Below, one piece after another: positions 1 through 64,000 of a stretch of 64,000 nucleotides of DNA. The stretch spans positions 268,322 to 332,321 of the forward strand of contig NZ_LMEX01000002.1 in assembly GCF_001426645.1 (NCBI RefSeq), given 5' to 3'. The notes under the pieces are model-generated. The model was given only the letters and a program-made list of their open reading frames with translations. It was not told where the DNA came from and did no database searches. Positions within the stretch are counted from its first letter, which is position 1. Each line of letters opens with the position of its first letter. The stretch comes from Rhodanobacter sp. Root480. GTDB taxonomy: Bacteria; Pseudomonadota; Gammaproteobacteria; Xanthomonadales; Rhodanobacteraceae. Position numbers and translations under genes: made by a program.

Positions 1-572
1 AGCGCACAGGTCTCCGGGCCGCCGAACAGGTACACCAGGAACGCCACCAGGCCCACGCAACCGAGCCCCAGCGCCAGCAGGCACGATTTTGCGTGATCAA
101 TACGGTTGCTGGCCGCCAGCAGCACCCGGCCGAGAATGGTGGTGCCGATCAGGTAACCGGCAAGCATCACGATGAAGCCGGCCTTGACCAGCCACGGCAT
201 GCCCACCAGACCGACATTCGCCAGCACGTAGCCGCCGAACACGCTCGCCGCCACCGGCACATAGTGACGCCGCGACAGCGCCGGCAGGTTCATCCAGCGC
301 GGAAACACCGTCAGCAGAAAGCCGAACATGAACAGCGGAAACAACCCGTACTGGATCACCATCGCATGCGCCCAGCCCGGCGGAATCGATGGCTGCGGCC
401 AGCCGCCCAGGCCGAAGCGCATCCAGGTCAGCTCCACCGCCCACCACGCCATGCTCAGCAGCACCGCGATGGCGCCGGCCAGGAACAGCAAACGGTGCGG
501 CGCCGAGCTGAGCAGGGCGGGCAGTTCGGCGAACGTCGCCGGCTTGACGCTGGAAGTGCGTGATTCGGCCAT
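1..572 (-). CDS. nnrS: NnrS family membrane protein, 3' end outside window
   Basis: The visible 190 residues begin MAESRTSSVKPATFAELP and contain about five hydrophobic segments. They include a WWAVELTWMRFGLGGW stretch and an FPLFMFGFLLTVFPRWM stretch typical of NnrS proteins. NnrS is a haem- and copper-containing inner-membrane protein linked to nitric oxide tolerance in denitrifiers. The start was chosen at the ATG at 572, the first in-frame start of the hydrophobic reading frame. The gene runs off the left edge, so its C-terminal half and downstream partners are unseen. An FNR-type palindrome and a Fur-like sequence lie just upstream, in the gap shared with the divergent dehydrogenase gene. 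The family assignment rests on my reading of the N-terminal half only. Confidence 0.75.
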   Translation of the reverse strand, partial: MAESRTSSVKPATFAELPALLSSAPHRLLFLAGAIAVLLSMAWWAVELTWMRFGLGGWPQPSIPPGWAHAMVIQYGLFPLFMFGFLLTVFPRWMNLPALSRRHYVPVAASVFGGYVLANVGLVGMPWLVKAGFIVMLAGYLIGTTILGRVLLAASNRIDHAKSCLLALGLGCVGLVAFLVYLFGGPETCA

Positions 573-585
573 GAGCCATCTCGAA

Positions 586-600
586 TGAGAATGATTTCCA
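586..600. promoter_or_regulatory. possible Fur-type box upstream of nnrS
   Basis: TGAGAATGATTTCCA matches 11 of the 14 defined positions of the 7-1-7 Fur consensus TGATAATNATTATCA. It lies 13 bases upstream of the nnrS start codon, where a bound repressor could block transcription. A single match of this quality can occur by chance. Confidence 0.3.
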
Positions 601-688
601 CATAGTGGCAGATCGACGTACGCCACGACATTGACCTGTATCAGCGCGCGCACCGCGCGCTTTTGCCGCGCCGGCGCAGGGCGGAAGG

Positions 689-702
689 TTGACCACGATC
701 AA
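689..702. promoter_or_regulatory. FNR/ANR-type binding site
   Basis: TTGACCACGATCAA matches nine of the ten defined bases of the FNR box TTGAT-N4-ATCAA. It lies between divergent nnrS and the dehydrogenase that heads the stress-protein/ATPase/acetate-kinase string, about 64 bases upstream of the latter's ATG. Two FNR-type regulators with all iron-sulfur cysteines are encoded in the same window, so oxygen-dependent control of one or both directions is plausible. Confidence 0.6.
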
Positions 703-759
703 CACCCACTCGCGCGATCGGGGTCAGGCTGTACCTGACATCCACATGGAGACACGACC

Positions 760-1521
760 ATGGGCAGACTGAGCGGCAAGGTGGCGCTGGTGACAGGCGG
801 CGCATTGGGCATCGGCGCGGCATGCGTGACACGGATGATCGAGGCCGGTGCGAAAGTGGCCATCGTCGACCTGCACGACGACGCAGGGCAGGCGCTGGCC
901 GCGCAGCACGGCGGCAACGCACGCTATTTCCACGCCGACGTATCCAGCGAGGCCCAGGTGGCCGCGGCGATCGCCGGCACGGTGGAGGCGTTTGGACGTC
1001 TGGACGTACTGGTCAACAACGCCGGTATTGCCGGGGCGAACAAGCCCACGCACGAACTTACCGAAGCCGAATGGGACCGCGTGCAGGCGATCAACGTGAA
1101 GGGCGTGTTCTTCGCCACCAAGCACGCGATCGCGCCGCTGCGCGCGGCCGGTGGCGGCAGCATCATCAACCTGTCGTCGATCTACGGCCTGGTCGGCGCG
1201 GCGGATTCACCGCCCTACCATGCGTCCAAGGGTGCGGTGCGGCTGATGAGCAAGACCGACGCCATGCTGTACGCGGCCGACAGGATCCGCGTCAATTCCA
1301 TCCACCCCGGTTTCATCTGGACACCGATGGTGGAACAGCACATCGCCTCAATGGGCGGCGACCCCGTGCAGCATCGCCACGAAGTCGGCGCCCTGCATCC
1401 GCTGGGCCACATGGGCGACGCGGACGACATCGCCTGGGGCGTGGTCTATCTCGCCTCCGACGAATCGAAATTCGTGACCGGCAGCGAGCTGGTCATCGAT
1501 GGTGGCTACACCTGCCACTGA
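760..1521 (+). CDS. short-chain dehydrogenase/reductase (SDR)
   Basis: A 253-residue classical SDR, an NAD(P)-dependent oxidoreductase. The Rossmann glycine motif TGGALGIG is at residues 12-19 and NNAG is at 86-89. The catalytic Ser140, Tyr153 and Lys157 are in place, and the protein ends with the usual VIDGGY segment. Asp37 at the end of the second beta strand suggests NAD rather than NADP preference. The length is normal for the family. GGAG lies eight bases before the ATG. It is the first gene of a same-strand string (stress protein, ATPase, phosphotransacetylase, acetate kinase) and has an FNR-type box upstream. The substrate cannot be read from the sequence; relatives are annotated as cyclopentanol, hydroxysteroid or glucose dehydrogenases. 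Confidence 0.9.
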   Translation: MGRLSGKVALVTGGALGIGAACVTRMIEAGAKVAIVDLHDDAGQALAAQHGGNARYFHADVSSEAQVAAAIAGTVEAFGRLDVLVNNAGIAGANKPTHELTEAEWDRVQAINVKGVFFATKHAIAPLRAAGGGSIINLSSIYGLVGAADSPPYHASKGAVRLMSKTDAMLYAADRIRVNSIHPGFIWTPMVEQHIASMGGDPVQHRHEVGALHPLGHMGDADDIAWGVVYLASDESKFVTGSELVIDGGYTCH

Positions 1522-1547
1522 TTTGCCCCGACATAGAGGAGTTCGCC

Positions 1548-1982
1548 ATGTTCAAGCGCATCCTGCTACCCATCGACGGTTCCGAGCTGTCGCTGCGCGC
1601 CGTCGACCTCGGCGTGGGGCTGGCCGCCAAAGTCGGCGCCAGCGTGTACGCATTCCATGTGATCGCCCCGTTGCCCGCCTCCGCCTACGCGGTGGAATTC
1701 ATCCAGGTCGATCCCGAGTACACCATCGAGGCCAGCGCCGCCGCCGAAAGCTACCTGGCCGAGGTGCACCAGCGCGCCGAAGCCGCCGGCGTCCACTGCG
1801 ACAGCAGCTACCAGACCGACGCACGCCCCTACTCCGCCATCGTGGAAGTGGCGCGCAAGCAGCACTGCGACCTGATCGTGATGGCCTCGCACGGCTGGCG
1901 CGGCTTCGACCGGCTGCTGCTGGGCAGCGAGACGCACAAGGTGATCCTCAACGGCGACGTGCCGGTGCTGGTTTGCCGCTGA
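1548..1982 (+). CDS. universal stress protein (UspA family)
   Basis: A 144-residue single-domain UspA protein beginning MFKRILLPIDGSELS. The C-terminal nucleotide-binding signature reads SHG, nine residues, then GS, followed by KVILNGDVPVLVCR, which resembles ATP-binding Usp proteins. The ATG at 1548 is preceded by AGAGGA. Longer in-frame extension upstream overlaps the dehydrogenase gene and was not used. It sits 26 bases after the dehydrogenase and 21 before the P-type ATPase. In Pseudomonas and related bacteria, Usp genes of this kind belong to the ANR regulon and support anaerobic survival; a similar role is inferred from the FNR-type box at 689-702. Confidence 0.88.
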   Translation: MFKRILLPIDGSELSLRAVDLGVGLAAKVGASVYAFHVIAPLPASAYAVEFIQVDPEYTIEASAAAESYLAEVHQRAEAAGVHCDSSYQTDARPYSAIVEVARKQHCDLIVMASHGWRGFDRLLLGSETHKVILNGDVPVLVCR

Positions 1983-2003
1983 GCACGGCCCGCAGACCGC
2001 GGC

Positions 2004-4529
<2,526 letters not shown>

Positions 4530-4610
4530 CCCGCGACCGCGCCACAGGCGATATCTTCAACCCTGCCGGCCCACCCCCCCATCTCGCGCCGGCCCAGCGG
4601 AGGCCACGCC

Positions 4611-5549
4611 ATGACCACGACGCCCGCCCACACCACCGTCGGACAGCCGCTGCTGGAACGCGCGCGGCAGCTGGGTGCTCTCCGCATGGCGGTGGTCCAT
4701 CCCTGTGACGCCACCAGCCTGGCCGCCGCGCTGGATGCCTGGCGTTGCGGATTGATCGAGCCGGTGCTGGTGGCGCCACGCCACAAGCTTGAGCAGGTCG
4801 CGAAAGACGGCGCGCTCGACCTGGCCGGCGTCCCCATCGACGACGTGCCACACAGCCACGCGGCGGCAGCCCGGGCGGTGGCGCTGGCCGCCAGCGGGCA
4901 CGTCGACGCGTTGATGAAAGGCAGCCTGCATACCGACGAACTGATGACCGCGGTGATTGCTACCACGTCCGGCCTGCGCACGGCGCGGCGCATCTCGCAT
5001 TGCTACCTGATGCACACGCCGGCCTACCCCCGCCCGTTCATCATCACCGATGGCGCCATCAACATCGCGCCGACGCTGGAGGACAAGGCCGACATCGTGC
5101 GCAACGCGATCGACTTGGCCCACATCCTGGGCGTGGCCACGCCGCGCGTGGCCATCCTGGCCGCGGTGGAGACGATCAACCCGCGCATGCAGGCCACGCT
5201 GGACGCGGCCGCGCTGTGCAAGATGGCCGATCGCGGCCAGATCACCGGCGCGATCCTGGACGGGCCATTGGCCTTCGACAACGCGATCTCAGTCACCGCC
5301 GCGAAGATCAAGGGCATCGCCTCGGAGGTGGCCGGCCGCGCCGACATCCTGCTGGTGCCCGACCTGGAAAGCGGCAACATGCTGGCCAAGCAGTTGGAAT
5401 ATCTCGGCGGTGCCACCAGCGCGGCGGTGGTGGTAGGCGCGCGTGTACCGATCGTGCTGACCAGCCGCGCCGACTCGAGCGAATCGCGCATCGCCTCCTG
5501 CGCGCTGGCCGTGCTGATCGCCCATCATTACCAGGGCTCGCCGCCATGA
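4611..5549 (+). CDS. pta: phosphate acetyl/butyryltransferase family enzyme
   Basis: A 312-residue enzyme corresponding to the catalytic PTA/PTB domain alone, without the long N-terminal regulatory domains of E. coli Pta. It should interconvert acetyl-CoA and phosphate with acetyl phosphate and CoA. Recognisable segments include DALMKGSLHT, the glycine/aspartate-rich ILDGPLAFDNAIS and LLVPDLESGNMLAKQL, all typical of the family. Its stop overlaps the acetate kinase start (ATGA), so the two are translationally coupled and form the ATP-yielding acetate pathway. A butyryl rather than acetyl preference cannot be excluded, but the acetate kinase partner favours acetyl. Confidence 0.88.
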   Translation: MTTTPAHTTVGQPLLERARQLGALRMAVVHPCDATSLAAALDAWRCGLIEPVLVAPRHKLEQVAKDGALDLAGVPIDDVPHSHAAAARAVALAASGHVDALMKGSLHTDELMTAVIATTSGLRTARRISHCYLMHTPAYPRPFIITDGAINIAPTLEDKADIVRNAIDLAHILGVATPRVAILAAVETINPRMQATLDAAALCKMADRGQITGAILDGPLAFDNAISVTAAKIKGIASEVAGRADILLVPDLESGNMLAKQLEYLGGATSAAVVVGARVPIVLTSRADSSESRIASCALAVLIAHHYQGSPP

Positions 5550-6739
5550 CCGACGCTGCCGGCCACCCGCTGATCCTGGTGCTCAACTGCGGCTCCTCCA
5601 GCATCAAGTTCGCGCTGTTCGATGCCAGCCACGCGCCGCTGTCGCGCACGCCGTACTGGAGCGGCGCGATCGAGGGCATCACCGGTGCCACGCCGGTGTT
5701 CAGCGCCATCGACGCCGCTGTCGAGCCGCTGACACTGGACGCCGAACGTCCGTATTTCTCGGCCCTGACGCTGTTGCGCCAGCGCATCCGGGATCGGCTG
5801 GACGAGCGCCGCATCGTGGTGGTCGCCCACCGTGTCGTGCATGGCGGCAGCAAGTATTTCGAGCCGACGCGGGTCGACGCCGCGGTGCTGGCTGAGCTGA
5901 AAAGCTATATCCCGCTGGCGCCGTTGCACCAACCTTTTGCGCTGGAAGCGATCGCCGCGCTGCTGGCTGAACAGCCGCAGCTGCCGCAGATCGCCTGCTT
6001 CGACACCGCGTTCCACCAGACCATGCCCACCGTGGAAAAAATGCTGCCGCTGCCACGGTCGGCCTGGCAGCAGGGCTTGCGTCGCTACGGTTTCCACGGT
6101 TTGTCGTATGCCTACGTGGCGCAGGTGTTGGGCGAGCGCCACGGCACCGCCGCGCGCGGCCGCACGATCGTGGCGCACCTGGGCAGCGGCGCCAGCCTGT
6201 GCGCGCTGCAGGACTTGCGCAGCGTCGCCACCACCATGGGTTTCTCCGCGCTGGACGGATTGATGATGGGCACGCGTTGCGGCGCGCTCGACCCCGGCGC
6301 GCTGATCTACCTGATGGAGATCCGCAAGCTGTCGCTCGAACAAGTGGCGCGGATGCTGTACCACGAGTCCGGCCTGCTCGGTGTTTCCGGCATCTCCGCC
6401 GATCCGCGCGTGTTGTTGCAGCACGAAGACGACGCAAACGCACGCGAAGCGCTGGACCTGTACGTGCGCAGTGCGGTGCGCGAAGTGGGCGCGCTGGCGG
6501 CGGCGCTGAACGGTTTGGACATGCTGGCGTTCACCGCCGGCATCGGCGAGCACAACGCGGTGATCCGCGAACGCATCTGCGCCGGGCTGGGCTTCCTCGG
6601 CGTCGAGCTGGACCCTTCGGCGAATGCCGCCCACGCCGCGGTCATCTCCAGCGCCTCCAGCAAGGTGCGCGTGGTGGTCGAACCCACCAATGAGGAATGG
6701 GTGGCGGCCAGCGCGGCGGCGGCCATCATCGGTCACTGA
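5546..6739 (+). CDS. ackA: acetate kinase
   Basis: A 397-residue acetate/propionate kinase. It has the N-terminal phosphate motif NCGSSSIKF, the RYGFHGLSY segment and the C-terminal TAGIGEHN adenosine-site motif. It converts acetyl phosphate and ADP to acetate and ATP, or the reverse. The ATG at 5546 overlaps the stop of the phosphotransacetylase gene by four bases, which fixes the start. The length is normal. With the upstream stress protein and ATPase it forms a low-oxygen, substrate-level phosphorylation module; the FNR-type box at 689-702 is the nearest candidate control site. Confidence 0.95.
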   Translation: MTDAAGHPLILVLNCGSSSIKFALFDASHAPLSRTPYWSGAIEGITGATPVFSAIDAAVEPLTLDAERPYFSALTLLRQRIRDRLDERRIVVVAHRVVHGGSKYFEPTRVDAAVLAELKSYIPLAPLHQPFALEAIAALLAEQPQLPQIACFDTAFHQTMPTVEKMLPLPRSAWQQGLRRYGFHGLSYAYVAQVLGERHGTAARGRTIVAHLGSGASLCALQDLRSVATTMGFSALDGLMMGTRCGALDPGALIYLMEIRKLSLEQVARMLYHESGLLGVSGISADPRVLLQHEDDANAREALDLYVRSAVREVGALAAALNGLDMLAFTAGIGEHNAVIRERICAGLGFLGVELDPSANAAHAAVISSASSKVRVVVEPTNEEWVAASAAAAIIGH

Positions 6740-6780
6740 AGCGCCGGCTCCCCGCCACCACATCCCACCGGAAGCACCCA

Positions 6781-7156
6781 TGGCCGAGCGCAGGAACACC
6801 GAAGATGGCGGCGCCGTGAAGCCGGTGTGGGCCAATCTGAGCACGGGCCTGGTCACCGGCGCGGCGGGCTGGAATACAAGCCGCGGAACGCCCGGTTTTT
6901 CTACACCGTGCTGATCGTCGCCAGCCTCGCCGGCATCGCGCTGAACCTGACGCCGCTGGACCCGATCAAGGCCTTGTACTGGAGCGCGGTGATCAACGGC
7001 GTGACCGCCGTGCCGCTGATGATCGTGATGATGCTGATGGGCTCGCGGCGCAAGGTCATGGGCAAATTCACCCTGCCCTGGCCACTGAAAGATTTTCGGC
7101 TGGCTGGCTACTGCGGCAATGGCCACGCGGCCGTGGTGATGTTTGCCACCTGGTGA
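6781..7156 (+). pseudogene. remnant of an NRAMP metal transporter gene
   Basis: This stretch joins two distant parts of an NRAMP (Mn/Fe transporter) gene. Starting at the ATG at 6781 it reads MAERRNTEDGGAV, then LSTGLVTGAA, the conserved N-terminal segment normally followed by DDDPSG. At about 6860-6870 it jumps, with a change of frame, to the C-terminal part: LEYKPRNARFFYTV, then SAVINGVTAVPLMIVMM and GSRRKVMGKFTLP. About two thirds of the normal protein is missing. A second pair of compensating frame changes near 7087-7130 hides GWLATAAMA before the final VVMFATW. The frame of the first part stops at about 6914. The gene is non-functional. It follows ackA by 41 bases. Confidence 0.78.
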
Positions 7157-7256
7157 AGTCGCCGACGACAGCCGATTCTTCGCATCCGCCCGACAGACCG
7201 GGCAGTACACTCCGCCGCAACACGTACCCATCCGCACCGCAACAGGAGCAAGCGCC

Positions 7257-8000
7257 ATGTTGACCTTGATCGATGGACTTCCGGACCACGTCATCGGCAT
7301 CCGCATCACCGACAAGCTGCGTGCGGAGGATTACGAGAAGCAGCTCATCCCGCTGGTCAACGAGCGGCTGGAGAAACACGCCAAGCTCGATTTCCTGTGC
7401 TGCATCGACGGCGAATGGAAAGGCATGGAAGCCGGCGCGGTGTGGCAGGACCTGCGGCTGGGCCTGGGCCGCATCGGGCACTGGGCGCGCCTGGCGATCG
7501 TCACCGACATCGGCTGGATGGAGAACGCGGTCAAGCTGTTCAGCGTGTTTTCGCCCGGTGAACTGCGCCATTTCGACAGCGACGATTACGACGAGGCCAG
7601 GGACTGGGTCTGCGAAAGCGCTCGCGCCCGTATCGGCATCGCGCTCGATGTGGACACCGGCATCCTGGTGCTGGAGCCGGCTGCCGACAAGGCGCTGAGC
7701 GAAGATGATTTCGAGGCGGTCGGCAAGGCGATCGGCCACTACCTGGAAGACCACAAACGGTTGCGCGGCATCATGATCCACAGCCGGCGTTTTCCCGGCT
7801 GGCGGAGCATCGGTGCGCTGTTGGCGCACCTGAAGTTCGTCAACAGCGTGCATGACAGGATCGACAGATTGGCCATGGTCACCAGCAGCCCGCTGGGGTC
7901 GATCGCCGACCATGTGCTCGACCCGTTGATGCTGGCCAAGGTGCGCAAGTTCGATTACGACGAGCGCGACCAGGCCATGGCCTGGCTGAAGGAGCCGTAG
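7257..8000 (+). CDS. tandem SpoIIAA-like (STAS-related) protein
   Basis: A 247-residue soluble protein made of two consecutive copies of a SpoIIAA-like (PF11964-type) fold. The first spans about residues 1-120 (MLTLIDGLPDHVIGIRI onwards) and the second about 125-247 (RIGIALDVDTGILVLEPA onwards). Each copy has the alternating hydrophobic strands and the downstream SPLGSIADHVLDPL or matching WMENAVKLFSVFSPGE element. Single-domain relatives are common in marine and soil proteobacteria and have no settled function; lipid or small-ligand binding has been suggested. The ATG at 7257 follows AGGAGC. The gene stands alone after the NRAMP remnant and converges on the transpeptidase gene. I infer a duplication within one gene. 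Confidence 0.7.
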   Translation: MLTLIDGLPDHVIGIRITDKLRAEDYEKQLIPLVNERLEKHAKLDFLCCIDGEWKGMEAGAVWQDLRLGLGRIGHWARLAIVTDIGWMENAVKLFSVFSPGELRHFDSDDYDEARDWVCESARARIGIALDVDTGILVLEPAADKALSEDDFEAVGKAIGHYLEDHKRLRGIMIHSRRFPGWRSIGALLAHLKFVNSVHDRIDRLAMVTSSPLGSIADHVLDPLMLAKVRKFDYDERDQAMAWLKEP

Positions 8001-8009
8001 CGCGCTTCG

Positions 8010-9677
8010 TCACTCGTGCCCGGGCGCCGCCATCAGCGGTGCGGCGAAGGCTTGCCACGGTGACGTCCGCGCACGATCCAGCGCGGTGAGCACGGGCGCA
8101 TCGCGCCGGTAGATGTCGGGCCGGAAACCGATCCTGTCGCCATCGCGCAGGTCCACCGTCCAGTACGCCAGCAACACCGGCACCGGCTGGCGCAAGGTCA
8201 CGGCGCGCGTCTTGCCGCTGTCGATGGCGGCGTCGATCGCCGCCCGATTCCATTGCACCGGGTCATCCAGCAGCAACTCGGCCAGCTCGCGCGGACGTTC
8301 CACCCGGATGCAGCCGGAGCTGTTGGCGCGTTGCGGGTTGGCGAACAATTCCTGGTGCGGCGTGTCGTGCAGGTAGATCGCGTAGTCGTTGGGAAAGCGG
8401 ATCACCAGCCGGCCGAGTGAGTTGCCCGGCCCGGCGTCCTGGCGCAGCACGATGCCACGCGGGTTGGCCCAGTTCACGCTGCCCGGCGACAGCTCACGAC
8501 CCTGGCTGTCCAGCACGCGGATGCGGTTGGCGGCGAGGTAGCCGAGGTTCTTGCGGACCTTCGGCAGGATGTCGTTTTTCAGGATGGTGGGCGGCACCGT
8601 CCAGGTCGGGTTGAGCGTGAGGTAGGTGATCTGCGACTTGAACACCGGCGTGCTGCGGTACGGCTTGCCCACCTGCACGCGCGCGCGCCAGGCCGGCTTG
8701 GCATCCTTGTAATAGGTGACGCCGTAGCCGGCGATATCCACCATCACGAAGTTGCCGTGCAACTGGTGCAGCAACCAGCGCGCACGCTCCAGGTTCACCC
8801 GCAGCTGGTCGACGCGCGCCGCCGGCGCCACGTTCAACGCGGCCCACGTGTTCGCCCCCACCCGGCCATCGTCGCTGAGGTATTGCTCGCGCTGGAATTG
8901 CCTGAGCGCCTGCTGCAACGCCGGGTCGTAACGTTCCGCCGCATCGGTGGCGACGCCCACGTCGTAGCCGATCCGCTGCAGCCGAAGCCGCAATGCCGGC
9001 ACGCGCGGATCGAGCGCATCGGGCTCCAGCGTGGGGCCGCTGGCGATCGGCTCCCAGTCACCCTGCGCCGCTATCTGCCGCCACCGGGCCAGGGCATCAC
9101 GCAGCCTGGCGTACAACGCGTTCTGCGGTCGCGCCTGCGCAAACAACTCGCCGATGCGGCCCTGCGCCAGCGCGTCGCGCACACTCTGCACGCCGCGTCC
9201 TGCCACCGGTTGTCGCGCGTCGAAATTCCAGTGCGTATCCAGCGACGCCGGATCGACCTTGCCGCGGTACAGGTGGGTCAGCGCGGCGAGGCAGGCGTCG
9301 GTGGCGAGCAGGTCGAACTGCGCGCGTTGCAACGCGGTGGCGTGCGGATCGGTCAGCAGCGCGCGGCCACGCGACAGCGCGTCCACTGCATAGTCGTCCG
9401 GGTTCAACCCGTCGGCGGCCACGCCACGCAAGGCCGCCAGCAACTGGTCGACATCGGCCGGCCGTGTCCACGCGGGCGCAAATTGCGCTTGCGCGTAGAA
9501 CGTGGCCAACGCCTTGTCCATTCCCGCACCGGGCCCATTGAGGGCCGGCTCGACGTGCTCGCGGATCAGCTCGGCCACCGGATCGGGCGGCGGTACAGGG
9601 TCCGCGTGCGCGGGCTGAACCACGCCGAATGCCAGCATCAGCACGGCGATGAAGGGCAACACCCGGATAACAGGCAC
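8010..9677 (-). CDS. murein L,D-transpeptidase (YcbB/LdtD type)
   Basis: About 555 residues. An N-terminal signal peptide (VIRVLPFIAVLMLAFGVVQPAHA) is followed by a scaffold domain and a peptidoglycan-binding segment (ALRQFQREQYLSDDGRVG). The C-terminal YkuD domain holds HDTPHQELF and SSGCIRV, whose cysteine at about residue 455 is the catalytic nucleophile. Such periplasmic enzymes make 3-3 cross-links in peptidoglycan. The GTG at 9677 was chosen because GGGAGAAA lies just upstream and the signal peptide begins there. An ATG at 9707 would add ten residues without a convincing ribosome site. It converges with the SpoIIAA-like gene and lies downstream of an OsmC gene on the same strand. Confidence 0.88.
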   Translation of the reverse strand: MPVIRVLPFIAVLMLAFGVVQPAHADPVPPPDPVAELIREHVEPALNGPGAGMDKALATFYAQAQFAPAWTRPADVDQLLAALRGVAADGLNPDDYAVDALSRGRALLTDPHATALQRAQFDLLATDACLAALTHLYRGKVDPASLDTHWNFDARQPVAGRGVQSVRDALAQGRIGELFAQARPQNALYARLRDALARWRQIAAQGDWEPIASGPTLEPDALDPRVPALRLRLQRIGYDVGVATDAAERYDPALQQALRQFQREQYLSDDGRVGANTWAALNVAPAARVDQLRVNLERARWLLHQLHGNFVMVDIAGYGVTYYKDAKPAWRARVQVGKPYRSTPVFKSQITYLTLNPTWTVPPTILKNDILPKVRKNLGYLAANRIRVLDSQGRELSPGSVNWANPRGIVLRQDAGPGNSLGRLVIRFPNDYAIYLHDTPHQELFANPQRANSSGCIRVERPRELAELLLDDPVQWNRAAIDAAIDSGKTRAVTLRQPVPVLLAYWTVDLRDGDRIGFRPDIYRRDAPVLTALDRARTSPWQAFAAPLMAAPGHE

Positions 9678-9760
9678 GGCGGTTTCTCCCGATGAACCTT
9701 GTTGCATGGTGCCACGCCCCGGCGACCACACGCGAAGACTCGCTGGCTGGCGTGGAAGTG

Positions 9761-10192
9761 TCAGTCCTCCTCCGTCTGGCGTCGCAGCACGCCGGAAAGC
9801 CGGGTGCCCGGCGCCACGGTATTGAACACCGTGCCGTATTTGCGCACGTTGTCGTGCAGCAGGGCCAGGCGCTGCTCGCTCTCGTCGCTATCCACCAGGA
9901 TTTCGTAGTCGATCGATTCCAGCTGCGGCGGCACGTCCTGGCGCACACCGCTGATGCGTACCTGCACGCCCCGCAACCGAAACTTCAACATCGGCGTGAC
10001 CCGCTCGATGCCCTTGATGATGCAGGCCGACACGGCGGCCAGCAGCAGTTCGGCAGGGTTGAACGCATCGACGCGACCGGCCAGGTCAGTGTCCAGCGAC
10101 AGTTCGGCGCTCTTGCAGCGGGCGATGCTGCCGTGGGCATCCGTGCGGCGCGCCGCGACATGGAAACTGAGTTTGCGGGTGGTTTCAGTCAC
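9761..10192 (-). CDS. OsmC family protein
   Basis: A 143-residue OsmC/Ohr-fold protein with the helix segment NPAELLLAAVSACIIKGIERV that carries the family's central cysteine (AVSAC). OsmC relatives are cytoplasmic thiol peroxidases, but this subgroup is often simply annotated OsmC family protein. A second catalytic cysteine near the N-terminus may be the Cys in IARCKSAELS, although spacing differs from classical Ohr, so peroxidase activity is uncertain. The gene lies 38 bases beyond the end of the histidine kinase gene on the same strand and may share its transcript. Confidence 0.75.
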   Translation of the reverse strand: MTETTRKLSFHVAARRTDAHGSIARCKSAELSLDTDLAGRVDAFNPAELLLAAVSACIIKGIERVTPMLKFRLRGVQVRISGVRQDVPPQLESIDYEILVDSDESEQRLALLHDNVRKYGTVFNTVAPGTRLSGVLRRQTEED

Positions 10193-10230
10193 GTGATTCT
10201 CCGTGGACGCCCGATGCAGGGGCCGATGGC

Positions 10231-11607
10231 TCAGACATAACCGGGCACATGCGGCGCCTGGCCGGCCACGCGGGGCAGGCTCAGGCTGACCTGTGCGCCG
10301 CCCAGCGCGGAGCGGCCGAAGCTCAGCTCGCCGTGGTGCAAACGGGCGATCGCCTGGGCGATGGACAGGCCCAGCCCACTGCCCTCGCCCACGCTGCCCT
10401 CGGGTCGATGGAAACGTTCGCCCAGCCGCATGGTATCGACCGCAAAACCGCCGCCGTTGTCGTTCACCTGCAGCGTCACCCGTTCGCCGTTGCCACCGAC
10501 GCGCACATTCACCTGGCCGTGTTCGGGTGCGTGGCGCACGGCGTTGTCGACCAGGTTCTGCACCAGGATGCCGAGCAGGCCGCGGCTGCCCAGCACGAAG
10601 TCGTTGCCGTCGTGATCCAGCGACAACTCGATGGAGCGCGCCGCCGCGCGCTCGCTGGCGTCGCGCAGGGCCGCTTCGGCCACGCCGACCAATCGCAACG
10701 AACCGGCGTCGTCCAGCTCGACCAGTTTCTCCACCCGCGCCAGCATCAGCAGTTGGGTCACCAGCCGCTGCATGCGGTCCAGCGCCCCCTGCGCGCGCTG
10801 CAGGTGCAGCGCGCGAGCGGGCACATCGTCGCCGTGGCCGGCCAGATCCAGCTCCAGTCGCAGCGCCGCCAGCGGGTGGCGCAGTTCGTGCGCGGCGTCG
10901 GCGGTGAAGCGGCGCTCGTGTTCCAGGCTCAGCCGCAGGCGATCGACCAGTTTGTCGATCGCTTCGGTGAACGGCGCCAGTTCGATCGGCACCTGTGCGT
11001 CGGTGAGCGAGGCGGCAGTGGGATCGGTGCCGACGGCGAGGTTGCGGGTGAGCCGGCGCAGCGGTTCCAGGCCACTGCGCAAACCGGCAAACACCGTCGG
11101 CGGCACCAGCACCAGCAGCGCCAGCAAGGCCAGCAGCGCCGGCGCCAGCAGCTTGCGCATCAGCTCATCGCGCTCGTCCAGCGGCGCGCCGACCTGGATC
11201 CAGTAGCGATGCTGCCCATCCCAACGCTGGAACACGCGCCAGCGCCGCTCGTCGTGCTCGATCGAATGGAAATGCGCATCGCCCGGATCGAAGCGCAGCG
11301 GCGGCAGCTCGGCACTCTCCACCAGCAGCTCGCCGCGCGCATCACGCAACACGATGGCCGGCCGCTGGGCAGTGGTGTCCGACTCGACCAGCCGGCCATC
11401 CGGCAGGCGCACCGCACCCGCGCGCGATGCCTTGTCCGGCATCACCGCGAACACGCTGGCGGCGGTGCGCACCAGCATCTGGTCGAAGATCTCGTCGACC
11501 TCGTGCAGGCTGCGCCAGGCCAGCCAGCCGGCGGCGGCGCACCACACCAGCACGATGCCGGCCACCAGCCGCAGCACCAGCCGCCGGTTGAGCGAGGGAC
11601 GGATCAC
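10231..11607 (-). CDS. sensor histidine kinase (QseC/PmrB-like)
   Basis: A 458-residue membrane kinase. It has two transmembrane helices flanking a periplasmic sensor region, then a HAMP-like linker. The H-box is AAHELRHPLAALRLELD, the N-box NLVDNAVRHAPE, and the G-boxes NDNGGGFAV and GSGLGLSIAQAIA. The GTG at 11607 overlaps the stop of the response regulator gene (GTGA), which decides the start; the open frame continues upstream but only inside the regulator gene. It should phosphorylate the adjacent OmpR-type regulator. The operon also holds a PepSY protein and a cytochrome b, suggesting the signal relates to the envelope or redox state; the actual signal is unknown. Confidence 0.9.
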   Translation of the reverse strand: MIRPSLNRRLVLRLVAGIVLVWCAAAGWLAWRSLHEVDEIFDQMLVRTAASVFAVMPDKASRAGAVRLPDGRLVESDTTAQRPAIVLRDARGELLVESAELPPLRFDPGDAHFHSIEHDERRWRVFQRWDGQHRYWIQVGAPLDERDELMRKLLAPALLALLALLVLVPPTVFAGLRSGLEPLRRLTRNLAVGTDPTAASLTDAQVPIELAPFTEAIDKLVDRLRLSLEHERRFTADAAHELRHPLAALRLELDLAGHGDDVPARALHLQRAQGALDRMQRLVTQLLMLARVEKLVELDDAGSLRLVGVAEAALRDASERAAARSIELSLDHDGNDFVLGSRGLLGILVQNLVDNAVRHAPEHGQVNVRVGGNGERVTLQVNDNGGGFAVDTMRLGERFHRPEGSVGEGSGLGLSIAQAIARLHHGELSFGRSALGGAQVSLSLPRVAGQAPHVPGYV

Positions 11608-12278
11608 GCGGGCGACCCGCCGGGACGGTTGATCGCGTAGCCGATGCCGCGCAAGGTGCGGATCCAGCCCGGCCCCAGCTTGTGGCGCAGGTGGTGGATG
11701 TGCACTTCCACCGCGTTGCTGGCCACTTCCTTGTCCCAACCGTACAGCGCTTCCTCCAGCTGGTCGCGCGAATAGGCGCGGCCGGGATGGCGCACCAGGG
11801 TTTCCAGCAGCGCGTATTCGCGCGCGGTCAGCTCCAGCGGCGCATCGGCCAGCGTGGCGCTGCGTGCGGCCGGGGTGACTTCGAGTGCACCCAGGCGGAT
11901 CGCCGGCTCCACCTGGCCGTCGGCGCGGCGCAACAGCGCGCGCAGGCGGGCAGCGAGTTCGTCCAGATGCACTGGCTTGACCACGTAGTCGTCGGCGCCG
12001 GCATCCAGCCCGGCGACGCGATCGGCCAGTTCGTCGCGGGCGGTCAGCAGCAGTACCGGGGTGGCGTCCTGGCGACGGCGCATGCCGGCGATGATCGACG
12101 GGCCGCTGCTGCGCGGCAGGTTCCAGTCCAGCACGGCGGCGGCGTAGGTCGTGTCGGCCAGCGCCGCGGCGGCCTGGTTGCCGTCGGTGATCCAGTCCAC
12201 CGCATAGCCGAGCTGGCGCAGGCCATCGGCCAGCGCCTGCCCCAGTGCACGGTCGTCTTCGGCGAGCAGGATGCGCAT
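11604..12278 (-). CDS. OmpR-family response regulator (QseB/PmrA-like)
   Basis: A 224-residue regulator. It has a receiver domain with the acidic pair AEDD, the phosphoacceptor Asp in VLDWNLPR, and Lys in VVKPVHLDEL. A winged-helix DNA-binding domain follows, ending in VHIHHLRHKLGPGWIRTLRGIGY. The start at MRILLAEDD (12278) is preceded by GAATGAGG. Ten extra codons upstream would overlap the cytochrome b gene and were rejected. The stop overlaps the kinase GTG start. Order on this strand is PepSY, cytochrome b, regulator, kinase, and the genes are nearly contiguous. Confidence 0.9.
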   Translation of the reverse strand: MRILLAEDDRALGQALADGLRQLGYAVDWITDGNQAAAALADTTYAAAVLDWNLPRSSGPSIIAGMRRRQDATPVLLLTARDELADRVAGLDAGADDYVVKPVHLDELAARLRALLRRADGQVEPAIRLGALEVTPAARSATLADAPLELTAREYALLETLVRHPGRAYSRDQLEEALYGWDKEVASNAVEVHIHHLRHKLGPGWIRTLRGIGYAINRPGGSPA

Positions 12279-12282
12279 GGCC

Positions 12283-12879
12283 TCATTCTTGTCGCGCGAT
12301 AGGGTCATTCAATTGACTTGCAGCAATTGGCGCCGTTTTTTCGCCGGCTGCGGCATCCTGCCCCAGCGCCCGCTTGCGACCGTGGATCATCGAGGCGACC
12401 AGGTTCTCGCCGTAATGCACGCTCTCGCCCACCGCGGCCAGCACGTGCAGCACCACCAGCCCCAGCACGCCGTAGGCCAGCACTTCATGTAGCTCCTCCA
12501 GCCACCCTTCGCCGAAGAATCGGTCGGTGGTCTGCAGCCAGCCGGTGACGCCCACCAGCAGCACGCCGGCCAGCAGGGCCAGGATCATCACGGCGGCTGC
12601 CGGGTTGTGCCCGAGCTGCCGCCGCGAGCGCCCGGCCAGGCGCTGGCGCAGGTAATCGCGCACCCGACGCGGGCCGGGCACCCAGTCGGCGAAGCGCGCG
12701 TGCCGCGTGCCGATCCAGCCCCACACGAAGCGGACGGCTATCAGGACCAGGATGGCGTAACCGAAACCGCGGTGGACCAGCTCGCCCTCCTCGGTGAAAA
12801 AGTTGGCGAGGAACAAGCCCGCCAGCGACCAGTGGAACAGGCGGACCAGCGGGTCCCACACCTTGACCATCGCGTTCAT
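12283..12879 (-). CDS. di-haem cytochrome b (b561/hydrogenase b-type)
   Basis: A 198-residue membrane protein of the cytochrome b/b6 (Ni/Fe-hydrogenase b-subunit, b561) family with four hydrophobic helices. Histidines fit haem ligation: RLFHWSLAG in helix 1, ELVHRGFGYAI at helix 2, and LHEVLAYGVLGLVVLHVLAA with paired histidines in later helices. It probably moves electrons across the inner membrane, possibly to or from quinone. It starts MNAMVKVWDP, lies 30 bases after the PepSY gene and ends four bases before the response regulator. The same set (PepSY, cytochrome b, two-component pair) occurs in other proteobacteria, but the redox partner is not identified. Confidence 0.85.
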   Translation of the reverse strand: MNAMVKVWDPLVRLFHWSLAGLFLANFFTEEGELVHRGFGYAILVLIAVRFVWGWIGTRHARFADWVPGPRRVRDYLRQRLAGRSRRQLGHNPAAAVMILALLAGVLLVGVTGWLQTTDRFFGEGWLEELHEVLAYGVLGLVVLHVLAAVGESVHYGENLVASMIHGRKRALGQDAAAGEKTAPIAASQLNDPIARQE

Positions 12880-12909
12880 GGCTTGTCCTCGCTGAGAGTC
12901 AGGTGACGA

Positions 12910-13182
12910 TCAACCGCCCTTCTTCTTCACGATGCGGCCGTCGGTGGGGTCGAAGTAGATCTCCACGTTCTTGCCGGCCTTGTCCTTGCCATAGATCTCG
13001 TAGCAGTTGCCCGAGACCTGGAACACCTTGATGGTGTAGCCCTGGTCGAGCACCTTCTGCTTCATCGCCGCTTCGGTCAGCCACTGCGCGCGCGGCGCAC
13101 TGGTGCACTGCGGCGCGGCGAAGGCGGACGCCGACAGGACGGCGGCGGCAAGGAACAACGGTGCGATGACAATGCGCTTCAT
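12910..13182 (-). CDS. small periplasmic PepSY-domain protein
   Basis: A 90-residue secreted protein. The signal peptide MKRIVIAPLFLAAAVLSASAFA is followed by a PepSY-like domain containing WLTEAAMKQKVLDQGYTIK and CYEIYGKDKAG, ending in IYFDPTDGRIVKKKGG. Two cysteines (PQCTS and GNCYE) could form a disulfide in the periplasm. PepSY domains modulate peptidases or sensor proteins. As the first gene of the operon with a cytochrome b, response regulator and histidine kinase, it may act as an accessory to the sensor. The signal peptide fixes the start at 13182. Confidence 0.82.
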   Translation of the reverse strand: MKRIVIAPLFLAAAVLSASAFAAPQCTSAPRAQWLTEAAMKQKVLDQGYTIKVFQVSGNCYEIYGKDKAGKNVEIYFDPTDGRIVKKKGG

Positions 13183-13250
13183 GGTGCGTCTCCGGTATCG
13201 GCAGGGATTTGCCTTGGGGGACATTGCAACCGCGAAGGCTTATGCGGGTC

Positions 13251-14609
13251 TTAAGGCGTGGCCACGACCGCCTGGTTGCGGCCCGCGTTCTTGGCCGCGT
13301 ACAACGCTGTGTCCGCACGCTGGACCAGATCCGCGGCGGTGTCACCGCAGGTCGCCTGCGTCACGCCGATGCTGACGGTGACCGCACGCTGCGGCCATGC
13401 GAAGTCGCGGAACGCGTGCAGGATGCGCTCGGCCGCTTCGCGCGCGCCAGCCGCATCGGCCTCGGGCAACAGCAGCACGAACTCCTCGCCGCCATAGCGC
13501 GCGGCCCGATCCGACGGCCTCAGTGCGGCGCGCAACAGGTGGCCGGTGATGCGCAATACCTGGTCGCCCGCCAGGTGACCGTAGTCATCGTTATAGGCCT
13601 TGAACCGATCCAGATCGAGCATCAGCAGCGAGAATACGGTGTCGCGTTCGCGCTGCCCGTGCAGCAGGCTGGCCAGCGCGCCATCAAACGCGCGCCGGTT
13701 GGCCAGCCCGGTCAACACATCGGTATCGGCATCGTTGCGCAGCAGCGCCGACTCCATCCGCTGGCGCTCCAGCTTGTCCAGCAGGCTGGCCACCCACCAC
13801 ACCAGCCCGGCCACGGCGCCGCCACTGCCCAGCGCCACAAAGGCGAAAGCCAGCGTCTCCGGCAGGCCCAGCAGCGACTGCAATGCCTCCAGCACGAAGA
13901 TGAACATCACCGGCAGCAGCAGCCGGCGCGCCAGCGCGCCACCGAACGTATCGGCCGTGGCCACCCGCGTGAGCCCGGTGGTGGGCGATGAGGAAAGCCA
14001 GCCCAGTACTGCCAGCAGCAGCATGAGCAAGGTCGGCAACGGCACCTGCGCGAACGGCCCGCCGATCTTGCCGGCCAGGGCAACCGCATACGAGGCCAGG
14101 CCGGTCACCACGATGGCCAGCAGCACCATCGCGATGGTTTCTCGCAGCACCAGGTAACGCTGCGTGGACACCAGCAAACCCAACACGCCCAGCAGCGTCA
14201 GCGCGAACGCGGCGGGCACCGCCATGCGCCCCTGCGGCAAACCGGCGGCCCGTGCGACGGAGTCGTCGAACAAATGGTCGAAACCCGGATCCAGCGACCA
14301 CAGGTACTCGCCCAGCGTCACCGCGCCGATGCCCGCCACCACGATCGACAGCCATGGGCCAAGACGCCACCGCGGGGTTACGAAATCCTGGGTCAGGAAA
14401 AGGGCCAGCCCGGAAAGCGCGAACGCGATCGCCGCGTTCGCCTTCATGGCATGTTGTCCCGGCACCAGCGTGGTCAGCAGCGGCACGCCCAGGCACCAAC
14501 CTGTCAGCACCACCAGCGCGACCGTGCCGATCAACACCGCCACCACGCGCGAGAACACGACGAAGCCACGAACGGCCGTCGCGTTCTGATGAAATGGCAC
14601 TGCGATCAT
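13251..14609 (-). CDS. membrane-bound diguanylate cyclase (GGDEF)
   Basis: A 452-residue protein. About eight N-terminal transmembrane helices (residues 10-270) form a membrane sensor region, followed by a coiled stretch (LLDKLERQRMESALL) and a C-terminal GGDEF domain. The active site reads RYGGEEF. The inhibitory I-site RxxD is present as RPSD five residues upstream, so the enzyme should make c-di-GMP and be product-inhibited. There is no EAL domain. The start at MIAVPFHQN (14609) precedes the first helix; longer forms would add a non-hydrophobic, unlikely extension. It lies upstream of the PepSY operon on the same strand with a 68-base gap, so co-transcription is possible but unproven. Confidence 0.9.
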   Translation of the reverse strand: MIAVPFHQNATAVRGFVVFSRVVAVLIGTVALVVLTGWCLGVPLLTTLVPGQHAMKANAAIAFALSGLALFLTQDFVTPRWRLGPWLSIVVAGIGAVTLGEYLWSLDPGFDHLFDDSVARAAGLPQGRMAVPAAFALTLLGVLGLLVSTQRYLVLRETIAMVLLAIVVTGLASYAVALAGKIGGPFAQVPLPTLLMLLLAVLGWLSSSPTTGLTRVATADTFGGALARRLLLPVMFIFVLEALQSLLGLPETLAFAFVALGSGGAVAGLVWWVASLLDKLERQRMESALLRNDADTDVLTGLANRRAFDGALASLLHGQRERDTVFSLLMLDLDRFKAYNDDYGHLAGDQVLRITGHLLRAALRPSDRAARYGGEEFVLLLPEADAAGAREAAERILHAFRDFAWPQRAVTVSIGVTQATCGDTAADLVQRADTALYAAKNAGRNQAVVATP

Positions 14610-14790
14610 GCCCCGTTGTCCCAGCAAAGAGTGATTGTGGTTGGTTTGCCAGACTATTCCGGCGTCGACAAGCCCGGCCAAAAGATCGCGGCGAGCCCTG
14701 TATCTGACGCCAGTCAAGCCGCCCCGTGCCCCGCCCTGCCACAGTGTCGTTGCATCCACCCAACAACTGCCGCCCGGAGCGTGGCCGATT

Positions 14791-16182
14791 ATGATCATTT
14801 ACAGCTGTCACGGTGCAGCCAAACAGGTAACCGGCTCCTGCCATCTCGTCACCTGCAACGACCGCCGCGTGCTGATCGACTGTGGCATGTTCCAGGGCAG
14901 CGAGGAGGTGGAACGGGCCAACACCGAGCCGTTCGGCTTCGACCCGGCCGGCATCGACGTGTTGCTGCTGACCCACGCCCACCTCGACCACTGCGGGCGG
15001 ATTCCGCTGCTGGTGCGCCAGGGTTTTCGCGGCCGCATCATCACCACCGCCGCCACCCGCGAACTTGCGCGGGTGGTGATGCTCGATTCGGCCGGCCTGC
15101 AGGAGGAGGAGGCGCGCCGCGCGCAACGCCGCAACCGCCGCAGCGAGGAGCTGGCGCCGCCGCTGTACACGCTGGATGACGCGCTGCACGCGCTGGATTT
15201 CTTCGGCCCGGATGTCGGCTATGACGAAACCGTGCCGGTGGTCGAAGGCGTCACCGCGCGCTTTCTCGACGCCGGCCACATCCTCGGCTCGGCCTCGATC
15301 CTGCTGGAGCTCGACGACGGCAAGCTGCAACGCCGCATGCTGTTTTCCGGTGACCTCGGCAACCCCGGCCGACCACTGCTGCGTGACCCGACACCCGCGC
15401 CACCCGCCGACTACGTGGTGATGGAAAGCACCTACGGCGACCGCCCGCACCGCTCGGTGCCGGATTCGATCGACGAGATGTACCAGGCGATCCGCGACAC
15501 GGTGAACCGCCGCGGCAACGTGGTGATCCCCACGTTCGCGCTGGAGCGCACGCAGGAACTGCTCTACTACCTGCACCGCGGACTGCGTGACGGTGCGATC
15601 CCGGCGCACGTGCGCGTGTTCCTGGATTCGCCGATGGCGATCTCCGCCACCGAGATCTTCCGCCGCCACCCCGAGTGCTTCGACGAACGCTTCCTGGACG
15701 AACTGCAGCACGGCGACCCGTTCGCCATGCCCGGCCTGCATTTCACCCGCGACACGGCCGAGTCGATGGCGATCAACAACATCGACGGCGGCGCGATCAT
15801 CCTGGCCGGCTCGGGCATGTGCAACGGCGGCCGCGTGCGCCACCACCTCAAGCACAACCTTTGGCGCGAACGCAGCAGCGTGGTGTTCGTCGGTTACGCC
15901 GCCGAAGGCACGCTGGCGCGGCGGATCATCGACGGCGCCGCCAGTGTGCGCGTGTTCAACGACGAGATCCCGGTGCGCGCGCAGGTGTGGACGATCAACG
16001 GTTTCTCCGCCCACGCCGACCGGCCCTCGCTGCTGGCCTGGCTGGGCGATGCAGCGCGGCGCAAGGTGTTCCTGGTGCACGGCGAATACGACCGTGGCAT
16101 GCGCGCCATGCAGGACGTGCTGGCCGAACGCGGCGTCGCCTGTCAGCTGCCGGGCCTGCACGAGCCGATCAAGCTCGACTGA
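14791..16182 (+). CDS. beta-CASP metallo-beta-lactamase RNase-like protein
   Basis: A 463-residue MBL-fold protein of the RNA-processing type (YSH1/CPSF73-like). The zinc motif HAHLDHCGRIP is at about residue 70, and a DAGHILGSASI motif and SGDLGNP follow. The beta-CASP part contains TFALERTQELLYYL, and the C-terminus carries GFSAHAD and VFLVHGE. Bacterial members are predicted exo/endonucleases acting on RNA in the cytoplasm; some sit in low-oxygen or denitrification gene clusters with Usp proteins, as here. The ATG at 14791 begins the first beta strand (MIIYSCHG). It is divergent from the diguanylate cyclase gene and upstream of an FNR-type regulator. Confidence 0.87.
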   Translation: MIIYSCHGAAKQVTGSCHLVTCNDRRVLIDCGMFQGSEEVERANTEPFGFDPAGIDVLLLTHAHLDHCGRIPLLVRQGFRGRIITTAATRELARVVMLDSAGLQEEEARRAQRRNRRSEELAPPLYTLDDALHALDFFGPDVGYDETVPVVEGVTARFLDAGHILGSASILLELDDGKLQRRMLFSGDLGNPGRPLLRDPTPAPPADYVVMESTYGDRPHRSVPDSIDEMYQAIRDTVNRRGNVVIPTFALERTQELLYYLHRGLRDGAIPAHVRVFLDSPMAISATEIFRRHPECFDERFLDELQHGDPFAMPGLHFTRDTAESMAINNIDGGAIILAGSGMCNGGRVRHHLKHNLWRERSSVVFVGYAAEGTLARRIIDGAASVRVFNDEIPVRAQVWTINGFSAHADRPSLLAWLGDAARRKVFLVHGEYDRGMRAMQDVLAERGVACQLPGLHEPIKLD

Positions 16183-16452
16183 GCGTATTGCTCACGCGGT
16201 TCCGTTTTTCCGCCCGCATGCGGGTCGATCGGGTAATAGCCGATCGTGCCGATGGTTTCGTGGATATCCCAGGCAAGCGTTTCCGGTCACGGGGCGATAC
16301 ATGGGCGCCCCCATGCCGGATAACACGCCGCCAGCATGGCCGTGCCCGCAAGGTGCCGGCTTGAGCCTGGTCGAGTTCGCGGGCGATGGCTGGGCGCCGC
16401 TTGCGTCGTTTCGTCACGCGCGGCAGTCCCCTTTCACGACAGAAAGAGCCTT

Positions 16453-17274
16453 ATGCTAGGGCTTGAAGATGGTGATTTCCCCATCAACTGGCCGCTTCGG
16501 CCTGTGCGAGCTCCGATGGAACCTGCCGCCACCGTGCTCGACCTCAATCAGCTGCGCCGCAGTTGCAGCTCGTGCGCGCTGTATGAACTGTGCCTGCCGG
16601 CCGGCATTGGCGGCGACGACCTGGACCGCCTCGACGCCACGGTGAAGGACAAGCGCACGCTGGAACGTGGCGCCATGCTGTACCGCGAGAACGACACGTT
16701 CGAGGCACTGTACGTGGTGCGCTCCGGTGCGCTGAAAACCTTCGTGCAGAACGAGGCGGGCGACATGCAGATCCTCGCCTTCCATCTGCCTGGCGAGATC
16801 CTGGGTTTCGACGCATTGGCCACCAACCTGCACGTCAGCCAGGCGGAGGCGCTGGAACGGTCCAGCATCTGCGAGTTGCCCTACGCCAAACTGCAGCAGG
16901 TCACCAGCGAGGTCCCCGCGTTGCACCGCCAACTGATGCGGGTGATCAGCCGCGAGGTGGTCGAGGAGCACCGGCACCTGGTGATGATGGGCAAGCAGCA
17001 GGCACAGGAGCAGCTGGCCAGCTTCCTGCATGGCCTCGCCGATCGCTACCAGCGCCTGCATCGCGACGGCACCGCGCTCAACCTGCCGATGTCGCGCTAT
17101 GACATCGCCAATTACCTCGGCCTGGTGGTCGAAACGGTGAGCCGCCTGTTTTCGCGCATGGAGGAAATGGGCGTGCTGGAGGTCAACCGTAAATCGGTGC
17201 GCATCTTGCGGCCTGACCTGCTGGCCGCCCTCTGCCGCACCGATACCGTCTCCAGGCGCAACGACGTCGGCTGA
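16453..17274 (+). CDS. FNR/ANR-type oxygen-sensing transcription regulator (first copy)
   Basis: A 273-residue CRP/FNR-family protein. Cys38, Cys41 and Cys47 near the N-terminus and Cys140 in ERSSICELPY give exactly the C-x2-C-x5-C-x92-C spacing of the four E. coli FNR cluster ligands. A [4Fe-4S] oxygen sensor is therefore expected. The cyclic-nucleotide-binding-fold core is followed by a helix-turn-helix with DIANYLGLVVETVSRLFSR. The E-xx-SR residues are those that read the TTGAT half-site. The start at 16453 follows AGAAAGAG; an internal ATG at 16516 is possible. A second such regulator lies 0.8 kb away, convergent with the intervening acetyltransferase. Confidence 0.93.
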   Translation: MLGLEDGDFPINWPLRPVRAPMEPAATVLDLNQLRRSCSSCALYELCLPAGIGGDDLDRLDATVKDKRTLERGAMLYRENDTFEALYVVRSGALKTFVQNEAGDMQILAFHLPGEILGFDALATNLHVSQAEALERSSICELPYAKLQQVTSEVPALHRQLMRVISREVVEEHRHLVMMGKQQAQEQLASFLHGLADRYQRLHRDGTALNLPMSRYDIANYLGLVVETVSRLFSRMEEMGVLEVNRKSVRILRPDLLAALCRTDTVSRRNDVG

Positions 17275-17347
17275 ACAAGGCGTCGACCGAGCAAGGCGCA
17301 CCTACGCCCTCATGTCCGCGCTCGCCGTGTACCGATCGCGCGGCCAG

Positions 17348-17361
17348 TTGACGGAAGTCAA
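17348..17361. promoter_or_regulatory. FNR-family palindrome upstream of acetyltransferase gene
   Basis: TTGACGGAAGTCAA is a perfect palindrome of the TTGAC-N4-GTCAA form, a variant of the FNR/DNR box. It lies in the 195-base gap between the first FNR-type regulator and the GNAT gene, centred 115 bases before the GNAT start. Either regulator, or a DNR-type relative, could bind it. Confidence 0.5.
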
Positions 17362-17469
17362 CGGGCTGCGGGCATGGCCGGCGTACAAGTGGACCTTGCA
17401 GCACCCGGGCCACCTGGACGCCTGTGCGGCGTCGTGGCCTTCACGATCACCTGCCGTGAGGATCCCACC

Positions 17470-18030
17470 ATGTCCAACCCATCCCCGGGCGCCCCGCCCG
17501 CATTCCCGGAAAAACTGGACGGCTCGCACTGGATCGAGTCACTTTCGGACGGCAGCCAGGTGTTGATCCGTCCGCTGCGTGAAGACGACCGCGAGCGCGA
17601 GGAAGACTTCATCCACCGCTTGTCGCCTGACTCGCGCCGGCTTCGTTTCCTGGGCGGATTCAAGGAAGCGAGCCCGGCACTGATCGACCAACTGATGGAT
17701 GTCGACTACAACCAGCGCATGGCGTTCGTGGCACTGGCCCACGAAAACGGCAAGCTGCGCGAAGTGGGCGTGAGCCGCTACAGCGCCACCGACGCGCTGG
17801 GCCGTTGCGAATGCGCGGTGACCGTGGCCGAAGATTGGCGTCAACGCGGCCTCGGCGTGTTGCTGATGAGACACCTGATCGACTTGGCGCGCCGCAACGG
17901 CTACAAGCAGATGATTTCGCTCGACGCCGCCGACAACGAGGCGATGCGCGATCTGGCCAGCTATCTTGGCTTCCATCGCCGGCTCGACCCCGGCGACTTG
18001 GGCCAGGTCATCCATACGCTCGACCTGTGA
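17470..18030 (+). CDS. GNAT acetyltransferase resembling the Pat catalytic domain
   Basis: A 186-residue GNAT enzyme. The acetyl-CoA loop is in DWRQRGLGVLLMRHLIDLAR (R-x2-G-x-G), and the C-terminal strand reads GYKQMISLDAADNEAMRDLASYLGF. The N-terminal IRPLREDDREREEDFIHRLSPDSRRLRFLGG segment is the form found in the GNAT part of protein lysine acetyltransferases (Pat/YfiQ), but here the acyl-CoA synthetase-like domain is absent. It may acetylate proteins, linking to the acetyl-CoA/acetyl-phosphate enzymes encoded at 4.6-6.7 kb; this is inference. The start at 17470 follows GTGAGGATCCCACC. It lies between two FNR-type regulators and has an FNR-like palindrome upstream. Confidence 0.8.
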   Translation: MSNPSPGAPPAFPEKLDGSHWIESLSDGSQVLIRPLREDDREREEDFIHRLSPDSRRLRFLGGFKEASPALIDQLMDVDYNQRMAFVALAHENGKLREVGVSRYSATDALGRCECAVTVAEDWRQRGLGVLLMRHLIDLARRNGYKQMISLDAADNEAMRDLASYLGFHRRLDPGDLGQVIHTLDL

Positions 18031-18063
18031 GTTGGCGTACGGCGGCGGGAGCCGTGGTCGCGC

Positions 18064-18825
18064 CTAGTCGGGCAGAAGCGCCTGGCCGATCTTGCGCAGG
18101 CCGGCCGGGTCCAGCAGGTGCAGTTCGCGCCCTTCGATCTGGATCAGCTTCTGGTTGCGGAAACGGCTCAGCACGCGGCTGACGGTTTCCGCCGCAAGGC
18201 GCAGGTAATTGGCGATGTCGCCGCGCGACATGCTGAGGTGGAAGCGGGTAGCGGAGAAGCCGCGTGCCGCGTAGCGACTGGCGAGATCCATCAGGAACGC
18301 GGCCACGCGCTCGTCGGCGCTGTGATCACCGGCCAGCAGCGAGGCGGTGCCCAACTCCTTGCTCAACATGCGGAACAGGTGCTGCTGCACGGCCGGCACG
18401 CGCGCGGCCAGCGCGCTCATCGCGGGGAACGAGAAGCGGCAGAAGAAGGCCGTATCCAGCGCCACCGCGTCGCAGGGGAAATGCTCGGGGTAGATCGCGT
18501 TGAGGCCGATCACCTCGCCGGGCAGGTAGAAGCCCAGCACCTGCTCGCGTCCTTCCTTGTCCACCATGCGGGTTTTCACGGTGCCGCCGCGCACCGCGAA
18601 GATCGCGCGGAACGGATCACCGGTGCGGAAGATGTGCTCGCCGGCCCGGAACGGCCCCACGTGTTCCACCAGACACTGCAATTCGGCCAGCTCGGGCTTG
18701 TCGTAGCCGGCGGCGATGCAGGCGCTGGAAAACGCGCAGGTGCCGCAGAAATGCGTCTCGTCACCGTCGTCGGCGATCGGGCTGGGCGGCTCAGGCAGGC
18801 GGCCTGCCGGGTACTTGGATGACAT
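18064..18825 (-). CDS. fnr: FNR/ANR-type oxygen-sensing transcription regulator (second copy)
   Basis: A 253-residue CRP/FNR-family regulator. Cys27, Cys30, Cys36 and Cys129 have the same C-x2-C-x5-C-x92-C spacing as E. coli FNR, so it should carry an oxygen-labile [4Fe-4S] cluster. The recognition helix reads DIANYLRLAAETVSRVLSR, again with the E-xx-SR contacts for TTGAT. The start at MSSKYPAGRL (18825) was preferred; an in-frame ATG 84 bases upstream would overlap hemN. It lies 31 bases downstream of hemN on the same strand and is probably co-transcribed, matching the hemN-anr linkage seen in pseudomonads. It differs clearly from the first copy (16453), so the pair are diverged paralogues. 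Confidence 0.92.
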   Translation of the reverse strand: MSSKYPAGRLPEPPSPIADDGDETHFCGTCAFSSACIAAGYDKPELAELQCLVEHVGPFRAGEHIFRTGDPFRAIFAVRGGTVKTRMVDKEGREQVLGFYLPGEVIGLNAIYPEHFPCDAVALDTAFFCRFSFPAMSALAARVPAVQQHLFRMLSKELGTASLLAGDHSADERVAAFLMDLASRYAARGFSATRFHLSMSRGDIANYLRLAAETVSRVLSRFRNQKLIQIEGRELHLLDPAGLRKIGQALLPD

Positions 18826-18856
18826 GATGTCGGGGACGCCGGTTCTGGAGCGCGGA

Positions 18857-20257
18857 TCAGATCGCGCGTGAATAACGCGGTGTGTGCGACTGCCCATCGA
18901 GATAGGCATCGAAGCACATGGCGATGATACGCAACAGCAGGCGCCCCGGCGAGGTCACCTGTAGCGATGTGGAGTCTTCGAGCAGCAGGCCGTCGGCGAT
19001 CAACGGTTGCAGCCGCTGGCGTGCGGCGGCGAAATATTCGTCGAAAATCAGCCGGTGGCGCTCGCCGAAACGCGGCTTGTCCACGCAACCGTGGCACATC
19101 AACTCGCCGATCAGCTCGCGCCGGATCACGTCGTCCTCGTCCAGCAGCAGGCCGCGGGCCACCGGCAGGCGGCCGGCATCCAGCGTGGCGTAGTAGCCGG
19201 TAAGGTCGCGCGCGCTCTGGCTGTAGCTGTCGCCGATGCGGCTGATGGCGCTGACGCCCAGGCCGATGATGTCGCAGTCGCCGTGGGTCGAGTAGCCCTG
19301 GAAATTGCGCTGCAGGGTGCCGGCGCGCTGGGCCACAGCCAGCTCGTCGTCGGCACGGGCGAAGTGGTCCATGCCGATGTAAACGTAGCCGGCGGCGGAC
19401 AACTGCGCCAGCGCGCGGCCGAACAAGGCCAGTCGCGTGCCGGCATCCGGCAGCTCCTCCGCGACGATTTGCCGCTGCGCCTTGAACATCTCCGGCAGGT
19501 GCGCGTAACCGTAAACGGCCACCCGGTCCGGGTGCAGCGCCACGACCTGGTCCAGCGTGCGGCTGAAACCATCCAGGTTCTGTTTCGGCAGCCCGTAGAT
19601 CAGATCCACGCTGACCGAGCGAAAGCCCGACTCGCGCGCGGCCACGATGGCTTCCTGTGTCTGCTCGAAACTCTGGATGCGGTTGACCGCCTCCTGCACC
19701 GCCGGATCGAAATCCTGGATGCCGACCGACATCCGGTTGAAGCCCAGCTCGCCCAGCGCATGCACGTATTCACCATCGGCAAAGCGCGGGTCCAGCTCGA
19801 TGCCGTACTCTCGCTCGGCCTGCTGGCTGAAACTGAAATGGCGCGCCAGCGATTCCATCAACTCGCGCATGCGCGGCACGTCGAGGAAGTTGGGCGTGCC
19901 TCCGCCGAAATGCAGCTGGCGCACCGGCCGGTCGCGGTCGAACAGCGGTGCCGCCAGCTCGATCTCACGGTACAGGCGCTCCAGGTAGCGATCCGCCTGG
20001 CCGATGTCGCGGGTGATCACCCGGTTGCAGCCGCAGTAGAAACACGGGCTCATGCAGAACGGCACGTGCACGTACAGCGACAGCGGCCGCGGGATCGGCT
20101 CCTCGTTGGAGGCGCGGATCACCTGTCGCAAGGCCGCCTCGTCGAACGAGGGCGTGAACTGCGGCGCGGTGGGATAACTGGTGTAGCGCGGGCCCGCCAC
20201 GTCATAGCGGGCAACCAGCGCAGGATCGAATTCGGGAGGGATGATGGGAGTGGCCAT
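18857..20257 (-). CDS. hemN: oxygen-independent coproporphyrinogen III oxidase
   Basis: A 466-residue radical SAM enzyme that decarboxylates coproporphyrinogen III without oxygen in haem synthesis. The cluster motif CMSPCFYCGCNR gives the CxxxCxxC cysteines plus the additional conserved Cys, and HFGGGTPNFL follows. The N-terminal RYDVAGPRYTSYPTA segment and C-terminal CHGCVDKP are typical of HemN rather than HemW. The ATG at 20257 gives the family N-terminus. A perfect FNR box lies 41 bases upstream, and an FNR-type gene lies downstream, so oxygen control is very likely. Confidence 0.95.
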   Translation of the reverse strand: MATPIIPPEFDPALVARYDVAGPRYTSYPTAPQFTPSFDEAALRQVIRASNEEPIPRPLSLYVHVPFCMSPCFYCGCNRVITRDIGQADRYLERLYREIELAAPLFDRDRPVRQLHFGGGTPNFLDVPRMRELMESLARHFSFSQQAEREYGIELDPRFADGEYVHALGELGFNRMSVGIQDFDPAVQEAVNRIQSFEQTQEAIVAARESGFRSVSVDLIYGLPKQNLDGFSRTLDQVVALHPDRVAVYGYAHLPEMFKAQRQIVAEELPDAGTRLALFGRALAQLSAAGYVYIGMDHFARADDELAVAQRAGTLQRNFQGYSTHGDCDIIGLGVSAISRIGDSYSQSARDLTGYYATLDAGRLPVARGLLLDEDDVIRRELIGELMCHGCVDKPRFGERHRLIFDEYFAAARQRLQPLIADGLLLEDSTSLQVTSPGRLLLRIIAMCFDAYLDGQSHTPRYSRAI

Positions 20258-20291
20258 GGAGCAAGTCTGTCGGGGTGCCCGCCGCGGCACC

Positions 20292-20305
20292 TTGATTCGG
20301 ATCAA
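20292..20305. promoter_or_regulatory. FNR box upstream of hemN
   Basis: TTGATTCGGATCAA is a perfect match to TTGAT-N4-ATCAA. It is centred about 41 bases before the hemN start codon. This is the strongest FNR site seen in the window and implies autoregulation of the hemN-fnr transcript. Confidence 0.82.
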
Positions 20306-20343
20306 TTCCCGCCATGATCGCGACAACCCACCGCAGGCTTTTC

Positions 20344-20418
20344 GCAGGAGTGCACCCTGTGCGCGATGTCTTTGTCGCAACGTGCTGAAGAGCTTCGCGC
20401 ACAGGGTGCGCTCCTACA
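20344..20418. repeat. inverted pair of REP-like repeats
   Basis: Two inverted copies of a REP-like sequence, core AGGAGTGCACCCTGTGCGCG at 20346-20365 and its near-complement at 20395-20418. They could fold into a long hairpin. The type (GTAGGAGCGCACC...) is common between genes in pseudomonads and xanthomonads. Lying between the end of the fumarylacetoacetase gene and the hemN promoter, it may also terminate or insulate transcription. Confidence 0.65.
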
Positions 20419-20434
20419 AAAACATACTGGACCG

Positions 20435-21421
20435 TCAGCGCGCCAGCGGCTCGACCCGCTGCTCGATCGAACCGAAGATCGAGCGGCCGTCGGCATCGGT
20501 GATGTCGATCTTCAGCCGGTCGCCGAATTTCAGGAACGGCGTGCTGGGCTGGCCGTCGCGCAGAGTTTCCACCGTGCGCTGCTCGGCCAGGCAGGAGGCG
20601 CCCTTGCCGATGTCCTGGTTGGCGATGGTGCCCGAGCCGATGATGGTGCCGGCGGTGAGCGGGCGCGTGCGCGCCACGTGCGCCACCAGTTCGGCAAAGC
20701 TGAACTGCATGTCCACGCCGCACTCGGCTTCGCCGAACCACGCGTCGTTGAGCCAGGTGCGCATCGGCAGGTGCAGTTTGTCGCCCTGCCATGCCTCGCC
20801 CAATTCATCGGGCGTCACCAGCACCGGCGACAACGCCGAGCGCGGCTTGCTCTGCAGGAAGCCGAAACCCTTGGCCAGTTCGCCGGGTATCAGGCCGCGC
20901 AGGCTCACGTCGTTGATCAGACCCACCAGCTGGATGTGTGCCGAGGCCTGCGCCGGCGTGGCGGCCATCGGCACATCGTCGGTGACCACCACCACCTCGG
21001 CCTCCAGGTCGATGCCGACATCCTCGGCGGGCACGACCACCGGATCGCGCGGCGCCAGAAAACCCGCACTGGTGGCCTGGTACATCAGCGGGTCGGTATA
21101 GAACGACGCCGGCACCTCGGCGCCACGGGCGCGACGCACGCGCTCGACGTGCGGCAGGTAGGCGCTGCCATCCACGAATTCGTAGGCGCGCGGCAAGGGC
21201 GACGCCAGCGCGTGCATGTCCAGCGCGAACGCGCCCGTCGCGGTGCCCGCATTCAGATCCTCGGACAGCGCGTTGAGCCGTGGCGCGGTGTTGGACCAGT
21301 CGTCCAGCGCGGCCTGCAGCGTCGCGGCGATGCCGCTGGCGCGAACCGCGCGGGTGAGGTCGCGGCTGGCCACCACCAGCGTGCCGTCGCGGCCGCCTTC
21401 CTTGAGAGTTGCAAGTTTCAT
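20435..21421 (-). CDS. fumarylacetoacetate hydrolase family protein
   Basis: A 328-residue FAH-family hydrolase. The divalent-metal and catalytic segments are recognisable: DLEAEVVVVTDDVP, the ARTRPLTAGTIIGSGTIANQ stretch and the GDRLKIDITDADG ending. In tyrosine breakdown the enzyme cleaves fumarylacetoacetate to fumarate and acetoacetate. The context (homogentisate dioxygenase and hydroxyphenylpyruvate dioxygenase upstream on the same strand) supports that substrate. Start at MKLATLKEGG (21421), 17 bases after the lipoprotein stop. No maleylacetoacetate isomerase gene is seen in the window. Confidence 0.9.
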   Translation of the reverse strand: MKLATLKEGGRDGTLVVASRDLTRAVRASGIAATLQAALDDWSNTAPRLNALSEDLNAGTATGAFALDMHALASPLPRAYEFVDGSAYLPHVERVRRARGAEVPASFYTDPLMYQATSAGFLAPRDPVVVPAEDVGIDLEAEVVVVTDDVPMAATPAQASAHIQLVGLINDVSLRGLIPGELAKGFGFLQSKPRSALSPVLVTPDELGEAWQGDKLHLPMRTWLNDAWFGEAECGVDMQFSFAELVAHVARTRPLTAGTIIGSGTIANQDIGKGASCLAEQRTVETLRDGQPSTPFLKFGDRLKIDITDADGRSIFGSIEQRVEPLAR

Positions 21422-21438
21422 CGGGACTCCGGATTCAT

Positions 21439-22014
21439 CTAACCACAACCTTCCACGTAATCGATTTGTGGTGGCACACCGACGCGCCACCGCGTGATCC
21501 TGCCCTGCGCATCGGTCTCGAACACCAGCACCTCGTCGCCGTGCGGCGCTGCGATGCGCAGGTAGTTTGCGCCGCTGACGTACTTGTGTGGCTGCGTCAC
21601 GATGCGCGCACCGTACAGCGCGCGAATCTGCGCCTCGTCCATGCCGACCTTGCCGCCGCCCGGCGCAGTCCCCTTCGCGGTACCGACGTCGTAGCGCACG
21701 AAATGGCCGCCCTCGAACATGAAGGCGATATCCGCCGGCGGCGTCACCCCTTTCGGCGTCTTGTAGAAACAGCCCGACCCCAGTGACGGTGCGCCCTTCA
21801 ACTCACCACGCCAAGCTTCGGCGAACGCCGCTTCGTCCATGCCGAAACGCACATCACCGTAGCCGTCGTAGCGCGCCAATGAGGCAGGTGCGGTGTTCGC
21901 CATCGCTGGCGTGACAGCCGAGCTGACCGATGCCACCGGCGCGGCCGCCGGCTGGTCGGGGCTGCCGCAGGCGGCCAGCAGCAGCGCGCCGGCGACGACG
22001 AAAGCCGTACGCAT
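21439..22014 (-). CDS. putative lipoprotein in homogentisate operon
   Basis: A 191-residue protein with a lipoprotein signal ([20 protein letters not shown]; lipobox LAAC, lipidated Cys19). An Ala/Pro/Ser-rich linker precedes a small domain containing DVRFGMDEAAFAEAWRGEL and VGMDEAQIRALYGARI, two related MDEA-x-I/F motifs that look like an internal duplication. Its ATG overlaps the hmgA stop (ATGA), so it is coupled to the dioxygenase gene. The function is unknown; similar short lipoproteins occur in xanthomonads. No catalytic motif is visible. Confidence 0.75.
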   Translation of the reverse strand: MRTAFVVAGALLLAACGSPDQPAAAPVASVSSAVTPAMANTAPASLARYDGYGDVRFGMDEAAFAEAWRGELKGAPSLGSGCFYKTPKGVTPPADIAFMFEGGHFVRYDVGTAKGTAPGGGKVGMDEAQIRALYGARIVTQPHKYVSGANYLRIAAPHGDEVLVFETDAQGRITRWRVGVPPQIDYVEGCG

Positions 22015-23318
22015 CACGGTTTGTTTCCACCATCGAAATGCTTCGCGATGCCCTGCCAGCAGGTGTAGTAATCGCCCTGCAATTGCGGCGAGGCCAGCGC
22101 CTGCGCGGTGGGGCGGATCACCTTGCGCGTCTCGAACATGAAAGCCATGGTGCCGCCGATCACGTCCGCTTTCGACAGGTCGGCGTTCGACGCCTTCTCG
22201 AACGTGGCCGCGTCCGGCCCGTGCCCGCTCATGCAATTGTGCAACGACGCGCCGCCGGGCACGAAACCCTCGGCCTTGGCGTCGTAGACGCCGGCGATCA
22301 GCCCCATGAATTCGCTGGCCACGTTGCGATGGAACCACGGCGGACGAAACGTGTGCTGCGCCACCAGCCAGCGCGGCGGGAAGATCGCAAAGTCCACATT
22401 GGCCGTGCCCGCGGTATCGCTGGGCGAGGTAAGCACGGTAAAGATGGACGGATCGGGATGGTCGTAGCTGATCGAACCGATCGCGTTGAAGCGGCGCAGG
22501 TCATATTTGTACGGCGCGTAATTGCCGTGCCAGGCAACCACGTCCAGCGGCGAGTGATCGATCTTCGCCGACCACAGCGCACCCTGGAATTTCGCCACCA
22601 GCTCGAACGCGCCATCGACGTCTTCATAGGCAGCGCATGGGGTGAGGAAGTCGCGCGTGTTGGCCAGGCAATTGGAACCGATCGGCCCCAGCTCGGGCAG
22701 GCGCAGCAGCGCGCCGAAGTTCTCGCAAACATAGCCGCGCGCCTCGCCGTCGATCACGTCCACGCGGAAACGCACGCCGCGGGGAATCACCGCAATTTCC
22801 TGCGGCTCGATCTCGATCACGCCCAACTCGGTCGCCAGCCGCAAGCGCCCCTGCTGCGGCACGATCAGCAGCTCGCCGTCGGCATCGTAGAAAAACCGGC
22901 CCTGCATCGAGCGGTTTGCGGCATAGAGGTGGATGCCAACGCCCGCCTGCTCGGCCGGCCCGCCGTTGCCGGCCAGCGTGGTGAGGCCGTCGATGAAATC
23001 GGTGGGTGCGTCGGGCAGCGGCAACGGATCCCAGCGCAACTGGTTGGGCGTGGCCGGCGCTTCATCGAACCGGTTGTGGAAGGTGGCGTGCGTCAGCGGC
23101 AGGAACGGCTCGTGTACCGCGGCGGGGCGAATCCGGTACAGCCAGCTGCGCCGGTTGGCGTGGCGCGGCGCGGTGAACGCCGTGCCGGAGAGCTGCTCGG
23201 CGTAGAGACCGTGGGCTACGCGCTGCGGGGAATTCTGACCGACCGGGAGCGTGCCTTCGATGGCTTCGGTGGCGAACTCGTTGGTGAAACCGGATTGGTA
23301 GTGCGATGGCACGTTCAC
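22014..23318 (-). CDS. hmgA: homogentisate 1,2-dioxygenase
   Basis: A 434-residue iron dioxygenase that opens the homogentisate ring to maleylacetoacetate. Family segments include [13 protein letters not shown] near the N-terminus, [12 protein letters not shown], and the metal-binding C-terminal region with [16 protein letters not shown] and [11 protein letters not shown]. The start is the GTG at 23318 (VNVPSHYQ), which has GGAG upstream and gives the family length. The gene ends inside the ATG of the following lipoprotein gene. A GIY-YIG gene cassette with repeats separates it from hppD, which would normally be its direct neighbour. Confidence 0.95.
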
Positions 23319-23351
23319 TGCTGATTCTCCGAATAGGCTGTTCGCTGGCTT

Positions 23352-23463
23352 GCCCTTCGACTTCGGCCCTGCGGGCCTACGCTCAGGGTGATCGGTGTGG
23401 TGCGGCTGTTGCTTTTCTGCCGTTCTCCCTGAGCGTAGGCCCGTAGGGCCGAAGTCGAAGGGC
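23352..23463. repeat. left repeat pair of the GIY-YIG cassette
   Basis: Two 37-bp copies in inverted orientation, 23352-23388 and 23427-23463, differ at one base and are separated by 38 bp. The motif runs from GCCCTTCGACTTCGG to CTACGCTCAGGG. The pair can form a strong hairpin just upstream of hmgA and after the GIY-YIG stop codon, so it may act as terminator or mRNA stabiliser. Confidence 0.8.
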
Positions 23464-23469
23464 CGCCAC

Positions 23470-23763
23470 CTAACGCTGATGCCTGTGTTTACCCTTGCCA
23501 AGGGCACCGATCTCCTTCCAGTCACCCGCCATGTACGCCAGCTTCTTCGCCCGACTCCAGCCTTTCAGCTTGCGCTCCATGGTCAGGGCTTCATAGCGCG
23601 TCTCGAAACCCTCAGCATGGATCAACTTCAATGGACGCCGAGTCGAGGTGTATGCGCAACCCTTGCCCTGATCGTGCTGCGACATCCGTTGATCGAGATT
23701 GTCGGTGTGACCGATGTAGAAGCTGCCGTCGGCGCATTCGAGGATATAGAAGGTGAATTCCAT
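23470..23763 (-). CDS. small GIY-YIG nuclease-domain protein
   Basis: A 97-residue protein consisting of a single GIY-YIG domain of the UvrC/YhbQ type. The signature strands read [18 protein letters not shown] (residues 4-21). A conserved arginine follows in NLDQRMSQH, and the likely catalytic glutamate lies in [13 protein letters not shown]. Such domains cut DNA with one metal ion; there is no DNA-binding fusion. AAGGAAG lies before the ATG. The gene sits within the tyrosine catabolism genes but has no evident metabolic link to them, and is closely bracketed by inverted repeat pairs (stop codon only seven bases from one). I infer a link between nuclease and repeats. Confidence 0.85.
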
Positions 23764-23802
23764 CTCTTTGGCTTCCTTGCCGTGTCAGTGATTCGCCAGC
23801 TT

Positions 23803-23917
23803 GCCCTTCGATTTCGCTGCTGAGGAGCTACGCTCAGGGGGATCGGTTTCTGGGACAACGGAATGTCTCCACACCGATCACCCTGAGCGTAGGCCCGCAG
23901 GGCCGAAGTCGAAGGGC
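23803..23917. repeat. right repeat pair of the GIY-YIG cassette
   Basis: An inverted pair: a diverged copy at 23803-23845 (with GATTTCGCTGCTGAGGAGC in place of the usual centre) and a full copy at 23869-23917, which is the exact inverted partner of 23352-23400. The flank TTCGCCAGCTTGCCCTTCGA preceding this pair also precedes the left pair with two differences, so the two pairs share more than the core. It lies 15 bases beyond the hppD stop codon. Confidence 0.78.
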
Positions 23918-23932
23918 CACGCGCCCCCGACC

Positions 23933-25027
23933 TTACAGCACCCCCCGCTTCATCTGATCCCGTTCGATGCTCTCGAACAGCGCCTGGAAATTGCCCTCGC
24001 CGAAACCCTCGTTGCCCTTGCGCTGGATGATCTCGAAGAAGATCGGGCCGATGCAGTTCTGGGTGAAGATCTGCAGCAGTTTGCGCTGGTGCGTTTCCGG
24101 GTCGGCGTCGATCAGGATCTTGTTGCGCGCCAGCCGCGGCACGTCCTCGCCATGGTTCGGCACCCGCTCGTCGATCACCTCGAAATACGCGTCCGGCGTG
24201 TCGAGGAATTCCACCCCGGCGGCGCGCATCTTTTCCACCGTGGCGTAGATATCGTCGGTGAAGCAGGCGATGTGCTGGATGCCCTCGCCCTTGTACGCAT
24301 CGAGGTATTCGTTGATCTGGCTTTTCGGGTCGTCCGATTCGTTGAGCGGGATGCGCACGATGCCGTCGGGTGCGGTCATCGCCTTCGATACCAGGCCGGT
24401 CTTGGCGCCCTTGATGTCGAAGTAGCGGATCTCGCGGAAGTTGAACAGGCGCTCGTAGTAGTCCGACCACTTCTGCATGTTGCCGAAATACAGGTTGTGG
24501 GTCAGGTGGTCGATGAAGGTGAGGCCGAAGCCGGCCGGTTTCTGCGCCGCGCCCTCGATGGGTTGGTAATCACCGTCGTAGATGCTGCCCGCGTCGCCGT
24601 AGCGGTCCACCAGATACAGCATGCAATCGCCGATGCCCTTCACCACCGGTGCGTTCACCGCTCGGCTGTCGGCCTTCTCGGTGAACGCTTCGCCGCCATT
24701 GCCCAGCACGGCACGCAGCACCTCGGCGGCCGGTTTGCGGAAGCGGATGGCGAAGCCGCAGGCGCTGGGGCCATGCGCCTGCGCGAAGGCCACGGCGAAG
24801 GAGTCGGGGTCCTCGTTGACGAGGAAGTTCACGTCGTTCTGGCGATAGACGATAATCGGGCGGTGCTTGTGCCTGAGCACGGCGACGAAACCCATGCGCT
24901 GGAAAAGGGTATGCAGTTCGGCGGCGCGCCCGGGCGGCGCGGCAAATTCGACGAATTCGAAACCGTCGATACCCATCGGATTCTCGAACGTGGCGACCTG
25001 CATGCCGGGATCGGGCTTGGTGTTCAT
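23933..25027 (-). CDS. hppD: 4-hydroxyphenylpyruvate dioxygenase
   Basis: A 364-residue iron-dependent dioxygenase that converts 4-hydroxyphenylpyruvate to homogentisate. The N-terminal domain begins near GIDGFEFVEFA. The C-terminal catalytic half holds the iron ligands in FIDHLTHNLYFGNM, in GIQHIACFTDDI (His) and in GPIFFEIIQRKGNEGFGEGNF (Glu). The start MNTKPDPGMQ at 25027 has a GGAGAG-like site upstream; the frame is open further but would run through the operator. It begins the catabolic string hppD, (GIY-YIG), hmgA, lipoprotein, FAH, and diverges from a marR gene across a palindromic operator. Confidence 0.95.
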   Translation of the reverse strand: MNTKPDPGMQVATFENPMGIDGFEFVEFAAPPGRAAELHTLFQRMGFVAVLRHKHRPIIVYRQNDVNFLVNEDPDSFAVAFAQAHGPSACGFAIRFRKPAAEVLRAVLGNGGEAFTEKADSRAVNAPVVKGIGDCMLYLVDRYGDAGSIYDGDYQPIEGAAQKPAGFGLTFIDHLTHNLYFGNMQKWSDYYERLFNFREIRYFDIKGAKTGLVSKAMTAPDGIVRIPLNESDDPKSQINEYLDAYKGEGIQHIACFTDDIYATVEKMRAAGVEFLDTPDAYFEVIDERVPNHGEDVPRLARNKILIDADPETHQRKLLQIFTQNCIGPIFFEIIQRKGNEGFGEGNFQALFESIERDQMKRGVL

Positions 25028-25118
25028 GGCACTCTCCGGTTCAACACGGGCGAATTGACTCTGAGCGCCGCAAGGATGCGCTGCCGCCCGCGAAAGGATT
25101 TGCATGCCAATGTTATAG

Positions 25119-25140
25119 TTACAACTGAAACCAGTTGCAA
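25119..25140. promoter_or_regulatory. palindromic operator between hppD and marR
   Basis: A 22-bp near-perfect palindrome: half-site TTACAACTG, spacer AAAC, half-site CAGTTGCAA, with eight of nine positions matching between arms. It lies in the 127-base divergent gap, overlapping a possible -10 (TATAGT, 25114-25119) and ending 15 bases before the marR start. Size and position suit a MarR dimer repressing both directions. Confidence 0.65.
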
Positions 25141-25154
25141 GGAGCACTGCCGCA

Positions 25155-25616
25155 GTGTCGACCGACCGCAAACGCATTCCCGCCAGCGCCGAGCACGCGC
25201 CGCTCGAACTGGAACACTTCCTGCCGTACCGGTTGTCGATCCTGTCCAACGCGATCAGCCAGTCGATTGCCGACGACTACCAGCGCCGCTACGACCTCAG
25301 CATGACCGAGTGGCGGGTGATGGCCGTACTGGCCCGCTTCGATGGTTTGTCCGCCCGCGAAGTGGCCGAGCGCACCCTGATGGACAAGGTGGCGGTGAGC
25401 CGCGCGCTGGCACGATTGGTGGAAGCGGGCCGCGTCACCCGCGCCACCCATGCGGGCGACAAGCGCCGCTCCGTGCTCGGCCTGTCCGAAGCCGGCTGGG
25501 CCCTGCACGATGAAGTGGCGCCGATGGCGCGTGCGCGCGAACGCGAAGTGCTGGCGAAACTGGATTTCGAGGAGCAGCACTGGCTGACGCGGATCATCGA
25601 CAAACTGATGGTCTGA
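25155..25616 (+). CDS. MarR-family transcription regulator
   Basis: A 153-residue MarR protein with the winged-helix core: LSMTEWRVMAVLARFDGLSAREVAERT, then the recognition helix DKVAVSRALARLVEAG and wing KRRSVLGLSEAG. The start is the GTG at 25155, with AAGGAGC ten bases upstream. It is divergent from hppD, and the intergenic palindrome is the likely binding site. MarR-type regulators (for example HpdR/HmgR-like) that respond to aromatic intermediates are common beside homogentisate genes; homogentisate or hydroxyphenylpyruvate as ligand is inference. It converges with the aconitase gene four bases away. Confidence 0.9.
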   Translation: MSTDRKRIPASAEHAPLELEHFLPYRLSILSNAISQSIADDYQRRYDLSMTEWRVMAVLARFDGLSAREVAERTLMDKVAVSRALARLVEAGRVTRATHAGDKRRSVLGLSEAGWALHDEVAPMARAREREVLAKLDFEEQHWLTRIIDKLMV

Positions 25617-25620
25617 CGGC

Positions 25621-28869
<3,249 letters not shown>

Positions 28870-30378
28870 TCAGCGCACCCCGTGCATCAGCTTGTTGATC
28901 AGCGGGGCGATCAGGAACAACACCACGCCGCCGCCCAGCAGGATCCAGAAGCCCATGGTGTAACCGGACAGCGCCGATTCCACCGTCATGCCGGTCTCGC
29001 CGCTGACGTGGCCGGCAAACAGCCCGGCCAGGTTGTTGCCGATGGCGGTGGAGAGAAACCAGCCGCCCATCCCCAGGCCCACCAGCCGCAACGGCGCCAG
29101 CTTGGTCACCATCGACAGGCCGATCGGCGACAGGCACAACTCGCCGGCGGTCTGCAGCACGTAGCACAGCACCAGCGTCCATAGCGGGATCATGCCGTCG
29201 CTGCCGACCAGGTTGGACAACGCATACATCAGCACCGCAAAACCCAATGCGTTGCCGATCAGCCCCAGGCCGAACTTGCGCGGAATGGAGGGCTCGGCGC
29301 GACGCTTGTCCAACCATGCCCACACCAGCGTCACCAGCGGCGCCAGCAACACGATGGCCACCGGGTTCACCGACTGGAACCAGCCGATGGGGAAGTCCCA
29401 GCCGCCAAGGTTGCGGTCGACGATGTGCTGGGCCAGGAAGTTGAACGAACTGCCGGCCTGCTCGAAGAACATCCAGAACAGTACGTTGAAGGTGAAGATG
29501 ATCAGCATCGCGATCACCCGCTGGATCTGCACGCGGCCGGTGCGGATCGCCTCGGCCACCAGCATCACCGCCACGCCCAGGAACAGCACCGTCAACAACC
29601 ACTGCAGCACCACCGCGCCGGCACGATCCATCAGCAGGTACACCAGCGGAATGGCCACCAGCACGCCCAGCGCCACCCACACCACGCGCACGCGGCTGGC
29701 GATTTCCGGTGCCGGGCGGCCCACCATGCCGAGCTGGCGGCGACCAAACCAGAACCACACCAGGCTGATCAGCATGCCCACGCCCGAGGCGGCGAAGACC
29801 ACGTGGTAGTTCTGGTGCCCCGGCGTGCCGAACACGCGCGTCGCCAGCAGGCTGGTCAGCACCGGCGCAATCAGCGCGCCCGCGTTGATGCCCATGTAGA
29901 ACAACGTGAACCCGCGGTCGCGGCGCGAATCACCCGGCGCATACAGCTGGCCCACCATCGAGGAAATGTTCGGCTTGAACAGGCCGTTGCCCACGATGAC
30001 CGTGGCCAGGCCGAACATGAACACCTGATGGTTCGGCACCATCACCATGAACAACCCTGCCGACATCACCACCGCGCCCAGCAGGATCGAACGCTGGTAG
30101 CCGATGATCTTGTCCGCCACGTAACCACCGAACACCGCGGTGGCGTACACCAGCGCCAGATAGGCGCCGTAAGTGCGACTGGCGGATGCCTGGCCCGCAT
30201 CGTCACCGCCGTAGAACTGCGCCACGATGTACAGCGTGAGCGCCCAGCGCATGCCGTAGAACGCAAAGCGCTCCCAGAACTCGGACATGAACAGCATCCA
30301 CAGCGGACGCGGGTGGCCGAGCATTTGTGGATAGGCCGGCACGCCGTTCGATGCCGCGTTGGTAGTGGCTGGAGTCAT
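28870..30378 (-). CDS. POT-family proton-dependent oligopeptide transporter
   Basis: A 502-residue inner-membrane transporter with about 12-14 helices. POT/PTR signatures are visible. FWERFAFYGMRWAL in helix 1 contains the ExxERFxYY-type motif, here with a shortened form. FTLFYMGINAGALIAPV in helix 5 is the PTR2 motif. It imports di- and tripeptides with protons. The start at MTPATTNAA (30378) has GGAAA upstream; an ATG 15 bases earlier is also possible. The gene is alone between aconitase and tryptophan dioxygenase, all on the minus strand. Confidence 0.9.
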   Translation of the reverse strand: MTPATTNAASNGVPAYPQMLGHPRPLWMLFMSEFWERFAFYGMRWALTLYIVAQFYGGDDAGQASASRTYGAYLALVYATAVFGGYVADKIIGYQRSILLGAVVMSAGLFMVMVPNHQVFMFGLATVIVGNGLFKPNISSMVGQLYAPGDSRRDRGFTLFYMGINAGALIAPVLTSLLATRVFGTPGHQNYHVVFAASGVGMLISLVWFWFGRRQLGMVGRPAPEIASRVRVVWVALGVLVAIPLVYLLMDRAGAVVLQWLLTVLFLGVAVMLVAEAIRTGRVQIQRVIAMLIIFTFNVLFWMFFEQAGSSFNFLAQHIVDRNLGGWDFPIGWFQSVNPVAIVLLAPLVTLVWAWLDKRRAEPSIPRKFGLGLIGNALGFAVLMYALSNLVGSDGMIPLWTLVLCYVLQTAGELCLSPIGLSMVTKLAPLRLVGLGMGGWFLSTAIGNNLAGLFAGHVSGETGMTVESALSGYTMGFWILLGGGVVLFLIAPLINKLMHGVR

Positions 30379-30477
30379 GGTTTCCGTACGCATCAATTCA
30401 ATGGATGCGCGAAGGTGTACCTGCCCACCGCGCAAGCCGTCAAATGCGCCGCAACAAATCCGCGTCAGCCGATGGGA

Positions 30478-31326
30478 TCAACTGCCAAGAATGGTGCGCA
30501 CGTCCAGCAGCTCGGGGAAGAACTCCAGCTCCAGCGCTTTTTTCAGGAAACCCACGCCCGACGAGCCGCCGGTGCCGCGGCGGTGGCCGATGATGCGTTC
30601 CACCGTCTTCATGTGGCGGAAGCGCCACAGCTGGAAGCTTTCCTCCACATCCACCAGTTGTTCGCACATGTGGTATTCGGGCCAGAAATCGGCGCGATGC
30701 TCGTAGATGCGCTTGATCGCCGGCAACAGCGCCTCGCTGCGCTGGTACGGCTGGGCCCAGTCGCGCTGCAGCAGTTCCGCCGGCACGGCGTGGCCGCGAC
30801 GCGACAGGTAGCGCAGGAATTCGTCGTACAGGCTCGGCGCCTCCAGGATCTCGCGAAGCGCGGCCTGGGCCACCGCATCGTGGGCAAACACGGCCAGCAT
30901 CGCCGGCTGCTTGTTGCCCAGCAGGAATTCGATCTGCCGGTATTGCAGCGACTGGAAGCCCGACGACGGGCCCAGGGCGTGGCGGAACTCCAGGTACTCC
31001 GACGGCGTCAACGTCTCCAGCACCGCCCACTGCTCGAACAGCTGGCGCTGGATCTGCTTCACCCGGGCCAGCACCTTGAGGCAGGCATCGATCTGGTCAT
31101 GCTGCAGGTGATCCACCGCGGCCTTCATCTCGTGGATCATGAGCTTCATCCACAGCTCCGCCACGTGGTGCTGCACGATGAACAACATCTCGTCGTGATA
31201 AGGCGGATCGCTCAACGGCCGCTGCGCCGACAACAGCGTGTCCAGCTGGAGGTAACCGCCGTACGTCATCCGCCCGTCGAGATCGGTCTGGATGCCCTCC
31301 TCAAGCTCACGCTGGTTGTCGCTCAT
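30478..31326 (-). CDS. kynA: tryptophan 2,3-dioxygenase
   Basis: A 282-residue haem dioxygenase that opens the tryptophan ring to N-formylkynurenine. Family segments include [16 protein letters not shown], the substrate-binding [14 protein letters not shown] and [16 protein letters not shown], and the haem-ligand region [22 protein letters not shown]. The start [11 protein letters not shown] has GGAATCGGC before it; an ATG five codons upstream is an alternative. No kynureninase or formamidase gene is seen in the window. It diverges from the pyruvate dehydrogenase operon. Confidence 0.95.
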
Positions 31327-31650
31327 GCCGATTCCATGCATTACAAAGCGGCCATGGTAACGGCTGCCCGGCGGTGCGGTCTTGACCTATGGCAGACGTA
31401 TCGATCCGGGCGGGCAATTACAATGTTCGTTCCGCGCCCTGAGGAAGCGCCTGAAAACCTCCACACAACAGAGGCTTACACGATTTTCATACAGTGACCG
31501 ATGTTGCGCTGTACCTTGCCGCCCCACGAACGGGCCTGTTATCAAGCGCGGTCTTGTCTGGGCGGTTTCGTGCGCCGGGATGATTTTTCAGCTGCCATGG
31601 CGCCATCCACCGCCTTTGTTCCCCCTAGATTCCCCACCTCGGAGCGAGTC
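31327..31650. promoter_or_regulatory. divergent gap between kynA and pdhA
   Basis: A 324-base intergenic region. The best promoter-like element toward pdhA is TACAAT at 31419-31424, a good -10 without a clear -35 at standard spacing. A TTGACC at 31382-31387 is too far away to pair with it. It contains no convincing gene, repeat or palindrome. An unusually long leader for pdhA (over 200 bases) would follow if that -10 is used. Confidence 0.35.
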
Positions 31651-32736
31651 GTGACTATCGCCGCCAAGTTTGAAATTGAATACCTGCAATACCTCGATGC
31701 CGAGGGCAAGCAGATCCGGGACGACCTGCCCGCGTTCGCCAATGACCTCGAGCACATGGTCGGGCTGTACAAGACCATGCTGTCCACCCGCGTGTTCGAC
31801 GCCAAGTCGGTGGCGCTGCAGCGCACCGGCAAGCTGGGCACCTACGCCAGCTGCCTGGGCCATGAAGCAGCGCACGTGGGCGTCGGCAGCGCCATGAAGC
31901 CCGAAGACGTGCTGACCCTGAGCTATCGCGAATACGGCGCCCAGCTGTACCGCGGCGTGCAGCCGCGCGAGGTCTACATGTACTGGGGCGGCGACGAGCG
32001 CGGCAACGATTACCAGCGCGAGCCCGCCCGCCACGATTTCGCCTGGTCGGTGCCTATCGCCACCCAGTGCCTGCACGCGGCCGGCTCCGCGCTGGCGTTC
32101 AAGATCCGCAAGGAACCGCGCGTCGCCGTCTGCACGGTGGGTGATGGCGGTTCGTCGAAGGGCGATTTCTACGGCGCCATCAACATCGCCGGCGCGCAGA
32201 ACCTGCCGATGGTGGCGGTGATCGTGAACAACCAGTGGGCGATCTCGGTACCGCGCCGGATCCAGTCCGGCGCCTCCACGCTGGCGCAGAAAGGCATCGC
32301 CGCGGGCCTCGACTGCATCCAGGTCGACGGCAACGACATCATCGCCGTGCGCAAGGCGATGGGCGACGCGCTGGACCGCGCCCGCAAGGGCGAAGGCGCC
32401 AGCGTGGTCGAGCTGGTCACCTACCGGCTGGGCGACCACACCACCGCGGACGACGCCCGCCGCTACCGCGGCGAGGATGAAGTGAAGGAAGCCTGGACCA
32501 AGGATCCGATGAAGCGCCTGCGCAACTGGCTGACCGCCAAAGGCGTGTGGGACGACGCGAAAGAGGAAGCCTGGAAAGCCGAATGCGATGAGTGGATGGA
32601 CAACGAAGTGAACGCCTACCTGGAAACCCGCACCCAGCCGGTGACGGCGATGTTCGACTACATCTTCGCCGAGGTGCCCGCCGACCTGGCCAGGCAGCGC
32701 GACTATGTCCTTTCGCTCGAACAGAAGGGGCACTGA
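31651..32736 (+). CDS. pdhA: pyruvate dehydrogenase E1 component, alpha subunit
   Basis: A 361-residue E1-alpha of the heterodimeric (alpha2beta2) 2-oxo acid dehydrogenase type. The thiamine diphosphate motif runs from VGDGGSSKGDFYGAINIA to the VNNQWAIS asparagines, and the phosphorylation-loop region YRLGDHTTADDARRYR is present. The start is the GTG at 31651 with GGAGCG upstream; upstream in-frame ATGs lie in a region without coding character. With the E1-beta and E2 genes downstream it forms the complex oxidising pyruvate, or branched-chain 2-oxo acids, to acyl-CoA. Substrate choice cannot be read with certainty. Confidence 0.9.
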   Translation: MTIAAKFEIEYLQYLDAEGKQIRDDLPAFANDLEHMVGLYKTMLSTRVFDAKSVALQRTGKLGTYASCLGHEAAHVGVGSAMKPEDVLTLSYREYGAQLYRGVQPREVYMYWGGDERGNDYQREPARHDFAWSVPIATQCLHAAGSALAFKIRKEPRVAVCTVGDGGSSKGDFYGAINIAGAQNLPMVAVIVNNQWAISVPRRIQSGASTLAQKGIAAGLDCIQVDGNDIIAVRKAMGDALDRARKGEGASVVELVTYRLGDHTTADDARRYRGEDEVKEAWTKDPMKRLRNWLTAKGVWDDAKEEAWKAECDEWMDNEVNAYLETRTQPVTAMFDYIFAEVPADLARQRDYVLSLEQKGH

Positions 32737-32737
32737 G

Positions 32738-33718
32738 ATGGCACAGATCACACTGGTCGAAGCAGTCACCCAGGCACTGGCCTACGAGATGGCCCACGAC
32801 GACAGCGTCGTGGTGCTGGGCGAGGACGTGGGCGTCAACGGCGGCGTGTTCCGCGCCACCCAGGGCCTGCAGGAAAAATTCGGCGAACTGCGCGTGCTGG
32901 ACACGCCGCTGGACGAAGCCACCATCGCCGGCGTCACCGTGGGCCTGGCCGCCCAGGGCATGAAGGCCGTGGCCGAAGCGCAGTTCGAAGGCTTCATCTA
33001 CCCGATGATGGAGCAGATCGCCTGCCACGCCGCACGCATGCGCAGCCGCACCCGCGGACGCATCACCGTGCCGGCGGTCTTCCGTGCGCCGTGGGGCGGC
33101 GGCATCCGCGCGCCGGAGCATCACTCCGAGGCCAACGAGCACCTGTTCACCAACATTCCCGGCCTGCGCGTGGTGCTGCCCTCCTCGCCCGCACGCGCCT
33201 ATGGCCTGTTGCTGGCGGCGATCCGCGATCCCGATCCGGTGATCTTCTTCGAGCCCAAGCGCATCTACCGCCAGTACAAGGAAGAGGTGCCCGACGACGG
33301 CGAGGCGCTGCCGCTGGATGTGTGCTTCGTGCTGCGCGACGGCACCGACGTGACCCTGGTGACCTGGGGCTCGCAGGTGAAGGAATGCCTGGAAACCGCC
33401 GATGAACTGGCGGCCGAGGGTATCAGCGCCGAGGTGATCGACGTGGCCACGCTGACCCCGCTGGATTTCGACACCATCGCCGAATCGGTGCAGAAGACCG
33501 GCCGCTGCGTGATCGTGCACGAGGCACCGAAAACCGCCGGCTTCGGCGCCGAGATCGCCGCGCGGCTGTCCGAGGAATGCTTCTACGACCTGCTGGCCCC
33601 GGTCGAGCGCGTCACCGGCTACGACACCCACATCCCGCTGTTCCGCCTGGAAATGAAATACATGCCCAGCGTGGAACGCATCACCGCGGCAGTGAAGCGT
33701 ACATTGGCGGTCAGCTGA
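32738..33718 (+). CDS. pdhB: pyruvate dehydrogenase E1 component, beta subunit
   Basis: A 326-residue E1-beta of the alpha2beta2 type. The N-terminus reads AQITLVEAVTQALAYEM, with LGEDVGVNGGVFRAT. The conserved FRAPWGGGIRAPEHHSE and ANEHLFTNIPGLRVVLPS segments contribute to the thiamine site, and the transketolase C-terminal domain has VTLVTWGSQVKECLE. It begins one base after the alpha-subunit stop (TGAGATG). A repeat-containing 113-base gap separates it from the E2 gene. Confidence 0.93.
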   Translation: MAQITLVEAVTQALAYEMAHDDSVVVLGEDVGVNGGVFRATQGLQEKFGELRVLDTPLDEATIAGVTVGLAAQGMKAVAEAQFEGFIYPMMEQIACHAARMRSRTRGRITVPAVFRAPWGGGIRAPEHHSEANEHLFTNIPGLRVVLPSSPARAYGLLLAAIRDPDPVIFFEPKRIYRQYKEEVPDDGEALPLDVCFVLRDGTDVTLVTWGSQVKECLETADELAAEGISAEVIDVATLTPLDFDTIAESVQKTGRCVIVHEAPKTAGFGAEIAARLSEECFYDLLAPVERVTGYDTHIPLFRLEMKYMPSVERITAAVKRTLAVS

Positions 33719-33727
33719 GCTGACCGC

Positions 33728-33821
33728 CGGGAATCGGGAATAGAGAATGGGGAACAGGCAAAGCAAAATCGCGCTGCCAGCCCGCTCTTCCGATTCCCCA
33801 TTCCCGATTCCCCATTCCCGG
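33728..33821. repeat. inverted repeat of xanthomonad intergenic type
   Basis: GGGAATCGGGAATAGAGAAT-like sequence at 33730-33754 and the reverse complementary TTCCCCATTCCCGATTCCCC series at 33794-33821 can pair over more than 20 bases, enclosing about 40 bases. This GATTCCCCATTCCC type is frequent between genes in xanthomonads. Inside the pdhB-E2 gap it may tune E2 expression or mRNA stability. Confidence 0.7.
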
Positions 33822-33831
33822 ATGAAATCAA

Positions 33832-35259
33832 ATGGCTGATCTCAAGACGTTCTACCTGCCCGACCTCGGTGAAGGCCTGCCCGATGCCACCGTGGTCGAG
33901 TGGCACGTGAAAGTGGGCGACAGCATCAAGCTGGATGCGCCGCTGTGCTCGATGGAAACCGCCAAGGCGATCGTCGACGTGCCCTCGCCCTACACCGGCA
34001 AGGTCACCAAATTGCACGGCGCCCCCGGCGACGTGATCGAGACCGGCGCCGCATTGGCCGAGTTCGAACCGGACCCCAACGCCAAGCAGCGCGCCGAAGC
34101 CGAATCCACCGGCCACCACCACGGCCCGCGCAAGAGCGTGGGCAGCCCGGCCCCGGACAATTCCCGGAAAGTGGTGGCGTCCGATGAAGGCGGCGAAGTC
34201 GCGGTGAAAGGCGTGGATCGCGAGGACGAAGGCACCGTGGTCGGCGCCATGGTCAGCGGCAACACCGTGCATGTGGAACAGGCCGCCTCGGTCGGCGGCG
34301 TGAAAGCCGTGCCGGCCGTGCGCGCGCTGGCGAAAAAGCTGAAGGTCGACCTGACCCGCGTGGCACCCAGCGGCGCCGACGGCGTAGTCACGCTGAAGGA
34401 CGTGAAGAACGCGGCCGCCAACGGCAGCGCGCCCCTGCTCCCCTCTCCCTCCGGGAGAGGGGCTGGGGGAGAGGGTACGGCCGAAGCGCGGCGCTACGCT
34501 TCGCCCGAACCCTCATCCGCCCTGCGGGCACCTTCTCCCGAAGGGAGAAGGGAAGACCAGCGCGGCCCCGTTTCGCTCGCCGGCAAATCCGTCCGCACCG
34601 CACCGCCCTCGCAGCAGGCCAGCGGCCAGCCCGAGCAACTGAAGGGCGTGCGCCGCAACATGGCCCGCGTGATGGCGGACGCCCATGCGCAGGTCGTGCC
34701 CACCACCCTGGTCGACGACGCCGACCTGCACGCCTGGATCGGCAAGCAGGACATCACCGCGCGCCTGATCCGCGCCATCGTGGCCGCCTGCAAGAGCGTG
34801 CCCGCGCTCAACGCCTGGTTCGACGGCAAAAACCTCAGCCGCACCCAGCACCCCCACGTGGACATCGGCATTGCCGTGGACACCGACGACGGCCTGTTCG
34901 TGCCCGCGCTGCGCAATGCCGACGTGCTGGACGCCGCCGGCGTGCGCGCCGCGATCAAGCGCCTGCGCGCGCAAGTGGAAGATCGCTCGATCCCCTCGTC
35001 GGAACTGTCCGGCCACACCATCAGCCTGTCCAACTTCGGCATGTTCGCCGGCCGCTATGCCACCCCGGTAGTGGTGCCGCCGACCGTCGCCATCGTCGGC
35101 GCCGGCAAACTCAGCCACGACGTGGTCGCAGTGATCGGCGGCATCGAAGTACACCGGCGGATGCCGATCAGCCTGACCTTCGACCACCGCGCCGCCACCG
35201 GCGGTGAAGCCGCGCGTTTCCTCAAGGCACTGCTGGACGATCTGGCACAGCCGAACTGA
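33832..35259 (+). CDS. pdhC: dihydrolipoamide acyltransferase (E2)
   Basis: A 475-residue E2. It has one N-terminal lipoyl domain with Lys45 in METAKAIVDV and a peripheral-subunit-binding domain at about 157-198 (VPAVRALAKKLKVD and APSGADGVVTLKDV). A linker follows, then the catalytic domain at about 265-475 with the active-site His452 in FDHRAATGGEAARF. The usual DHRxxDG motif has Thr in place of Asp, as in several one-lipoyl E2 proteins. The linker at about residues 203-242 is encoded by a palindromic repeat. No E3 gene follows; lipoamide dehydrogenase must come from elsewhere. A terminator lies after the stop. Confidence 0.92.
   Translation: MADLKTFYLPDLGEGLPDATVVEWHVKVGDSIKLDAPLCSMETAKAIVDVPSPYTGKVTKLHGAPGDVIETGAALAEFEPDPNAKQRAEAESTGHHHGPRKSVGSPAPDNSRKVVASDEGGEVAVKGVDREDEGTVVGAMVSGNTVHVEQAASVGGVKAVPAVRALAKKLKVDLTRVAPSGADGVVTLKDVKNAAANGSAPLLPSPSGRGAGGEGTAEARRYASPEPSSALRAPSPEGRREDQRGPVSLAGKSVRTAPPSQQASGQPEQLKGVRRNMARVMADAHAQVVPTTLVDDADLHAWIGKQDITARLIRAIVAACKSVPALNAWFDGKNLSRTQHPHVDIGIAVDTDDGLFVPALRNADVLDAAGVRAAIKRLRAQVEDRSIPSSELSGHTISLSNFGMFAGRYATPVVVPPTVAIVGAGKLSHDVVAVIGGIEVHRRMPISLTFDHRAATGGEAARFLKALLDDLAQPN
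34437..34556. repeat. palindromic intergenic-type repeat inside the E2 coding sequence
   Basis: About 120 bp within the E2 linker. Two hairpins, CCCTCTCCC/GGGAGAGGG at 34441-34461 and CCTTCTCCC/GGGAGAAGG at 34531-34551, bound a central segment. This is the familiar proteobacterial intergenic repeat usually found outside genes. Here it is read in frame as PSPSGRGAGGEG and so on, with no stop codon, and adds about 40 residues between the subunit-binding and catalytic domains. Confidence 0.8.
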
Positions 35260-35282
35260 TCGGGCCGGCTATTGCGACGTTG

Positions 35283-35312
35283 AAACCCGGGCATCCCACG
35301 ATGCCCGGGTTT
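35283..35312 (+). terminator. intrinsic terminator after the pyruvate dehydrogenase operon
   Basis: A perfect 12-bp stem AAACCCGGGCAT / ATGCCCGGGTTT with a six-base loop, followed by CTTTCC. It lies 24 bases after the E2 stop and just before the end of the convergent gene, so it may serve both directions. Confidence 0.85.
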
Positions 35313-35334
35313 CTTTCCTACAGAAATCGCGCAA

Positions 35335-35988
35335 TCAATAGTCGCGCACGTCCAGCACGATGAAGCTGCGGGCGGTATAGGCAAGCTCGTCGGACGGCCA
35401 CGCCAGTGTGGCCAGCGCTTGCGTGCCGGCGGTCCACGGCTCGTTGTCGAGCAGGGCCTCGCAGCGCACTTCGCCATCCCCCGTGCGGCGATAGGCCAGC
35501 CGCAACCAGTGCAGCTCGGGCTTCAACGCCTCGTTGTGCAGCGCGGCCTCCATCGCGGCGGGCACCTGGTCGAGCATCTCCATGTCGGTGATGTCCACGC
35601 CGCGCAGCGTGAACGGGCCGATGAACACATCCCAGGTGCGAACACCCATCTCCCAGGAGGTGATCTGCATACGGCGGCTGTCGGTGACGTACCAGCAGGC
35701 GGCCAGCAGTACATGGAACGCATCGCGTTCGAACCCTTGCAGCGCGTCGCGGCAACCAGCCTCACCGCCACCGAAGCCCGCGAAACTTTCCTCGATGCGG
35801 CGCTCCTCGCTCAGCACCACGTCCACGTCCAGCCGACCGGGTTCGCCGGCGACGCCTTCATGCCATTCGGCGCGGATCGCGGGGAAATCGTCGTCGGTGA
35901 CCAGCCAGCCATCCTCGTCCGCCTCCAGCTCCACGCCGTGCTTCTCGAACAACCGCAACAGGTATTTTTGCAGCGCCGCACTTTCCAT
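35335..35988 (-). CDS. hypothetical protein, DUF6348-like
   Basis: A 217-residue cytoplasmic protein without signal peptide or transmembrane helices. It begins MESAALQKYLLRLFEKHGVE and has an acidic N-terminal part. Tryptophan-containing strands such as WDVFIGPFTLRGVDI follow, and the end reads FIVLDVRDY. The composition and layout resemble the DUF6348 family of xanthomonads and actinobacteria, whose function is unknown; this assignment is from memory and moderately certain. It is convergent with the E2 gene across the terminator, and a solitary repeat copy lies upstream of its start. Confidence 0.6.
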   Translation of the reverse strand: MESAALQKYLLRLFEKHGVELEADEDGWLVTDDDFPAIRAEWHEGVAGEPGRLDVDVVLSEERRIEESFAGFGGGEAGCRDALQGFERDAFHVLLAACWYVTDSRRMQITSWEMGVRTWDVFIGPFTLRGVDITDMEMLDQVPAAMEAALHNEALKPELHWLRLAYRRTGDGEVRCEALLDNEPWTAGTQALATLAWPSDELAYTARSFIVLDVRDY

Positions 35989-36020
35989 CGTCGTTCCGTT
36001 CGGTGGGTAAGGATTCCGCA

Positions 36021-36059
36021 GCCGTTCTCCCTGAGCGTAGCGCAGCGGAGTCGAAGGGC
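36021..36059. repeat. solitary copy of the GIY-YIG-cassette repeat
   Basis: GCCGTTCTCCCTGAGCGTAG at 36021-36040 is identical to 23421-23440 in the left repeat pair of the GIY-YIG cassette. It continues to GAGTCGAAGGGC with a shortened centre. It lies between the DUF6348-like gene and the metallopeptidase gene, 12 kb from the cassette, and shows that the repeat is dispersed. Confidence 0.75.
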
Positions 36060-36075
36060 AATCACAGGGGAAAGC

Positions 36076-36594
36076 TCAGCGTTCGCCGCCCGACCCGGGC
36101 AGCTCGCGCCAGGTGAGGTAGATGCGCAAGTCCAGCTCGAGTTGGTGATAGTCCGGCAGCATGTAGGTGCACAACTGGTAGAACGCCTTGTTGTGGTCAT
36201 GCTCTTTCAGGTGCGCCAGCTCGTGCACCACGATCATGTTGAGGAATTCCGGCGCGGCGGCCTTGAACACGCTGGCCACGCGGATCTCCTTTTTCGCCTT
36301 GAGCTTGCCGCCCTGCACGCGCGAGATCGCCGTGTGCAGGCCCAGCGCCCGCTGCACCACGTCGAGCTTGCTGTCGTACAGCACCTTGTCGATGCCGGGA
36401 GCGTTCCTCAAATGTTGCTGCTTCAATGCCGCCGTGTAGGCATACAACGCCTTGTCGCTCTGCACGTCGTGCCGGTCCGGGTAGCGCCGCGCCAGGTGCT
36501 CGCCCAGGCGCTGCTGCGCGATCAGCTCACGCACCTTGTCCTGCAGCGCGACGGGATAGGCCTGAAGGTATTTGAGGGGGATCATGCCGGCCAT
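36076..36594 (-). CDS. YgjP-like zinc metallopeptidase domain protein
   Basis: A 172-residue protein with the metallopeptidase motif VVHELAHLKEHDHNKAFY (HExxH, then His five residues after the second histidine), typical of the YgjP/DUF45 (M48-like) family. There is no signal peptide, so it acts in the cytoplasm. An alternative start at MIPLKYLQ is nine bases downstream. The family is widespread and often linked to restriction or housekeeping genes; the substrate is unknown. It shares the strand with the DUF6348-like gene downstream and the DUF5916-like gene upstream. Confidence 0.85.
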   Translation of the reverse strand: MAGMIPLKYLQAYPVALQDKVRELIAQQRLGEHLARRYPDRHDVQSDKALYAYTAALKQQHLRNAPGIDKVLYDSKLDVVQRALGLHTAISRVQGGKLKAKKEIRVASVFKAAAPEFLNMIVVHELAHLKEHDHNKAFYQLCTYMLPDYHQLELDLRIYLTWRELPGSGGER

Positions 36595-36621
36595 TCTCGC
36601 ATTGCCGGATGTGGTGCGGCC

Positions 36622-38853
36622 TCAGATGTCGAAGCGATAGCTCAGCTTCACCAGCAGTTGCTCGTCGTCGCGCAGCGAGAAAGTGTTGCCGAAGACGCCG
36701 CCGGTGCGGTACGGGTAATCCTCATCCTGCGCGTAGCCGCCGCGGCCGTAGACCACGTACAGGTACGACAGCGGCGCCAGCTCGTAGCGATAGCGGATCT
36801 GCAAGCCCAGGTTGCGCACGCTGAAATCATCGACGTCCTCGGCGCTGGCCACGGCACGGCCGTCGCCACTCACGCGATACGCATCGCGCAGCCGCGCATC
36901 CAGACCGATCGCCTGCAGTTTCAGGCGCAGCTCCTGGCGGTCGTCGATACTCCAGTCGAAACCCGCGTTGAGCTGCAGCGTGTGCTGGTCGAAGCTGCCG
37001 ATCAGGTTGTCGCGCTGCCATACCAGCCAGTCCGGCGTGTGCTCGAAATACGGCCCGGCGTAAATGCTGAAGGCGTCGCTGATGAAATAGGTGGGAATGA
37101 ACTCGATGTCGTAGCCGAGCCGCCGGTTGCCACTGAGGCCCCCGCTGACCACTTCCGCCTCCAGCTCGAACGCCCAGTCGCCGTGGCGTGGGCTGCTGCG
37201 GTCGTAGGCCAGTGCCAGCGAGGGTGGCAGGAAAACGGCGCCATGGCCGCGCGTCAGCAGATCATCCCAGGCGGCCGTGTTGAGGTTGAGTTGCACATCC
37301 TCGGTGGCGCCGTTGCGCAGGTTGCTGGAGCGGCTGATGCGCAACTGGCGGCGCAGGCGCAGGCCGTGGTCGTTGTCCAACCCGTCGATACGGAAGTGCC
37401 AGTCGTGCGAGCTGTAAGCCGAATCGGGCGACAGGCTGGTATTGCGCTTGCGCACTTCCCAGTGGCCGTAGTTGAAATTGTTGCGCTCCAGGTAGCCGAA
37501 GTCGTTGACCTGCAGCTGATCGCCGAAATGCATGCCCAACCACTGCTGGCGCCAACCGTCGCCCATCTCGTAGTCGGCAAGCACGGTGCCGCCGCTGCCG
37601 CGGGTGTGCGTGCCGTGCTGCAGGATGTCGCTGGCCACCGCGTTGGTGGCCACGGTGAGCCGCGCCGTGGGTTGCCAGTGATGGTCGACGCCGACCACGG
37701 TGGCATGCCGGTCCAGCCAGGGGCGGTCGACGCTGGTCAGCATCGCGCCCAGGCTTTGCGTGCCGAAATCATGGGTGACGCGGGCGGCGCCGAAGAAACG
37801 GCCGGCCTCACCGTCCTCGTCCGCCGCGATCACGCCGTAACTGGTGCCGCCCACGCTGCCGTTGAGCTTGACCGCCGCGTTGATGTCGGCCGCGCCGTGG
37901 CCATCGTCGGCCAGCGCGCCGACGCGGCGGGTGTAGATCAGCTGGCTGTTGTCGTCCAGCAGGCTGAAATCGAAAATGCCCTGGTTCTCGGTGAAAAACG
38001 GCCGCTTGTCCCTGACATAGGTTTCGGTGGCGCCGAAATTCACCACCAGGTCGTCGCTTTCCACCTGGCCGAAATCCGGGTTCAACGCGGCGGTGAGCTG
38101 GAACTGCCCGCTGGGCTTCCACAGGATATCGGCGCCTTCCTGGAAGTGGCTGCGACCGCGCACGTTGTCGTACAGGCCGGACACGTACGGCGTCACCGCC
38201 AACAGCGACTGGCTGTAGGCCGGCACCTCCACGCGCTGGAACTCCGACAGGAACCGCGGCCGCTTGAAGCTGGCCGTGGGCCACGCGTCGCGCTCGCCGC
38301 TGGAGCCGGTGACGCGGTCGAGATAGATGCCCAGCGTGCGCTTGCCGTCGCGGCTGGCATGCATCGGCGCGATGTACCACGGAATCAGCATCTCCACCGT
38401 CCAGCCGGCGGCATCCTCGCTGACGGCGTGTTGCCAGTTGCTGTCCCAGTCCTTGTTGAAGTCGCTCTCGTTGGTGATCACGGCATCGTTGATGCCGCCG
38501 GTGGAACTGACCACGAAGTTGTAGCCGGTGCGGCCGGTGCCGTCGAAATCCACCATCAGGTTGACCCGATCGACCTGATCCTCGAAGTCGCGCTGCACGC
38601 GCTGCGGGGTGCGCGGCACGCCGGGTGGCTGGTCGCAACGAAACGCCACCGCCAGACCTTCGGGTGTGGCCAGCAGCCATGCCTCGGTGCGCAACGAGGC
38701 CGGTTCACCGGTCAGTGGCTGCACCTTGCGGAAATCAGTGATGTGCTGCGCGCCCTCCCATTCGGTTGCATCGATGCGGCCGTCGACATCCACCGCCAGA
38801 ACTGGCGCGGATACGGCGGAAATGGCCATGGCGAACAGGCATGCAAGACGCAT
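36622..38853 (-). CDS. DUF5916-like outer-membrane protein with CBM9-type N-terminus
   Basis: A 743-residue exported protein. The signal peptide MRLACLFAMAISAVSAPVLA is followed by a carbohydrate-binding-family-9-like domain (about 25-220; DVDGRIDATEWEGA through MLIPWYIAPM). The long remainder, about 240-743, has alternating amphipathic strands such as FGYLERNNFNYGHWEVRKRN and ends in LLVKLSYRFDI, a C-terminal aromatic residue pattern typical of beta barrels. This is the DUF5916 architecture, often near peptidases or TonB systems, with unknown function. The terminal Phe-Asp-Ile is a slightly unusual ending. Lengths fit the family. Confidence 0.78.
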   Translation of the reverse strand: MRLACLFAMAISAVSAPVLAVDVDGRIDATEWEGAQHITDFRKVQPLTGEPASLRTEAWLLATPEGLAVAFRCDQPPGVPRTPQRVQRDFEDQVDRVNLMVDFDGTGRTGYNFVVSSTGGINDAVITNESDFNKDWDSNWQHAVSEDAAGWTVEMLIPWYIAPMHASRDGKRTLGIYLDRVTGSSGERDAWPTASFKRPRFLSEFQRVEVPAYSQSLLAVTPYVSGLYDNVRGRSHFQEGADILWKPSGQFQLTAALNPDFGQVESDDLVVNFGATETYVRDKRPFFTENQGIFDFSLLDDNSQLIYTRRVGALADDGHGAADINAAVKLNGSVGGTSYGVIAADEDGEAGRFFGAARVTHDFGTQSLGAMLTSVDRPWLDRHATVVGVDHHWQPTARLTVATNAVASDILQHGTHTRGSGGTVLADYEMGDGWRQQWLGMHFGDQLQVNDFGYLERNNFNYGHWEVRKRNTSLSPDSAYSSHDWHFRIDGLDNDHGLRLRRQLRISRSSNLRNGATEDVQLNLNTAAWDDLLTRGHGAVFLPPSLALAYDRSSPRHGDWAFELEAEVVSGGLSGNRRLGYDIEFIPTYFISDAFSIYAGPYFEHTPDWLVWQRDNLIGSFDQHTLQLNAGFDWSIDDRQELRLKLQAIGLDARLRDAYRVSGDGRAVASAEDVDDFSVRNLGLQIRYRYELAPLSYLYVVYGRGGYAQDEDYPYRTGGVFGNTFSLRDDEQLLVKLSYRFDI

Positions 38854-39023
38854 GTCGGGGATTCCGGAAGAAGGCGCTGGATTACGCGAAGGACGATGGC
38901 ACAGCGGGGACGTGCTCACCGGTAGATGCACAGCATGCCCAAAGCGTTTGAGCGTCTCGACGGCCACAAGTCATGCGCCGTGCTCGCTGGCCGCCACTCC
39001 GCCCGCGGCCGCAAACCGGAGAA

Positions 39024-39347
39024 TCAGCGGCGACGTCCCCAACACAGATGACGCCAGACCATCGCCACCGCCAACACTGCGGCGAACGCGCCGTAGCCAT
39101 ACAGCGCTGGCAGCACCTGTTGCCAGATGGCACCGCTGGCGCGGCCGAACCCGTCCACCGACGGCAACGCCGCGTGATCGAAACCGAGCAACGCACACTG
39201 CACCGCAGTAACCAGTGCCAGCAGCAAGGCCGCCACGTCGAACGTGCGCCGGCCCGCCGATCGCGGCAGGCTTTTCGGATATGCCCAGTAACCCCAGCAC
39301 AGGATCAGCAAGGGGGGCGCAAGCAGCATCAGGGCCAGATAACGCAT
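39024..39347 (-). CDS. small hydrophobic membrane protein of unknown function
   Basis: A 107-residue protein with three predicted transmembrane segments: LALMLLAPPLLILCWGYWAY, VAALLLALVTAVQCALLGF and GYGAFAAVLAVAMVWRHLCW. It ends in an Arg-rich tail. I do not recognise the family. It lies between trpS and the DUF5916-like gene on the same strand; no motif suggests activity. Confidence 0.65.
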   Translation of the reverse strand: MRYLALMLLAPPLLILCWGYWAYPKSLPRSAGRRTFDVAALLLALVTAVQCALLGFDHAALPSVDGFGRASGAIWQQVLPALYGYGAFAAVLAVAMVWRHLCWGRRR

Positions 39348-39379
39348 CGATCAGATACTCCACCGCACCATGCGGTATG

Positions 39380-40738
39380 TCATGCCTTGGTGGCCAGTTG
39401 GCCGAGCGCCTCGCGCAAGCGCAGCAGCGCCTCATCGCGGGCGGATGCGTCGGCGTAATCGGGGGTTTCCGCCACCGCCTCGCCATCCACGTCCAGCGTC
39501 ATGCCCTGCTCCTTCATCTGCAGCACGGCCCCGGTGGCGCCAAGGCTGCCGATGCGCTTCTGCAAGGCGCCCGCTGCCTTCGGATCGGCGAACGCCATCG
39601 ACAGCAGCAACTGCTCGCCATCAGCCGACAACAGGCGAAAGCGGAACTTGCCATCGGCATCGCGGAAACTGGCGAAGCGCGCCATTTTGCCCGCCCCGGC
39701 AACTTTCTTCGTGCTCGACGCACCGGACGCGGCGCTGGAACGCAAGCCCAACACTTCGCGCAACGCCGCCAGCTTGGGGGTGGCGATGGCGCGCGCCTTG
39801 GCGGCACCACGCAACAGGATCGTTTCGATGCCGGCCGGATCGGCCATCAGCGCCTCGTAGCGCTCGCGCATCGGCGCCACGTCGGTTTCGATCCGTTCGT
39901 ACAACACCTGCTTGGCCTCGCCCCAGCCCAGCCCTGCTTCCAGCGCCTGGCGATAAGCGACCGTTTCGGACTCATTGGCGAACGCGCGAAACAGCGTGAA
40001 CAAGGCGCTGCCGTCCGCATCCTTCGGCTCGCCCGGCGCGCGCGAGTCGGTGACGATGCGCATGATGGTGTCGCGCAGCGCTTTCTTGCCACCGGCGAAC
40101 AGCGGAATGGTGTTGTCGTAGCTCTTGGACATCTTGCGGCCGTCGAGGCCGGGCAAGGTGGCCACCTGCTCGTCGATCTGCACCTGCGGCAGCACGAAGA
40201 ACTCGCCGCCATGGAGATGGTTGAAGCGCTGTGCGATGTCGCGTGCCATCTCGATGTGCTGGATCTGGTCGCGCCCCACCGGCACCTGGTTGGCGTCGAA
40301 CGCCAGGATGTCGGCCGCCATCAGCACCGGGTACATGTACAGGCCGGCGGTGATGCCCGCATCGGCGTCCTCGCCGGTTTCCGCATTGCGATCCACCGCC
40401 GCCTTGTACGCGTGCGCGCGGTTGAGCATGCCCTTGCTGGTGATGCAGGTGAGGAACCAGGTCAGCTCAGGAATCTCGGGGATGTCCGACTGCCGGTAGA
40501 ACGTGGCTTTTTCCGGGTCCAGCCCCGCCGCCAGCCAGGTGGCGGCGATCTCCAGCCGCGAGCGTTCGATCCGCGCCGCGTCGCCGCTCTTGATCAGCGC
40601 GTGGTAATCGGCCATGAAGAAAAACGCGTCCACGCCCGGCTCGCGGCTGGCCGCGATGGCCGGGCGGATCGCACCCACGTAGTTGCCCAGGTGCGGAGTG
40701 CCGGTGGTGGTGATGCCGGTGAGGACTCGTGTGTTCAT
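39380..40738 (-). CDS. trpS: tryptophan--tRNA ligase with C-terminal DUF1508-like domain
   Basis: A class I tRNA synthetase charging tRNA-Trp. The HIGH-type motif appears as TGTPHLGNY (residues 12-20), and KMSKS lies in GRKMSKSYDNT. The catalytic part occupies about residues 1-335, the usual length of bacterial TrpS. After a Ser/Ala-rich linker (SSAASGASSTKK), about 100 extra residues follow, including GKFRFRLLSADGEQLLLSMA and KAAGALQKRIGSLG, which resemble the DUF1508/YegP fold. Such extensions occur in xanthomonad TrpS. It lies 40 bases after arginase on the same strand. Confidence 0.93.
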   Translation of the reverse strand: MNTRVLTGITTTGTPHLGNYVGAIRPAIAASREPGVDAFFFMADYHALIKSGDAARIERSRLEIAATWLAAGLDPEKATFYRQSDIPEIPELTWFLTCITSKGMLNRAHAYKAAVDRNAETGEDADAGITAGLYMYPVLMAADILAFDANQVPVGRDQIQHIEMARDIAQRFNHLHGGEFFVLPQVQIDEQVATLPGLDGRKMSKSYDNTIPLFAGGKKALRDTIMRIVTDSRAPGEPKDADGSALFTLFRAFANESETVAYRQALEAGLGWGEAKQVLYERIETDVAPMRERYEALMADPAGIETILLRGAAKARAIATPKLAALREVLGLRSSAASGASSTKKVAGAGKMARFASFRDADGKFRFRLLSADGEQLLLSMAFADPKAAGALQKRIGSLGATGAVLQMKEQGMTLDVDGEAVAETPDYADASARDEALLRLREALGQLATKA

Positions 40739-40778
40739 GCCGTGCTGCGCGGGGAAAACGCCAGTTTACGACATACCC

Positions 40779-41696
40779 TCAACCGCGCAGCAGGGTGGAC
40801 TTGCCGAACATCGATTCCACCAGATCCACCGCCACTTTCGCCGTCTGGTTGCGCTTGTCGTAGGCGGGGTTCAACTCGACGATGTCCAGCGACGCCAGAG
40901 CGCCGGTGTCGGCGATCATCTCCATGCACAACTGCGCTTCGCGGTAATTGGGCCCGCCGCGCACGGTGGTGCCCACGCCGGGCGCGATGCTGGGATCGAG
41001 AAAGTCGACGTCGAAGCTGACGTGCAGGTGGGTGTTTTCATCCATGCCATCGAGCGCCTGCTCCATCACCCGGCGCATGCCGATCTCGTCGATCTGGCGC
41101 ATGTCATGGATCGCCACGCACGCCTCGCGCACCAGCTTCTTCTCGCCCTCGTCGACCGAGCGGATGCCGACCTGGCGAAACACGGCGGGCGTCACCGCGG
41201 GAGTGGTGCCGCCGATGCCGGTCAGCACGTCCGGCCCGTAGCCGCACAGGCACGCCACCGGCATGCCATGGACATTGCCTGAGGGCGTGGCCTGGGCGGT
41301 GTTGAAATCGGTGTGCGCATCCAGCCACAGCACGCGCAGCGACTTGCCCTGCTCGCGGCAATGACGCGCCACGGCGCTGATCGAGCCGATGCCCAGGCAA
41401 TGATCGCCGCCCAGCATGATCGGCAGCTTGCCGTTGGCAAGCTCCTCATAAATAGCCGTATGGACGGCCGTATTCCACGCCACCACTTCGGCCAGGTGAC
41501 GATACCCATCCACCGGCGGCAGCCACGGATTGAACGGCCCTTGCAGATTGCCGCGATCGACCACCTGCAACCCCAGCTTCGTCAACTTCTCCGCGATCTG
41601 CGCCACCCGCAACGCCTCCGGGCCCATTGACGCACCGCGATGCCCGGCGCCGATGTCGGTCGGCACACCAATCAGGGAGAGGTTTTTACTGCTCAT
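40779..41696 (-). CDS. rocF: arginase
   Basis: A 305-residue ureohydrolase converting arginine to ornithine and urea. The two-manganese motifs are GGDHCLGIGS, DAHTDFN and SFDVDFLDP, and the GVGTTVRGGPNYREA segment is arginase-like rather than agmatinase-like. The ATG at 41696 begins MSSKNLSLIGVPTDIGAG. It is upstream of trpS on the same strand. The N-terminal GHRGASMGPEALR is typical of arginases. Confidence 0.93.
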   Translation of the reverse strand: MSSKNLSLIGVPTDIGAGHRGASMGPEALRVAQIAEKLTKLGLQVVDRGNLQGPFNPWLPPVDGYRHLAEVVAWNTAVHTAIYEELANGKLPIMLGGDHCLGIGSISAVARHCREQGKSLRVLWLDAHTDFNTAQATPSGNVHGMPVACLCGYGPDVLTGIGGTTPAVTPAVFRQVGIRSVDEGEKKLVREACVAIHDMRQIDEIGMRRVMEQALDGMDENTHLHVSFDVDFLDPSIAPGVGTTVRGGPNYREAQLCMEMIADTGALASLDIVELNPAYDKRNQTAKVAVDLVESMFGKSTLLRG

Positions 41697-41805
41697 GCCA
41701 GCGGTCTCTTGGTAACGAATCAAGAACCAGTCTAGCGGCTCGACCTGCACGATTTGGTGACAGACCCGTTGCCGCGATAGGCAAAACGTGAGCGGTGTGG
41801 GAGTG

Positions 41806-41881
41806 TGGTGCCGGCACCAGGAGTCGAACCCGGGACCTACTGATTACAAATCAGTTGCTCTACCAACTGAGCTATGCCGGC
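41806..41881 (-). tRNA. tRNA-Thr (anticodon UGU)
   Basis: A complete 76-nt cloverleaf with an encoded CCA end. The acceptor stem is GCCGGCA/TGCCGGC, the D-arm GCTC-AGTTGGTA-GAGC, the anticodon arm ACTGA-TTTGTAA-TCAGT giving anticodon TGT, and the T-arm CCGGG-TTCGACT-CCTGG. It stands alone between arginase and the SPOR-domain gene. Confidence 0.97.
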
Positions 41882-41940
41882 GCACTGGCGGCGGATTCTA
41901 GCAGGCGGGGCTATTCCGGGCCATGTGCGAGCGGCTCGCT

Positions 41941-42639
41941 TCAGAAACAGGGGATGCGGCGGGAATCGATGCCGCGCGGCACGCGGCTGCGCCAGCGGGT
42001 ACCGGCATCACCGGGCAGCACCAGGTCAAGCCAGTATTCGGCCACGGTTTCGCTGCGCTCGGTCACCTGGGCCGGGAAACCGGCGGCGATCACCTCGGCG
42101 CGGCGCTTGCGCGCATTCCCCTGATCCTTGAACAAGCCCAGCGAGATGGTGTTGGGCTGTTCACCGGAACTGACCACGAAATAGTCGTCGATGTGGTGCT
42201 CGGCCAGTTCGCGTGCCCGCGCCAGCGCCTGGGCGCGGGTGGCCATGGCGGGCAGATAAACCCACCAGCCATGCGATTGATTGACCTGCTCCTGCCGCGA
42301 GCGCATGCGCCGGGCCTGGGCCGAGAGGGCTTCCCGCGCCCGCCGCACATCCTCCGGCGTGGTGAACGGGCCCAGCGCCACGCACGATGGCGCGGGCGCC
42401 GGGCCTTCGATCTTCGCCGCGACCACCGGTTGGGGCGCGGAAGCCGGAGGTGCGGTGGGAGCCGGATCAGGCACGGTCGCGGGTGCGGCCGGTTCGGGCA
42501 ATTCGGACAGCAGGCGCAGCTCGGGCACGCCCGGATCGGTGGTCATGCCGGTGCGCGAATAAGGCTGGCCCAGCAGCAGCCACGCGCCCACGGCAATGTT
42601 GAGGGCGATCAGCAAGACGAACATCAAACGCAGAAACAT
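41941..42639 (-). CDS. SPOR-domain membrane protein
   Basis: A 232-residue protein with an N-terminal transmembrane anchor (LRLMFVLLIALNIAVGAWLLL) and a long Pro/Ala-rich periplasmic linker. A C-terminal SPOR-like domain at about 115-210 contains ALGPFTTPEDVRRAREALSA and SLGLFKDQGNARKRRAEVIAAGF. SPOR domains bind denuded peptidoglycan at division sites. Its start at 42639 lies 38 bases after coaX on the same strand, so birA, coaX and this gene form one operon, an arrangement seen in other gammaproteobacteria. Confidence 0.82.
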   Translation of the reverse strand: MFLRLMFVLLIALNIAVGAWLLLGQPYSRTGMTTDPGVPELRLLSELPEPAAPATVPDPAPTAPPASAPQPVVAAKIEGPAPAPSCVALGPFTTPEDVRRAREALSAQARRMRSRQEQVNQSHGWWVYLPAMATRAQALARARELAEHHIDDYFVVSSGEQPNTISLGLFKDQGNARKRRAEVIAAGFPAQVTERSETVAEYWLDLVLPGDAGTRWRSRVPRGIDSRRIPCF

Positions 42640-42677
42640 CGAACCCCCGTACCCGTGCCTAGCGCATTCACCGGATG

Positions 42678-43415
42678 CTACTCGTCCGCATCGGCCCACA
42701 ACGCCAGGCCGCGCAACACCGCATTGTGGGTGACCTGCGCCGGCATGGACAGCAGCGGCACCAGTTGCTCCGCGTCGCCGCCGCTGAGGCACAGCGTGGG
42801 GCGCGCACCAAGGTCATCGGTCGACTGTCCGACAAAACGTTCGATCAGCGCCACCGCCGCCAGCCAGCAACCGGACACCACCGCGTCGGTGGTGTTGTCC
42901 GCCCGCTCCTGGACCCGGCCCGCCGCATCCATCCGCACCTGCGCGGTGGCGCTGAGCAGGGTCTGCTGCATCAGCATCGGTCCGGGTGCGATCAAGCCCC
43001 CCAAGTGACGACCGTCGGTCGCCAGCGCATCCAGGGTCAACGCCGTACCCACGCCGACCAGCACGTGCGGCCCGCCACCATGCGCGTGCGCCGCGACCAT
43101 CGTCAGGAAGCGGTCCACGCCCAGCCGCTGCGGCTCGGCATACGCATTGCGCACGCCGCAGGCCGCCGCGGGCGAACGTCGCCAGTCGATCGGCTGCGCA
43201 CACAGCCGCATGACGATCGCGGCAATCAGGGCTTCACGAGTGGAATCCACGACCGAAGCGGCCAGCACGATGTCGGGGCGCGGCCACGACGTCAGTCCTT
43301 CGGTCAGCGCCGCGTCGAGGTCCTCGTTCCAACCCACGGCGCCGTGCGCCAGCCAGCGGTCCGACGTCAGCGCCCATTTCAGGCGGGTGTTGCCCAGATC
43401 CAGCAGCAGTTTCAT
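42678..43415 (-). CDS. coaX: type III pantothenate kinase
   Basis: A 245-residue ASKHA-fold kinase catalysing the first step of coenzyme A synthesis. The phosphate-1 motif is LLLDLGNTRLKWAL; the HVLVGVGTALTLDAL segment and GGLIAPGPMLMQQTLLSATAQ are family signatures. Its ATG overlaps the birA stop by four bases (ATGA), giving a coupled birA-coaX pair as in many proteobacteria. Confidence 0.93.
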   Translation of the reverse strand: MKLLLDLGNTRLKWALTSDRWLAHGAVGWNEDLDAALTEGLTSWPRPDIVLAASVVDSTREALIAAIVMRLCAQPIDWRRSPAAACGVRNAYAEPQRLGVDRFLTMVAAHAHGGGPHVLVGVGTALTLDALATDGRHLGGLIAPGPMLMQQTLLSATAQVRMDAAGRVQERADNTTDAVVSGCWLAAVALIERFVGQSTDDLGARPTLCLSGGDAEQLVPLLSMPAQVTHNAVLRGLALWADADE

Positions 43416-44383
43416 GCGCGGCGCACCGAGACGTCGGCGCTGTCGACCTTGCGCCTTTCGCCATCCGGCAGGCGCACCAGCAGGGCGCCGCGGCTGTCCA
43501 CGCCGTCACCGGTGCCTTCGAATTCCCCTTGGCCACCGCTGACGGTGAGCGGCTGTCCACGCAGCAGGTCGTAACGCGCGTAATCCGCGGCGAAGGCGTC
43601 AAAACCATCGCGCTCGAACGCTTGCAGACCGTCGATCAATGCCCCGACCAGCGCGGCGGCCACGCGGTTGCGATCCGGCGGTGTTCCATCAGCCAATGCA
43701 GCGAGATCGCATACCGGCTGTCCCGCCTGCTCGCGCAATTGCGGCGTCAGACGCACGTTGAGACCTACGCCGATCACCGCCGCACACGGCCCCTGGTATT
43801 CCCCGCTCAGTTCCACCAACACACCGGCGAGCTTGCCTTTCGTGGCGAGCACGTCGTTGGGCCATTTCAGCCCGGCCCCCGCGATGCCCAGTTGCTCCAG
43901 CGCGCGCAGCACCATCACGCCGATGGCGAGGGAAAGGCCGGACAAGGCGGCGAAACCGGCATCGAAACGCTTCAGGCAGGACAGATGGATGTTGAGCCCG
44001 GGCGGCGACAGCCAGGTACGCCCGCGGCGTCCGCGCCCTGCGCTCTGGGTTTCGGCAAACACCATGCTGAGGTCCGCGGCGGCAGCGATGTGCCGCTGCA
44101 ATTCGCTGGAGGTGGAATCGAGTTGCCAGTGCACCTCAAGCCCGCCCAGGGCGGCAACATGATCGGCGCTCAGCGAGGCACGAATGCGCGCGGCATCCAA
44201 CACCTGCAGCGGCCACGGCACCTTGTAACCGGCGCCGCCCGATTCCACCGGCAAGCCGAGCGCACGCAGGGTTTCGATCTGCTTCCAGATGGCCGCACGG
44301 GTCAATCCGGCCCGCGCCGCCAATTCCACGCCAGACACCGTCTCCCCGCTGGCCAACAGCGGCAGCAACGCCTCGATCGCCAT
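43412..44383 (-). CDS. birA: bifunctional biotin ligase/biotin operon repressor
   Basis: A 323-residue BirA. The N-terminal winged helix (VELAARAGLTRAAIWKQIETL) could bind the biotin operator. The ligase core carries SAGRGRRGRTWLSPPGLNIHLS (biotin/AMP loop GRGRRGR) and LKWPNDVLATKGKLAG, and a C-terminal SH3-like domain follows. It attaches biotin to acetyl-CoA carboxylase. The start at MAIEALLPLLA (44383) was preferred to an upstream ATG that adds a basic stretch with no family match. Confidence 0.92.
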   Translation of the reverse strand: MAIEALLPLLASGETVSGVELAARAGLTRAAIWKQIETLRALGLPVESGGAGYKVPWPLQVLDAARIRASLSADHVAALGGLEVHWQLDSTSSELQRHIAAAADLSMVFAETQSAGRGRRGRTWLSPPGLNIHLSCLKRFDAGFAALSGLSLAIGVMVLRALEQLGIAGAGLKWPNDVLATKGKLAGVLVELSGEYQGPCAAVIGVGLNVRLTPQLREQAGQPVCDLAALADGTPPDRNRVAAALVGALIDGLQAFERDGFDAFAADYARYDLLRGQPLTVSGGQGEFEGTGDGVDSRGALLVRLPDGERRKVDSADVSVRRA

Positions 44384-44588
44384 CAGAAACCGCCGCTCGT
44401 GGCGGCGCGGGGGCAGCGGGATCGGGGAGAAACGGAGAGAGAAATGCACATTGCGCAAATAGTAACGGGACAGTTCAGGGAGCGGCAGATCCAGTTGTTA
44501 AAACCAAGTTATTCAAGGCACTGGCACTGTCCGAACATTTCTGACACGATCCCGGACCTTCGCATGCGGATCAAGGATTTGAGTCGCC

Positions 44589-44906
44589 ATGAATGTAAAA
44601 CATTGGTTCATTGGCTGTGTTGTGGGCTTGGCGGGCGTAGCCGCCACGCTGACCGTGCACGCCAATCAGGCCGACCCCACCACCAGCGCGCGCATGTCCC
44701 CTGACCGTGGGGCGCGCATCGTGGCGGACACCGATGGCGCCTGCCCCGCGCGCGAATGCCCGACGACGGACGAAGCCGCCGCAAGCGATGCAAGCCGGCC
44801 GGATACGCGCAGCAACCGTTCGGGCGGGGGATCGGCCACGCCATCCACTTCCGGCCGTCGTTCGCACCTGGGTTGGCAGTCGTTGCTGCCGGGCTCGATC
44901 CAGTAA
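44589..44906 (+). CDS. small exported protein of unknown function
   Basis: A 105-residue predicted secreted protein. The signal peptide MNVKHWFIGCVVGLAGVAATLTVHA is followed by a disordered, Ser/Asp/Arg/Gly-rich tail with two cysteines (GACPARECPT). No family is recognised. It is on the plus strand, divergent from birA and convergent with the phoQ gene, with 15 bases to the phoQ stop. Low complexity makes homology weak; the signal peptide is the main evidence that it is real. Confidence 0.55.
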   Translation: MNVKHWFIGCVVGLAGVAATLTVHANQADPTTSARMSPDRGARIVADTDGACPARECPTTDEAAASDASRPDTRSNRSGGGSATPSTSGRRSHLGWQSLLPGSIQ

Positions 44907-44922
44907 CCGAAAGCCGCCGCGC

Positions 44923-46356
44923 TCAGGCGTGGGTCAACTTCACGCAGAAGCGGGCACCGCCGAATTCCGGCGAGCGGTCCACGCCCAACTCGCCGCGATA
45001 AGCCCGCACGATGTCCTGCACGATGGACAGCCCGATGCCATGGCCCTGCACTCTCTCGTCGCCGCGCACGCCACGCTGCAAGACCTTGTCGATCTTGTCT
45101 TCCTCGATGCCGGGGCCGTCGTCTTCCACGCTCAGCACCAGGTTCGGCCGCAGGCGACCGGGCTGCGGCTCTGATTTCACCACCAGCAACACATGGTGGT
45201 TAGCCCACTTGAAGGCGTTCTCCAGCAGGTTGCCGAGCAACTCCAGCAGGTCGCCCTGCTCGCCGTAGAACACGGCGCCTTCGTCGATATCGAATTCGCA
45301 CAAGACGTTCTTGGCGGCGTAGACCTTTTCCAGGCTTTGCACCAGATCCTCGGCGTGGCCGGCGATCGGCACCGCACTGGCGAACGTCTGGCGACCGGAG
45401 GTGGCCGCGCGGGACAACTGGTAGGCCACCAGCTCGTCCATCCGGCGCACCTGGTCGAGCACCGCGCTGCGCCGCTCCTCTTCCTCGCCGGTGGTTTCCA
45501 GTTGCGAACGGATCACCGCCAGCGGCGTCTTCAGGCTGTGCGCCAGGTCGGCCAGGGTGTGCCGATAGCGCGTGCGCTGCTCGCGCTCGTTGTCGATGAA
45601 GGCGTTGATGCGGTGTGTGAGGCCAGTCAACTCCAGCGGATACTGGCTGTCCAGGTGTTCGCTGTCGCCGCGCTCGACCCGGCTCATGTCGTTGGCCACC
45701 TTGCGCAGCGGGGTGAGGCTCCAGCGCAGCAACAGCATCTGCAGCACGATCAGCATCACGCCCAGGATCGCCAGCCACATCACCAGGGTGCGCCGGTACA
45801 CCGCGTTCTCGCCTTCGAACTGATCCTCCGTCTGCGCCACCATGAAGGTGAGCTTGACCGAGCGGTTGTCCGAGCTGTCGAAGGCCACGCCGTAAGCGTA
45901 GTAATAGAGCCGGCCCATGCGGGTATCGACGGGGCCCACGAACTGGCTTTCGCCCGGCTGCAGCGGCTTCAGGAAATGGAAATCACGGCCGATCGCCGAC
46001 GAGGACTCCCAGTGGTAGCCACGCTCGCCCAGCGCCATCGCGTACAGGCCGGAGCCGGGCCGCATGAAATTGGGGTCGGGCGGGGAATCGGGCAGCAACA
46101 CCTTGCCGTACCGGGTCACCTCGGTGCCGGCCAGGTAGGCGATCACGAAATTCTGCAGCCGATCCTGCAGGCTGCTGCGCGCGGCCCGGTATTGGGCCTG
46201 CGACAGGGTCAGCCCGACGATGCCCAGGAACGCCGCCAGCGCAAAGCCGGTGGCGATCGCCGCGCGCGCCGCCAGCGACAGCGGGCGGCGCGGCGGTACC
46301 GGGTTACTCGTCGTCGCCGTCGGTGCGCGGGATGGCAAAGCGATATCCGCGTCCAC
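44923..46356 (-). CDS. phoQ: PhoQ-like sensor histidine kinase
   Basis: About 477 residues. Two transmembrane helices (SLAARAAIATGFALAAFLG and VMWLAILGVMLIVLQMLLL) flank a periplasmic sensor domain. A HAMP region follows, then the H-box LADLAHSLKTPLAVIRSQLE, N-box LGNLLENAFKWAN and G-boxes EDDGPGIEED and GHGIGLSIVQDI. The HSLKTPL form and the domain order are those of PhoQ. No ATG lies near the expected start. The GTG at 46356 overlaps the regulator by 53 bases; other GTG or TTG starts are possible, so the N-terminus is uncertain. The magnesium or peptide signal is assumed from the family. Confidence 0.85.
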   Translation of the reverse strand: MDADIALPSRAPTATTSNPVPPRRPLSLAARAAIATGFALAAFLGIVGLTLSQAQYRAARSSLQDRLQNFVIAYLAGTEVTRYGKVLLPDSPPDPNFMRPGSGLYAMALGERGYHWESSSAIGRDFHFLKPLQPGESQFVGPVDTRMGRLYYYAYGVAFDSSDNRSVKLTFMVAQTEDQFEGENAVYRRTLVMWLAILGVMLIVLQMLLLRWSLTPLRKVANDMSRVERGDSEHLDSQYPLELTGLTHRINAFIDNEREQRTRYRHTLADLAHSLKTPLAVIRSQLETTGEEEERRSAVLDQVRRMDELVAYQLSRAATSGRQTFASAVPIAGHAEDLVQSLEKVYAAKNVLCEFDIDEGAVFYGEQGDLLELLGNLLENAFKWANHHVLLVVKSEPQPGRLRPNLVLSVEDDGPGIEEDKIDKVLQRGVRGDERVQGHGIGLSIVQDIVRAYRGELGVDRSPEFGGARFCVKLTHA

Positions 46357-46996
46357 GTACCGTCTCGATGGGTTTGAGGGTGCCTTCCGGGTCCAGCTTG
46401 CGGCGCAGGCGGCCGATGAACACTTCCAGCACGTTCGAGTCGCGGTCGAAATCCTGCTGGTAGATGTGCTCGGTGAGGTCGGCCTTGGAAACCAGCTCAC
46501 CCGCATGCAGCATCAGGTATTCCAGCACCTTGTATTCGTAGCTGGTCAAATCCACCAGCTTGCTTTCCACCGACACCGTCTGGGCCGTGGTGTCGAGCTT
46601 GATCACGCCGCAGGCCAGTACCGGCTTGGACCAGCCGCTGGCGCGACGCACCAGCGCATTGATGCGCGCCAGCAGTTCCTCGACGTGGAACGGCTTGACC
46701 AAGTAGTCGTCGGCGCCGTGCTTCAGCCCCTCGACCTTGTCCTGCCAGCTGCCCCGCGCGGTGAGGATCAGGATGGGATAACGCTGGCCGTGCTCGCGCA
46801 ACGCCTTGACCAGCTCCATGCCCGACATCTTGGGCAGGCCCAGGTCGATGATCGCCAGGTCGAACGGCACCTCCCGCCCCAGGTAGATGCCCTCTTCGCC
46901 GTCCTGCGCCGCGTCAACCGCAAAACCGTCCCGCTTCAGGCGGGCCGCCAGCGTCTCGCGCAATGGCGCCTCGTCCTCCACCAACAGGATGCGCAT
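46304..46996 (-). CDS. phoP: PhoP-like OmpR-family response regulator
   Basis: A 230-residue regulator. The receiver has acidic LLVEDE, phosphoacceptor Asp in AIIDLGLPKMSG and Lys in YLVKPFHVEEL. The winged-helix domain ends with VFIGRLRRKLDPEGTLKPIETVRGRGYRF. The ATG at 46996 overlaps the stop of the PepSY gene. It pairs with the downstream PhoQ-like kinase. In xanthomonads the pair is required for virulence or low-magnesium growth. Confidence 0.9.
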   Translation of the reverse strand: MRILLVEDEAPLRETLAARLKRDGFAVDAAQDGEEGIYLGREVPFDLAIIDLGLPKMSGMELVKALREHGQRYPILILTARGSWQDKVEGLKHGADDYLVKPFHVEELLARINALVRRASGWSKPVLACGVIKLDTTAQTVSVESKLVDLTSYEYKVLEYLMLHAGELVSKADLTEHIYQQDFDRDSNVLEVFIGRLRRKLDPEGTLKPIETVRGRGYRFAIPRTDGDDE

Positions 46997-47310
46997 CAGT
47001 GTTTCTCCTTGCTGCCTCCGGCCTTGCCGGACGAACTTCTGGTTGACCGGGTCGAGCCCGGTGTCTTTCCCGTTTCCGACGATACCGCGACCACCCGCAC
47101 ATGTCCTTCCGGCGTGAGCACCTTGATGCGGTACTCCAGGCGCCGGCCGAGGCGATGCGGCTCGGCCGACAATACCTTGCCGCCGGTATCGCTCTGCACC
47201 TGCCTCACCGCCTGGTCCAGCGTCACCGCCGGCGTCACCGGTGGCTCGGCCATGGCCGCGAAGGCCCACATCAGCAGCGCCGTCAGCGCCACGCTCCTGC
47301 CCATGTTCAT
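46996..47310 (-). CDS. small periplasmic PepSY-domain protein (phoPQ operon)
   Basis: A 104-residue exported protein. The signal peptide MGRSVALTALLMWAFAAMA (an alternative start two codons downstream of 47310 has the better ribosome site) is followed by a PepSY-like domain (LDQAVRQVQSDTGGKVLSAE and RLEYRIKVLTPEGHVRVVAV). The tail is basic and Ser/Lys-rich, ending GGSKEKH. Its stop overlaps the phoP start (ATGA). PepSY proteins next to PhoPQ-type systems are known in xanthomonads and probably adjust sensor output; this is inference. Confidence 0.83.
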   Translation of the reverse strand: MNMGRSVALTALLMWAFAAMAEPPVTPAVTLDQAVRQVQSDTGGKVLSAEPHRLGRRLEYRIKVLTPEGHVRVVAVSSETGKTPGSTRSTRSSSGKAGGSKEKH

Positions 47311-47399
47311 TCTCAACCGCCCGCACGTTACCTGCCCAATTGTGCAGCCTAGGTAACAAGGCCTGAATAGCGCCCGGCCGGGCGCGTCGACGCCACCCA

Positions 47400-48395
47400 T
47401 CAATTGACCTGCAACGCCGCCTGTTCCAGCACGTTCCAGCCCGCCTCCGGCAGGTGCGCGTTCTCGCTGATGACACGGCGAAACCCGCGCGCACCCGGCT
47501 CGCCCTGATAAAGCCCCAGCAGGTGCCGGCTGACGTGTTTCAGCGCGGTCCCGCGCGCCAGCTCCGCCTCGATATAAGGCCGCATGTGCCCGAGGATGTC
47601 GCTGCGCGAAGGAAGCGTCTGACCGTAAAGCGCCGCCTCGATCTGCGCCAGCAGGTAAGGATCGTGGTACGCCGCCCGACCGAGCATCACGCCATCCACC
47701 TGGCGCAGATGCGCCTGCACCTGCTCCAGCGTGACGATGCCGCCATTGATGATCACGATCAGTTGGGGAAACTCGCGCTTCAGCCGGTAGACCCGTTCGT
47801 AATCCAGCGGCGGGATGTCGCGGTTCTCCTTCGGCGACAGCCCTTGCAGCCAGGCCTTGCGCGCATGCACCGCCAGCACGCCCACGCCCGCCTCCAGCAT
47901 GGTTTCGGTGAAATGCTGCAGATCGGCGTAGTCGTCCTGGTCGTCCACGCCGATACGGCATTTCACGGTGACCGGGATGTCCACCTCCTGCTGCATCGCC
48001 CGCACGCAATCGCCCACCAGCGCGGGCTCGCGCATCAGGCAGGCGCCGAAGCGCCCCGATTGCACCCGATCGGAGGGGCAGCCGACATTGAGGTTGATCT
48101 CGTCGTAACCCGCATCGGCGCCCAGCCGCGCCGCCAGCGCCAGCTCGCGCGGATCGCTGCCGCCCAGCTGCAACGCCAACGGATGTTCCTGCTGGCTGTG
48201 CTCCAGCAACCGCAACTGCCCGCCACGCACCAGCGCCGCGCTGGTCACCATCTCGGTATACAAGCGCGCCCGCGGCGACAGCAGGCGGTGGAAATAGCGG
48301 CAATGGCGGTCGGTCCAGTCCATCATCGGGGCGATGCAGACGCGCCAGTCGGCGGCGTGGAGAGGCGACGGTTGGGGCAAGGAAACGGCAGACAT
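47400..48395 (-). CDS. dusA: tRNA-dihydrouridine(20/20a) synthase
   Basis: A 331-residue FMN enzyme reducing uridine 20/20a in tRNA D-loops. The N-terminal IAPMMDWTDRHCRYFHRLLS, the catalytic Cys in NVGCPSDRVQSGRFGACLM, and VKCRIGVDDQDDY and INGGI for FMN are present. DusA-type features (WTDRHCR and the C-terminal GLYQGEPGARGFRRVISE) separate it from DusB/C. The start MSAVSLPQPS (48395) gives the family length. It diverges from the exopolysaccharide operon across a gap with a CRP-like site. Confidence 0.92.
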   Translation of the reverse strand: MSAVSLPQPSPLHAADWRVCIAPMMDWTDRHCRYFHRLLSPRARLYTEMVTSAALVRGGQLRLLEHSQQEHPLALQLGGSDPRELALAARLGADAGYDEINLNVGCPSDRVQSGRFGACLMREPALVGDCVRAMQQEVDIPVTVKCRIGVDDQDDYADLQHFTETMLEAGVGVLAVHARKAWLQGLSPKENRDIPPLDYERVYRLKREFPQLIVIINGGIVTLEQVQAHLRQVDGVMLGRAAYHDPYLLAQIEAALYGQTLPSRSDILGHMRPYIEAELARGTALKHVSRHLLGLYQGEPGARGFRRVISENAHLPEAGWNVLEQAALQVN

Positions 48396-48554
48396 CCCTA
48401 CATGTTCGCCGAAAATGGTGCCGCTGTCGCCACATAACGGCGCCTGCGCCGGAAGCGGCCAGCGCACGGCCGGACCGCGTATGGTGGTTCTACGCGATGC
48501 GGCTGGGGGAGCGATGTAAACCTTTCCCAAACAGAAGGCATAGATCGTTCAAAG

Positions 48555-48570
48555 TGTGACGCAATTCACT
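48555..48570. promoter_or_regulatory. CRP/Clp-like binding site ahead of the exopolysaccharide operon
   Basis: TGTGACGCAATTCACT matches the CRP consensus TGTGA-N6-TCACA at nine of ten positions and is centred 45 bases before the first export gene start. In xanthomonads the CRP homologue Clp responds to c-di-GMP and controls exopolysaccharide genes. A match this good is unlikely to be chance. Confidence 0.65.
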
Positions 48571-48607
48571 TGCTTATGTTACCTTTCCCGTTCTCAAACC
48601 CACCAAT

Positions 48608-49240
48608 ATGGCCGTCATGAAGAGTCTCTGCAGTCTCCTCACGTTGTCTCTCGTCCTGCTGCTTGCCGGATGTGCCTCCACGCGGGGGTCGAACCAGGCT
48701 CCGGTGCTCAACCCCGAGGCCCACGCGGTGAGCTCGTACCACATTGGTGTGGACGACCAATTGCAGATTTCCGTGTGGCACAACCCGGACCTCAGCGTCA
48801 GCGTGCCGGTGCGTCCGGATGGCAGGATCACGGTGCCGCTGATCGGTGACGTCGAGGCCGGCGGCCATACGCCCGAGGAAGTCGCCGCGGTCATCAAGGA
48901 GAAGCTGCAATCCTACGTGCGTGATCCGCAGGTGGCGGTCATCCTCACCCAGCTTCGCAGCCATGAATACCTCTCGCGCGTACGCGTGACGGGCGCCGTG
49001 CGTACGCCGGTATCGGTACCTTATCGCCAAGGCATGACCGTGCTGGATGCCGTGCTGGCGGCCGGTGGCACCACCGAGTTCGCCGCGCCGGACCGGACCG
49101 AGCTGTATCGTAAAAGCGACGATGCCACCACCAAGGCCTACGCTGTCCACCTTGGTGACATCCTGCAAAAAGGCGCGTTGGACACGAACTACCCGGTGCA
49201 ACCGGGCGACGTCATCACCGTGCCACAGCGCTCGTTCTGA
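48608..49240 (+). CDS. polysaccharide export outer-membrane lipoprotein (Wza/GumB family)
   Basis: A 210-residue lipoprotein (signal with LLLAGCAS). The Poly_export domain contains YHIGVDDQLQISVWHNPDLS, VPVRPDGRITVPLIGDVEAGG and KLQSYVRDPQVAVIL. A SLBB-type beta-grasp (VRVTGAVRTPVSVPYRQGMTV) follows, ending in YPVQPGDVITVPQRSF. It forms the outer-membrane exit channel for exopolysaccharide. Members of this length head exosortase-associated clusters. An alternative start three codons later is possible. A CRP/Clp-like site lies upstream. Confidence 0.9.
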   Translation: MAVMKSLCSLLTLSLVLLLAGCASTRGSNQAPVLNPEAHAVSSYHIGVDDQLQISVWHNPDLSVSVPVRPDGRITVPLIGDVEAGGHTPEEVAAVIKEKLQSYVRDPQVAVILTQLRSHEYLSRVRVTGAVRTPVSVPYRQGMTVLDAVLAAGGTTEFAAPDRTELYRKSDDATTKAYAVHLGDILQKGALDTNYPVQPGDVITVPQRSF

Positions 49241-49267
49241 GCCGGACCGGGGATGCAGGGGATCAAC

Positions 49268-50818
49268 ATGAATGAACAACCCACCTCGTTGCAGGCCCTG
49301 GTGCCTGTATTGCTGAGCGAGGCACGGCGTCATCGCGTCAGCCTTGGCGTGCTGTTTGCCGTCATTGCGCTGGCCGCCCTGATCGTCGGGGTGCTGTGGC
49401 CGAAGAAATACGACGCTTCCGTCACCATCCTGGCGCAGGAAAGCAGCATCATCACGCCGCTGATGGAGGGAGCCGCCACACCCACCGGCACGGCAAACCG
49501 TGCCGGCATTGCGCGCGCCGTGATCTTCAGTGCCAAGGTGATGGATGAGATCCTCGTCGCTGGCGGCTGGATGGCAACGCATCCCAGTGCGATCGAGCAG
49601 GACCGCATCATCGACGGCATCAAGGGCCGCACGACCATCCGGTTCGGTCGTGACAACCTGATCACCATCAGCTACCACGACGTCGACCCCAAGCGCGCCT
49701 ACATCGTCACGCGCCAGTTCGGCCAGCTTTTCATCAGCGAAAGCCTGGCATCCAAGCAGCGCGAAAGCCGCGATGCCTACGAATTCATCAATGGCCAGGT
49801 CGAGACCTACCGGGAGAAGCTGACCACGGCCGAAAACAAGCTCAAGGAATACAGGGAGGCCAACGTCGATGCCAGGCCCGGCAGCGAAGCCGATACCGCC
49901 TCGCGAATCAGCCAGCTGCGCACTCAGGTCGAAAATGCGCACATGGACCTGATGGAGAAGCGGTCGCAGGAGGCGTCCCTGGTGGCCCAGCTTTCAGGTG
50001 AATCGGAGATCAGCTCCGTACAGACCGTCGAAGGCGTCTATCACGCCCAACTGGCAGACCTGCAAACCCAGCTCGACAAGCTGTTGATGACCTACACGAG
50101 CGAATATCCCGACGTGGTGCGCGTTCGCCACCAGATGCAGGATCTGCGTCAGCAGCTGGCGCAATCCGAACAGCGCAAACAGAGCGCGCGCCTTGCCGGT
50201 ACGCCCACCACTATCGACAACAACGCGAAATTCAACCCGCTTTATCAGCAATTGAAAAGCCAACTGTCGGCGTTGCGCGGCGACATCGCCGCCACCAACG
50301 CCCGCATGGCTGCAAGCCAGACCATGCTGCAGGCCGAACTGGAGCGCAGCAAACGCATTGCCGGCTCCGAGAACGCCACCTCCGAGCTTACCCGCGACTA
50401 CGACGTCAACCGGGATGTCTACCAGGACCTGTTGAAGCGGCGCGAGAACGCACGGGTTTCGATGAACCTCGACGCCGGCCAGCGCGGCCTTACTTTCGTC
50501 GTGCAGAATCCGGCCGTGATGCCGCTGACACCTTCGGGCCTGCGCTTCATGCATTTCGGTCTGGCTGGCATGCTCCTGGCGCTGGCCGCTCCATGCGGCT
50601 TGCTTTTCACCATTGCCCGGTTCGATCCACGGGTCCGTTCGGCGGAACAGCTTGAGCGACTGACCGGCCTGACCACGCTGGCGACCGTTCCGTTCTATTC
50701 CACGCCGCAGGACCAGCGAAAGGGACGGTTGCAAAACATGGCTGTCGCATTGACCGTGGCTGGCGTCTTTGCCGCCTACGCGATTCTTTTCTGGCTCAAA
50801 CTGCGGGGGATGGCATGA
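49268..50818 (+). CDS. polysaccharide chain-length determinant (GumC/Wzz type)
   Basis: A 516-residue inner-membrane co-polymerase. The N-terminal helix (VSLGVLFAVIALAALIVGVLW) precedes a Wzz domain. A long periplasmic coiled coil follows (about residues 160-390, with repeated Glu/Lys/Leu heptads) and a second C-terminal helix. The YDVNRDVYQDLLKRRENARVS segment is the GNVR/tyrosine-kinase-associated region, without a fused kinase. It resembles the chain-length protein of exosortase A-type loci. AGGGG precedes the ATG at 49268; an ATG five codons upstream is less likely. The stop overlaps the next gene (ATGA). Confidence 0.9.
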   Translation: MNEQPTSLQALVPVLLSEARRHRVSLGVLFAVIALAALIVGVLWPKKYDASVTILAQESSIITPLMEGAATPTGTANRAGIARAVIFSAKVMDEILVAGGWMATHPSAIEQDRIIDGIKGRTTIRFGRDNLITISYHDVDPKRAYIVTRQFGQLFISESLASKQRESRDAYEFINGQVETYREKLTTAENKLKEYREANVDARPGSEADTASRISQLRTQVENAHMDLMEKRSQEASLVAQLSGESEISSVQTVEGVYHAQLADLQTQLDKLLMTYTSEYPDVVRVRHQMQDLRQQLAQSEQRKQSARLAGTPTTIDNNAKFNPLYQQLKSQLSALRGDIAATNARMAASQTMLQAELERSKRIAGSENATSELTRDYDVNRDVYQDLLKRRENARVSMNLDAGQRGLTFVVQNPAVMPLTPSGLRFMHFGLAGMLLALAAPCGLLFTIARFDPRVRSAEQLERLTGLTTLATVPFYSTPQDQRKGRLQNMAVALTVAGVFAAYAILFWLKLRGMA

Positions 50819-51609
50819 ACGCGAAGAACCGCGGAGCTGCACCGCCCGGAAACGGGGCAGGCACCGAAAGCGACGCCACCGTTGTCGTACCCGCTGGCGC
50901 GCTCCCAAACCAGGGTTCGCCCAGCAACTCGATCGCGCTGATGGCCGAGCCGGGTCAGCTTGCACCACAGCAGTTGGGCCAGCGGCGGCTCATCCACCGC
51001 GATCCATCGGTGCGCAAACAATCGGACGCGTTTCGCGAGATCCGCACACGTTTGCTGGAGCTGGCGGGTACACAGAATTTCGTGACACTGCTCGTATCGG
51101 TAAGCCCGCGATCCGGCAGCAGCTTCGTGGCGCGCAACCTCGCCGCCGCTTTCGCCTTCGATGAAAGCAAGACCAGCTTGCTGATCGACTGCAACCTGCG
51201 CTACCCGGAACAGCACAAGGCGCTGGGCGTGGACGCCAACCAGGGCGGATTGATCGACTTCCTCGAACACCCGTCGCCGGGCATCAAGCCCATGATCTAC
51301 CACACCGGCATTCCGCGGGTGCGGCTGATCCCCGCGGGACAAGCCCGCGAGAACAGCGGCGAATATTTTTCATCGTTCCGGATGCGCGCGGTCATCGATT
51401 CGCTGCGCTGCCGCTATCCCGACCGCTACATCTTTCTCGACGGCCCTACGATCAAGGGCTCGCCGGATGCGCGCATCCTGTCCGAATTGGCTGATTTCGT
51501 GGTTGTCGTTGCCGGCTATGGCCGCGACACGCCCAAGGCGATCAACCAGGCCGTCGCGCATTTCGACCCGGAGAAGCTGGCCGGCGTCGTATTCAATCAC
51601 GCGCCCTGA
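50815..51609 (+). CDS. BY-kinase-like P-loop protein lacking the Walker lysine
   Basis: A 264-residue protein resembling the CpsD/CapB bacterial tyrosine kinases that regulate chain length. The expected Walker A GxxxGxGKS/T is replaced: the P-loop reads VSPRSGSSFVARNLA, with Ser-Ser where Lys-Ser/Thr should be. The A' motif reads LLIDCNLRYP instead of LLIDxDxR, and a Walker B-like FLDGPTIKGSPDAR follows. There is no C-terminal tyrosine cluster. Nucleotide binding is doubtful, so it may be a regulatory pseudokinase for the chain-length protein whose gene it overlaps. Confidence 0.82.
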   Translation: MNAKNRGAAPPGNGAGTESDATVVVPAGALPNQGSPSNSIALMAEPGQLAPQQLGQRRLIHRDPSVRKQSDAFREIRTRLLELAGTQNFVTLLVSVSPRSGSSFVARNLAAAFAFDESKTSLLIDCNLRYPEQHKALGVDANQGGLIDFLEHPSPGIKPMIYHTGIPRVRLIPAGQARENSGEYFSSFRMRAVIDSLRCRYPDRYIFLDGPTIKGSPDARILSELADFVVVVAGYGRDTPKAINQAVAHFDPEKLAGVVFNHAP

Positions 51610-51768
51610 GCGGGCGACGCAAGGGTCGAGGTTGGCGCGCGGTCATCCGTAATCGCGCGCTCGGCGCGAACCGTGAAGTCATCGGCAAATCAGTTTCAAC
51701 TTAAAAAAAATACGCCGCAATACCGCCATCGACCGTCATCGCACGCTCGTCCACAGGGAGGGATGAAC

Positions 51769-53070
51769 ATGTCGACACCCAGCAAGCTGGCCAGCGCCAT
51801 TGCGCTGACCTTTGCCCTCGCCCCGGGCGCAACCATCGCCGGCCAGCTCGATTACAGCCTGTATGGTGGCGTCGCGCACAGCGACAACATCAACCTGACC
51901 ACGCATGACCCGATCAGCCAGACCATGCTGATCCCCGGCGTCAATTTCTCCTATAACCAACAGGGCGAGGATCTGCAGGCCAACGTCATCGGCGACGTTG
52001 AATACCGGGATTATCTCGGCAACCGGTTCAGGGACCAGACCCAGGTCGAATTGGCCAGCCAGCTCAACTGGAGCGTCCTGCCTGACCGGCTGGATCTCGC
52101 AGTGCAGGACTACGCCGGCATCCAGCCGCTGGACACGCTGGCCAGCGATGCACCGGGCAACCAGCAGCAAACCAACGTGTTTGCCGTGGGCCCCATCTAC
52201 CATTTCCGGCTGGGCAGCACCGTACGCGGCCAGGCCGAGTTGCGCTATATCGACAGCTATGCGGAAAAAACCCGAGAGTTCAATTCCCACCGCAACCAGG
52301 GCGCGTTGCGCTTCGCCAAGATTCTGGGGCCGACCAGTCAGCTGTCACTCAACGCTACCGTGCAACAGGTCGATTTCTACAACAACACCGATTCGAACTA
52401 CGACCGCAACGAGCTGTACGTCCGTTACGTCAGTCAACTGACTTTTTTCGACATCGACGCGGCGCTGGGTGAATCACAGATCAATTACGATCGCGCCGGC
52501 GCGCGCACACAGTCGAGTCCGTTGGCACGTGCCACGCTTAGCTGGCGCCCCACTGAAAGCAGCACCTTCTCGGCCAACGTCATCCGGCAGTACTCCGATG
52601 CCGCGCAGGACATGATGCTGATGCCGGGTCAGTCGCCGCTCGCCAACACCACGGGCATCAGTACCGGCGACGCCGTGGTCAGTTCCGAGGTCTATCTGGA
52701 ACGCAGCCTGCAGTTGACCTACGCGTTGCGCACGGAGCGTGTGACGTTCTCGATCAGCCCGAGCTACCGCAAGCTCGGTTACGGCAATGACCCCACCTAT
52801 GACCAGACCGGGCGCGGCGGCAATATCGCCATCGACTACCGACTGCGCCCGACCATGACGCTTTCGGCCTTTGCCAATGGTGAGCAACTGAAATACCACA
52901 CCCTTTCCCGACGCGACAAAACCGTCACCTACGGACTGGAACTGGCAGACCAATGGACCCAGCACTGGAGCTGGCGCGCGGCGCTTACGCAGCAACGGCG
53001 CACGAGCAACGTGCCTGATCAGGGTTTCCACGAAACCCTGGCCTACGTCGGAATCGTTTTCAAACGATGA
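51769..53070 (+). CDS. outer-membrane beta-barrel protein of the exopolysaccharide locus
   Basis: A 433-residue exported protein with signal peptide and about 18 amphipathic strands. It begins GQLDYSLYGGVAHSDNINLT and ends LAYVGIVFKR. This matches the PEP-CTERM/exosortase-associated outer-membrane barrel group placed after the kinase-like gene in such loci. It could form part of the export channel. The ATG at 51769 has AGGGAGG upstream; an ATG two codons earlier is too close to that site. An A-rich stretch at 51702-51711 precedes it and may be a promoter. The stop overlaps the next ATG. Confidence 0.82.
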   Translation: MSTPSKLASAIALTFALAPGATIAGQLDYSLYGGVAHSDNINLTTHDPISQTMLIPGVNFSYNQQGEDLQANVIGDVEYRDYLGNRFRDQTQVELASQLNWSVLPDRLDLAVQDYAGIQPLDTLASDAPGNQQQTNVFAVGPIYHFRLGSTVRGQAELRYIDSYAEKTREFNSHRNQGALRFAKILGPTSQLSLNATVQQVDFYNNTDSNYDRNELYVRYVSQLTFFDIDAALGESQINYDRAGARTQSSPLARATLSWRPTESSTFSANVIRQYSDAAQDMMLMPGQSPLANTTGISTGDAVVSSEVYLERSLQLTYALRTERVTFSISPSYRKLGYGNDPTYDQTGRGGNIAIDYRLRPTMTLSAFANGEQLKYHTLSRRDKTVTYGLELADQWTQHWSWRAALTQQRRTSNVPDQGFHETLAYVGIVFKR

Positions 53071-53852
53071 TTGCGCGGCTCGATGCCGAGCGCCCCCTCT
53101 TTTTCGGGGCGGACCAGGGCTTGTTCGGCATCTATCATCCGCCCGTTGCGCCTGCCACGCAGGCTGTCCTGCTGTGTCCACCGCTGGGGCAGGATCACAT
53201 CCGCAGCCACCGGCTTTATCGCCAACTGGCCAATGCGCTGGCCGCCGCTGGCATGCCGGCGCTGCGTTTTGATTTCCATGGCAGCGGGGATTCGGCCGGC
53301 GACAGCACGGACATCCGCTGGGATCGCTGCCTGGCGGACACCACCGCTGCCGCCGCCGAACTGCGGCAACTCAGTGGCTGCGACCGCATCGCGCTCTTTG
53401 GCGCGCGCCTCGGCGGAAGCGTCGCCCTTGCCGCCGCCGCAAACGTGAAGCCCGATCGGGTCATCGCCTGGGACCCGGTACTGAACGGCGCTGACTACGT
53501 GGCCCGGCTCGATGCACTGCAGGACAGCTTGCGCATCGACACCCGACGCTTCGACCAGGCCAGGACGGCAGAGGCGGCCGCCGGGCAATGGCAGGGTTTC
53601 ACGATCGATGCACGGCTGCGCCAGCAACTTGCGGAACTTCAGTTGGAACCGCCTTCCACACAAGTGCGCCTGATCGAATCCGCGCTTCCGGTAACGACGT
53701 CGGCGGATCGGCAAAGATTGATCGCCAACGGCGCGACGGTCACGACCCTGTCCTCATCCACACCCTGGGAGGAACTGGATCGGCTGGAGATCGCGATCAT
53801 CTCGCATGAACTCGTTCAATCCGCCAGCGGGCTTTTGCGGGAGGCGACATGA
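53067..53852 (+). CDS. alpha/beta hydrolase, exosortase-associated hydrolase 2-like
   Basis: A 261-residue alpha/beta-hydrolase-fold protein. The oxyanion-side strand LLCPPLGQDHIRSHRLYR and DFHGSGDSAG are hydrolase-like. The nucleophile elbow reads GARLGG, with Arg where Ser should be, and no catalytic Asp/His pair is obvious at the C-terminus. Proteins of this type are named hydrolase 2 of exosortase A systems. Catalysis is doubtful. It overlaps its neighbours by four bases on both sides. Confidence 0.8.
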   Translation: MIARLDAERPLFFGADQGLFGIYHPPVAPATQAVLLCPPLGQDHIRSHRLYRQLANALAAAGMPALRFDFHGSGDSAGDSTDIRWDRCLADTTAAAAELRQLSGCDRIALFGARLGGSVALAAAANVKPDRVIAWDPVLNGADYVARLDALQDSLRIDTRRFDQARTAEAAAGQWQGFTIDARLRQQLAELQLEPPSTQVRLIESALPVTTSADRQRLIANGATVTTLSSSTPWEELDRLEIAIISHELVQSASGLLREAT

Positions 53853-54703
53853 CCGAGCAGGCTTTCCGTTTCGGACGCGCGGGACATCTGGTCGGCATTG
53901 CCGGACTGCCGTCGGCGGCATCGGCGCAAACTGGCATCATCATGCTCAATGCGGGCCTGGTGCATCGCATCGGTCCCTTCCGGTTGCATGTCGCCATTGC
54001 GCGCCGACTGAATGCTTGCGGCTACCCCACGTTGCGCTTCGACCTTTCCACGCTTGGCGACAGTGCCGCCAGCGACGAATCCTTGCCCCGTGCGCAACAG
54101 GTCCGCGCCGATGTGGCCGAGGCCATGGACCTCCTGGGCAAACAGGCAGGCTGCACCCGGTTCGTGCTGATCGGGTTGTGCTCAGGCGCGGAGAACGCCC
54201 ATCTGGTGGCATGCAGCGACCCGCGCGTTGCCGGTGCCATCTTCCTCGATGGCTTTGCCTACCGCACGCCGGGCTTTCTGTTGCGGCACTACCTGCCCAA
54301 GCTGGCGAACCCCGTCCGTATCTGGCGCTTCGTGCACCGCCGGCTGCGCCCCTCCGGGCGGATTGCCGCACCGGATTTCGGCGTGGTCGTACCACCGCTG
54401 GCACAGGTGCGAGCGGAGCTCGCCGACATGCTGCAGCGCGGGCTCAAACTGTGCTTTGTCTACAGCGGCGGCACCAGCGAGTATTTCAACCATCGCCGCC
54501 AATTCCGGGAATGCTACGGTGCCGTGGCTAGCCATCCGGGAACCACCCTCGAATATTTCAAGGCGGCCGACCACACCTACATTCTTGAAGGTGACCGGCG
54601 GCAGTTGGTCGATACCATCGAACGCTGGCTCCTCCTCAATCTCCCGCAAGTCACCGCGGGCGGCGGTGCCTGCCCCACAATCAGCACAACGCACTTAACG
54701 TAG
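53849..54703 (+). CDS. alpha/beta hydrolase, exosortase-associated hydrolase 1-like
   Basis: A 284-residue alpha/beta-hydrolase. The nucleophile elbow is LIGLCSGAENA with a serine, unlike its neighbour. The strand IIMLNAGLVHRIGPFRLHV, LRFDLSTLGDSAASDESLP and the C-terminal ADHTYILEG with His fit a triad. It corresponds to hydrolase 1 of exosortase A-type exopolysaccharide loci. A role in polysaccharide modification or cleavage is inferred. The ATG at 53849 overlaps the preceding stop. A 75-base gap follows. Confidence 0.82.
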   Translation: MTEQAFRFGRAGHLVGIAGLPSAASAQTGIIMLNAGLVHRIGPFRLHVAIARRLNACGYPTLRFDLSTLGDSAASDESLPRAQQVRADVAEAMDLLGKQAGCTRFVLIGLCSGAENAHLVACSDPRVAGAIFLDGFAYRTPGFLLRHYLPKLANPVRIWRFVHRRLRPSGRIAAPDFGVVVPPLAQVRAELADMLQRGLKLCFVYSGGTSEYFNHRRQFRECYGAVASHPGTTLEYFKAADHTYILEGDRRQLVDTIERWLLLNLPQVTAGGGACPTISTTHLT

Positions 54704-54778
54704 CCCGAGCCATGTTCTGACTGCGGCAGGGATGCCGCAGTAACGAAAAGCCCCATTCCCCAGACCGGTTGGATCCTC

Positions 54779-56518
54779 ATGTTCCGCACTCTGTCATACG
54801 GTTCGACCCGCTGGGTGCCAGCCCTGCTCGCTCTTGTCGCGTGGATGTTCGCCAGTTGCCTCCACGCCACCCAGGTCACGACCCCAGGCAGCAGTGCGCC
54901 GGCCATCGCATCCAGCACGGCCGATCGCAGCGTGGTGCAACTGGGGCAAGTGGCCGTAAGCGCCATCGCCGAAGCGGATTCGCGCTGGCAGACGATCACG
55001 TTGCATCGCCACGGTGCCGAGGGCAACACCGTCGCGGTCACCCTGGGCATCCCGTTTCCGCCGCACATGCTGCGCGACGCCAGGCGCGTACTCATCCTCG
55101 ATGAACAAGGCCAGACAATTCCGACTCACGTCGAAGCGACGCTGCACTGGTACGTTGGCGGCGGCGGCATCCGCGCCGTAAAGGTGCAGTTCCGGACCAC
55201 GCTGGATGGCAACACCCGCACGCTCCGCTTCGCCGTAGGCGATCCAGATGGCAAGACCATTGACGGTTGGGCGTACACCGACGGTCTGATCAAGGATGCC
55301 GATGGCGTGCTGGTACCTGCCGTGCTTGCCACCTTGAGCCCCGAGTGGATGTCAGCCTCGCTGATCGCCGGACCACAGCGCCCCGCCGTACCCAAATCCG
55401 CCTACGATCGCTATTTCGCCACCCAGTTCCGCTGGGCCGAGGCGCTGCCCCGCGAGAACGGTGCCGCATGGCTGTTCGACCGCCCCACCACGTTGTTCCA
55501 GCAATACGTCCGCACCGGCCGCGTGGATTATCTGGCCGCGGCCACGCAAAGCTATCGCTTCTACATGGACCACATCCGACGTCACGGCGCGCCCGGCTGG
55601 CCGCTGTGCGGTGGCGGCTGGAGCCTGGGCGAGGTCAATGTCTGCGACCCCAAGTACGTCTATATCGAACCGATCCTGCTTGCGCTCGGGCTCACGGGCG
55701 ACGACAGCGAGCACGACGCAGACCTGATCCAGCGCATGATGGGTGCATGGGATACCGGCGGCTGGAGCATCCCCGTCGGCCCCTACCTCAAGCCGGATCA
55801 GTTGTTTACCGAACGCCAGACCGGGCTCGGCCTGATCGCCGCGGTCAGTGCGTACGAAATCACCGGTGAGAAACGCTATCTGGACGGCATCAAGGATCGC
55901 CTGGGCTGGCTCTACCAGCACCAGCAACACAATCCCGATGGCCTCGGCGTTGACGGCTCCTGGCGCAACAGCTGGCAGGTGCATGAAGGCAACGACCACA
56001 ACCCGGCCACCGACATCCGGGGCTCATCGCCATGGATGACCGAGAACATCATCGACGGCCTGTGGCACGCCTGGCTCGCCACCGGCGACAAGCGCATTCC
56101 GGTCATGATCACTGCCTTCGGCCGCTACATGGAGCGCTATGGCTGGATTGACCCGAAAGTGATGAAGGAAGCCGGCGTCGACTGGCGTAACCCGTGCAGC
56201 GGGCCGAATGGCCAGATCAGCTGGTACTGGTCGTCTGCCCACGCCACGACGCAACAGTTGGTTGCCGTGCAGAGTTCCGAAGGCTGGTACAGCGACTCGC
56301 ACAACGTGGAAATGACCTTGCCGGTGGCGGCCGCCCGCTATTTCGAGACTGACCCCGTGCAGCAGAAGGCGCTCGATCGGCGGCTGAAACTGCTGTCCAG
56401 TTCGTACGACCTCGACTGCGCCGACGGACGTGCCACGCCGCGACGTTTCAACTGGAACAACCGCGGTGTGGGCGTGGTGCAATGGTTCATGCAGCAGTCC
56501 GAGCCAGACGCCGATTGA
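54779..56518 (+). CDS. exported six-hairpin-type protein, possible polysaccharide-active enzyme
   Basis: A 579-residue exported protein. A signal peptide ends at about residue 30. An N-terminal beta domain at about 60-180 contains VAVTLGIPFPPHML and IRAVKVQFRTTLDGNTRTL, like the RIFT barrel of YetA/rhamnogalacturonan lyase-like proteins. A mostly helical C-terminal domain (about 210-579) with repeated WLYQHQQHN, DGLWHAWLATGDKR and GAWDTGGWSI resembles an (alpha/alpha)6 toroid. I infer a glycan lyase or hydrolase that trims the exopolysaccharide; the family is not confidently identified. Confidence 0.65.
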   Translation: MFRTLSYGSTRWVPALLALVAWMFASCLHATQVTTPGSSAPAIASSTADRSVVQLGQVAVSAIAEADSRWQTITLHRHGAEGNTVAVTLGIPFPPHMLRDARRVLILDEQGQTIPTHVEATLHWYVGGGGIRAVKVQFRTTLDGNTRTLRFAVGDPDGKTIDGWAYTDGLIKDADGVLVPAVLATLSPEWMSASLIAGPQRPAVPKSAYDRYFATQFRWAEALPRENGAAWLFDRPTTLFQQYVRTGRVDYLAAATQSYRFYMDHIRRHGAPGWPLCGGGWSLGEVNVCDPKYVYIEPILLALGLTGDDSEHDADLIQRMMGAWDTGGWSIPVGPYLKPDQLFTERQTGLGLIAAVSAYEITGEKRYLDGIKDRLGWLYQHQQHNPDGLGVDGSWRNSWQVHEGNDHNPATDIRGSSPWMTENIIDGLWHAWLATGDKRIPVMITAFGRYMERYGWIDPKVMKEAGVDWRNPCSGPNGQISWYWSSAHATTQQLVAVQSSEGWYSDSHNVEMTLPVAAARYFETDPVQQKALDRRLKLLSSSYDLDCADGRATPRRFNWNNRGVGVVQWFMQQSEPDAD

Positions 56519-56572
56519 GCTTTTTCACAGATCAACGCGCGGCAAAACAACCGCCACTTTGCAGAGGTTCGC

Positions 56573-57673
56573 ATGAGCCAGTCGACCAGCGATGACGATC
56601 GCCGATCCGCCGGCGCCGCCCCCGCGACCTATACCCAAATCGATGCCAACATTGATCAGGACAGTGCGTTGGCGGTCGATGTCTGGGAGGGGAATCTGGG
56701 CTGGACGGGGCGATTCCCGGAAATGTACAAGGCGTTCTATGTCGACTGCCCCATGGGACAACCGATATTGAAGTTACTGCGTTATGAGCCCACACGGGTG
56801 GTGGTTGGTACTGCCGGCGTCGGACCACGGCGCATCCTGTGGAAAGGGCGTGAGATACGCGCCGGCGTAGGGGCTCATCTCTGCGTGACGCAGGCGCACC
56901 GCTCGGTCAAGCCAGCCCTGTTGTTGTTGCGCTCCTGCGTGGAAGCCGCGCATGGCCACTTTGACGTGGTGTACGGGCTGCCTAGACCCAAGGGCGCAGC
57001 GATTTACAAGCTTGGTGGTATCAAGATCGGCGGATACCTGATACGACGCGTAAAAATACTGCGGCATGAAAACTACGCCGCGCGCTTCTTGCCACGTTTA
57101 CTCGCCATCCCCGCCGGTCGACTGCTCGACCTGATCTGCCGCATCCGCGATCTCGCCCGCCACGCCGGGAAGTCTGCCGCGCCCTCCGCCGAATGGGCTG
57201 ACACTGTCGACCCGCGCATGGGAGAGCTTTGGGAAAACACAGACCACGGAGACGGCTGGACCACCATCCGCGACACCGAAACGCTGCGTTGGCGTTTCGA
57301 CCGCCTGCCGTCCACGAAACGTCGCTACCTGCTGCTCGGCAGCGCTCCTGGAGCGACGCTTTCAGCATGGTTCGCATGCGATACCAACCCGCGCGACGCA
57401 AGCATTCTCACCGTCAACGACTTCTGGTCCAACAACGGCGTGAATGCCATCGACCCCATCGCTATACGAACGCTGTGTTCCGCCGTGCGCGACGCAGGGT
57501 TCCATGCGCTGGAGCTGCGATTCACCGGCTCTGAGCAGGCCCAGAGAAGCTGGACCACAGAGGGATTTGTTGAACGGGGACGACAGCCACTGTACGTACG
57601 CTGGCTCAATCCAGACGTTGCCGGCGACCTTGAAGGCCAGCTACACATTACCGACATTGAAGACGACGGATAG
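56573..57673 (+). CDS. GNAT/FemAB-like acyltransferase of the exopolysaccharide locus
   Basis: A 366-residue protein. The central acetyl-CoA site is not sharply visible. The tail contains LCSAVRDAGFHALELRFTGSEQAQRSWTTEGFVERGRQPLYVRWL, the usual GNAT end. The middle (LCVTQAHRSVKPALLLLRSC) resembles the RGxG/A region in the GNAT fold, with SVKPALLLL in that place. Such proteins are common at exosortase-associated loci (FemAB-like) and may acetylate sugar residues. The gene ends at 57673, 9 bases before the convergent operon's last stop codon. Confidence 0.7.
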   Translation: MSQSTSDDDRRSAGAAPATYTQIDANIDQDSALAVDVWEGNLGWTGRFPEMYKAFYVDCPMGQPILKLLRYEPTRVVVGTAGVGPRRILWKGREIRAGVGAHLCVTQAHRSVKPALLLLRSCVEAAHGHFDVVYGLPRPKGAAIYKLGGIKIGGYLIRRVKILRHENYAARFLPRLLAIPAGRLLDLICRIRDLARHAGKSAAPSAEWADTVDPRMGELWENTDHGDGWTTIRDTETLRWRFDRLPSTKRRYLLLGSAPGATLSAWFACDTNPRDASILTVNDFWSNNGVNAIDPIAIRTLCSAVRDAGFHALELRFTGSEQAQRSWTTEGFVERGRQPLYVRWLNPDVAGDLEGQLHITDIEDDG

Positions 57674-57682
57674 TCGCGCGTT

Positions 57683-58480
57683 TCAGTTTCCTGCAGACGG
57701 CCGCGACCTCTCCAGCAACGTGCGCCGCACCCAGCGATAAAGCGGCCGCGCCCAGCGCTTGAGGAGTTTCTTCAAGTTCCACGCCAACCACTGGTGTTGA
57801 CGCGCCACGCCGCTGCCCAGCGCCAAGTCCAGCGCTCGCTGTGCAGGCATGCCACGCCAAAGCGTATAGCGGCCAAGGATCAGACAACCATCCACGACCT
57901 GGGTGCGTACCGTTGGCTCCGAGGTCAGCAGATAACGGATACCGGCGGCCGCCGCCGCTTGTGCCACCTGTCGCGAATAAAATCCGCCGGGTACCGAGGC
58001 CACGGTCACTGGCGCGCCCAATAAGGCGGAGAGAATGTCGACGCTCTGCTGCCACTCCCGTTCGAGCTCGGCCATCGAAAGACGCGAGATTTCCGCCGGA
58101 TGCGTATGCGAATGACTTCCCACCACATGGCCGGCGGAATGCAGCGCCACGACATCCGCTGCGCTGACAAATCCCTGCTGGCCGATCCGTGCCGTGGTGA
58201 TCAGGAAGTGGCCAATCATGCCCCGCCGGGTCAATGCTGCCGCCACGGCGACGGCGCTCGCGCCACCATCATCGAACGTGAGCAGACCGTTGCCCGCTGC
58301 CGCAACAAACGTATCGGTTACTGCCGCAAAGCGTGAACCGCTCGCAGCCAGCGCCTCCAAGTGGGTATCGAACTCAGCCACATCCAGTTTGTAGTGGGCC
58401 GCTGCGCCGCCCGGAAAACCGCTGGCATCGGCCTGTCCCCGCTCCACCACGTCGTGGTACATCAGCGCCGGTATCTTCAT
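57683..58480 (-). CDS. polysaccharide deacetylase (NodB fold), last gene of minus operon
   Basis: A 265-residue NodB-type deacetylase. Motif 1 is LLTFDDGG with the two Asp residues and motif 2 is GSHSHTHPAE (H-x3-H zinc ligands). MKIPALMYHDV at the N-terminus is common in this group. It lacks a signal peptide and should remove N-acetyl groups from the nascent polysaccharide, or act on intermediates. The ATG at 58480 overlaps the formyltransferase stop (ATGA). It converges with the acyltransferase gene. Confidence 0.85.
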   Translation of the reverse strand: MKIPALMYHDVVERGQADASGFPGGAAAHYKLDVAEFDTHLEALAASGSRFAAVTDTFVAAAGNGLLTFDDGGASAVAVAAALTRRGMIGHFLITTARIGQQGFVSAADVVALHSAGHVVGSHSHTHPAEISRLSMAELEREWQQSVDILSALLGAPVTVASVPGGFYSRQVAQAAAAAGIRYLLTSEPTVRTQVVDGCLILGRYTLWRGMPAQRALDLALGSGVARQHQWLAWNLKKLLKRWARPLYRWVRRTLLERSRPSAGN

Positions 58481-59274
58481 CGTGCGGCCGCCTTCGCCAC
58501 AGCGCGGCGCCAGCCCAGGTAACGGGTCAACCATGGCTGTCCCCAGTTGGCGCTGGCTCTGCCACGCGTATCGATCGGTTGCGCCGTACCGGCGGCGATC
58601 TCGCCGAAGCGGTCGGCCAGAGCGTCGAGGTTTTCCGACACCACGCGATACTGGATCACGTTGTACGACTCGTGCTTTTCATCGAACGGATAGCTGTAGT
58701 GGCCGTAGACCGGGCCGGTGTCGACACCTGCATCGACCTTCAGCAAGGTCATGCCAACCCGGGTCAGGTCGCGCTCCGCCAGGGCCCAGAAGCAACCGTG
58801 GGCATTGCGGTATTCCGGACAGATGCCTGGATGCAACACGAAACAGCCCAGCCGAGGCAGGTTGATCAATTTCTTCTTCAGCAACTGCTTGCAACGGGCC
58901 AGCATCAGATCGGGGGCGATACCTCGCAGAAACTCCAGCACTTTGGGATCGTTGACGCTGGCAGCCACGATCTGCGGCACCACGGGCGGAGCGCCGTAGC
59001 GGCGACACATGTCGGCCAGCGCCTGGCGCATCCATGCATGGTCGTGCGCGGCGATCGCCAGGCGCTGGTAGAAGCGCATCGCCACTACATCCAGAAAGCG
59101 CAGCGGTCCGACCCGGCGCAACTCGCGCCGGAAGCGCGCCCGCTTTTGCGCCGCCGTTTCATCCAGCACCACGATGCCCACCAGCTCGGTGAATGACGCC
59201 AGCCAGGCGGCCAGGCCTTCGCGGTCGAAGTCGTCGCCGGCATGACAGATCAGCACGCTGCGCACGGGGTTCAT
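58477..59274 (-). CDS. formyltransferase-family protein
   Basis: A 265-residue protein with the formyl-transferase core. It reads CFVLHPGICPEYRNAHGCFWAL and VGMTLLKVDAGVDTGPVYG, with the catalytic His and Asp. The Asn that sits two residues before that His in most formyltransferases (N-x-H) is Val here. The family transfers formyl groups from formyltetrahydrofolate to sugars or methionyl-tRNA. Here a nucleotide-sugar amine in the exopolysaccharide pathway is the likely acceptor. The start MNPVRSVLICHAG (59274) overlaps the stop of the previous gene. Confidence 0.78.
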   Translation of the reverse strand: MNPVRSVLICHAGDDFDREGLAAWLASFTELVGIVVLDETAAQKRARFRRELRRVGPLRFLDVVAMRFYQRLAIAAHDHAWMRQALADMCRRYGAPPVVPQIVAASVNDPKVLEFLRGIAPDLMLARCKQLLKKKLINLPRLGCFVLHPGICPEYRNAHGCFWALAERDLTRVGMTLLKVDAGVDTGPVYGHYSYPFDEKHESYNVIQYRVVSENLDALADRFGEIAAGTAQPIDTRGRASANWGQPWLTRYLGWRRAVAKAAAR

Positions 59275-60437
59275 CGCGCACCGTGCGGCGGGGGCGGCAG
59301 TTCGAAGTCGCGCCAGTCGTTCGGGTTGCCGCTCTTGCCAGCTTCCGCTGCCTTGATGATGTTGTACATCTCGCGCGCGGTCACGTAGTGCAGCACGTGG
59401 CGGCTGCCGTCGTTGTAGGCCGTTTCCAGATGGCGATGCATGGTGTGCGCAGCCTCGCCCAGCAAGGTATCCATGTCGCGCTCCTGCGTGCCATGCGTGT
59501 GCACCTTGATGAAGATCCATTCCGGCCGACCCTCGACGTGGATGCCGGTGCGCACCCAGTCGTCCACCCGCGCCGGCGTGGGCGGACAGGCGCGGCGCAC
59601 GTCCGAAGCCTCGATGCGCGGAATCAGGCCGAAGCGCCGTTCACGCCAGTTCAGGCCCAGCGGTCCCTGCACGATCATCAGGTCACCGCTGGGCTTGCCA
59701 CCGACCCGCACCAACTCGCCGGTGTTGTGCGATTTCGGACGCAGCGGATCGTCGGTGGCGTAATAGATCGCATTGATCATCCGCGTCTGCGTGTCGCTCG
59801 GTGCCGACGGCAAGGTGAAATCGGCATAGCAGCCCAGCTCACGCAGCAAGGTCAACTCATTGTTGATGCCGCACCAGCGGCCGTCGGCGCGCGAGTTGTC
59901 CAGACTCCAGTTGCCGTGGATGAAACCGAAGCGTAACTGGCCGGTGCGCGGATCGCGGGGCAATGCCCCATGGCGCTCGTGCAGCAGCTTGTTGAAGCGG
60001 TCGATGGTGGCGTTGAAGTTTTCGGCGGTGTCGTTGTCGTGATGCAGGTGGATCTCGATCTCGCCGTAACCGTCTGCGCAAAGCTGCGCGAGCTTGTCGA
60101 GATGTTCCTCGACGTACTCCTCCTCGGGATAGAAGAAGCTGTGTTGCGGCGGGCGGCCATCCGCATCGCGATGCGCGCCCGCCAGGGCGCGATAGTCGCG
60201 GCACCAGCGATCCACCCGCGCGCGCTGGGTGGCCATGTCGACTCGGCCCCAGTTCGGCTCGAAATGGTCGACGAAGCAGAACATCACGTGGACCGGCCCA
60301 TCGACCGCTGGTGGCCGTTTCCGGCGCAGGTAACTGCCCAGCCATATCTGCATGTTGCGGGCGCGGATCGCCCAGGTCAGCAATGCCACCGCCGCGATCA
60401 GCAGCAGCACCAGAAGCGACAGCACGACAGTCCACAT
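59271..60437 (-). CDS. membrane-anchored polysaccharide-deacetylase-like protein
   Basis: A 388-residue protein with an N-terminal transmembrane helix (VVLSLLVLLLIAAVALLTWAI). A barrel domain resembles a NodB fold but carries VMFCFVDHFEPNWG in place of FDDG, and EIEIHLHHDNDTAENF and FIHGNWSLDNS as later metal-site candidates (HLHHD, HGN). It belongs to a group of hypothetical proteins often found next to glycosyltransferases. Its activity is unproven. The ATG at 60437 overlaps the glycosyltransferase stop by one base. Confidence 0.68.
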   Translation of the reverse strand: MWTVVLSLLVLLLIAAVALLTWAIRARNMQIWLGSYLRRKRPPAVDGPVHVMFCFVDHFEPNWGRVDMATQRARVDRWCRDYRALAGAHRDADGRPPQHSFFYPEEEYVEEHLDKLAQLCADGYGEIEIHLHHDNDTAENFNATIDRFNKLLHERHGALPRDPRTGQLRFGFIHGNWSLDNSRADGRWCGINNELTLLRELGCYADFTLPSAPSDTQTRMINAIYYATDDPLRPKSHNTGELVRVGGKPSGDLMIVQGPLGLNWRERRFGLIPRIEASDVRRACPPTPARVDDWVRTGIHVEGRPEWIFIKVHTHGTQERDMDTLLGEAAHTMHRHLETAYNDGSRHVLHYVTAREMYNIIKAAEAGKSGNPNDWRDFELPPPPHGAR

Positions 60438-61609
60438 CAGCGTGTTACCTCCGCCGGCACCAGCGTCAGCAACTGCTCGGCATTGTTGCGCCACTGGCGC
60501 TCGCGGGCGATATAGTCGCGCGCCGCTGCACCGACGCGGCGACGCTCCTCCGATTGGGTGGCAAGATCGAGCACGCGCTGCACGCAGGCGTCAGTCTGGC
60601 GGCACGGAAACAGCCAGCCGGTGCGGCCATCGTCGATCACCTCGGCAACCGGCGCATAGTCCGGTGCCACCACGGCCACGCCCATCGCCATCTGTTCGAA
60701 CAGTTTCATCGGCGAACCGTACTGGTTGGAGTCGGGCAACACGGCGTAATCCATGCAGGCAATCCAGCTGGCGATTTCGTCATGCGCGACACGACCGGGC
60801 AACAGCACGCGATCGCTCAACCCACGGTTGGCCACCAGCTCGCGCACCGCCGGCAAGGTACGCCCATCGCCCACCAGCACCAATGCCAGCTGCGGCGCTT
60901 CGTCCAGGCGCTGCGAGATGGCATCGACAAAACCATCGACGCCATGCCAGCGCGCGAACACGCCAATATGGCCGCACACCACCCGCCCGGCCAGGCCGCG
61001 CTGCTCGCGCAGTTGCTCGCGGTCGAAACGGCTCGGGTCGAAACGCGCCAGGTCCGCCGCATTGGGCGAGACCACTGATGGCGCGATTTGCTGATAGGCC
61101 GCCTCGGCCTGGTCGCGGAAGTAGCTGGAGATGAAAACCAGTCCGGTGCAATGACGCAGGCACCAGCTTTCGATGCGCCGCGCAAGGCGTTTCAGCCGCA
61201 ATGGACGTACGCGTTCCACCAGGGCCGAATCGTTTATCTCGAGCACCACGGGAATACCGTGGCGCCGCGCCAGCCAGATCGTGGCGCACAGGAACAGCGA
61301 ATAGCGCTCGTAGATCAACTGCGGTCGCAGGCGGCGTATGGCTGCGGCCATGCGAAACAGGGTGACCACGTTGTAGGCCAGTTCCATGAACTCGAACAGC
61401 ACGCCAGGCAACTTCGCCACGGCACCGGCCAGGCGCCCCTTGCCGGCCGACGCCTGCGCCGCCGGGGCAGGCTCATGTTCGGGATCGGCGCCGGGAAACG
61501 ACATCACCGTGACCTGGTGGCCCAGCTCGCGCAACGCGTTGACGATGCCGCGGATATGTACGCCCTCGACATGCCTGCCGCGGGTTCGGTGGTGGTAGAG
61601 AATTCTCAT
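60437..61609 (-). CDS. glycosyltransferase family 4
   Basis: A 390-residue GT-B transferase. The N-terminal domain begins MRILYHHRTRGRHVEGVHI. The C-terminal donor site has GHIGVFARWHGVDGFVDAI and VLPDSNQYGSPMKLFEQMAMGVAVVAP, with the E-x7-E type glutamates of family 4. It likely adds a sugar to the lipid-linked repeat unit. The ATG at 61609 overlaps the stop of the deacetylase gene; the open frame upstream lies within that gene. The sugar specificity is unknown. Confidence 0.9.
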   Translation of the reverse strand: MRILYHHRTRGRHVEGVHIRGIVNALRELGHQVTVMSFPGADPEHEPAPAAQASAGKGRLAGAVAKLPGVLFEFMELAYNVVTLFRMAAAIRRLRPQLIYERYSLFLCATIWLARRHGIPVVLEINDSALVERVRPLRLKRLARRIESWCLRHCTGLVFISSYFRDQAEAAYQQIAPSVVSPNAADLARFDPSRFDREQLREQRGLAGRVVCGHIGVFARWHGVDGFVDAISQRLDEAPQLALVLVGDGRTLPAVRELVANRGLSDRVLLPGRVAHDEIASWIACMDYAVLPDSNQYGSPMKLFEQMAMGVAVVAPDYAPVAEVIDDGRTGWLFPCRQTDACVQRVLDLATQSEERRRVGAAARDYIARERQWRNNAEQLLTLVPAEVTR

Positions 61610-62241
61610 GAGGCTTCCGGAAGCAGGGCCTGGAACGCGTGGCCTTCGGCACACCATTGCGGCAACAGCATGGCCAGTGCGTCACCGGCCAATGCACTGT
61701 CATCGTGCATCAATACGATGTCGCCGGCCTGCGGCGGCCGACGCCGCAACTGGTCGGCAAGTTCCATCGGCGACTGGCCGCGATAATCCATGCTGTCATA
61801 GGACCAGTAGGCAATGCTGCGGCCGCGACGGGCGAGGTGCAGGAACAGCGGCAGGGGCAGGACGCCTTGCGGCGGCCGCACGCGGTGTCGCGGTTGATGG
61901 TCGAAACCGGCCAGCAATGCATCCGTCCGCTCCAGCTCCGCCACCTGCTCGCGCAGGGGCAACCGTCCGAAGCGGTTGTGGCTCCAGGAGTGATTGCCCA
62001 GCAGGTGCCCCTCGGCCACGATCCGCTCGACCACGGCGGGGTACCGCTCCGCCCGATCACCCACCACGAAAAAACTTGCCCGGATGTCGTGCGCGGCCAG
62101 CAGGTCCAGCAGGCGCGGCGTGTGCTCGGGGTGCGGGCCATCGTCGAAGCTGAGAAACCGCGCATGGCCAGGGCCATGCGTCTGCACCAGCGTATCCGGC
62201 AGCAGGCTCAACAGATGTTGTTTTTTCAGTTTGAAGTTCAT
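61606..62241 (-). CDS. polysaccharide deacetylase (NodB fold), short form
   Basis: A 211-residue NodB deacetylase with complete motifs: FLSFDDGPHPEHT (motif 1), LLGNHSWSHNRF (H-x3-H, motif 2), VRPPQGVLP (motif 3) and IVLMHDD (motif 5). No clear signal peptide is present. The start MNFKLKKQHLLS at 62241 overlaps the preceding glycosyltransferase stop (ATGA). It lies between two glycosyltransferase genes and probably deacetylates a glycan intermediate. Confidence 0.9.
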   Translation of the reverse strand: MNFKLKKQHLLSLLPDTLVQTHGPGHARFLSFDDGPHPEHTPRLLDLLAAHDIRASFFVVGDRAERYPAVVERIVAEGHLLGNHSWSHNRFGRLPLREQVAELERTDALLAGFDHQPRHRVRPPQGVLPLPLFLHLARRGRSIAYWSYDSMDYRGQSPMELADQLRRRPPQAGDIVLMHDDSALAGDALAMLLPQWCAEGHAFQALLPEAS

Positions 62242-63410
62242 GCGGCCGAATCGATGCAAGGGGGATGGGCGGCTGCCTGCAGAATGCCGCTCAGCCGAGC
62301 CACATTATCGTCCCAACGAAAACCGCTCGCGTGCGCGGCGATCCGGCCACTGTCCCATTCGCAGGCAACGGCTTCCACCAGCGCCGCGGACAAGGCGGCC
62401 GGTTCCTGCGGCGGCACCAACAACCCGGCGTATTCGGGAACCACTTCGGGGATGCCGCCCACGCGGGTGGCCACCACGGGGATGCCGCAGGCCATCGCTT
62501 CCAGGATCACGTTCGGCACGCCTTCGTTGTGGCTGGGCAGGCACAGCAGGTCGGCCGCGCGAAACCAGCCGCCCAACGCCGCGTGCGCCACGGCACCGGC
62601 CAGCGATACGCGATCCGAACAGCCCAGCGCCGCCGCGCGTTCCAGCAGCGCAGGGCTGCACGGGCCGGCACCGACATAGATCAGCCGCGCCTGGGGCTGT
62701 TTGGCCAGCAAAGCGGGAAACGCCTCCAGCAGATCCAGGCAGCCCTTGCTGGACTTCAAGTTGCCCACGTAGAGCAGCAGCGGCTCTTGCGACGAAAGGC
62801 CCAAACGCGCGCGGGCCTCGCCGCGCGAACCGGGTGAGAAACGATCGCTGTCGACGCCGTTGTAGATGACGTGCACGCGATCGGGCGCCGCGCCGATCGC
62901 CAGCGCCTTTTCGGCCAACGCGCGGCTCACCGCCACCACCGCGCCCGCGCCGCGCAAGGCGGAACGAATCTGCCGGCGGCGCAGCGGATAGCTGGCCTGT
63001 ACGTTGAGGTCGCTGCCGTGCACCTTCACGACATACGGAATGCGCAATCGCCGCGCCAGCCAGCCTGTTGCGGCGGCATCGGGATAGGCCCAGCTGACCA
63101 GGATGCAATCGTAGCCGGCCGCGCGGAGACGGCGTCCACGCTGCAGCCATAGCGACAGCAACCAGGTCATGGCATGCAGCGAGCGGCCGAAGCGCGGCGG
63201 ATAGAAGAACGTGAAGTGATCCGTGCGCAAACCGTCTACGCTGACCTCACCACGCGCGCCGCGCAGGCGCTCGCGGAAATCCACCGCGGTGAGCACGTCG
63301 ATATCGTGATGCTGGCCCAGCCGCTCGAATTGCTGGCGATTGAATGCACCGCGCAACGGGTCCCACGGCGTCGGAAACAGGTTGGTGAGGATCAGTATCT
63401 TCAATCGCAT
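62238..63410 (-). CDS. glycosyltransferase family 4
   Basis: A 390-residue GT-B enzyme: N-terminal MRLKILILTNLFPTPWDPLRG, then VKVHGSDLNVQ, and a C-terminal GT4 domain with LLLYVGNLKSSKGCLDLLEAFPAL and LCLPSHNEGVPNVILEAMACGIPVVATRVGGIPEV. The E-x7-E motif is present (EGVPNVILE). It is typical of the transferases that build exopolysaccharide repeat units. It begins three bases after the stop of the upstream transferase. Confidence 0.92.
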   Translation of the reverse strand: MRLKILILTNLFPTPWDPLRGAFNRQQFERLGQHHDIDVLTAVDFRERLRGARGEVSVDGLRTDHFTFFYPPRFGRSLHAMTWLLSLWLQRGRRLRAAGYDCILVSWAYPDAAATGWLARRLRIPYVVKVHGSDLNVQASYPLRRRQIRSALRGAGAVVAVSRALAEKALAIGAAPDRVHVIYNGVDSDRFSPGSRGEARARLGLSSQEPLLLYVGNLKSSKGCLDLLEAFPALLAKQPQARLIYVGAGPCSPALLERAAALGCSDRVSLAGAVAHAALGGWFRAADLLCLPSHNEGVPNVILEAMACGIPVVATRVGGIPEVVPEYAGLLVPPQEPAALSAALVEAVACEWDSGRIAAHASGFRWDDNVARLSGILQAAAHPPCIDSAA

Positions 63411-63413
63411 GGC

Positions 63414-64000
63414 TCAGCTCACCGATGCCTGATACAGATCGGCATAACGCGCCGCCATGTTCTCCAGCGAACCATGCGCCTCCACCCACGTTCGCGCCGC
63501 TTGTGCCACGGCGTCAGCCCGTGCCGGCTGTGCCAGCAGCTCCAGCATTCCCTCAGCCAGCGCCGCCGCGTTGCCGGCCGGTACCAGCCTGCCTGTTTCC
63601 CCATCACGAATGATTTCGCCGTTGCCGCCGACATCGGTGGCCACGATCGGCAACGCCACGGCGCAGGCTTCCAGCAAGGCCATCGAATAGCCTTCGCTCA
63701 CCGACGACAGCACGAACAGGTCAAGCCCCTGCAGCAGCTCACGGACATCATTGCGATCGCCGAGAAAATGCACGCTGTCCGCCACTCCCTCGTCGCGCGC
63801 GGTTTGCTGCAGGGCGTCGCGCAACTCGCCGTCCCCGATCAATACCAGCACCGTGTCAGGCTGCTGTTCCCGCAGCAGGCGGAACGCGCGAATCATGCTG
63901 GCCTGATCCTTCGCCCAGTTCAGCCGGCCCACCGTGCCGATCACGCGAGTGGTGGAAGCGACACCGAGCAGTTGGCGCAATGACCGGCGCATGGCTTCCG
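63414..64000 (-). CDS. glycosyltransferase family 4, 5' end outside window
   Basis: The C-terminal 195 residues of a GT4 transferase. They show VIGTVGRLNWAKDQASMIRAF, the VLVLIGDGELRDALQQ segment and LFVLSSVSEGYSMALLEACAVALPIVATDVGG (E-x7-E acceptor/donor motif EGYSMALLE). The frame stays open through the window edge, so the ATG at 63992 is probably internal. It is the first visible gene of the minus-strand exopolysaccharide operon. Confidence 0.9.
   Translation of the reverse strand, partial: EAMRRSLRQLLGVASTTRVIGTVGRLNWAKDQASMIRAFRLLREQQPDTVLVLIGDGELRDALQQTARDEGVADSVHFLGDRNDVRELLQGLDLFVLSSVSEGYSMALLEACAVALPIVATDVGGNGEIIRDGETGRLVPAGNAAALAEGMLELLAQPARADAVAQAARTWVEAHGSLENMAARYADLYQASVS

Follow-up and report, generated by a model that had tools for sequence, protein, structure and literature searches.

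The stretch of DNA analysed here, the window, comprises 64,000 nucleotides from Rhodanobacter sp. Root480 (contig NZ_LMEX01000002.1, positions 268,322 to 332,321 of the forward strand). It contains a dihydrolipoyl acyltransferase (E2) gene, located in a pyruvate dehydrogenase-type operon. The domain order of the encoded protein is lipoyl domain, E3-binding domain, linker and catalytic 2-oxoacid_dh domain; in profile matches to the window E2, the E3-binding domain comprises residues 157–192 and the catalytic domain residues 268–474. The gene was called a pyruvate dehydrogenase E2 in an earlier note on this DNA. The type of operon agrees with this name, although the pyruvate-specific score above the cut-off (TIGR03181) belongs to the neighbouring E1-alpha, encoded upstream of E2, and not to E2 itself.

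The linker between the E3-binding and catalytic domains contains a composite palindromic element, made of a triplex-type motif, then a central hairpin and then the CCTTCTCCC hairpin, which encodes approximately 39 residues. The features of the locus are:

33832..35259, + strand: E2 (dihydrolipoyl acyltransferase) gene, 475 codons, open ORF with PF00364, PF02817 and PF00198
33729..33821, + strand: inverted repeat GGGAATCGGGAAT / ATTCCCGATTCCC in the gap separating E1-beta from E2, distinct from the element, from the sequence
34440..34552, + strand: composite palindromic element, 113 bp, in frame as approximately residues 203–241 (LPSPSGRGAGGEGTAEARRYASPEPSSALRAPSPEGRR), recognised from genome copies and from its absence in relatives
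34440..34475, + strand: intrastrand-triplex-type motif CCCCTCTCCC - TCC - GGGAGAGGGG - CTG - GGGGAGAGGG, from the sequence, with Y-R-R layout
34482..34504, + strand: central hairpin CGAAGCG / CGCTTCG, from the sequence; a hairpin is also present there in the predicted fold
34519..34529, + strand: possible small hairpin GCCC-TGC-GGGC, from the sequence; its bases join the long foldback in the predicted fold
34531..34551, + strand: right hairpin CCTTCTCCC / GGGAGAAGG, from the sequence; in the foldback of the whole element its bases are also paired with the left part

The earlier note described a segment of about 120 bp with two stem-loops, encoding about 40 in-frame residues of the linker. Both stem-loops are present, the left one (CCCCTCTCCC-TCC-GGGAGAGGGG) at 34440–34462 and the right one (CCTTCTCCC-GAA-GGGAGAAGG) at 34531–34551, but they are parts of one 113-bp element; the reading frame and the location in the linker stand, with approximately 39 residues for the element proper. 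Strong folding of the mRNA, which the note had thought possible, is borne out by prediction: the RNA of 34425–34565 has a predicted folding energy of -91.2 kcal/mol against a shuffle mean of -67.0 (sd 4.1, n=200; z -5.9), and none of the 200 shuffles folds as low. The predicted fold is mostly one long foldback and not two separate hairpins.

The only Rfam hits were to microRNA families, scoring well under the gathering scores and taken as chance, and a plasmid search gave 19 records, none of which covers 80% of the query. The AlphaFold model of the window E2 has a mean pLDDT of 53.8, with residues 204–306 below 50. Because the model is poor overall, disorder of the linker is only suggested by it. 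The inverted repeat upstream of the E2 gene (GGGAATCGGGAAT...ATTCCCGATTCCCCATTCCC, window 33729–33821) has a counterpart in a similar GGGATTCGGGATTCG run, which is found 5' of the element copy of another Rhodanobacter genome, G005.

Dispersed copies of the element

The genome of Root480 (G000) contains at least 52 blastn matches to the element, a lower bound as 40 of the 64 first-look candidates were scored; they merge to at least 41 sites. The next-best genome copy is 84% identical to the E2 copy over query bases 9–122 (E 1.4e-27). All 41 sites were fetched and codon usage was scored on both flanks of every spanning frame with a home-made measure trained on the window. Four sites are coding-like on both flanks in one spanning frame (lower score at least 0.27), those in E2, ArgE, an Lhr-type helicase and MurL. 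Among the other 37, 29 score -0.16 or less and eight have no spanning frame. Since the codon-usage score is home-made and window-trained, we infer rather than observe that these 37 sites are intergenic. The dispersed palindrome would then have copies both between genes and, at four of 41 sites, in frame inside them, in agreement with the earlier description of a palindrome of a kind normally found between genes.

Matches to the element are present in 37 of the 60 related genomes searched, G000 included, with up to 14 candidates scored per genome. All 41 distinct long copies, from G000 and its relatives, have at least two of the six frames open and 30 of them have at least four, as a raw count. 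No transposase could be linked to the element in its own genome: around the three PF01797 matches found there, only 13–22-base matches at chance level lie within about 1.5 kb. One of the three is a Y1 transposase (RAYT-like, 275-codon frame) at L251 1330–2154 (C1:1098491).

Other palindromic repeats are also present in the window. A palindromic repeat of 44–49 bp (CCCTTCGACTTCGGCCC...TACGCTCAGGG) occurs four times at positions 23341–23917, and two of these copies show full complementarity along 49 bp. Positions 20339–20422 contain a REP-like inverted pair made of CAGGAGTGCACCCTGTGCGCGA and a near complement of it.

E2 linkers in the genus and the order

The E2 search matched 43 of the 45 genus genomes, with no match in G004 and G019. 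The linker was read from end to end in 37 genomes, a count that leaves out the matched G061, G066 and G067 and takes one of the two E2 matches of G063. Root480 has the element, and the other 36 have an Ala/Pro-rich linker instead, nearly all of one conserved form. Relatives with an E2 free of the segment, which the earlier note proposed to look for, are thus at hand, and from this comparison of sequences the E2 element is derived and was absent from the ancestral linker. Compared with the genus relatives, approximately 27 ancestral linker residues are replaced by 42 in the window E2. The note had also proposed to look for a target duplication, which would be a MITE-like feature; no direct repeat of four or more bases abuts the borders of the E2 element, where the target itself is partly replaced. 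With no border duplication and some 27 residues lost, the insertion step was not clean.

The element is also found at E2 in G005 and G007. In G007 the contig breaks off within the element, which has the same position in E2, and the C-terminal half of the gene was not found. In G005 the element is joined to the catalytic half of E2 and is preceded by unrelated sequence, with a contig end 203 bp beyond; the N-terminal half was not found in that assembly. A contig of G034 starts just after the element site.

On the genus tree (34 of 43 genomes kept; nine with fewer than three genes dropped) G000 and G007 are sisters (100/100), and G005 is paired with G028 (100/100), the linker of which is empty. 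As G005 is not sister to G000 and G007, a second insertion or a lateral exchange is needed within the genus; on the C-terminal half of E2 alone, a single clade is not rejected (p-AU 0.154). A serious contender within the genus, at somewhat less than even chances, is that the E2 element spread through lateral exchange or through gene conversion of the linker, and not by separate insertions. It is favoured by the residues that G000 and G005 share after the element (EDQRGPVSLAGK), by their 106 identical bases out of 115 in the element, and by G028, the sister of G005, which has an empty linker with EPQRSPVSLAGK. On the other hand, E2 carriers elsewhere in the order do not share one form or, on reading, one orientation, so separate arrivals at the E2 linker do occur.

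The divergence between G000 and G005 in the element, 9/115, is close to that in the flank, 78/659. Six of the nine codon differences over 40 codons alter the amino acid, so that the peptide shows no sign of constraint; both results would fit tolerance and not a selected peptide.

In the order Lysobacterales, element-like linkers are present in 13 of 80 named E2 loci, including those of Lysobacter and Thermomonas. A DNA match to the element was obtained for 12 of the 13 carriers, with E values no higher than 2.1e-8 in nine cases; L183 is counted as a carrier from its peptide alone, and L176, L181 and L186 have only short DNA matches (E 0.001 to 4e-4) and appear reversed in orientation on reading. 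On an E2 tree made without the linker, the 13 labelled rows, window included, need nine changes, at least five of them forced by well-supported branches. L181, a carrier on reading, is outside these 13 rows. The window is the only carrier among the 68 rows of its Rhodanobacteraceae group. The carrier label is more clustered than chance (three of 500 shuffles are as low as nine changes), and part of the order-wide pattern is therefore shared ancestry. In the E2 of L191 a second palindrome is apparently nested in the right arm of the element, in frame, giving a linker of 95 residues as parsed.

Alleles of other genes carrying the element

Twenty copies from relatives were picked from matches with long open frames, and 11 of them have coding-like flanks in one spanning frame, a proportion that says nothing on frequency because the loci were chosen for their open frames. 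The genes are those for MetH, HrpB, dihydrolipoyl dehydrogenase, AceF, DNA polymerase I and IleRS, and known domains flank or span the in-gene copies. The extra residues of MetH map to one point of the structure with PDB code 1msk, between 119 and 129, those of HrpB to PDB 6eud at about 240, those of IleRS to PDB 8c9e between 269 and 284, and those of ArgE to its homologue PDB 2f7v between 147 and 151. The earlier view of the E2 linker as one of few tolerant places is therefore too narrow, as loops in the MetH activation domain, the HrpB helicase core, IleRS and ArgE are filled too.

At L236 of G060, adjacent genes for AceF (1217–2689) and a lipoyl-domain dihydrolipoyl dehydrogenase (2693–4519) both contain a linker peptide derived from the element. 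The idea that in-gene copies favour a CT dinucleotide at their left border was dropped, since CT is missing from the Lhr and PolA copies and is present in some copies without an established place in a gene.

Alleles of MetH, HrpB, Lhr, ArgE and MurL were compared in the best 30 loci of up to 45 genomes each. Filled alleles are over-represented in these counts because the loci are those scoring best against a query that contained the element, and the "long" class includes divergent forms (e.g., L259, L260, L289, L290, L291); so read, MetH has seven long, four short and 19 empty alleles, HrpB nine long, three short and 18 empty, Lhr 11 long, one short, 15 empty and two in no class (29 loci parsed), and ArgE ten long, one contracted and 19 empty. 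The MurL alleles are decayed forms, six of the 30 being element-like by eye. For E2, MetH, HrpB, Lhr and ArgE, the host genes stay open and element-free orthologues exist. The long state needs five changes on the 34-genome tree for MetH, five for HrpB, eight for Lhr and seven for ArgE, gains and losses pooled; shared ancestry with later loss may account for any one of these four genes.

Three forward frames of the element are in use, giving LPSPSGRGAGGEG in E2, PLPVGEGRGEG in ArgE and PLSRLRERG in Lhr, and in both MetH and ArgE the element is found in opposite orientations in different species. Shortened forms are present as well. The ArgE of the sister genome G007 has the same ends as that of G000 with exactly 75 bp fewer, in frame, between GGGAGAGGG repeats, and retains one hairpin. 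The change would be a contraction in G007 and the remaining hairpin may be read as its scar. The HrpB allele of G035 consists of the left hairpin alone.

These alleles bear on whether the E2 element is kept for a role of its RNA or DNA within the gene, such as transcription pausing, mRNA processing, supercoiling or a replication barrier, with the peptide being incidental. The very stable predicted RNA fold, the triplex-type motif intact in the E2 copy and the free change of peptide positions between G000 and G005 are what such a role would lead one to expect, but genes unrelated to one another contain the element, in either orientation and more or less decayed, which argues against a single regulatory role and makes this explanation rather improbable.

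A broader proposal is that in Lysobacterales the triplex-type palindrome repeatedly colonises the same few loops of core proteins (E2, MetH, HrpB, Lhr and ArgE) in either orientation and then contracts in frame to a scar, the loops being hotspots and not random survivors. We hold it tentatively, as a conjecture that may well prove wrong. If true, repeat DNA would drive a cycle in which loop segments are added to proteins and lost again.

Known coding palindromes and the origin of the linker segment

It has been proposed that selfish DNA can give rise to new protein segments by way of coding palindromes, the main case being Rickettsia. Such palindromes are already known as the Rickettsia palindromic elements (RPEs) and the intragenic REPs. 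The RPEs are palindromes of about 150 bp, many of them in frame in unrelated genes, with a peptide conformation thought to be compatible with the host proteins (as described in the review PMC10969869). The earlier note likened the E2 segment to them, and in kind the likeness stands: the element is also a dispersed palindrome with copies between and inside genes, in frame in unrelated genes that stay open and have element-free orthologues. The likeness is one of description. Rickettsia, however, belongs to another host class, and the element described here occupies orthologous sites in several frames, in both orientations and in forms shortened between species.

GTAG/CGTC REPs and REP dimers are described inside ORFs, including those of DNA polymerase I, helicases and tRNA synthetases, and are possibly neutral in linkers and loops (PMC3733652). 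The element resembles them in its location in coding linkers and loops. It differs from them at its ends: none of the 41 long copies has GTAG, CTAC, CGTC or GACG near an end. Within the 6-base flanks of these copies CTAC was found in one and CGTC in two, and the window copy contains CTAC once, in the central loop at 34494. The transposase association of GTAG-class REPs is likewise not seen for the element in its own genome.

The intrastrand triplex motif TM has a Y-R-R layout (Table 1 of Holder et al. 2015, PMC4666352). Matched by eye to that table, positions 34440–34475 of the element appear to have the same layout, CCCTCTCCC / GGGAGAGGG / GGGTGAGGG, with arms of 9–10 nt and short loops. The E. 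coli copies are given there by their distance to neighbouring ORFs (PMC4666352), whereas in the element described here it forms the left portion of a larger composite, within a coding frame. Small non-autonomous mobile repeats of enterobacteria are also reported to carry ORFs and to occur inside genes (PMC2759123 and PMC2229807); they are other families in other hosts. In a search of the open-access literature, with subscription papers mostly outside its scope, none of the papers listed describes the triplex-type family inside genes. As the element is RPE- or REP-like in its working and is without REP end tags, it is placed as a coding palindrome built from a triplex-motif composite.

We consider it highly probable that a palindrome of intergenic type landed in the E2 linker and was kept there in frame as coding sequence. 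This was the main reading of the earlier note, and the dispersed copies, the element-free relatives and the in-frame copies in other conserved genes all speak for it. A dispersed palindrome of non-coding type would have inserted into the inter-domain linker of E2 in the lineage of Root480 and its sister G007, displacing approximately 27 residues of the old Ala/Pro linker. The copy would have been retained because it was in frame and its Pro/Gly/Ser-rich peptide makes a tolerable flexible linker. With several open frames per copy, and with different frames and either orientation in use, the element would be permissive, so that tolerant loops keep copies and disruptive insertions are lost. In-gene copies may then contract in frame to a short scar by recombination or slippage between the repeated arms. 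Overall, the element would behave as a non-autonomous repeat, the copies of which survive mostly outside genes, with in-frame copies added in flexible places. We infer that the E2 protein containing the element is made and working and that selection merely tolerates the peptide; its manner of movement is put forward in the same sense.

A linker that is instead ancient, or a convergent low-complexity Pro/Gly sequence resembling a repeat, is very unlikely. Linkers of E2 proteins in the order are indeed rich in Pro and Ala and vary, but the DNA of the E2 element is 84% identical to full-length genome copies (E 1.4e-27) and its RNA fold has a z of -5.9. For an ancient part of the protein, the earlier note would have expected this linker in all relatives, with drifted codons; 36 genus genomes encode the Ala/Pro linker instead. 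Both readings were ruled out by the DNA identity together with the linkers of the relatives. Assembly error or contamination, which the G007 contigs ending in the element at E2 and Lhr and the non-E2 sequence 5' of the G005 element could suggest, is also very unlikely, as the Root480 genome is in four contigs with the E2 frame open across the element, the element is seen at E2 in G000, G005 and G007, and E2 genes of other families also have it.

A free-living bacterial group here provides the same genes with the element in full, shortened or missing, so that it can be tested directly how such segments are gained, tolerated and shortened and what they cost. Sites of the element can also break draft assemblies, as at E2 and Lhr of G007, where contigs end inside the element (L035, L347, L348). 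The Lhr gene of G001 is split over contigs C64 and C65 near the element.
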